A stretch of DNA of 24,392 nt from the IMG/VR virus record IMGVR_UViG_3300042559_002797, positions 1 through 24,392 of that record; one strand, given 5' to 3'. Below, one piece after another: positions 1-24,392 of the stretch (its first letter is position 1; each line of letters starts with the position of its first letter). Both the position numbers and the translations under genes were made by a program. The stretch is from a virus. The notes beneath the pieces are model-generated. The model had not been told where the DNA came from, did not search any database, and saw only the letters and a program-made list of their open reading frames with translations.

Positions 1-446
1 CGGATTTTCATTAGTAGTTTTCCAAGATTATTTTCACCTTTGTTACCACATTTCTGACAAGTACAAACACCCCACACGACATCATGCCAATAATTCGATT
101 CAACTAATTCTTGGTCACCAGTTTGAAGTAGCATTTCTTTTAACTTTTCGTCTTTAAACTTCTCACGAAGACACCACTCCATAACCTCTAACTTAACATT
201 ATCCCAATCTTTTCTTAGTTTCAAAGTCCTACCAAATCTTTTGACTTGACCAGGTGTAGATACACGAGCAACTAATTCTCTTACATCAGCTTTTGGATAA
301 AATTGACCATTTATTACTTGATCATCATTAACTTTCATAGCAACATAATAATGTTCTGTTGAAGGATAAGTAATACCTTGGTGAACTATCTTACAAGGAT
401 AGAAATTTGACAAGAAAGACCAACGTCCGGTGAATGAATTAATCAT
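1..446 (-). CDS. NADAR-family protein (YbiA-like), 3' end cut by window edge
   Basis: Reading the minus strand from an ATG at 446 gives 148 codons with no stop before the edge. The protein starts MINSFTGRWSFLSNFYPCKI, has the STEHYYVAMK segment (residues 29-38, with the Glu of EH at 31), PGQVKRFGR (65-73), a DW/W motif region, and ends WGVCTCQKCGNKGENNLG (125-142) followed by LLMKI. This order is the NADAR/YbiA (DUF1768) signature, and the family normally stops soon after this point, so only a few residues are missing. Family members are N-glycosidases acting on riboflavin intermediates or ADP-ribosyl groups. NADAR antitoxins remove ADP-ribose from guanine in DarT1-type toxin systems. In a phage an anti-DarT role is plausible but inferred. 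The C-x-C-x-x-C cluster at 128-133 occurs in a subset of the family. It is divergent from the plus-strand gene at 505. Confidence 0.88.
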   Translation of the reverse strand, partial: MINSFTGRWSFLSNFYPCKIVHQGITYPSTEHYYVAMKVNDDQVINGQFYPKADVRELVARVSTPGQVKRFGRTLKLRKDWDNVKLEVMEWCLREKFKDEKLKEMLLQTGDQELVESNYWHDVVWGVCTCQKCGNKGENNLGKLLMKI

Positions 447-490
447 AATATGAAATCTTTGTTATTATAAACTAAAATTGGATATTTGTT

Positions 491-502
491 TTAATATATA
501 AT
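491..502 (+). promoter_or_regulatory. TATATA-type box immediately before the gene at 505
   Basis: TTAATATATAAT ends two bases before the ATG at 505. The same core (AATATATA) recurs next to many starts in this window. It may be a phage late-promoter box or an AU-rich translation element; sequence alone cannot separate these. Confidence 0.35.
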
Positions 503-504
503 GA

Positions 505-981
505 ATGAGATTCTTGAAATTATTTGAAAATTTTAGTCCAATAAAAGATGATATAAAAGATATATTGACATATCTCACAGATGACTTTGAATTAGAAGTT
601 GAAATATATGAGAGTAATAAATTTTTCAATATCAACATCTTTGATTTGAAGACTGGCAAACCAAAAACTTATAACAGGGATTATAAACATGGTTTCAATC
701 TTAATGAAGAGATAAAAAAAATTTTAGATACTTTAATTAATTATTGTAAGATGAATGAATTGAAATTTGAAATCAATTTGTATAACAAAGCTGAAAGAGA
801 AGCTTGGATTAACAACACTAATAGAAATAAAAATAAGATTTTATTTACGGATGCTAAAAGTTCTGGTAAATATAAACCTTGGAGTCCATCAACTAAACAA
901 ATCAATTCTTTATCTGAATTGGAAAATAGGTTTGTTAACTATATCACAATAGAAATTCTTAAAACCAAAGAATTAGAATGA
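505..981 (+). CDS. Small phage protein with capsid-targeting-like N terminus, paralogue of next gene
   Basis: 158 residues, no family recognised. It begins MRFLKLFENF, nearly the same as the next gene (MKYLMLFENF). The two also share a middle segment of the type L(D)xLIxYCxxNxLKFxIxL (about residues 77-95 here). They are therefore paralogues from a local duplication. The first eight residues end in L-F-E, which fits the (L/I)-x-E rule for T4 gp21 cleavage. By analogy with T4 internal proteins this segment may be a capsid-targeting peptide removed in the prohead, but that is inference. The 3' end overlaps the next gene by four bases (ATGA), so the two are translationally coupled. The shared N terminus fixes the start at 505 rather than the out-of-frame ATG at 501. 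Confidence 0.8.
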   Translation: MRFLKLFENFSPIKDDIKDILTYLTDDFELEVEIYESNKFFNINIFDLKTGKPKTYNRDYKHGFNLNEEIKKILDTLINYCKMNELKFEINLYNKAEREAWINNTNRNKNKILFTDAKSSGKYKPWSPSTKQINSLSELENRFVNYITIEILKTKELE

Positions 982-1433
982 AATACTTAATGTTGTTTGA
1001 AAATTTTGAAAGCGATGATATCTTACTTGATATAAAAGACAGATTACAATATTTTGAAGATGATTTAGATTTGTATGTGAGTGATAGGTTTTTGGGTGGT
1101 GATTTAGAAATATTTATTTCAGAAAAACCACCTCAAGGATTTTCACGTTCCACTGATAGTATAGGAAGATTTAGATTTGACAAGAATTTTAAAATGACTT
1201 TGGATTTATTAATTAAATATTGTCAACAAAATGATTTGAAATTTTCAATTCAACTCTGGTATAAAGGAAGACAAGTAATTAATGTCGATGGGCGAGGTGA
1301 AACAATGACCTTTGATTACAGAAAGCCAGATTATACATATGTTACAAAAGAAATTAAACATATAACAGAGATTCCAACTGATAGGTGGGTAAATCTAATT
1401 AAGATAATTATATTAAATAAAAAAGAGAACTGA
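978..1433 (+). CDS. Small phage protein with capsid-targeting-like N terminus, paralogue of previous gene
   Basis: 151 residues, unrecognised. It starts MKYLMLFENF, overlaps the stop of the upstream gene by ATGA, and shares with it the N terminus and a LLIKYCQQNDLKFSIQL-type segment. An L-F-E tripeptide at residues 6-8 fits the T4 gp21 cleavage rule. There is no transmembrane segment and no recognisable catalytic motif. It is probably cotranscribed with the gene at 505, with transcription ending at the hairpin at 1584-1615. A possible decayed reading frame follows directly in another frame. Confidence 0.8.
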   Translation: MKYLMLFENFESDDILLDIKDRLQYFEDDLDLYVSDRFLGGDLEIFISEKPPQGFSRSTDSIGRFRFDKNFKMTLDLLIKYCQQNDLKFSIQLWYKGRQVINVDGRGETMTFDYRKPDYTYVTKEIKHITEIPTDRWVNLIKIIILNKKEN

Positions 1434-1581
1434 TAAGATTTTAGAGGAATGGTGTCTTCAAAATAATTGGAGACTTATAAGGATTAAGGACGATTTATAC
1501 ACTAAAGATAAAGTTAGATATCTTAAAATTCTTATGGATTCAATATACCATGAAAATGAACAAATTATAAAGATATATTAA
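1417..1581 (+). pseudogene. Open frame without a start codon, possible gene remnant
   Basis: Frame +1 relative to the preceding gene stays open from just after a TAA at 1414-1416 to a TAA at 1579-1581. It reads protein-like (…KILEEWCLQNNWRL… then …YLKILMDSIYHENEQ…). No ATG occurs before the internal Met at about 1534, and the segment starts inside the end of the upstream gene. It could be the tail of a third duplicate lost by a frameshift, or chance. It ends right at the terminator, as a real last gene would. Confidence 0.3.
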
Positions 1582-1583
1582 AG

Positions 1584-1615
1584 AAAAAACCAACTCTTTT
1601 GAGTTGGTTTTTTTT
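1584..1615. terminator. Bidirectional hairpin terminator
   Basis: CCAACTC (1590-1596), loop TTTT, GAGTTGG (1601-1607), followed by eight T on the plus strand and preceded by six A that read as T on the minus strand. It can end the plus-strand operon 505-1581 and also the tmRNA transcript, whose CCA end lies three bases beyond the T tract. Confidence 0.85.
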
Positions 1616-1617
1616 GT

Positions 1618-1988
1618 TGGTGGAGGTGTCCGGTAACGATCCGGAGTCCTCAAAACTAAACTTAATTAATCGTTTACAAGCTTAGTTAAATTTTTCTAAA
1701 TCTAACAAAATATTTGATTTTTTTTACTCATAAATAATCAACAAAAAACTATCATTATTTTAACCTGTCTGATTCAGGGGAGAATTTTTTTGAAGTATCA
1801 ATTAAGCTACTTCAAGCTCATTCACCACGAGCAAGTTGTTTTGTAGGGCAGCTACCAAATCAGCACTGGTTCCTACTTGTGTTTTTTCGCCGGTTACGAC
1901 ATCGTCACTTAATTTATTAATCGGGTATGTAACCAACCGATACTTGCTTAAGTAAATCTACGGTTTTAAGTCAAAGCCACTCACCCCC
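1618..1988 (-). ncRNA. ssrA: tmRNA (transfer-messenger RNA), phage-encoded, 371 nt
   Basis: On the minus strand the 5' end reads GGGGGTGAGTGGCTTTGAC, the classic tmRNA start. Its GGGGGTG (1982-1988) pairs over 7 bp, with one G·U, with CACCTCC (1622-1628), followed by a discriminator A and an encoded CCA (1618-1620). The T arm is TCCGG/CCGGA with a 7-nt loop ATCGTTA. Helix 2 is CTTAAAAC (1963-1970) with GTTTTGAG (1649-1656). Pseudoknot 1 can form from ATCGG/CCGAT and GGTTAC (1929-1934)/GTAACC (1892-1897). The tag frame stops at TAA in the loop of a GAAGTA/TACTTC hairpin (1792-1813), as in helix 5 of known tmRNAs. This is a one-piece, non-permuted tmRNA. It acts with SmpB on stalled ribosomes, adding a tag and releasing them. 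It lies downstream of the peptidase and NFACT-R genes on the same strand. Confidence 0.93.
1802..1891 (-). other. tmRNA tag reading frame (20-29 residues, resume codon uncertain)
   Basis: Reading back from TAA at 1802-1804 in the helix 5 loop, the frame is open through the tag region. If it resumes at GGC (1889-1891) the tag begins GEKTQVGTSA and has 29 residues. Gly-Glu is how I recall Bacteroidetes tags starting (GENNYALAA in Porphyromonas). That codon directly follows the proposed pseudoknot strand, however, and a gap of about ten bases is usual. Resumption at a later codon, such as the GCT at 1862-1864 (ADLVAALQNN…), is therefore possible. In every case the C terminus is …VVNELEVA, not the common (A)LAA degron. 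Confidence 0.6.
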
Positions 1989-2047
1989 ATATTTTTTACA
2001 AATATACATCTTATATATTAAATTCCAAAATTGTTTTTTATAATATT

Positions 2048-3883
2048 TTAAAAAGGAGCTTTTTCATCTTTCATTTCAATCTCACCATCTTCACCCGGAA
2101 TTTCAGCATCATAACTAAAAGTAAACTTTAACACTGGATATCCTTCTTTATTCTCATACAACTCTACTTCAGCACTATATGTAGTAAGGAGATCTTTTTT
2201 TATCTTATTGATTACTTCAAATACATTCAATAGATTACTCATTTTCTCTCTTTTAGATAAGAAAATGTAAGCTATTAAATCATAATTTTCAGTTTCAATT
2301 GTGGATTCGATTTTATTAGCTTTAAACATTTGTCTGATCCAATAAGCCAATTCACCCATTTCACCTTCTCCTCTACCATCTTCTTGTTCTTTTTCAAACT
2401 CTTCTTCTTGATAACCTTTTTTAGTTGGCTTATACTGATATTCATTCCAATCATCTAAATCATCCCAAGCTTCATTAAACTGGTTGAAACTATCTAAATA
2501 CTTTCTATAATATCCATAACCTTTACTCTTTTCTAATTCCATCTTTATAAACTCATCATCAAATGATACTGGTGGGTCTATATCATGTTTATTGAAAAGG
2601 TATGAAAGGTTTAAAAGGTCATTAGAAACTAAATCAACATCCGACTCATCCATTTCAACTTTAATAAAGGCTTTACCTCTATCACCAATTATTTTACATT
2701 CCATATTAAAAGGAGTAGCTTTAAAATCACTTATGAACTTTCCATATTTAGCTAGAATGTCATCATCTAAACCGATTTTTTTAGCTGTCGGCAATTCTTC
2801 CCATTTAATACTAACAGAAGCTTTAGCTAGTTTCTCAAGAAATGTGATATTTTGACTTTCTTTTGTTGTGTGTTCATCAAAATAACCAACTGATATATTC
2901 GTACATTCCGGTATCTGATCAATAAAAGAAGCTGAGTCAGTATAAATACCTGTCGGATCTAAACTAAATTTCATTCCTTGAGAATTATATTGGTCAGCTA
3001 ATGCTTGAGCAAATTCATCAGAGCAACATTCCATACCTAGTTGTTCAGTAATAACTGAATAATAATTTCTTCTATCAAAAGAAACGCATCGTTTAATACC
3101 CTTTAAATGCTCTACTTTTTCAAATATTGACGAAACCTTACCAGATCCAATACCACCTCTTTCTTCACCAATGAAGAAATAATAAACACCTGGAATATTA
3201 TGTGCTATCAAATATAACATCACAGCAACCCCAGATTTATCATCAGCTCCCAAAATAGTTGTACCATCACTCATAAGATGTTCTTGACCATTCTCTATCT
3301 CAGAGTAAATAGTCACCTTAGATTTCTTTCTATCTGCTGTATCTAAGTGTGAGGTAAACATAGTTTCTGATTTACCAATTATCTTATAATAATTACCAAA
3401 CTCATCTTTCTTTAGACCTGCTTGAGCAATGAAAGGAACTACTTCTTCTTCGTGTCCATGAGGATATGTCTCTGTAACAAGTGAAATGAATGTAGCTCTT
3501 ACATCTTTTGGATTCCAAGTAAACTTAGGAACTTCAACTTTTACTGATTTACTAACAGGAACATCTTTAGAGATAGTTGGAAGTGGTTTACCTTTCTTCA
3601 ATAAGTTATATTTTTGAGTGAAAGATTTAATCTCACCTTCAGTGAAGGTTGTACCAAGAAAGTATCTTATGAATTGTCCGACTTTCATTGGTCGATACTT
3701 TCCTCCTATTTTCACATCAAATGACCAATCTTGTGATGATTTATCAACCATCTCAATACCTATTTCATTATCTAAAATAGGATCTCCTTCTATTCTCATC
3801 AATTGGTCTGAAACTTTATCTCCGATATCATCAAATATATCGTAAAGTTTGTCGGAGTATGCTAATAATGGACCTTTTGGCAT
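2048..3883 (-). CDS. Zinc metallopeptidase (M20/M28/M42-like) with extra N- and C-terminal domains
   Basis: 611 residues. The core at about 125-360 has all expected metal and catalytic positions: SHLDT (H179, D181), LGADDKSG (D214/D215), GEERGGIGS (E240/E241), SFD (D270) and FDEHTT (H338). This arrangement fits peptidase T/M42-type aminopeptidases that trim peptides with two zinc ions. It is preceded by about 120 residues of a separate domain with KVGQFIRYFLG and FTEGEIKSF segments. It is followed by about 250 residues of unrecognised sequence with a very acidic stretch (474-510). Known bacterial relatives lack these extensions, so the protein may bind a partner or the virion. No signal peptide is seen, so it should act in the cytoplasm. 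The gene lies 26 bp downstream of the NFACT-R gene and 59 bp upstream of the tmRNA, all on one strand. A TTAATATATACT box precedes the start. Confidence 0.8.
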   Translation of the reverse strand: MPKGPLLAYSDKLYDIFDDIGDKVSDQLMRIEGDPILDNEIGIEMVDKSSQDWSFDVKIGGKYRPMKVGQFIRYFLGTTFTEGEIKSFTQKYNLLKKGKPLPTISKDVPVSKSVKVEVPKFTWNPKDVRATFISLVTETYPHGHEEEVVPFIAQAGLKKDEFGNYYKIIGKSETMFTSHLDTADRKKSKVTIYSEIENGQEHLMSDGTTILGADDKSGVAVMLYLIAHNIPGVYYFFIGEERGGIGSGKVSSIFEKVEHLKGIKRCVSFDRRNYYSVITEQLGMECCSDEFAQALADQYNSQGMKFSLDPTGIYTDSASFIDQIPECTNISVGYFDEHTTKESQNITFLEKLAKASVSIKWEELPTAKKIGLDDDILAKYGKFISDFKATPFNMECKIIGDRGKAFIKVEMDESDVDLVSNDLLNLSYLFNKHDIDPPVSFDDEFIKMELEKSKGYGYYRKYLDSFNQFNEAWDDLDDWNEYQYKPTKKGYQEEEFEKEQEDGRGEGEMGELAYWIRQMFKANKIESTIETENYDLIAYIFLSKREKMSNLLNVFEVINKIKKDLLTTYSAEVELYENKEGYPVLKFTFSYDAEIPGEDGEIEMKDEKAPF

Positions 3884-3901
3884 CAGTATAAATATGTTTT
3901 T

Positions 3902-3913
3902 AGTATATATTAA
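3902..3913 (-). promoter_or_regulatory. Candidate late-promoter box for the peptidase and tmRNA
   Basis: Minus-strand TTAATATATACT lies 18 nt upstream of the peptidase ATG and overlaps the stop of the NFACT-R gene. The identical 12-mer lies 20 nt upstream of the gene that starts at 12747. Confidence 0.45.
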
Positions 3914-4299
3914 ATTGCAATATTGATTTCTTGAGCATTCTTATAATCAACTTTAACTTGACCTGGTTTCATATCTGGATCCTTCTTAACAAATTTAGCT
4001 TTACAACAAACAACTACACATTCTCCTTTAGCTTTTGAATTCTTTGCAGCCAATTGAGCCACTTGTCTTTTAACTTCATTAGAAATTAATCTATCTTTCT
4101 GTCTAATAATTATATGTGATCCTGGTACTCCTTTGACGTGAAACCATAGGTCTTCTGGATCGGCCATAATAGTTGTCAAATGGTCATTAGAAAGAGCATC
4201 TTTACCCATTATTATTTGATATCCATCTATTTCTAATCTTTTTAAGTTAGGAAATTTCTCTTTTTTAGATTCTTGAAATGATTTAAATTTTCTTATCAT
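3910..4299 (-). CDS. Stand-alone NFACT-R domain protein
   Basis: 129 residues. After a short N terminus (MIRKFKSFQESKKEKFP), the whole protein matches the NFACT-R (DUF814) domain found at the C-terminal side of RqcH/FbpA/NEMF proteins. Visible motifs are DGYQIIMGKDALSNDHLT (25-42), DLWFHVKGVPGSHIII (about 50-65), an AAKNSKAKG segment and VKKDPDMKPGQVKVDY (104-119). In cells these domains sit in RqcH, which binds stalled 60S/50S subunits and adds C-terminal alanine tails. NFACT-R itself is thought to bind RNA. The NFACT-N, helix-hairpin and coiled-coil parts needed for RqcH activity are absent here. The protein may therefore compete with or modify host ribosome quality control. The N terminus resembles the MKxLxxFE-type segment of other genes in this window. 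It starts an apparent operon with the peptidase and tmRNA. Confidence 0.85.
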   Translation of the reverse strand: MIRKFKSFQESKKEKFPNLKRLEIDGYQIIMGKDALSNDHLTTIMADPEDLWFHVKGVPGSHIIIRQKDRLISNEVKRQVAQLAAKNSKAKGECVVVCCKAKFVKKDPDMKPGQVKVDYKNAQEINIAI

Positions 4300-4300
4300 A

Positions 4301-4312
4301 TAATATATATTA
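4301..4312 (-). promoter_or_regulatory. TATATA box directly before the NFACT-R start
   Basis: TAATATATATTA on the minus strand lies one base upstream of the ATG at 4299. It may drive the NFACT-R, peptidase and tmRNA unit, with a very short or absent leader. It lies just downstream of the terminator at 4323-4353, so transcription of this unit must start here or read through. Confidence 0.4.
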
Positions 4313-4322
4313 GTTTATAAAA

Positions 4323-4353
4323 ACAAAAAACCCTCTCGAATTGAGAGGGTTTT
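4323..4353. terminator. Hairpin terminator after the 210-aa gene
   Basis: CCCTCTC (4331-4337) and GAGAGGG (4343-4349) with a GAATT loop. The minus strand continues into a T-rich tract, so it ends transcription of the gene at 4375-5007. A few T on the other side make it weakly bidirectional. Confidence 0.85.
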
Positions 4354-4374
4354 AAATTTATTATTAATTATAGA

Positions 4375-5007
4375 TTAAACTGTCAAGGCAAAAGAACTTC
4401 CAAAATCACCAAATGGAGAAGTATTGAAATCAAGATAATAAGTTGTTGTACCGCTTGCAAATGCAGCACTTTGAGAAAATGTAAAAGTGCCAAGTCCTAC
4501 TTGTTTACTAACTGATGCCGTGAATCCATTAAAGAAATTACCAGTATTAACCGGTGAACTAAATACTATACTATTACCACTAGTAGTTGCTGAAAATCCA
4601 ACAGCATTACCTGTAAAAGACATACCACCAACCAACAGATTTATAGCAGAAGCCACTGTACTCTGTGTTGACGAGAATGTATATCCACCAGCGCCAAGTA
4701 AGTTTACTCCTCTAATCTGAAAGTTCACACTTGTTGTGTTAGAAGCACTTCCACCAAAAGCTAAAGTCGCAGTAGCAGGAACATAGGTTGTATTCGCATC
4801 ACCAGATGCTGTTGAAGAATCTAAATTAGCTGAAAATGTAGTACTACCATTGAAGTAACCATTAGATAAATTTATGGTCTGTGAAGCAGATAGTCCAGTC
4901 AGAACTAAGCTGTTAATTCCTCTCATTCTGAGAGCTTGAATATTTAAAGTGACAACATCACTTGCCGTGGCAAAAGTTGGACTAATTGATAAATAAGGTC
5001 TTGACAT
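4375..5007 (-). CDS. Unrecognised Ser/Thr/Ala/Gly-rich protein, candidate virion surface protein
   Basis: 210 residues, beginning MSRPYLSISPTFATASDVVT. It is rich in Ser, Thr, Ala, Gly and Asn with regularly spaced hydrophobic residues, suggesting an all-beta structural protein. It has few charged residues and no signal peptide or membrane segment. The gene follows the major capsid gene and has its own box (5026-5041) and its own terminator. Such an isolated unit next to the capsid gene suits an abundant decoration or fibre protein, but no homology is recognised and this is inference from position and composition. Confidence 0.75.
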   Translation of the reverse strand: MSRPYLSISPTFATASDVVTLNIQALRMRGINSLVLTGLSASQTINLSNGYFNGSTTFSANLDSSTASGDANTTYVPATATLAFGGSASNTTSVNFQIRGVNLLGAGGYTFSSTQSTVASAINLLVGGMSFTGNAVGFSATTSGNSIVFSSPVNTGNFFNGFTASVSKQVGLGTFTFSQSAAFASGTTTYYLDFNTSPFGDFGSSFALTV

Positions 5008-5025
5008 ATTATTTTGTTTATTTTC

Positions 5026-5041
5026 TTTTATATATTATATC
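5026..5041 (-). promoter_or_regulatory. Candidate late promoter of the 210-aa gene
   Basis: Minus-strand GATATAATATATAAAA lies about 18 nt upstream of the ATG at 5007. It lies immediately after the capsid-gene terminator, so a promoter is needed here. Confidence 0.5.
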
Positions 5042-5077
5042 TAAAAAGTCATTTTTTTCTATTTTTAATAAAAAAGA

Positions 5078-5105
5078 AAAAACCTCTCAATTTGAGAGGT
5101 TTTTC
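5078..5105. terminator. Hairpin terminator after the major capsid gene
   Basis: CCTCTCAA (5083-5090) pairs with TTGAGAGG (5092-5099), with A and T runs on both sides. On the minus strand it lies 17 bases past the capsid stop and ends in a T tract. The stem is similar to the terminator at 4323-4353. Confidence 0.85.
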
Positions 5106-5121
5106 TTTAATAAAGAACTTA

Positions 5122-6867
5122 TTAGTTCAAGTATTGGTTTGCGTCTGTTACAACGATAGTCATATACTGCTTTTGTGGGAAGAAACCAACATCAGCGATA
5201 GCGTATCTTGAACGTAACAACATTCTTGGAGCGAAAGTAGCTTCAGAAATTACAGAGATAGACTGAGCCATCAAGTAAGGTACGAAGATAAGACCTGGTT
5301 GATCAGGGTTGTTCTTTCTACCAATAACGATTCTGTTGTCGTTATATCTCATATAAGGGTCAACGTAGATTTGAATATCTCCGATTGTACCTACTGGATA
5401 TAATTGACCAGCACCATTCATTTTAGATTTAACTGGGTTAATTGTATAACCAGCGATATCCATAAGAGCTGCACCAAGACCTCCGTTAGTTACTGCGAAT
5501 TGAGCAGGACCAACACGACCTTCAGTCGCAATGTAGTTAGAAGCGTGAGCTAACTTAGTGATAAGTTTTCTTTGAACAGCGTGTGTAGTTTCACCACCGA
5601 TACCACCATTTATTGTAACATAAGCAGTGTTCAAGTCGAAGATTGTAGATGCTGTTGTACCAACAGTTGTTACACCTAATCCAGCTTGAAGTGGAGCAGT
5701 TTGTCTGTTTGTATTACCAAGTTCGAAAATCTTAGCAACAATTTGTTTAGAAATTGTTTGAGATAATTCATTAACAAGGATAGATTCCATTTTTTGAACG
5801 ATATCCATACCTGTGTTAGCTTTGATATCTTCAATTTCAGTTCTTCTCAATGCAGTTGATACTTCAATAGTACCTACAGCGATTGATTTAGATGAAATCT
5901 TAGGACCGATAACACCAGCATAAGTTGCATCATCAGTTGCACGACTCATTGGATAATCTCCAGTTGAAGTACTAGCTGCCCAGTTTGCAGAGAAACCTGG
6001 TAAGTGATCTTCAAGAGCTGAAACTAAATCAATAGTTGAAGCAGAAGCAACAATTGTACCAATATAGTTCAATTGAGAAGTAATACTTCCAGTAGTAGCA
6101 AATGTATTCAAAGTTGTATCGAATGCGTAAGGATAACCAGCTGAAGTTCCTTGAACTTGTGAGTTCGGTTGTCTGTAAGCTTTGAACATTGGATTACCAT
6201 CAATACGAGAGAATCCCAAGAATTCAAGAACTCCTGCCTTAGAACCATTATCAACAGCTGTAACATTCGTAGTTAATGAACCAGGAGAACCAGGTAAACA
6301 AGAACCAGTAGCAAATACTCTAACATTTGCAAGTCCACCTTGAGTTAAAGTACCACTATTAGCACTTACAAAAGATGAAAGTGTTGCAACGATAGCAGTC
6401 AAATTGGCATTTGCTGTAATTTTGAAAACTTGTGGCCTTCCGAATTCACCTGAAGCTGTGTTAGTATCATCATATTGAAAATCAATATAAAGTAAGTCGA
6501 TTTTTGGACCTGGAGTAGGTTTTACAGCTACTAAATCTAAACCGATTGTTTGAGCTGCGATTTTCATTGCTACTGGAAGTAAGTTTTGACCAAGGTCTCC
6601 TGAACCGATAGAAGCACCACCGGTTAGTGCACCAGCACCGAATCCCTGTCCACCTGCGCCTAAAAGACCAGGAAAAGAGGAAGGTTGAGGAGCTGAAACA
6701 GCACCCATACCTGCAATAGCTACGTTAGCGTAAGCGTTCTCATTGATTGAGTGGAACTCAGCATATTCTGCTAACCATTCAACTCTATCACCAGTAACAC
6801 CCATGTTCTCCAATACTGGAGCCCACTTCTTAACCGCTTTTTGTTTGTCTATTCTAATGTGTGACAT
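5122..6867 (-). CDS. 23: Major capsid protein, T4 gp23-like
   Basis: 581 residues. The N terminus KKWAPVLENMGV matches the T4 gp23 prosegment (NKWKPLLEGEGL), and the C-terminal third has the family pattern, including the IQIYVDPYMRYNDNRIVIGRKN segment and the RSRYAIADVGFFPQKQ end. It forms the hexamers of the head. A tripeptide I-N-E at 41-43, in a SINENAYANVAIAG context, aligns with the T4 prosegment cleavage site (LTE before AEIGG) and fits the gp21 rule, so the mature protein probably starts near residue 44. The gene follows the protease-scaffold gene by 42 bp with no box in between, so it is cotranscribed. A hairpin ends the unit. Residues 50-90 are unusually Gly/Ala-rich. Confidence 0.93.
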   Translation of the reverse strand: MSHIRIDKQKAVKKWAPVLENMGVTGDRVEWLAEYAEFHSINENAYANVAIAGMGAVSAPQPSSFPGLLGAGGQGFGAGALTGGASIGSGDLGQNLLPVAMKIAAQTIGLDLVAVKPTPGPKIDLLYIDFQYDDTNTASGEFGRPQVFKITANANLTAIVATLSSFVSANSGTLTQGGLANVRVFATGSCLPGSPGSLTTNVTAVDNGSKAGVLEFLGFSRIDGNPMFKAYRQPNSQVQGTSAGYPYAFDTTLNTFATTGSITSQLNYIGTIVASASTIDLVSALEDHLPGFSANWAASTSTGDYPMSRATDDATYAGVIGPKISSKSIAVGTIEVSTALRRTEIEDIKANTGMDIVQKMESILVNELSQTISKQIVAKIFELGNTNRQTAPLQAGLGVTTVGTTASTIFDLNTAYVTINGGIGGETTHAVQRKLITKLAHASNYIATEGRVGPAQFAVTNGGLGAALMDIAGYTINPVKSKMNGAGQLYPVGTIGDIQIYVDPYMRYNDNRIVIGRKNNPDQPGLIFVPYLMAQSISVISEATFAPRMLLRSRYAIADVGFFPQKQYMTIVVTDANQYLN

Positions 6868-6909
6868 AATTTTTTTAATTTTTTTAGTTTTTATCTCTTT
6901 AGCCCGAGA

Positions 6910-9012
6910 TTAAAGGTTTTTGAATCTTTCCATAATAGCTCCTAATTCTTTGTCAGATAATTTATCTTCCTGAATTAACGCTTCATGTGAAACTAATTTC
7001 TTAGTAACAGATTCATTCTTTTTAAGATTTCTAGTCATCCAGAAATGTTCTAACTGAGATTCAGTTTTCATAACATCAGATGGGTAAAGTCTAGCCTGTG
7101 AAAGGATAGATTTTCTAGCACTCTCATTAAGTTGGTTCCAGATTGGCTTGATGTTTTCAGGCATCAATCTGATTACTCTTTCTTCAAGAGTTTCGTTTTT
7201 AGCACTCAAGGCCTCAGAGATTAACTTCAATACATCAGATGTAGTGAAGAAACTTTTTTCGTTTATGTAAAGTTTAACAGTTTCTTGTTCTTCGTTTGTA
7301 AGATTGTAGAAACTATCAACCTGAGATTTGTTTAAAAACTTCAAAAAATGTAGATCGGATGTTTCAGTAGCTTTACGTTTTTTAGCTTCTTCGATCAATT
7401 TATCAATAGATTGTGATAATTCAGTATCAGACTCTCCAGAAACTTCATAAGATTCTTCTTCTTGAGTTTCTTCCTCATCTTCTTCGTGAGCCATTGGACC
7501 ACAAACTTCTTCTTCAGGAGTTTCTTCATGAGCTGGAGCTTCCATTTCATCATTCCAAGATTTTTCTTCTTCTTCCTCTTCTTCTACAGCTTCAAAACCT
7601 GCAGCTTTTAAAGTAGGGAAAGTTTCTGATTCACCATAAGACTCTAATAGTTTTCCACTATTCAATCTTTCAGCGATAAGTCCAGAGTATGAAATAGATT
7701 TGTCTAAGTTTTCTGCGATATATTCAGAGTAAGCGATGTTATCATCAAGATTCTCAGCGATATATTCAGAGTATGCAATATTACCTTCTACGTGTTCAGC
7801 AAGATACTCAGAGTAAGCAATAGAGTTATCTAAGTGTTCTGCTAAATATTCTCCGTAAGAGATAGATTTGTCTAAGTTTTCTGCGATATATTCAGCATAA
7901 GCAATGTTCTTGTCAAGATTCTCAGCTAAATATTCAGAGTAAGCAATATTCTTGTCAAGGTTTTCAGCTAAATACTCACCATAAGAGATTGATTTATCAA
8001 GGTTCTCAGCGATATATTCAGCATAAGAAATGTTCTTGTCAAGGTTTTCAGCGATATACTCAGAGTATTCGATGTTTTTATCAAGATTCTCAGCGATATA
8101 CTCAGAATAATTGATAGCCTTTTCAAGATTTTCAGCTAAATAATCATTGTGTTTGATAAGTTTCTCAGTAGTAGATTTAAGAGAAGTATTCTCATTAACT
8201 ACAACTTGTACTTTTTCTGCTAAGTAATCAAGATACTTAACAATTTGTGAGTTATTTTTATTTAAATCTTCATAATATTCAAGAAGTTGTTCTAACTTCT
8301 TAGGATTTAAGTTACCTTTAGAAAGAGCCGATGTTACAGTCTTCTTTGTAGAAGCCAACTCATTTACTAAGTATTTTGAGTAATCGGTCAATTGTTTTTT
8401 CGTTACGAAATCGTTAGCGTTCATGTTAAATAGTTCGTTAATTTTTGATTCATCAGACATCTCGTAAATTCTAAAGTTTGACTTCGGATTTTTATAACCT
8501 AAAGATTCGTTAAGAGTCTTTACAGTCATTTTGGCAGAAGAAAAACCAGGATCTGCTACGATATCATATGTGAATAATTTTTTCAATGTAACCGTTCCAT
8601 CAGCCTCTGTAACACCAGCTGCACGAGAAGAAACGAAAATAGGACAACCATCGTTGACCAAAGCTTTAGCTTCTTTTCCCCAGTATGTGTTGAGAAGTCT
8701 AATTTCACCTTCTATTCTGTTACTTTCTTTAACAAAAGAAGCACTTCTCACAATGTGAGATGCTCTTGAAAGAGAAGTGTCGAAAACATCGGGATGGTCG
8801 AATTCACCATAAACAACACCAAGATTTGTAATCCTTTCGTTTAATTCATTTAAACAAGGAATAAATCTATCGGCTGTGTAAACTCTTTCGTTCCTATTTT
8901 TAATATCGAACTCAGTGAAAATACCACCCAATATGAATTGATCCTTCTGACTGTTATTCTCATTAAGTGATAATGAGTTAGTTGAGTTTTCTACAATTAG
9001 TACTGATTTCAT
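6910..9012 (-). CDS. 21: Prohead protease fused to scaffold core (gp21 + gp22-like)
   Basis: 700 residues. Residues 25-170 form a T4 gp21-type serine protease. GEFDHPD (His73) and FVSSRAAG (Ser128/129) match the catalytic His and Ser segments, with LFTYDIVADPGF near the end of the domain. From about 190 the protein is helical and scaffold-like. Residues 289-452 are twelve tandem 14-mers of the type SEYIAENLDKNIAY. After this come a Glu-rich stretch (476-521) and a helical C terminus ending MERFKNL. In T4 the protease and the scaffold are separate genes (21, 22); here one ORF holds both. Each repeat carries [IL]-A-E, which fits the gp21 cleavage rule. The gene lies between portal and capsid genes, as in T4, with a CTATATACT box upstream. 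Confidence 0.9.
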   Translation of the reverse strand: MKSVLIVENSTNSLSLNENNSQKDQFILGGIFTEFDIKNRNERVYTADRFIPCLNELNERITNLGVVYGEFDHPDVFDTSLSRASHIVRSASFVKESNRIEGEIRLLNTYWGKEAKALVNDGCPIFVSSRAAGVTEADGTVTLKKLFTYDIVADPGFSSAKMTVKTLNESLGYKNPKSNFRIYEMSDESKINELFNMNANDFVTKKQLTDYSKYLVNELASTKKTVTSALSKGNLNPKKLEQLLEYYEDLNKNNSQIVKYLDYLAEKVQVVVNENTSLKSTTEKLIKHNDYLAENLEKAINYSEYIAENLDKNIEYSEYIAENLDKNISYAEYIAENLDKSISYGEYLAENLDKNIAYSEYLAENLDKNIAYAEYIAENLDKSISYGEYLAEHLDNSIAYSEYLAEHVEGNIAYSEYIAENLDDNIAYSEYIAENLDKSISYSGLIAERLNSGKLLESYGESETFPTLKAAGFEAVEEEEEEEKSWNDEMEAPAHEETPEEEVCGPMAHEEDEEETQEEESYEVSGESDTELSQSIDKLIEEAKKRKATETSDLHFLKFLNKSQVDSFYNLTNEEQETVKLYINEKSFFTTSDVLKLISEALSAKNETLEERVIRLMPENIKPIWNQLNESARKSILSQARLYPSDVMKTESQLEHFWMTRNLKKNESVTKKLVSHEALIQEDKLSDKELGAIMERFKNL
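7657..8148 (-). repeat. Tandem 42-bp (14-residue) repeat array inside the scaffold gene
   Basis: About 11.7 copies coding for (S/A/G)-E-Y-(I/L)-A-E-N-L-D-K-(N/S)-I-x-Y. The copies differ at synonymous and a few coding positions, so the array is old or under selection on the protein. A degenerate in-phase unit (LDYLAEK, residues 261-267) lies two repeat lengths upstream. Tyr and aliphatic residues recur in a helical pattern. Confidence 0.95.
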
Positions 9013-9035
9013 GAAATTGTTGTCTTTATTTTGAT

Positions 9036-9044
9036 AGTATATAG
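9036..9044 (-). promoter_or_regulatory. Candidate late-promoter box of the protease-scaffold and capsid operon
   Basis: CTATATACT on the minus strand, 23 nt upstream of the ATG at 9012. It shares the TATATACT core with the boxes at 3902-3913 and 12768-12779 and has a similar spacing. Confidence 0.45.
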
Positions 9045-9117
9045 AAACTAAAAAAACCGAGAAAAATTAAAGGTGGATTTTTTATAGGAATGAAGACAGA
9101 GACATAATAAGTAAAGA

Positions 9118-9128
9118 TATATACTTAA
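9118..9128 (+). promoter_or_regulatory. Candidate promoter box for the plus-strand pair 9146-9954
   Basis: GATATATACTT on the plus strand about 18 nt before the start at 9146. It has the same TATATACT core as the boxes ahead of minus-strand genes. Confidence 0.4.
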
Positions 9129-9145
9129 AAATTCGTTGGTTTTTT

Positions 9146-9499
9146 ATGATCCTCACAAGAGAAATAAAAGTAAGAGTAAGTGAATCCAATTATCAATACT
9201 TTGATGATCTTGGATATGAGTTTTCTATTGGTGATGAAATAAATATCCCAGTTGAATTATTATCAAAAGGCTCACATCATAAAATACTTTGTAAGTGTGA
9301 TACCTGTGGTGTAGAAAAAGAAGTAATTTTCAAAAATTACGTTAAATATGATAACAAGTGGGGATTCTACTATTGTAGAAAATGTTCGGAATCAAAAAGA
9401 AAAGAAACTCTAAAAGAAAACCATGGAGTTGAATATCCAATTCAAAATAAAAAAATCTATCAAAAAATGAAACAAACCATCTCAGAAAGAAAAAAATAG
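9146..9499 (+). CDS. Zinc-finger protein, likely remnant of a phage homing endonuclease
   Basis: 117 residues. Two CxxC pairs (C51/C54 and C77/C80) form a treble-clef or ribbon-like finger. After it comes KRKETLKENHGVEYPIQ and a helical tail of the type KIYQKMKQTI. This segment is common between the zinc finger and the nuclease domain of phage-encoded endonucleases. Here the protein stops right after it, and no HNH, GIY-YIG or restriction-like catalytic motif follows. It is either a truncated endonuclease or a DNA-binding protein made from one. The gene is inserted on the opposite strand between portal and protease genes, a typical homing-gene position. The stop is two bases before the next ATG. 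Confidence 0.7.
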   Translation: MILTREIKVRVSESNYQYFDDLGYEFSIGDEINIPVELLSKGSHHKILCKCDTCGVEKEVIFKNYVKYDNKWGFYYCRKCSESKRKETLKENHGVEYPIQNKKIYQKMKQTISERKK

Positions 9500-9501
9500 A
9501 T

Positions 9502-9954
9502 ATGGAATGGAAGATAGATTTACATTCAGAAATTAATAATATTAAAAATTTCAAATCATTATTAGAAAAATATAAAGACTACAACTCTTGTATTCGTGAT
9601 ATTAAAATCAACACCTTATTAGGAGAAAAATGTCTTTTTGAAATCGAAGATATAAATCCAGGAATTTATTGTGATTTCTCGGATGGTTCAGACACACTCA
9701 CTTCATTAAACACATCTGCTATTTATATAAATAAACTTTCTTTTAAAATTAATACTGATTTAACTATTTTAGAATTTAAGGTGAACTATAAAATACTTGA
9801 TACTAAAATGGGCAAATTAGTCAAGGAATTACAATCTTTTGGGATCTCTCTCGAAATCACACCGAGAATATTAAAAATGGGTTTAGATAACCAATTGCAA
9901 GTTGTCGGATTTTATATCGACAATAAATCAACATCAACTTATATCAGGGCCTAA
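9502..9954 (+). CDS. Prohead-protease-fold-like protein lacking the catalytic Ser segment (tentative)
   Basis: 150 residues, with no strong family match. Residues 89-140 (EFKVNYKILDTKMGKLVKEL, then GISLEITPRIL) align by eye with the protease part of the neighbouring 700-aa protein (GEIRLLNTYWGKEAKALV, then GCPIFVSSRAAG). The shared pattern is LxT-x2-GK-x4-L-x3-G-x6-[ST]-x-R. Where the protease has Ser-Ser-Arg this protein has Thr-Pro-Arg (120-122), and no HP motif is seen. It may be a non-catalytic relative that regulates or builds the prohead core. The stop overlaps the 3' end of the convergent portal gene by four bases. The call rests on one manual alignment. Confidence 0.5.
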   Translation: MEWKIDLHSEINNIKNFKSLLEKYKDYNSCIRDIKINTLLGEKCLFEIEDINPGIYCDFSDGSDTLTSLNTSAIYINKLSFKINTDLTILEFKVNYKILDTKMGKLVKELQSFGISLEITPRILKMGLDNQLQVVGFYIDNKSTSTYIRA

Positions 9955-11657
9955 AATTCAAATTCGTCGCCGCCAGCTTCTCCACCTCCAGATTCTCCAC
10001 CAGCTTCGGTTTCACCACCTGCTGGAGCTTCCGGTGTAGTTTGAGCACCACCTTCTGGAGCGGCTTGAGCATCACCCATTTCACCACCAGCTTCCATTCC
10101 ACCACCTTCAACACCTTCAGCACCACCCGCACCAGCACCATCTTTTAACCAATATTTTTTATTTTCTTCTTTCTCCTCAGGTGTCAATTTCAATACATGG
10201 TCTATTAAATATTCAATATGAAAATAAGGTTGGCCATCAGCTTTTTGAATTCCATTAAGAGTCCCAAGAATCTCAGCCTTTTTAGATAGATTGCCTAATT
10301 TTTTCCACTCTTCAAATAATTGATTAGAAAGAAATTGAATATCTACTTCATTCATAAACCTTTCATCATCCTTTAATTCAGGAAATTCTACTAACATTTG
10401 TAGTTTAAGTGGTTTAACCATCAATTCTTTAAAATTGGATCTTAATCTCATTACGAAATTTCCAAATTTTGATTCATCACGAGTAATCTCAGCAGCATCA
10501 GCAAATACATTACCACCACCATTCTCATCCTGGAATCTTTGCATCGGAATCTTAGAAGCTCTTTTTAGAATATTAAAAAACCATTTTAAAATGTCATCCT
10601 CATTTAGATTATGACCCGCCCCAGCATTCATAATCTCCATATTAGGAGTTCCACCATCACCCTCAGGAAACCAATATTGTTTATTATAAGAAAGGTGTTT
10701 TTGTCCATTTATCCTTAAAGTACCCAACGAATCATCCCATTCAACTTCCTCAGAATAATCCTGAATTAGTTGACCAATTTGTTCTTCCGCTCTTTGTCTA
10801 CCTAATCCTTTAATTGGTATAACAAACTTTTGATAAAGAGTCGCATTAACAAGATTAAACATTATCTTAGTTTGCTCAATAATTTTTAACTGATTATATG
10901 GTTTAATTAAACCCTCAACATATGAGGTTTCAGAATAATCGTTCTGAGAAGAATAAGAGATAAAAATAATTTGAGAATCTAAGAATATTCTTCTTAATTG
11001 TGGATCTTCTGGGTATTGAATCCAAAGATGACCAATAGAAGGCTCGAAAGCTGGAACTAAAGTTTCAGGACGAAGACGATTAAATCCAATAATATTCTTT
11101 TTCTTATCATCCCAAATAATTTCCATAGCCACATAACCATCGATAATAAAATCTTTCATCAACTGCCACGCACTTACTGAATCAGCAAATCCATATCTGT
11201 TATAAATCTTTTCAAAATATTCTTGATATTTATCTTTTATATCTTGTGTAAATTCAGTTGGTAGTTGTCTTGGAGAGCAAAAATCTTTTTCTGAATAAAT
11301 GATACATTCATCACAAACAGTTGAGATAAAATCTCTAATTTCATCTTTAATAGAATATTCTCTTAAAATTCTTCTTTTATCAGCATATGAACGGTCAAGA
11401 TAAGGTATTGACTTTCTGTTTAAAATTGATGCGACCGCACGGCGGCTAAAAAAGTCGTACATTGAATTCCCTTGCTGTGCATAAGGATCTTCGTTGATAC
11501 CAACACCAACTTGATTACGCATGATCATATCATCATAATTCATACCCCAAGTCGATAAATTCCTCAATATTCTAGAGAATAAACCACGATTTTCCACAGC
11601 AGAATTCGTATTATATTGAAATTGTCCCTGGTTATTTAATGGATTATATGATGCCAT
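9951..11657 (-). CDS. 20: Portal vertex protein, T4 gp20-like
   Basis: 568 residues. The family pattern is seen in the DFISTVCDECIIYSE region (109-123), the GYVAMEIIWDDKKKNI region, LNEDDILKWFFNILKRASKIP followed by MQRFQDENGGG, and the FADAAEITRDESKFGNFVMRLRSNF region. It forms the dodecameric ring through which DNA is packaged and to which the neck binds. The last 70 residues, after YWLKDG, are a low-complexity Gly/Ala/Glu tail ending DEFEF; T4 gp20 lacks this. Its start overlaps the end of the HNH endonuclease gene by 14 bp, and the 3' end meets the convergent plus-strand gene. The order portal, protease, capsid follows T4. Confidence 0.92.
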   Translation of the reverse strand: MASYNPLNNQGQFQYNTNSAVENRGLFSRILRNLSTWGMNYDDMIMRNQVGVGINEDPYAQQGNSMYDFFSRRAVASILNRKSIPYLDRSYADKRRILREYSIKDEIRDFISTVCDECIIYSEKDFCSPRQLPTEFTQDIKDKYQEYFEKIYNRYGFADSVSAWQLMKDFIIDGYVAMEIIWDDKKKNIIGFNRLRPETLVPAFEPSIGHLWIQYPEDPQLRRIFLDSQIIFISYSSQNDYSETSYVEGLIKPYNQLKIIEQTKIMFNLVNATLYQKFVIPIKGLGRQRAEEQIGQLIQDYSEEVEWDDSLGTLRINGQKHLSYNKQYWFPEGDGGTPNMEIMNAGAGHNLNEDDILKWFFNILKRASKIPMQRFQDENGGGNVFADAAEITRDESKFGNFVMRLRSNFKELMVKPLKLQMLVEFPELKDDERFMNEVDIQFLSNQLFEEWKKLGNLSKKAEILGTLNGIQKADGQPYFHIEYLIDHVLKLTPEEKEENKKYWLKDGAGAGGAEGVEGGGMEAGGEMGDAQAAPEGGAQTTPEAPAGGETEAGGESGGGEAGGDEFEF

Positions 11658-12390
11658 ATTCTATTTTATCTTTTTTAATATCTCTATTTATTTTAGTACA
11701 GAGTGGCTGTAAATTTGTATAATGGTTAATTTTAATAATCTCTTCCTCACTTTGAGCATTAGATAGTGGCATAACATGATCGATATCCCAACCAACATTT
11801 AACTCACCTGTATAGATACCTCGGTTTTCCCAGGTCATCCAGTTTTCAAACTTTGACTCTAAATAAATTTTAAATTCATCGTACGAGCATCCTAATATTT
11901 CTTGTGTTTTAGATTTTTTGGAATATCCCGACTCATAAAAAGAGTTATTTATCAAATTCCTAATATTAGTGGTCAATCTGAATATGACATCATTCTGACG
12001 CCTTTCTGATAATTGTTTATTCCTCTTATCTTTGTTTTCACTCTGATACCTTTTTTGATATTCTAACTTCCTATCTTTATTATTTTCATAATCAGATTTT
12101 CTCTTAGAAAGTATTTGTAATTTATTTAATTGATAGTAATTTCTTTTATTTTCCGAAATTTCTTCCTTTTTAGATTCTCTATATTTCAATATTTTTTCCG
12201 TATTAGAGATTCTATATTCACTTGCCTTTTGTTTGGATTTATCTTTATTTTCAATTCTATAAATTCTTTTACACTCTTTACAATTAGTTCTACGACCATC
12301 TTTAGATGATTTATCTCTGTTAAATAAATCTAAATCCTTTATAGTATCACACTTACTACATTTTTTTTGACTAATCATAGAAATTTTCAA
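11644..12390 (-). CDS. HNH homing endonuclease with N-terminal zinc finger
   Basis: 248 residues. The N terminus has a zinc finger (C11, C14, C37, C40, in KCSKCDTIKDL and NCKEC). Residues 45-130 are Lys/Glu/Tyr-rich and helical, with Y-R-x-x-N-K-type repeats that may bind DNA. The C terminus holds the nuclease: WDIDHVMPLSNA (D204, H205), then HYTNLQPLCTKINRDIKKDK (N226, N235), the HNH ββα-metal signature. All key residues are present, so it may be active. It overlaps the portal gene start by 14 bp, so the endonuclease has joined the head operon without breaking it. A TTATATATAC box (12401-12410) precedes it. A likely target is the portal region of related phages lacking the gene (inference). 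Confidence 0.88.
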   Translation of the reverse strand: MKISMISQKKCSKCDTIKDLDLFNRDKSSKDGRRTNCKECKRIYRIENKDKSKQKASEYRISNTEKILKYRESKKEEISENKRNYYQLNKLQILSKRKSDYENNKDRKLEYQKRYQSENKDKRNKQLSERRQNDVIFRLTTNIRNLINNSFYESGYSKKSKTQEILGCSYDEFKIYLESKFENWMTWENRGIYTGELNVGWDIDHVMPLSNAQSEEEIIKINHYTNLQPLCTKINRDIKKDKIEYGII

Positions 12391-12400
12391 AATTTTTAAG

Positions 12401-12410
12401 GTATATATAA
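12401..12410 (-). promoter_or_regulatory. Candidate promoter box of the HNH and portal unit
   Basis: TTATATATAC on the minus strand, 10 nt upstream of the HNH ATG. It is the nearest upstream box to the portal gene. Confidence 0.35.
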
Positions 12411-12432
12411 AAAATCCAGTTCCTCCTGAAGA

Positions 12433-12747
12433 TTACTCCTTAGGAAATTCTCCTAAGAATGTCAATAACTCTTCTTTAAAAGATTGATATCCTGGGTTAT
12501 TATTCAAATCAGCGACCAAACCATCGATTACTTTCTGAACTATCTCTCTTCTTTCATCTTCTTCTTGTGAAGATAATTGTCTTTTCTTACTACCAGCTTC
12601 TAATTCTGGTAAATATCTACCCGAAGTTTCTTTTCTTCTTTGTTCGATTTTTTCATCTTCAGATTTTTCAAAATCTTGTCTTAGCTTAGTTTCAGCTGCT
12701 AACTTAGATTTGTAATCAAGATCTTCAAATTTTTGTAAATGTTTCAT
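12433..12747 (-). CDS. Small charged helical protein with capsid-targeting-like N terminus
   Basis: 104 residues, unrecognised. It begins MKHLQKFEDL, close to the N termini of the genes at 505 and 978, then is dominated by Glu, Lys, Arg and Gln in long helices. It includes YLPELEAG, with an L-P-E tripeptide that fits the gp21 cleavage rule. Position upstream of the portal gene, size and charge suggest a prohead core or internal protein like T4 gp67/gp68, but no sequence homology is claimed. A TTAATATATACT box lies 20 nt before the start. Confidence 0.7.
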   Translation of the reverse strand: MKHLQKFEDLDYKSKLAAETKLRQDFEKSEDEKIEQRRKETSGRYLPELEAGSKKRQLSSQEEDERREIVQKVIDGLVADLNNNPGYQSFKEELLTFLGEFPKE

Positions 12748-12767
12748 ATTAATAGTCGTATTTTTAG

Positions 12768-12779
12768 AGTATATATTAA
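12768..12779 (-). promoter_or_regulatory. Candidate late-promoter box, identical to that of the peptidase gene
   Basis: Minus-strand TTAATATATACT, 20 nt upstream of the ATG at 12747. The same 12 bases occur at 3902-3913 at nearly the same spacing, which argues for a real signal. Confidence 0.5.
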
Positions 12780-13475
12780 TTACGGTTTTCCATATTTTTC
12801 ATATGATGTCCTCAACCTGTCTATATGTTCTCTAAGTGCATCATATTTCTCACCTATCTCATTCTTAATATCATAAAAATCTTTAAGAACTGATGTGATA
12901 ATCTCTTTGTGTCTTTGCTCTTTAGTTTCTAATTTAGTTTCCCAAATTTCCATTAACTTTTTTGGATCATAAGTGTTCTTGGGATATGATGAATATAGGA
13001 ATCTAGGCAATAATTCTAAACTAACTCTATGAACAATTTTAATTTGTGCAACATTATATTCTTGAATAGCATATTCGAAACCATATTTGAGCAATTCAGT
13101 GTACATGCCTTTGAAGTTAACTTCTATGATTTGATTTTTTTCAAAATTTTCTTCGGTGATAAATTTATCAAAAATAGAATCCCTCAATTCAAGTGGAATG
13201 AAGTTAAAATTAACACCTAATATGACTATCATATTTGAGAATTTTCGATAATCACAACAAAATATTGGAGACCATCTCATCCAGTTTGAATCATCTAAAT
13301 AATGAAGATGATAAAATCCACCTACTTGAATATCCTCTTTTGATATAGCCTTACAATCCTCGTCACTTTCAGAATACTTTTCATACATGAATTTAGTATT
13401 ATTTCGGTAATAATCAATCAAATCTGTTCCAAAGACTAATCGATTTAATTTAACTCTTTCTTTCAGGAATCCCAT
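12780..13475 (-). CDS. Phage protein of unknown function, possibly virion-associated
   Basis: 231 residues from the ATG at 13475 (MGFLKERVKLNRL). A TTG two codons upstream is also in frame but less likely. The middle part (VGGFYHLHYLDD, RWSPIFCCDYRKF, VILGVNFNFIPLELRD) resembles a conserved pattern of T4-like phage proteins: a Tyr-rich start, W-x-x-P, and an LGxNxxYLPxxxR-type strand. I recall that pattern in minor structural or DNA-end proteins but cannot name the family with confidence. The C terminus (about 175-231) is helical and charged. The gene is divergent from the gp4-like gene, with only 16 bases between start codons. Confidence 0.72.
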   Translation of the reverse strand: MGFLKERVKLNRLVFGTDLIDYYRNNTKFMYEKYSESDEDCKAISKEDIQVGGFYHLHYLDDSNWMRWSPIFCCDYRKFSNMIVILGVNFNFIPLELRDSIFDKFITEENFEKNQIIEVNFKGMYTELLKYGFEYAIQEYNVAQIKIVHRVSLELLPRFLYSSYPKNTYDPKKLMEIWETKLETKEQRHKEIITSVLKDFYDIKNEIGEKYDALREHIDRLRTSYEKYGKP

Positions 13476-13491
13476 ATACAATATATATTAT
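13476..13491. promoter_or_regulatory. Near-palindromic AT segment between two divergent start codons
   Basis: The 16 bases between the ATGs at 13475 (minus) and 13492 (plus) read ATACAATATATATTAT. With the flanking CAT and ATG they form a near-perfect inverted repeat centred on AATATATATT. If this is a two-way promoter, the transcripts would be leaderless or nearly so. Confidence 0.4.
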
Positions 13492-14028
13492 ATGTTAAAC
13501 TCTAAACCTAATAATACTAATTATCATCAGGGAAATTATATTCCTAAATACAAGGATAAAGTCCTTAAATTAAATTCACAAGGTGGTATCTATTATAGAA
13601 GTTCTTGGGAAGTCAAAATTATGACTTGGTTAGACAATAACCCTAAGATTACTAGATGGGGAGCTGAGTGTATAACGATACCTTACCAGTTGACACATTA
13701 TGAAAGAAACGGTGATATCAATTTGAAAAGTCACTGTTACTATCCAGACTTTTATTATGAGATAGACAACGGTAATGGAAATTCTAAAAAAGTAATAGCT
13801 GAAGTAAAACCTATGAAGGAATATCTAATGGTTCAAAAACTTCAAGAAATGAAGTTATCTGTTCCAGAAAATGCAACCTTAAAGAAATTAAAAAACTTTG
13901 AATACGATCTAAAGATGGCTCAGAAAAATTCTGAAAAATGGAAAACGATGATAAAATATTGTGACTTAAAAGGTTGGGATTTTATCATAATCACTGAAGA
14001 ACACCTGAAAAAAATGGGGCTACTATAA
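13492..14028 (+). CDS. 4: Head completion nuclease, T4 gp4-like
   Basis: 178 residues. It aligns with T4 gp4 over most of its length: NYIPKYKDKV near the N terminus, IYYRSSWEVKIMTWLDNNPKI (33-53), WGAECITIPY (56-65), YYPDFYYEI (83-91) and KKVIAEVKPMKE (99-110). The C-terminal NSEKWKTMIKYCDLKGWDF and LTEDGL-like IITEEHL also match. D86 and E104-x-K106 are the PD-(D/E)xK nuclease residues, with E40 as a further candidate. In T4, gp4 (with gp50 and gp65) finishes heads after packaging so that tails can join. The 3' end overlaps the convergent membrane-protein gene by 38 bp. Confidence 0.88.
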   Translation: MLNSKPNNTNYHQGNYIPKYKDKVLKLNSQGGIYYRSSWEVKIMTWLDNNPKITRWGAECITIPYQLTHYERNGDINLKSHCYYPDFYYEIDNGNGNSKKVIAEVKPMKEYLMVQKLQEMKLSVPENATLKKLKNFEYDLKMAQKNSEKWKTMIKYCDLKGWDFIIITEEHLKKMGLL

Positions 14029-14338
14029 GACAGAATAAAATGAATATCTTAAAAATACATAAAATAGTATCATATTTATTTGAAAAAATCCAAATATCAA
14101 AAGAACTACACATACCAATCATTAGAAGTAAAAAACCAAATACTTTCCACTCTGTAAATAAAAGTGCAAGAATCCAGAAACAATAAAATATCTGTTGTAA
14201 ATAATATATTATGTCGAACAATATCCAGTTTTTATTATCATACATAATAAGCTTTTGGTCAACATTTTTTTGCAAATGTGACTTATTAATTAGGTAATAA
14301 AAGGTTGAAATTATAAAAAAGAAAGCTAAAAAATTCAT
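13991..14338 (-). CDS. Small integral membrane protein
   Basis: 115 residues with about four hydrophobic segments (2-18, 43-62, 64-84, 91-111), rich in Phe, Ile, Leu and Tyr. No family is recognised. It starts four bases inside the end of the gene at 14335-14634 (ATGA-type coupling) and ends antisense to the gp4-like gene. As a small phage membrane protein next to glycan genes it could be a holin-like or envelope-modifying factor, but nothing in the sequence proves either. Confidence 0.65.
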   Translation of the reverse strand: MNFLAFFFIISTFYYLINKSHLQKNVDQKLIMYDNKNWILFDIIYYLQQIFYCFWILALLFTEWKVFGFLLLMIGMCSSFDIWIFSNKYDTILCIFKIFILFCLIVAPFFSGVLQ

Positions 14339-14634
14339 ACTTTAAAAAATATATCTTCTATTTTTATTAGATTGTTCATTTCATACTCCATCAATCGAAG
14401 TGAATTTTTTTCCTTCACTAATTCAAACAGAGTATCAGAAATAAAACATTCTATCAATGGACCAGTGATTCTGTCATATTCATGTGACACTAAAGCCTCA
14501 CCCTGACGAATTATATATATTTCATTTAGATAACTCTTATGAGCCTCTTCATTGATATGTAAAGAGCAACCATCAGGTCTAATACCCCAACTTCTTTCAG
14601 ATTCTTCCCATCTCTGGAAATAACAACGATTCAT
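14335..14634 (-). CDS. Conserved phage hypothetical protein with WGxRPDGxSLH motif
   Basis: 99 residues. The segment [26 protein letters not shown] (residues 15-40, shown for its motif WGxRPDGxSLHxxxxxxxxYxxxIY) resembles small uncharacterised proteins common in phages. No function is known to me. It begins 38 bp inside the end of the GDP-fucose synthase gene and is coupled by a four-base overlap to the membrane protein downstream, so it belongs to the fucose operon. Confidence 0.7.
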
Positions 14635-15550
14635 TTAAAAAATGTTTATAAGTTAATTCAATTCCCCTTTTCAAGTCAGTCTTATGTGACCAACCTAACT
14701 CATGTATTTTAGAAACATCTAAAAGTTTACGAGGAGTACCATCTGGTTTAGAAGAATCATAAATAATTTGACCAGCGAACCCAATGACGTCTCTGATCAT
14801 TAATGCTAAATCTTTAATTGAAATATCTTCACCAGTTCCAATATTAACAATTTCAGACTCATTGTAATTTAACATTAAATAAACACAAGCCTCAGCTAAA
14901 TCCTCGACATATAAAAATTCACGCATAGGATTTCCACTGCCCCATATAACAACCTCGGAATCTCCATTACTTTTTGCTTCATGAAATTTTCTAATAAGAG
15001 CTGGTAAAACGTGTGATGATTGTAAATCATAATTATCACCAGGACCATACAAATTAGTTGGCATAACTGAAATAAAATTTGTACCATACTGTTGATTGAA
15101 ACTTTGACACATTTTTATTCCAGCAATTTTTGCAATTGCATAAGCATCATTACTTGTCTCTAAATAACCACTCAATAAATATTCCTCCTTTAAAGGCTGT
15201 GGTGCCATTTTAGGGTAAATACATGAGGAACCCAAAAACATTAATTTTTTTACTCCTGTCTGATATGATGCGTTAATAATATTCGTTTGAATCGCGAGAT
15301 TTTGATAAATAAAATCTGCCTTAAAATCACTGTTAGCCTTGATACCACCAACCTTCGCTGCTGCAAGAAAAACATATTCTGGTCTCTCAAAGTGAAAAAA
15401 ATGATTGACTTGAAATTGATTAGTTAGATCTAATTCTTTTTTTGATTTAGTCACAATATTGGTATATCCTTCAGATTTTAATTTTCTTAGTATAGCTGAT
15501 CCAACCATACCTCTATGACCAGCAACAAATATTTTAGAATCTTTTTTCAT
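14597..15550 (-). CDS. fcl: GDP-L-fucose synthase (3,5-epimerase/4-reductase)
   Basis: 317 residues from the ATG at 15550. The frame is open further up to 15670, but that part only shadows the gmd gene, and the nucleotide-binding strand starts at [15 protein letters not shown] right after this Met. The protein is an SDR enzyme: the glycine motif [25 protein letters not shown] (catalytic Ser region), YAIAK (Tyr and Lys of YxxxK) and [12 protein letters not shown] are all present. It converts GDP-4-keto-6-deoxymannose to GDP-L-fucose with NADPH, the step after Gmd. Its length is close to the bacterial enzyme. It overlaps the end of gmd by 17 bp. Confidence 0.93.
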
Positions 15551-16616
15551 TTTCAAGATGTTTTTTTGATATTTTTTCAAAATCCGAATAAACCATTTCC
15601 TTACACAATTCTTCGACTGTATATTTAGGTATCCATCCCAATTTTGTTCTAGCTTTAGTTGAATCACCAAGTAGTTGATCTACTTCTGTTGGCCTAAAGT
15701 ATTCAGTGTCTATCTCAACTATTACTTTTCCAGTTTTTTTATCTATACCCCTTTCATCTTTTCCTGAACCAATCCAATCGATTTGAATATCAAGAAAGTT
15801 AAAAGCCATGGTGCAAAATTCTCTAACTGAAATTTTTGTACCAGTTGAGAGAACATAGTCTTCTGGTGTATCTTGTTGCATCATTAACCACATACCCTCA
15901 ACATAATCTTTAGCATGTCCCCAATCTCTTTCAGCATCAAGATTACCAATTAATAATTTATCTTGAATTCCTAATTTAATTTTAGCAACAGCTTGTGTAA
16001 TCTTTCTTGTTACGAATGTTTCACCCCTAACTGGACTTTCATGATTGAAAAGTATTCCAGAACAAGCAAATATTCCATAAGCCTCTCTATAATTAACAGT
16101 AATCCAATGTGCATAAAGTTTAGCTACACCATATGGACTTCTTGGATAAAAAGGAGTTGTTTCTTTTTGAGGCACTTCTTGAACTAAGCCAAACATTTCA
16201 GAAGTTGATGCTTGATAAAATTTTGTTTTATTTTGAAGATTCAAGATTCTAATAGCTTCTAAAATTCTAAGAGTTCCTATACCATCAGCATTTGCAGTAT
16301 ATTCCGGAGTTTCAAAACTCACTTTAACATGAGATTGTGCGGCTAAATTATAGATTTCATCTGGTTGAACTTCTTGTATTATTCTAATTAAATTGGTCGA
16401 GTCAGTCAAATCACCATAATGTAAATGAAAGTTTTTGGATTCTCTTGTAGATTCATAAAGATAATCTATTCTTTCAGTATTGAAAGAAGAACTTCTTCTC
16501 TTTATACCATGAACTATATAACCTTTTTCTAGAAGAAATTCAGCTAAGTAACTTCCATCTTGCCCCGTGATTCCCGTACAAAGTGCTACTTTTTTTTTAT
16601 CTAAATTTGTACTCAT
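15534..16616 (-). CDS. gmd: GDP-mannose 4,6-dehydratase
   Basis: 360 residues. The N terminus has the NAD(P)-binding [16 protein letters not shown] motif (15-30) and [14 protein letters not shown]. The catalytic STSEMFG and YGVAK (YxxxK) motifs, [33 protein letters not shown] and [13 protein letters not shown] all match bacterial Gmd. It makes GDP-4-keto-6-deoxymannose from GDP-mannose in the cytoplasm. With the next gene it gives a full route to GDP-L-fucose. A AATTATATAA box (16641-16650) lies about 25 bases upstream. Confidence 0.95.
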
Positions 16617-16640
16617 ATTCTTTTTGTATTTTAATATCTT

Positions 16641-16650
16641 TTATATAATT
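16641..16650 (-). promoter_or_regulatory. Candidate promoter box of the fucose operon
   Basis: AATTATATAA, followed by AAGATATTAAAATAC, on the minus strand, 24 nt upstream of the gmd ATG. It resembles the box of the gene at 5007 (AATATATAAAAGA). The rest of 16617-16759 shows no gene, tRNA or clear hairpin. Confidence 0.4.
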
Positions 16651-16759
16651 AAAAAACCTTATAGTTTCCTCCTTTGTAAATAACTATTTGACTTTTTACC
16701 AAATTATATTTTTAAATATAAATAAAGAACAATATTACGATGTCCTTTGATATTATCCG

Positions 16760-17125
16760 TTAAAGTGAGTGTAATCCCTGACCATCATTTGATCCCTCAA
16801 GTGATATTAGTTTAATCAGATTATCAGAATCACCTTTCTTCTTATAAATTTCGTTGAATCCTTTAGCTATTCCACGTTTGAATACTTCTGTAAAATAAGC
16901 AAAAGCATTTACTGACTTTTCTTCATTAAAATTATACCAATTTTGATACATATCAAGAAGACCGGATTGATAACAATCCATCTTGTCATCGTTATTCCAA
17001 TATCTCATTTTTTTGATGGTTTCTTTGCCAAGCAATTCCAACATTTTCTCAGCTTTTCTTGTTAATTTTCCTTGTGATTTTGATACAAGAATTTCGACAT
17101 AGAGCTCTTTGTTATTTAGGTACAT
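16760..17125 (-). CDS. 55: Late-transcription sigma factor, T4 gp55-like (short form)
   Basis: 121 residues. YLNNKELYVEILVSKSQGKL aligns with T4 gp55 YVNNKELLQAIIDWK. The core MDCYQSGLLDMYQNWYNFNEEKSVNAFAYFTEVFKRGIAK (48-87) matches gp55 [40 protein letters not shown]. That is the sigma region 2 that binds core RNA polymerase and melts the late promoter box. T4 gp55 has about 185 residues with a C-terminal clamp-binding tail. This one is shorter and ends in NDGQGLHSL, so the clamp contact may be different. A GATATATAA box lies upstream (17175-17183). Confidence 0.85.
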   Translation of the reverse strand: MYLNNKELYVEILVSKSQGKLTRKAEKMLELLGKETIKKMRYWNNDDKMDCYQSGLLDMYQNWYNFNEEKSVNAFAYFTEVFKRGIAKGFNEIYKKKGDSDNLIKLISLEGSNDGQGLHSL

Positions 17126-17174
17126 TCATAAAGCATTATTTTTTAAGCACGAATCTTATTAAGATGCTTTCATG

Positions 17175-17183
17175 TTATATATC
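17175..17183 (-). promoter_or_regulatory. Candidate promoter box of the gp55-like gene
   Basis: GATATATAA on the minus strand, 49 nt upstream of the ATG at 17125. It is further from the start than the other boxes, so the call is weak. Confidence 0.25.
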
Positions 17184-17212
17184 AACTATCATGACGAGTT
17201 TTAAAAAGGCAC

Positions 17213-17243
17213 AAAAAAACCTCGAAATTTTCGAGGTTTTTTA
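17213..17243. terminator. Hairpin terminator after the 426-aa gene
   Basis: CCTCGA (17220-17225) pairs with TCGAGG (17231-17236), extendable by A-T pairs, with seven A before and six T after. On the minus strand it lies just past the stop of the gene at 17251 and runs into a T tract. Confidence 0.85.
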
Positions 17244-17250
17244 TTTTTCT

Positions 17251-18531
17251 TTAAAGTTTAATTCTTTCCTTATATTGAAGCTCTTTAACAGCTTGCAATT
17301 CCACACTAAGAATATTTTCTCTTTTTTGAAGATTTACTAAAGCTTCTTTTAGAACTTTTGTTTCACCTAACATTTGAAGTGAAGCTTTAACTTTACTAAC
17401 ATTAAATTTAACATCTTCTAATTTAAGAGTGATTTCTCTTTCTTTATCTTCAAGTTTTTTCTTAGTTACAACTTCTTTATTCAATTTATTCTCATAGAAA
17501 TAAGTTAAATCAAAATTTAATTCGTTTCTAACTTCATTTACTAGCTCAAGAGCAGATTCATATTTAAAGAATGAATATCCATATCTCTCATCACATCTAT
17601 AAACAAAAAGACTTTTCTTATAGTTGAAAGCAAATACTTCTAAAGTAGGATTAACTAAGTTAGAAACTCTCTTAACTACATCTAATTCAACAAAAGAATC
17701 TAAGTTTTTAGCAACTTCTTGAATCAAAGGATAAAAATTTTTATTTACAATAGGAATAACCGGAGATTGGAAAATACTTTCAAGAGTTGATTCTTCATTT
17801 AACTCATCTTCGTTGATGAATAAACCCTTCTTAGCAACACCTAAACCAACAGTCAAATATTCAGAAATTCTGAAATCAATTCTATTCTCATTAATAGAAC
17901 AAAATTGAAGAGCAGTCTGTAAAGTTCTTAAAGTTCTAAATCTAGCCTCATCCTTTACATGATTTTCTAAAAGAGTTTTATCAATAACATTTTCACTTAA
18001 AAGGAACCAAGAATCTTTAATAAAAGCAATATGACCATCCTCAACCTGCTCTACAATAGTATAAACTGATTCAGCCTTTCCACCATTTAAAAGATTTTGT
18101 CTTTTTTCAGGAGATTTAGTTAAATTGTGAACAAATAATTTAATTTCTGGAACCCAGTCATAAACTGCTAATTCGTTAAGAACTTTTGACATTCTATCTT
18201 GATCTGTTTCAAGATTTATAGTTTGTAAAAGAACATTTAAAGGTTGTCTATACAACTCACCTTGATTTTTAGAATTGATAACATTATAAAGATTTTTCAA
18301 TTCATATAATAACTCAAACTGAGCCATATCATCATTTAATCCTTCAAGGAAAAGCTTTACTTGTTTGTCATATGTATAAGGCTTTAATCTCTCATTTAAA
18401 GAGTAAACCATTTGCTTCTCTGCAAATTCAGTGTAACCATTTAGATGACCTTCAATAATATAAGCCACATCTGACTGATCAAAAGTCAATGACTTTTTAA
18501 AGTTGAAAAGCTCAAGTTTTAGATTCTTCAT
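17251..18531 (-). CDS. Unrecognised 426-aa phage protein with C-terminal coiled coil
   Basis: 426 residues starting MKNLKLELFNFKKSLTF. It is mainly helical with mixed charge. Residues about 365-420 (EVVTKKKLEDKEREITLKL, then KVKASLQ and VLKEALVNLQKRENILSVEL) form a likely coiled coil. No catalytic motif or membrane segment is seen. It has its own box (around 18559-18568) and its own terminator, which suggests strong late expression as for structural proteins. Its place between the gp55 and gp15 genes gives no direct clue. It could be a virion or internal protein; I do not recognise it. Confidence 0.75.
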   Translation of the reverse strand: MKNLKLELFNFKKSLTFDQSDVAYIIEGHLNGYTEFAEKQMVYSLNERLKPYTYDKQVKLFLEGLNDDMAQFELLYELKNLYNVINSKNQGELYRQPLNVLLQTINLETDQDRMSKVLNELAVYDWVPEIKLFVHNLTKSPEKRQNLLNGGKAESVYTIVEQVEDGHIAFIKDSWFLLSENVIDKTLLENHVKDEARFRTLRTLQTALQFCSINENRIDFRISEYLTVGLGVAKKGLFINEDELNEESTLESIFQSPVIPIVNKNFYPLIQEVAKNLDSFVELDVVKRVSNLVNPTLEVFAFNYKKSLFVYRCDERYGYSFFKYESALELVNEVRNELNFDLTYFYENKLNKEVVTKKKLEDKEREITLKLEDVKFNVSKVKASLQMLGETKVLKEALVNLQKRENILSVELQAVKELQYKERIKL

Positions 18532-18558
18532 ATTTTAAAAGTTTATTTTTTATATTCT

Positions 18559-18568
18559 TATATATTAC
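18559..18568 (-). promoter_or_regulatory. Candidate late-promoter box of the 426-aa gene
   Basis: GTAATATATA on the minus strand, 27 nt before the ATG at 18531. It has the TAATATATA core found before other minus-strand genes. Confidence 0.4.
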
Positions 18569-18598
18569 ATTCAAAAAACGACTTTTTACTACTTTTTA

Positions 18599-19351
18599 CT
18601 ATTTATTTTGTGATAAATCGTCCAAATTAGCATTTGGATTCGAAGGTCGTGGACTTCCGGTTCGTAGTGCAATGATATTATTGAACCATCGAGTTCTGAA
18701 AGGTTTAACCTCAACATTAGTAATGAATGCCGGATAAAATGTCTGGACTTCCAAAGAAGCAGTCAATTTAATTGTATTATCACTTTTTAGATTTTTCTCC
18801 CTCACAATTTCAATGCCATTATTATCTGGCTGCATCATTATAGCATCAATGTTCATATAATTATGCTCAAAATACATATACTTATAAAGCCATAAAGTAT
18901 TCATAATCGCTTGTGAACATTTAAACACATCCACTTCACTCTTTAGTAAAATCTGTAAATCATAAGTAGCAGTGATAGGTATAGCTCTTAACTTATTCAG
19001 AACTCTCTTTGCCTCAACATTATCCTCAACCACATTCCTTAACCAAATATTTGGATTTCTAAATTCATCTGAACGAATAACCCAACTCGTTAGTGTGACA
19101 TGACCTCTTGGAATTTGGTCAGTATTCAATTCAACAAATCTGTTCTGTGAAACTATATCATCAGTAAAAGCATCCAATAAAAATCTATCATCACCAGTTA
19201 AAGAGTAATAAAATGGAACGTTAACCTCAACATCACCACTTGTAAACCGATTAATCCACTTAACTCTTCCCTCAAGAGTGTCCAAAACACACATGGTCAG
19301 GTCTCTCAGAAATACTTCATCGAAATTAAACTTTTCACCTATCATAATCAT
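18599..19351 (-). CDS. 15: Tail sheath stabiliser/completion protein, T4 gp15-like
   Basis: 250 residues. The layout follows T4 gp15: an N-terminal strand region with KWINRFTSGDVEVNVPFYYS (like QIKRQLESGDKFIRVPITYAS), DQIPRGHVTLTSWVIR (like LPRINLHLVDF), IPITATYDLQILLKSEVDVF (like SPIKMIYELSIFTRYEDDMF), and LTASLEVQTFYPAF (like WSLTFEVNGWMYPP). In T4, gp15 forms the hexamer that caps the tail tube and sheath and joins tail to head. The Pro/Asn-rich end (PRPSNPNANL) also resembles the T4 tail end. The start may be 19351 or the Met two codons later (19345), since the first ATG lies inside a TAATATATATG box. It is divergent from the clamp-loader gene, 27 bases away. Confidence 0.78.
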   Translation of the reverse strand: MIMIGEKFNFDEVFLRDLTMCVLDTLEGRVKWINRFTSGDVEVNVPFYYSLTGDDRFLLDAFTDDIVSQNRFVELNTDQIPRGHVTLTSWVIRSDEFRNPNIWLRNVVEDNVEAKRVLNKLRAIPITATYDLQILLKSEVDVFKCSQAIMNTLWLYKYMYFEHNYMNIDAIMMQPDNNGIEIVREKNLKSDNTIKLTASLEVQTFYPAFITNVEVKPFRTRWFNNIIALRTGSPRPSNPNANLDDLSQNK

Positions 19352-19378
19352 ATATATTAGAACTTTAATCTCTGCATC

Positions 19379-20341
19379 ATGTCAATTCAAAATTTATTAC
19401 TCTGGGAAAAATGGCGTCCAAAAAAATTAGAAGATACTATACTTCCTGAACGTATCAAAAAACACTTTGAAATGGGTGTTACGAAAAACTATATTTTCTA
19501 CGGAAACTACGGAATAGGCAAAACAACTTTAGCTAGAATTTTAATTGGTAAATATTCAAAAGATAAAGCTTTTTTAGAAATAAATTCATCACTCTATACA
19601 TCCATTGATGTACTTCGTAGTGAAATTGAAAAATTTTGTAAAACTGTTCCAATGTTTGATTCAGAAGATCCAATTAAATACGTCTTCCTTGACGAGTTTG
19701 AAAGGGTAAGTCAACAATATCAAGACGGACTGAAAGCTTTCATCGAACAATATCACCACAATGTTCGCTTTATCTTAACCACAAACCACTACAATAAAAT
19801 ATCAGATGGTATTAAATCAAGATTTACCGCTATTAACTTTGATACACAAAGCCCTGAGGAAGAAAAAATGGTTAAAAACGGAATCTTTAAAAGAATAACA
19901 GATGTTGTTTGTCCAAAAGAAAATCTAACCATAGAAAAAGAAGTTTTGATTTCTCTAATCAATAAGAAATATCCTGATATACGTTCAATTTTCGTTGAGT
20001 TACAAAATATTAAAGATACCGGCGAAGTTTCATCAACTGGTTCTAATGTAAATAATAAACTAAAAACTGATACTTATAACTTGATTTATGATAAATCAGC
20101 TGATTATGAAAAGATTTATCATTTTCTTATGACACTTTATGGTGCTGAAAAAATAGATTTACTTTTTCAAATCTTAGGAAGAACATTTATTGAGTGGTCT
20201 TTACAAGAGGGTAAAAATGTTGATAAACTTTTCAAGTGTAATTATGTAATTTCTGATTATCGTTCAAAATTAGATTCACAATCCGATCCAATAATTCTTG
20301 GTATGACTGTTATTGGAAAGTTTAGAGAGATTTTACATTAA
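19379..20341 (+). CDS. 44: Sliding clamp loader ATPase subunit, T4 gp44-like
   Basis: 320 residues, the same size as T4 gp44. It has the AAA+ motifs in order: LWEKWRPKKLEDTILPERIK (N-terminal clamp-loader box), Walker A GNYGIGKTT (42-50), Walker B VFLDEFER (102-109), sensor 1 TTNHYNK (134-140) and the SRF motif (147-149) that holds the arginine finger. The rest is the C-terminal collar. With gp62 it opens and loads the gp45 sliding clamp for replication; in T4 the clamp also activates late transcription by gp55. The gene is on the plus strand between two tail genes, away from other replication genes in this window. Confidence 0.93.
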   Translation: MSIQNLLLWEKWRPKKLEDTILPERIKKHFEMGVTKNYIFYGNYGIGKTTLARILIGKYSKDKAFLEINSSLYTSIDVLRSEIEKFCKTVPMFDSEDPIKYVFLDEFERVSQQYQDGLKAFIEQYHHNVRFILTTNHYNKISDGIKSRFTAINFDTQSPEEEKMVKNGIFKRITDVVCPKENLTIEKEVLISLINKKYPDIRSIFVELQNIKDTGEVSSTGSNVNNKLKTDTYNLIYDKSADYEKIYHFLMTLYGAEKIDLLFQILGRTFIEWSLQEGKNVDKLFKCNYVISDYRSKLDSQSDPIILGMTVIGKFREILH

Positions 20342-20357
20342 GTATTAAGAGATCTGA

Positions 20358-20370
20358 TTATAATATATAA
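20358..20370 (+). promoter_or_regulatory. TATATA box directly before the gp25-like gene
   Basis: TTATAATATATAA ends three bases before the ATG at 20374, in a gap of 32 bases after the clamp-loader stop. The placement is again very close to the start codon. Confidence 0.4.
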
Positions 20371-20373
20371 CTT

Positions 20374-20751
20374 ATGGCAGAATTTGATTTCAGAGATTTT
20401 TATATTGGATATGAAGGTCATCCACGCTTCACAATTAATAAAATCATCACAGATGATATAATTAGAGTGATTGTCCAAAAATACGAAATGATACTTTTTA
20501 CAAATAAAGGTGAGTTATTTGGAGATCCAAACTTTGGATGTGATTTAACAAAGTTACTATATGAAACCAAAATATCAGCCGAAGCCGTAAAATCTACAAT
20601 CATTGTTCAAATAAACACTTATATAAGTGAACTACAAGGAACCAATTACACACTAGAGGTAACATTTCAACAAGACCCAGAGAATTACCAAGACATCATG
20701 ATAGTTGATTTCACACTACTGGATTACGAAGTTAAAGCTATCGTTTCTTAG
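20374..20751 (+). CDS. 25: Baseplate wedge protein, T4 gp25-like
   Basis: 125 residues, the usual size of the gp25/W family. The conserved segment GELFGDPNFGCDLTKLLYE (46-64) corresponds to the GExxxxPxFGxxL core of gp25, and a helix and a beta pair follow (IIVQINTYI, then DIMIVDFTLLDYEV). gp25 joins the baseplate wedge to the first sheath ring and is conserved in all contractile tails. The usual EPR core motif appears as GDP here. The stop interlocks with the stop of the convergent giant tail gene (four-base overlap). Confidence 0.88.
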   Translation: MAEFDFRDFYIGYEGHPRFTINKIITDDIIRVIVQKYEMILFTNKGELFGDPNFGCDLTKLLYETKISAEAVKSTIIVQINTYISELQGTNYTLEVTFQQDPENYQDIMIVDFTLLDYEVKAIVS

Positions 20752-23700
20752 TTTGTATAAACTATTGGTATTACAGCATTTATATATTGCTTAGAAGTTA
20801 GATTTGTATAAGATTCTAATTCTCTCAAATCCAGAATACCCTTAATCTCATAATTCTTTCTATCTCGATAATGAGAACCATATCCATTTTCAGAAGAAAC
20901 CTCGATTACTAAATAAGGATCAATATTAGAGTCAATAGTGAAATTAAATGGATAAAGGTTATCAATTCTTCTTCTTTCAGTAATATGTTGAATTGGTGCT
21001 AAATCTACCTCTTTCCACTCAGTAATATTTAACCAATTACTTCCAGCGGTTCCACTATCAATAAAAGGTGTTACAACTGAAGCCGTAGAAGCTGTCCCAA
21101 AACCATAACTTGTAAAAATATAGAACTCTCTTTGATACTTAACTATATCGGAAACATTATAAACATTTCCCTTAGTCCAATCACCAATATTCTCATACTT
21201 TCTTGGATTATTTGTTTTATTGTTATCGATAAATGATTCATATAACTTATCATAATAGACTACTCTATCACCAATCATATAATTTTTGAAAGCATACCAT
21301 TCACGATAAATCTGATAACTTCTTATATCAATTGTATAATAATCAGGAAGTGTAGATTGTGTTATTCCAGGATATCTCGAAGGAACATCTGTCGGAAAAT
21401 AAAAATCTAATACACAATTATAAACTGTTGAACCATTATTCACTGGCATTAAATACAATTCATTCATTTTGAATGAAACTGGAGTAAAGTTTTCATAGTG
21501 TTTAATAATATTAACATCTCTTACTATATGAGTAATAGTTGACACACCCTGAAAATCGGCTCTTCCAGTAATATCTAAAATCTTATGAGTGATTGGAATA
21601 ATATTCTTTTGTAACCAATATTTCAAACCTTGAAGCTTTTTCTGAACTTCTTCTAATGTATAATTCAAAACATTATTGCCCTCTCTATCTGTAATTCTAT
21701 AAGTCAAATTGAATAGATTAGTATCTGCATAATTTGGATTAGGAAAAGTATGTTTGATAAAATCATTTTCCTTCCAACCCTCAACAGTATTATCAAAAAT
21801 ATCCGGTATTTCAACTTTGAATAATTTAAAATAGTTTGGTGAATCGATATTGATATTTCTATAATATTCATTTAACTCTAAATCATTATATCCAAAATAA
21901 TTAATTGCATTAATAATAGACTTATAACTACCGATATACGGATATATGAGATTCTTCATCATCAACATCTCTTTTCTTTTACGATTTAGATAAACCCAAT
22001 CAATACCCTCTTCTTTAATGTCATATTCTTTGAAAATATAAACATCATCAGATGAAACTAGTTTACCAACATTACCTAATTCTGTTTTGAATCGAATATC
22101 TTCGATTTCAGTTTGACCATAAACATTAAATCTTCCAATCTCCTTATCCCAAACTTTAAATCTAACAGAAAGATAAGTTGTTTGACCACTCTTAGGATAA
22201 TCCGAAACAATAGTAGATTCTTGAGCAAATTCGTCAATTTGTTTGAAGAAATCAACAACAATTGATTTAAAGTTTATGGCTCGTATTTTAACAAGGTAAC
22301 CATTATTCTTAGAAATATATTGCTTTTTTGTATTTGTTTCATCCTTAATGAATAAAGCTAATTGTTGACCCACCTTCAAACCTCTAATATCACCATTTGA
22401 ATAATTTAAAAAATTACTTACCGAATTAACATCTAATGAAATGACACCATATCTATCATTTGTTGTAGTTATAGTTTGTAAAGTAATTATATCAGATTGA
22501 GAAGTAGAAGTATTAATAGTAAAATCAACTGACTCTTTCTTATAGAGTTGTAATATACTTCTTAAACCACCTTCAATCTGTGCATTGAAACCAATAAAAC
22601 ATTCAATTGGCTCGGGAACAATTGATAAGTCATCATTATCATCTAAGTAACTTAACTCATTCTCAATAATTGGGAAAATAGTTTGTTGATACTCCGGTAA
22701 ACTTACTCTATCTAAACTTCTATTAGCCGCTCTGTTCAAGTGAATAGTCGTTAATGGTTTAGGTCCAGTATAAGCCAGAACGCCAGTTGTTGGTAATAAA
22801 TCACCAGTAAAATCATATAGAAAAAATTCAGGCACATTATCAGAAAACCATTTCCAATAAAGTGAAACTCTTACATCACCATTGAAATTTTCTCTTGGCC
22901 TTCTAATAAAATCTCTTGTATGTAACCATAAATAATCTCTATTGTTAAAATTAGGATCTAAACTACCATAAAAATTCTGAGTAACTGAAGATGATGTTGT
23001 AGAAATTGGCACAAATGAAAATAATAAAGTCGGAACTACCTCAACAATAGTATTTGTACTTGGTTGAATAGTCCAAACTGAATTTCTATCTGGATTTGAG
23101 ATAATTTGAGTAGTAGGAGCTGAAAGTATAACAGAATTAGATATTGCGCCAGTAGTAGCATCCATGGTCCAAATTCCATTAAAGGTAGGATCTTGATTAG
23201 AAATGTAAATATCACCATCATAATTATTATAAGCTTGAAATCCATAAATATTAGCAGGAGATTGAGTATAAACAAAATTATCTGTAACAGTGTCCCAAAG
23301 AATAAACTGAGGAGTATCTGTTGATAAATGAATACCTGATAAAACTGGATTAAACGCTAAATAATTCAAAGTACCAGAGTTTGGTGTAAGTGATGTAGGG
23401 ACACCAGCATCTATTTTAAAAAGATTAGAAGAGCTCCAAATATAAACACCTTCTGTTACTGGATCGTATATGATAGGATCATCTGTGAGTCCAGAAATAG
23501 TATAAACTATAAACGCAAGTGTTCCACCATCAATTCTCAAAACAGTTAAAAAATCTCGACAAGTAACATACATATCACCTTCAAAATCATTGAAAACTAA
23601 ATTCCAACTTCCACTATATGGAATAGTCGAAATAGATGTAACCAAAACTCCTAGATTGAAAATCTCAACCGACTGATCAGTTGTAACATAAACATATCCT

Positions 23701-24392
23701 GTATTTCTATCAAAATCCAAAGCATAAGCATTTTGTGTGATAGCAATCTGACTAATAATAGTATTAGCAAAAGGATCAATTTGCCAAAGTATATTTTGAG
23801 AAAGAGCCCATATAAAATTATCAACCGAATTGTAAATAATCTGAATGCTATTTGTATTAGAAGGTAAATTAATAGTAGTAATTTGAGTTCCAGTACCAGA
23901 GTCATAAACGCTAACATTATTACCAAATACAAAAATTGAACCAGATGGCTGAACATATATCAAATCAACCATGTTGGAAATACCGACAAATGTATTCACA
24001 CTATATGAAGCAGATGACACATTAACTAAATTAAACGCATAACTGAATTGTTGCAAATTAAACATACCACCATTACCAGTTGGTCCAGGAGGACAACCCG
24101 ATTGAGAAAATCCAAGGGAAAAAGCCACCACAGTGAATGGTGAAAGTGAACAAACTCCACCTGTCAATCCCCAGAAAGGACCCTCATAACTCAAATTTAT
24201 AACACCTGGATCTAAATAAAGAACATTAAATTCTACATCTTGTAGTGGATAGACTGTGCCATTGATTCCAGTTACCATACCAGTAGAAAACCCAGCACTT
24301 TCTAATTGATTGGCACTAGAGTATGTTGCTAATAAAATCTCATTCGATGTTAAAAGAGTTCCATGATTTCCCAACATTTTATCAACTACATT
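20748..24392 (-). CDS. Giant baseplate/tail protein with beta-propeller and CBM5/12-like modules, 5' end off window
   Basis: The frame is open from the right edge, and the first Met is at 24377 (1209 residues to the stop). The five codons above that Met are sense and no box precedes it, so the gene probably starts outside. Residues about 112-456 are a beta-propeller of repeated strands with YVTN/NHL-like turns (GYVYVTTDQSVEIFN, GDMYVTCRDF, GDIYISNQDP). Around 800-840, NRKRKEMLMMKNLIYPYIGS then YKSIINAINYFGY resembles the P2 gpI/T4 gp7 type of baseplate wedge proteins. Residues about 1024-1123 hold two modules (IGDRVVYYDKLYESFIDNN and VSDIVKYQREFYIF, each with nearby Trp) like CBM5/12 carbohydrate-binding modules. 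It probably sits at the baseplate periphery and may touch host glycans. A short GCPPGPTGNGG lies at 94-104. Confidence 0.8.
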   Translation of the reverse strand, partial: NVVDKMLGNHGTLLTSNEILLATYSSANQLESAGFSTGMVTGINGTVYPLQDVEFNVLYLDPGVINLSYEGPFWGLTGGVCSLSPFTVVAFSLGFSQSGCPPGPTGNGGMFNLQQFSYAFNLVNVSSASYSVNTFVGISNMVDLIYVQPSGSIFVFGNNVSVYDSGTGTQITTINLPSNTNSIQIIYNSVDNFIWALSQNILWQIDPFANTIISQIAITQNAYALDFDRNTGYVYVTTDQSVEIFNLGVLVTSISTIPYSGSWNLVFNDFEGDMYVTCRDFLTVLRIDGGTLAFIVYTISGLTDDPIIYDPVTEGVYIWSSSNLFKIDAGVPTSLTPNSGTLNYLAFNPVLSGIHLSTDTPQFILWDTVTDNFVYTQSPANIYGFQAYNNYDGDIYISNQDPTFNGIWTMDATTGAISNSVILSAPTTQIISNPDRNSVWTIQPSTNTIVEVVPTLLFSFVPISTTSSSVTQNFYGSLDPNFNNRDYLWLHTRDFIRRPRENFNGDVRVSLYWKWFSDNVPEFFLYDFTGDLLPTTGVLAYTGPKPLTTIHLNRAANRSLDRVSLPEYQQTIFPIIENELSYLDDNDDLSIVPEPIECFIGFNAQIEGGLRSILQLYKKESVDFTINTSTSQSDIITLQTITTTNDRYGVISLDVNSVSNFLNYSNGDIRGLKVGQQLALFIKDETNTKKQYISKNNGYLVKIRAINFKSIVVDFFKQIDEFAQESTIVSDYPKSGQTTYLSVRFKVWDKEIGRFNVYGQTEIEDIRFKTELGNVGKLVSSDDVYIFKEYDIKEEGIDWVYLNRKRKEMLMMKNLIYPYIGSYKSIINAINYFGYNDLELNEYYRNINIDSPNYFKLFKVEIPDIFDNTVEGWKENDFIKHTFPNPNYADTNLFNLTYRITDREGNNVLNYTLEEVQKKLQGLKYWLQKNIIPITHKILDITGRADFQGVSTITHIVRDVNIIKHYENFTPVSFKMNELYLMPVNNGSTVYNCVLDFYFPTDVPSRYPGITQSTLPDYYTIDIRSYQIYREWYAFKNYMIGDRVVYYDKLYESFIDNNKTNNPRKYENIGDWTKGNVYNVSDIVKYQREFYIFTSYGFGTASTASVVTPFIDSGTAGSNWLNITEWKEVDLAPIQHITERRRIDNLYPFNFTIDSNIDPYLVIEVSSENGYGSHYRDRKNYEIKGILDLRELESYTNLTSKQYINAVIPIVYTN

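Follow-up and report, generated by a model that had tools for sequence, protein, structure and literature searches.

What becomes of an unfinished protein when a bacteriophage provides its own transfer-messenger RNA (tmRNA), and with it a tag that does not end in LAA? The question is raised by a 24,392-nucleotide viral sequence (IMG/VR record IMGVR_UViG_3300042559_002797; referred to here as the window), in which a complete tmRNA, encoded by the phage and bearing an unusual tag, had been proposed from the letters alone (the original prediction). ARAGORN and Rfam agreed in placing a one-piece tmRNA, the only one reported in the window, on the minus strand at exactly 1618-1988, and the match to RF00023 scored 57.4 bits (E 2.7e-20; family cut-off, 47 bits) across the full model (1-374). 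The features of the gene are as follows.

1618-1988, minus strand: ssrA, the tmRNA gene; one-piece, 371 nt, CCA encoded (ARAGORN, RF00023, acceptor 7/7 with G3.U70)
1622-1645, minus strand: T arm (1645-1629) and 3' acceptor strand (1628-1622), by sequence inspection
1792-1813, minus strand: hairpin of the P5 type with the tag stop codon UAA (1804-1802) in its loop (Rfam alignment, sequence)
1805-1891, minus strand: tag frame of 29 codons, GEKTQVGTSADLVAALQNNLLVVNELEVA, closed by that stop codon (resume context, 44 homologous tags)
1843-1876, minus strand: internal hairpin within the tag frame, GUAGG/CCUAC, with GUAGN/NCUAC at the same place in relatives (pair counts)

Of the hallmarks on which the proposal had rested, a 7-bp acceptor, an encoded CCA, a T arm and a stop codon in a hairpin loop are present. 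The acceptor GGGGGUG/CACCUCC forms seven of seven pairs and includes the alanine identity pair G3.U70; the T arm (UCCGG-AUCGUUA-CCGGA) has a 5-bp stem and a loop, AUCGUUA, that departs from the canonical UUCRANN. The hairpin around the stop codon consists of 6 bp, GAAGUA (1813-1808) with UACUUC (1797-1792). At the candidates for the pseudoknots PK1-PK4 the Rfam posteriors were about 0.1-0.4, and the segment 3' of the stop codon measures 181 nt in the window compared with 268-275 nt in hosts. Loss of acceptor and helix pairing in relatives had been named as the observation that would count against a tmRNA; instead, an acceptor paired at all seven positions with G3.U70 was found in nearly all relatives with locatable ends, its changes being compensatory (GGGUCCG/CGGAUCC, GUGGGUG/CACCUAC and others), and the T stems of the related phage tmRNAs covary as well. 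These compensatory changes, together with reading frames that are intact across the family, disfavour either recent acquisition from a host or decay. The window thus most likely carries a functional phage ssrA gene, for which charging, SmpB binding and tagging in vivo are predicted.

In a large subclade of the related tmRNAs (L002, L003, L031, L050, L071, L101, L135 and others), the T stem is of 6 bp and the loop resembles GGCAGUA, not UUCRANN. The tmRNAs of the phages LR745206 and LR756502 belong to this subclade; ARAGORN overlooks most of its members and a whole-record RF00023 search overlooked the genes of these two phages, so that huge-phage tmRNAs are under-annotated. The expectation that few phages carry ssrA holds in that they are a minority; with 402 of 18,146 phage genomes, or about 2.3% (PMC9004378), the gene is not extremely rare.

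The window covers a fragment of the genome of a huge T4-like phage that belongs to the Mahaphage clade. Its T4-type genes encode a portal, a prohead protease/core protein, a major capsid protein, a gp55-like late sigma factor and a clamp loader. With the capsid proteins of LR756502 (642 kb) and LR745206 (635 kb) that of the window shares 68% and 66% identity, respectively; next in order come those of LR756504, LR756501/3 (735 kb), LR756500 and the Lak phages. Al-Shayeb et al. (2020; PMC7162821) assign Lak and the largest of their genomes to the Mahaphage clade and predict Bacteroidetes hosts for the five genomes over 634 kb. The tags of 24 Flavobacteriales/Bacteroidia genomes examined are GENNYALAA or variants with up to three residues different; among these 24, ARAGORN reported a spurious tag for one genome (true frame GENNYALAA) and none for two. 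Elsewhere in the window, a 13-residue repeat of the type YSEYIAENLDKNI recurs in tandem about a dozen times in the prohead protease/core protein (6910-9012), and the structural region also includes a TnsA-like N-terminal endonuclease domain (PF08722; 13492-14028) and a putative pair of GDP-mannose dehydratase-like and GDP-fucose synthase-like genes (14597-16616).

The extent of the tag follows from the context of its resume codon. In the window, GUAACC immediately precedes GGC (1891-1889); in flavobacterial tmRNAs TAAAC and GGC precede and open GENNYALAA, and in the relatives GUAAA(C/U) is followed by GG(C/A). Because the context GUAA(A/C)C before GGC also precedes the host GENNYALAA, the tag was taken as 29 residues beginning at GGC 1891-1889. 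Of the 20-29 residues originally allowed, the upper figure is therefore kept and the shorter starts are dropped; the 15-residue tag given by ARAGORN was likewise rejected, as its start lies inside the frame. The window tag terminates in EVA, and hence lacks the C-terminal LAA of a ClpXP-type ssrA degron. That the tag would be atypical in this respect was well anticipated: none of 44 tags in its family ends in LAA, and the host tags compared are of the GENNYALAA type.

This family was obtained by a scan of viral contigs seeded with seven tags, which yielded 61 loci and 44 distinct tag genes with the consensus GNTNEVGTxEDLVxALQNNxLxVxELxVA. The tags are 29 residues long in 30 cases, 30 in 11, 28 in one and 27 in two; 25 of them terminate in Ala and 19 in Val. 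Hardly any variation is seen in the core (E)DLVxALxNN. The two other reading frames are closed in 44/44 and 41/44 tags, respectively. Within the tag frame pN/pS is 0.62; the other frames give 1.00-1.08 and column-permuted controls 0.96 (3 of 200 as low). Some codons (GTA, CTA, AAC) do not vary even in their nucleotides, which is due in part to the pairing of GUAGN with NCUAC within the frame; this internal hairpin retains four to five of its five pairs in every relative counted, the inner pair being G-C, G-U, C-G or U-A. The pairing and the in-frame conservation together indicate that both the RNA structure and the peptide are constrained. Judged from these sequence comparisons, the tag is neither a lone oddity nor a recent extension.

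Several ideas on the source or nature of the tag were set aside. A DLVAA stretch within it had been read as an older degron buried by an extension, a reading that the comparison did not support: all 44 tags are full-length, with the EDLV core at one fixed position, and not one ends directly behind it. The EDLVLA end of the tag of the 735-kb phage was considered as support for such a buried degron, and the resemblance was not significant against shuffles (2-68%). A bacterial origin was rejected since a scan of a bacterial genome collection found no EDLV tag, and the idea that the tag imitates some other phage protein or known structure was dropped since tblastn with the consensus tag retrieved two tmRNAs only and the PDB gave no match. 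An amphipathic helix formed by the core was also discarded, its moments (0.50-0.52) being not above those of shuffles (10-23%).

Mahaphages that lie deeper in the clade carry different tags. Those of Lak-B1 (DDEIEFRMAA) and LR756500 (GNNAEMRMAA) have 10 residues each and terminate in RMAA. The tag of LR756504, DNVNSFEQSILNELFAPVEMAVAA, is identical in its IMG/VR relative L309, and that of LR756501 (735 kb), GDYKMNAEDMMSIPTSLTGKVATESFVEDLVLA, has the counterpart GNYKMNAEDIMSIPTSLTGKVYTESLVEDLILA in L310; a DNA-pattern search gave one relative for each of the two. As the window-type, LR756504 and LR756501 tags are all long, long tags occur in three Mahaphage lineages, and the similarity between them is not significant. 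A tRNA-Met directly precedes the LR756504 tmRNA, the tag of which ends in MAVAA (L150/L309). The lineages also differ in the RNA: the segment 3' of the stop codon is 185 nt (165-195) in EDLV-tag relatives and full-length (269-276 nt) in the Lak and LR756500 tmRNAs. The 5' segment is unchanged (97 nt in EDLV-tag tmRNAs vs 96 nt). With the 3' segment some 84 nt shorter and the tag longer, extension of the tag was accompanied by loss of part of the 3' domain.

The proteins that could act with such a tmRNA are known from the relatives; the SmpB, ClpC and ClpP findings all come from these records and none from the 24-kb window. SmpB was found in 10 of 19 phage records, including every near-complete one except LR756500; its carriers are LR745206, LR756502, LR756504, LR756501, Lak-B1 and several large contigs. 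The phage SmpB has a GKK.DKR tail region, and the one tested exceeded the NCBIfam equivalog cut-off. ClpP is present in 10 of 13 records, in up to three copies. A ClpC-type AAA+ protein was found in all six large EDLV-tag records (LR745206, LR756502, G004, G006, G008 and G009), an association of tag and ClpC that is a correlation over few genomes of shared ancestry. The intact ClpCs combine a UVR middle motif with a G(V/L)GF ClpP loop and lack the Clp_N domain; that of LR756502 is about 70% identical to Flavobacteriales ClpC, has an N-terminus about 135 residues shorter and shares the GVGF ClpP loop. Four of the six records also encode ClpP: in LR745206, LR756502 and G008 it is accompanied by a ClpC with the ClpP-docking loop, and in G004 by a split ClpC. 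The G004 gene is apparently interrupted by an intein-like or homing-element insert (L196, G004 119900-126500).

No ClpX was found among the AAA_2 matches of the six records. Lon and FtsH were not found in the phage records tested, and a phage Lon or FtsH was accordingly rejected as the reader of the tag. Outside the EDLV-tag group, Lak, with its short RMAA tag, has a true ClpX with zinc finger together with ClpP, LR756504 encodes a ClpX-like protein beside a ClpC-like one, and LR756501, with a long tag, has no ClpP and an N-domain ClpB/C-like protein without the ClpP loop. In G009 and LR756504 the gene for SmpB lies about 2-4 kb from that for ClpC; in LR756502 and G008 its distance to a ClpP gene is about 2-3 kb. 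Gene presence and position suggest that trans-translation is tied to a phage Clp machine, and the proximity could be due to chance in large genomes. The original suggestion that tagged proteins might reach a protease other than host ClpXP has thereby gained a plausible route, since near-complete relatives possess ClpC without its N-domain, usually ClpP and no ClpX.

The genes and signals adjoining the tmRNA in the window are the following.

2048-3883, minus strand: M20/M42-type metallopeptidase of 611 aa, upstream neighbour of the tmRNA (PHROG 4191, Foldseek, synteny)
3910-4299, minus strand: stand-alone NFACT-R protein (Pfam PF05670, 61.7 bits; synteny)
2012-2020, minus strand: late-promoter-like TAATATATA, 32 nt upstream of the tmRNA 5' end (motif copies)
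1999-2006, minus strand: TATATTTG, a match to TAnnTTTG, with TTTG 19 nt further up (sequence)
1584-1607, minus strand: intrinsic-terminator-like hairpin CCAACUC...GAGUUGG and then a U run, shortly after CCA (sequence)

The AlphaFold model of the metallopeptidase (pLDDT 80.8) matched PepT tripeptidase and TET aminopeptidases in Foldseek (best E 5.5e-10); the protein also has a C-terminal extension. NFACT-R is the domain with which proteins of the RqcH/Rqc2 family bind RNA. In the records tested the stand-alone protein is confined to the EDLV-tag phage clade, where it is a possible second component of ribosome quality control. The order capsid, NFACT-R, M20/M42 peptidase and tmRNA, on one strand, is retained in most EDLV-tag loci, which makes a functional link of the two proteins to the tmRNA plausible. 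Eleven copies of TAATATATA occur in the window, ten of them 8-36 nt upstream of a gene start (sites include 2020, 3912, 4312, 5037, 12778 and 18567 on the minus strand and 492 and 20361 on the plus strand); the motif probably serves this phage lineage as a late promoter, as TATAAATA does in T4. TAnnTTTG, which we take to be the -7 element of the Bacteroidota vegetative promoter, stands upstream of 21 of 40 related tmRNAs.

Taken together, the most likely reading, at about even odds, is that these phages conduct a self-contained trans-translation that feeds a phage ClpCP-type protease, the latter a step that we infer. During infection, host alanyl-tRNA synthetase would charge the phage tmRNA, and the phage SmpB known from near-complete relatives would load it onto stalled ribosomes. 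Translation would resume at GGC, and the unfinished protein would be released with the 29-residue tag. As this tag is without the (Y)ALAA terminus of host tags, host ClpXP would be expected to handle it poorly or differently. The conserved core EDLVxALQNN and the hydrophobic Val/Ala end would instead be read by the phage ClpC-type unfoldase with ClpP, the interior core and not the C-terminus being the expected site of recognition, and the adjoining M20/M42-type exopeptidase could complete the digestion of the peptides. Late in infection the phage would probably benefit by keeping ribosomes free and by having the recycling of broken chains under its own control.

Three other readings were weighed against this one. 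Trans-translation could be of the ordinary kind, with ribosomes rescued, the Val-Ala-ending tag still degraded by host ClpXP and its length without special role. It is in keeping with this that each of the 44 tags ends in a small hydrophobic residue and that, in E. coli, LVA is degraded about as well as LAA, and AAV and ASV less well (PMC9097571). However, the tag is better conserved in its interior than at its C-terminus, the opposite of what a C-terminal ClpX degron predicts, and no phage tag of the clade has retained the YALAA of nearly all hosts examined; we regard this account as unlikely. A tag ignored by all proteases, which would free the ribosomes and spare truncated phage proteins, accords with the loss of the LAA end, and conservation of a long peptide could reflect needs of solubility or of the ribosome exit. 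Yet such a tag would require no conserved core, and the related phages possess ClpC, usually ClpP, and the exopeptidase, which renders rescue without degradation quite improbable.

The long frame could, alternatively, serve mainly RNA architecture, its hairpin replacing the lost part of the 3' pseudoknot domain and the peptide being secondary. The 3' part did contract, from some 269 nt to 185 nt, as the tag gained about 20 codons, and the GUAGN/NCUAC hairpin was retained inside the tag. However, the conserved residues EDLV and NN are encoded beyond the paired bases, the tag frame shows the lowest pN/pS and length changes preserve that frame, so that this is the least probable of the three.

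Comparison with known systems places the phage tmRNA close to the one-piece tmRNA/SmpB system of Bacteroidota (RF00023), with which it shares the tRNA-like domain, G3.U70, the TAAAC context before GGC, the stop codon in a hairpin loop and, in phage relatives, SmpB. It differs in its 29-residue tag without LAA, a 3' domain about 84 nt shorter, a non-canonical T loop and its location on a phage. The Lak and LR756500 tmRNAs are the same gene in the same capsid-protein lineage, but have short tags ending in MAA and a full-length 3' domain, and Lak has ClpX instead of ClpC. That huge phages of the Mahaphage clade carry tmRNA and SmpB, the same kinds of gene, was known (Al-Shayeb et al., 2020; PMC7162821); the available text of that study gives their presence only and does not mention tag sequences, a tag family or a link to ClpC. 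Mollicutes are known to have long tags that a different protease reads (PMC8138137, PMC9382460), as with AANKNEENTNEVPTFMLNAGQANYAFA of Mesoplasma florum, which is read by Lon and is likewise long, with an altered end and its specificity shifted to another protease; the phages tested have no Lon. Resemblance of the M. florum tag to the phage tags (a shared NTNEV) was rejected as not significant (the best pair gave p 0.04, the other EDLV tags 0.07-0.99). In the literature searched, mostly outside subscription journals, no description was found of the tag family, the pairing with ClpC or the non-canonical T arms, nor of a phage-encoded degron-protease pair of such a kind.

A conserved tag confined to phages coincides with the absence of ClpX and the presence of a trimmed ClpC, which makes the rewiring of trans-translation by a phage directly testable with one reporter and three proteins; the tag could also serve synthetic biology as an orthogonal degron. 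We think it possible, though rather doubtful, that the phages maintain an orthogonal line of quality control, in which the T arms would have drifted from the host type to suit their own SmpB and the 29-residue degron would be read only by the phage N-domainless ClpC with ClpP. If so, both the rescue of chains and their disposal would escape host control.

Follow-up and report, generated by a model that had tools for sequence, protein, structure and literature searches.

The stretch of DNA analysed here, hereafter the window, is a 24392-base virus record (IMG/VR record IMGVR_UViG_3300042559_002797) of a T4-like phage with a gp20 portal protein, a gp21-like protease-scaffold fusion and a gp23 capsid protein. 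Its features of interest, in order of position, are the following.

505-981, (+) strand: small leader-bearing gene (MRFLKLFENF), candidate head cargo
978-1433, (+) strand: leader-bearing gene (MKYLMLFENF), candidate head cargo
1618..1988, (-) strand: tmRNA with encoded CCA, 371 nt (Rfam RF00023, 57.4 bits; ARAGORN tag ALQNNLLVVNELEVA)
2048..3883, (-) strand: peptidase-T-like gene after NFACT-R, 611 aa (phrog_4191 peptidase, 1.1e-64; peptidase T of PDB 3gb0, 9.2e-7)
3910..4299, (-) strand: stand-alone NFACT-R protein, 129 aa (Pfam PF05670, 1.2e-16; sequence and fold like those of RqcH and CCDC25)
3949..4233, (-) strand: NFACT-R domain proper, residues 23-117 (Pfam match range)
4270..4299, (-) strand: capsid-targeting-like leader, residues 1-10 (MIRKFKSFQE), with a predicted cut before S11 at a conserved junction
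4300..4350, (-) strand: terminator-like hairpin and its T run, followed by an AT-rich promoter-like motif (TATATA) directly before the start codon (from sequence)
4375..5007, (-) strand: 210-aa gene, located between those for the capsid protein and NFACT-R here and in a few relatives
5122..6867, (-) strand: major capsid protein, gp23 type, predicted cleavage SINE/NAY at residue 43 (Pfam Gp23, 1.3e-27)
6910..9012, (-) strand: prohead protease fused to scaffold, 700 aa (phrog_207 head maturation protease, 7.2e-29)
9951..11657, (-) strand: portal protein, gp20 type (Pfam Portal_T4, 2.1e-59)
12433-12747, (-) strand: leader-bearing gene (MKHLQKFEDL), candidate head cargo

Genes resembling GDP-mannose dehydratase and GDP-fucose synthase, recognised by eye, also lie within the structural gene region, at 14597-16616 on the (-) strand.

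The product of 3910-4299(-) matched NFACT-R_1 (PF05670) with an E-value of 1.2e-16 and 61.7 bits, against a Pfam cut-off of 29.8. Its phmmer matches in the PDB were led by the C-terminal domain of Streptococcus suis FBPS (1.8e-14) and B. subtilis RqcH (2.3e-13), followed by CCDC25, and a profile search also matched RqcH and FBPS, at 1.2e-24. The AlphaFold model has a mean pLDDT of 89.4, with most of the domain above 90 and residues 1-13 below 50. Aligned with VIA-align, this model matched the RqcH of 8s1u at Z 18.9 (1.4 A over 107 residues), 5h3w at Z 18.2 and CCDC25 at Z 16.2, with the CCDC25-DNA complexes 7eof and 8woh at Z 15.8-16.2; by both sequence and fold, RqcH is nearer to the phage protein than CCDC25 is. 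The initial annotation of this DNA, made from its letters alone, had proposed an isolated NFACT-R domain in a phage, and both the Pfam search, with its match above the curated cut-off, and structure prediction against RqcH bear this out.

Given these domain and fold matches, the reading frame consists of NFACT-R with about 22 residues on its N-terminal and 12 on its C-terminal side. NFACT-N, HhH and coiled coil are absent from it as judged by Pfam and the AlphaFold model, and its architecture is therefore not that of RqcH/NEMF; nor does a CCDC25-type coiled coil follow the domain, as the model finishes with a strand at 123-128 and has no helix beyond the domain. In an alignment of 33 rows, 24 columns are invariant besides E10 of the leader, and the core NFACT-R motifs of the phage proteins are common to B. 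subtilis RqcH. PHROGs holds no family matching the protein (best 0.062). Profile matches to DHT03, which we take to be short stretches of designed proteins, were set aside as irrelevant.

The gene occupies a conserved position in a cassette of head genes. Our set comprises 79 viral loci, which encode 57 distinct NFACT-R proteins; 76 of the loci came from scanning IMG/VR with a profile, and the other three are the window and two LR records. In all but one of the 79 (L063, cut by a contig end), NFACT-R is preceded on its own strand by a gp23-type capsid gene, at a median distance of 88 bp and within 1 kb in 74 of the 78. The gene downstream is peptidase-T-like in 77 of 79 loci (median gap 93 bp), the two exceptions (L081 and L083) being cut off. 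Among 12 phage records, none of the nine that bear NFACT-R has a second copy. The gene is absent from the whole records LR756504, LR756501 and LR756500, more distant relatives with the portal-protease-capsid block, and thus marks one branch of the group, in which it is maintained. The capsid proteins nearest to that of the window belong to LR756502 (642 kb, 68% identity) and LR745206 (635 kb, 66%). An excerpt of the huge-phage paper describes a Mahaphage clade with genomes of 634, 636, 642 and 735 kb and predicted Bacteroidetes hosts (PMC7162821); LR756502 and LR745206 are probably those Mahaphage genomes, which would make the phage of the window a Mahaphage relative.

Upstream of NFACT-R, TATAWA occurs within 25 nt in 39 of 42 unique upstream stretches. 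The motif AATATATA, found at 4300-4311 of the window, also precedes other genes, from a few to about 40 nt before their start codons. Judging by its placement, AATATATA is likely a phage promoter, and its position directly before the NFACT-R ATG would give a very short leader RNA. Because a terminator-like hairpin lies between the capsid and NFACT-R genes and the latter has a promoter-like motif of its own, the timing of NFACT-R could differ from that of the capsid protein, which would count against packaging.

The window also carries a tmRNA no more than 2.3 kb from NFACT-R, a neighbour that lies outside the conserved cassette. ARAGORN gave it a tag ending in ...ELEVA and not the usual LAA, while the tag of the LR756500 tmRNA is GNNAEMRMAA. 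By eye, the acceptor stem of the window tmRNA has a G3-U70 pair, the mark for alanine. The initial annotation had offered tmRNA binding as one role for NFACT-R, and this proximity might suggest that the protein is the partner of a phage tmRNA in a phage-borne rescue system. The distribution of the two genes speaks against such a partnership: no tmRNA was found in the 78 other NFACT-R loci or, with RF00023 and ARAGORN, in the whole of LR745206, which carries NFACT-R, whereas LR756500 and LR756504 have a tmRNA above cut-off and no NFACT-R. We therefore reject tmRNA partnership as very improbable. Matches to RF00023 below cut-off that covered short parts of the model, or were too short for a tmRNA, were left uncounted, and one match of 344 nt in LR756501, likewise sub-threshold at 21.1 bits, was discarded, as ARAGORN found no tmRNA there. 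SmpB is present in 6 of the 12 phage records, which are six of the seven longer than 300 kb and include four of the five LR records (LR756501, LR756502, LR756504 and LR745206; loci including L207 and L208); LR756502 and LR745206 have both SmpB and NFACT-R and no tmRNA above cut-off. An S4 match, as expected of an RqcP-like partner, occurred in only 1 of the 12 phage records (G003). Carriage of SmpB and tmRNA thus indicates that these phages invest in ribosome rescue, yet NFACT-R occurs independently of tmRNA.

A quick tree with 97 rows unites the 17 phage NFACT-R proteins included in it (SH-aLRT 99) and sets them beside six Bacteroidota rows and one long Armatimonadota branch (86). NFACT-R matches above cut-off were present, one each, in 113 of 148 sampled Bacteroidota genomes, and 34 of the 148 had no match. 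Among 114 Bacteroidota matches, the frames were 492-792 aa long with the single exception of G085 (135 aa), which lies where its contig ends, and the two proteins examined in full resemble whole RqcH. Since the Bacteroidota copies sit in long frames, a free-standing NFACT-R seems, in this setting, to be a feature of phages. Across 80 bacterial loci, two frames shorter than 300 aa lay away from contig edges, L098 (134 aa) and L158 (266 aa); the former was rejected as a bacterial stand-alone NFACT-R, being an RqcH split in a MAG (455 + 109 aa). Matches were also returned by Listeria, Enterococcus, Helicobacter and fecal 'phage' records, of which 2 of 11 were examined (L247 and L248); with frames of 574 and 578 aa they look like whole RqcH, are probably host DNA and were not accepted as phage NFACT-R.

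This kinship invites an explanation in which the phage protein is a dominant-negative fragment of RqcH, which would occupy the NFACT-R site on the obstructed 50S subunit and stop alanine tailing; truncated phage proteins would then escape the degradation mark, with rescue through the phage-encoded parts of trans-translation. The motifs common to B. subtilis RqcH, the place of the phage clade beside Bacteroidota RqcH in the quick tree, the long-frame matches in most sampled Bacteroidota genomes and the SmpB genes of the larger phages all agree with it. However, RqcH recruitment is described as depending on uL11 in the portion of the RqcH study consulted (PMC8373112), the NFACT-R of RqcH is, by a similarly partial account, poorly resolved on the 50S, and 34 of the 148 Bacteroidota genomes gave no match. 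In B. subtilis, an extract of one study indicates, a strain deleted for ssrA leans on RQC (PMC11633108). On balance, we consider a dominant-negative fragment unlikely.

The strongest clue to function lies in front of the domain. All 57 distinct NFACT-R proteins begin with a leader of 8-14 residues that ends in Glu and comes in 44 different strings, among them MIKKYNYFFE, MKYLKYFE, MKHLKQFE and MRNLKKFKSFLYE. The next residue is Ser in 41 and Gly in 16, followed by Lys; this Glu/Ser-Gly junction was part of one of our two search patterns, which favoured its recovery, and 14 distinct proteins outside that pattern also keep it. E10 is invariant across the alignment although the residues before it vary, and residues 1-13 are disordered in the AlphaFold model. 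In eight loci, to which the window does not belong, NFACT-R is fused in frame to an acidic upstream domain of about 100 aa (L004 at 11650-12339, L018, L019, L035, L037, L048, L064 and L089), and all eight retain the Glu/Ser-Gly site, which then lies within the polypeptide; in the L004 fusion the internal ATG is lost, and its upstream domain has no Pfam match.

A protease that could act at such a site is encoded in the same cluster. The protease-scaffold protein is of gp21 type by its phrog_207 match (7.2e-29), with Pfam Peptidase_S77 reaching only 20.2 bits, below the cut-off of 27, and a capsid cleavage-type site is present in all 77 capsid proteins read. Sites of the form [FYLI]xE number 44 in the protease-scaffold protein, against 24.4 in shuffled sequences (maximum 36 of 500). 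About ten 14-residue repeats (SEYIAENLDKNIxY) with protease-like [FYLI]xE sites are also seen in this protein. For T4, an extract of the literature states that the first 10 residues of IPIII suffice for packaging and that gp21 cuts after L/I-X-E (PMC9026906). T4 IPIII starts MKTYQEFIAE/A, with IPII likewise, and IPI starts MKTFKEF. The NFACT-R leaders, with their Glu at residue 8-14, resemble those of T4 internal proteins, which have about 10-20 residues, in being short and ending in a Glu cleavage motif; their P3 residue is unlike that of L/I-X-E, being F/Y in 46 of 57, L/I in 9 and Q in 2. Taken together, these features make packaging of NFACT-R in the phage head a well-supported prediction, and we infer that the leader targets the protein to the capsid and is cleaved, with packaging and injection to follow. 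The P3 residues may count against packaging, as T4 gp21 prefers L/I and the phage's own capsid site is I-N-E.

The initial annotation had likened the N terminus of NFACT-R to those of other genes, which is true of three genes in the window (MRFLKLFENF, MKYLMLFENF and MKHLQKFEDL) and far above chance in LR745206. Reading frames came from a mechanical procedure that started at ATG, required 90 aa or more, excluded overlaps greedily and worked on 20-kb cuts, and a first leader pattern was set after the N termini of the loci and before LR745206. The strict pattern was set after the matches in the first 400 kb of that genome, so that 400-635 kb served as a held-out part. The strict leader was found on 73 of 432 ORFs in the first 400 kb, against 21.1+-4.2 with shuffled N termini, and on 57 of 289 in the held-out part, against 15.1+-3.8 (maximum 25 of 200 shuffles). 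In the bacterial control of 80 loci it was found on 5 of 488 ORFs (10.4 shuffled). The whole of LR745206 thus has 130 leader-bearing ORFs out of 721 where about 36 would be expected by chance, an excess of roughly 90-95. Stretches of relatives gave 0 of 28 (LR756504, without NFACT-R) and 1 of 30 (LR756501), which weighs against the packaging reading.

Twenty of the 130 ORFs, chosen by length or interest, were scanned with Pfam, and four exceeded the curated cut-off: a CCA-adding/poly(A) polymerase, a T4-type RNA ligase, a 2'-5' RNA ligase with an exonuclease, and glycosyl hydrolase 108. The last is not RNA-related; the other three act on RNA or nucleic-acid ends. Matches below cut-off were to DHH and, on the 2'-5' RNA ligase with exonuclease, to Acb1. 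The three enzymes lie in LR745206 as follows.

L216, 8257-9573, (-) strand: leader-bearing 2'-5' ligase/Acb1-like protein with exonuclease
L217, 10485-11747, (+) strand: leader-bearing T4-type RNA ligase
L219, 16201-17373, (+) strand: leader-bearing CCA-adding enzyme

It is possible, from their domains and leaders, that these are injected RNA-repair and counter-defence proteins. The RNA ligases of LR756502 and of two IMG/VR records (68-73% identity) also bear the leader, whereas those of LR756504 and LR756501 (39-40% identity) start at the domain; being present or absent on the same enzyme between relatives, the leader behaves as an added module. It is retained by three close relatives of the CCA enzyme and in three close records of the Acb1-like part.

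So many leaders can also be turned against packaging. Since 130 of 721 ORFs is a very large number for capsid cargo, the leader may be another localisation signal, and NFACT-R perhaps a cytoplasmic RNA or ribosome factor, made in infection and directed, for example, to a replication compartment or membrane. The mostly aromatic P3 and the gene's own promoter-like motif are compatible with this, which we view as doubtful yet deserving of serious attention; the invariant Glu/Ser-Gly junction, its retention inside the fusions, and the T4-like protease with an [FYLI]xE-rich scaffold in the same cluster are harder to reconcile with it. Alternatively, NFACT-R could be packaged and have no dealings with ribosomes, as an internal nucleic-acid-binding head protein that binds the packaged DNA and aids its packing or guards its ends on entry. 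Its strict place behind the capsid gene and the fold matches to the CCDC25-DNA complexes would suit such a role, but sequence and fold are both nearer to RqcH than to CCDC25, and three of the four other named leader-bearing proteins act on RNA or nucleic-acid ends. We regard a purely DNA-binding head protein as rather unlikely.

We postulate instead that NFACT-R is a head-packaged, processed and injected RNA- or 50S-binding factor that acts early, a proposal on which our judgement is evenly balanced. By way of its leader, the protein would dock in the core of scaffold inside the assembling prohead; cleavage after Glu10 by the gp21-like protease would follow, and the freed domain would remain in the head and enter the host with the DNA. 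There it might bind RNA or the large ribosomal subunit, as in RqcH, before phage translation; the most likely effect would be that ribosomes are kept usable for the phage, or that host ribosome quality control is disturbed. That the protein might be packaged and injected was also raised by the initial annotation, and this is the part of it that fares best, with the junction in 57 of 57 proteins, the capsid neighbour in 78 of 79 loci, the gp21-like protease and the 130 of 721 leaders in its favour. The 50S or RNA as target, and any effect on RqcH, are less supported suggestions. NFACT-R alone might bind the 50S weakly. In the part of the RqcH study at hand, tRNA recognition sits in NFACT-N (PMC8373112). 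In favour of a 50S target, an excerpt on PhiKZ014 shows that a phage protein can act at the 50S, in the region of the A-site finger (PMC10914614). Competition with RqcH that blocks alanine tailing, another suggestion of the initial annotation, is possible on the present sequence evidence as a sub-case of RNA/50S binding.

If the proposal is true, a single domain of a widespread ribosome-rescue factor now serves phages as an injected effector, and the protein would be a natural minimal probe of the role of NFACT-R. The leader would provide a sequence rule for predicting which proteins the largest known phages inject, and the first named leader proteins would point to RNA repair and ribosome control as functions that arrive together with the phage DNA. 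It is tempting to speculate, though only tentatively and with more doubt than confidence, that Mahaphage relatives pack dozens to perhaps a hundred leader-tagged proteins, including the NFACT-R factor, RNA ligase, CCA enzyme and Acb1-like phosphodiesterase, as a first-strike kit, so that RNA would be repaired, ribosomes protected and host defences countered before translation of the phage transcripts begins. A full-text literature search of partial coverage, with few subscription journals, recognised neither NFACT-R in a phage nor this leader family in huge phages, and NFACT is not mentioned in the accessible portions of the main text of the huge-phage paper (PMC7162821) or of a jumbo-phage overview.

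Compared with known systems, the phage protein has in common with RqcH (FbpA/YloA) the NFACT-R sequence motifs and fold, and its clade lies beside Bacteroidota RqcH in the quick tree. It differs in being without NFACT-N, HhH, coiled coil and M domain, in its probably removable leader and in its head-gene cassette. Human CCDC25 is likewise an NFACT-R protein without NFACT-N and matches in fold (Z 16.2); this free-standing relative, whose structure has been solved with DNA, senses DNA, is without a leader and continues into a coiled coil. The NFACT-R of tRNA 4-thiouridylation systems reportedly adjoins ThiI/TusA-like genes, as Burroughs and Aravind are said to have described in 2014; in the phage cassette the neighbours are capsid and peptidase genes. 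An NFACT-R gene in a large DNA virus is also described for prasinoviruses and coccolithoviruses, according to an extract of one report (PMC11467894), but these are algal viruses and offer no phage head context; short NFACT-R models of 105-171 aa are among the BFVD matches. PhiKZ014 is, from the excerpt available, an early phage protein that works close to the A-site finger of the 50S (PMC10914614), although it is a different protein, made after infection, that clamps 5S rRNA. T4 IPI-IPIII and Alt, finally, have in common with the phage proteins a short aromatic N-terminal leader and a gp21-type protease, and IPII and IPIII even a Glu10 before a small residue; they are not NFACT-R proteins, and the leaders of the phages studied here have mostly F/Y at P3 and occur on far more genes.
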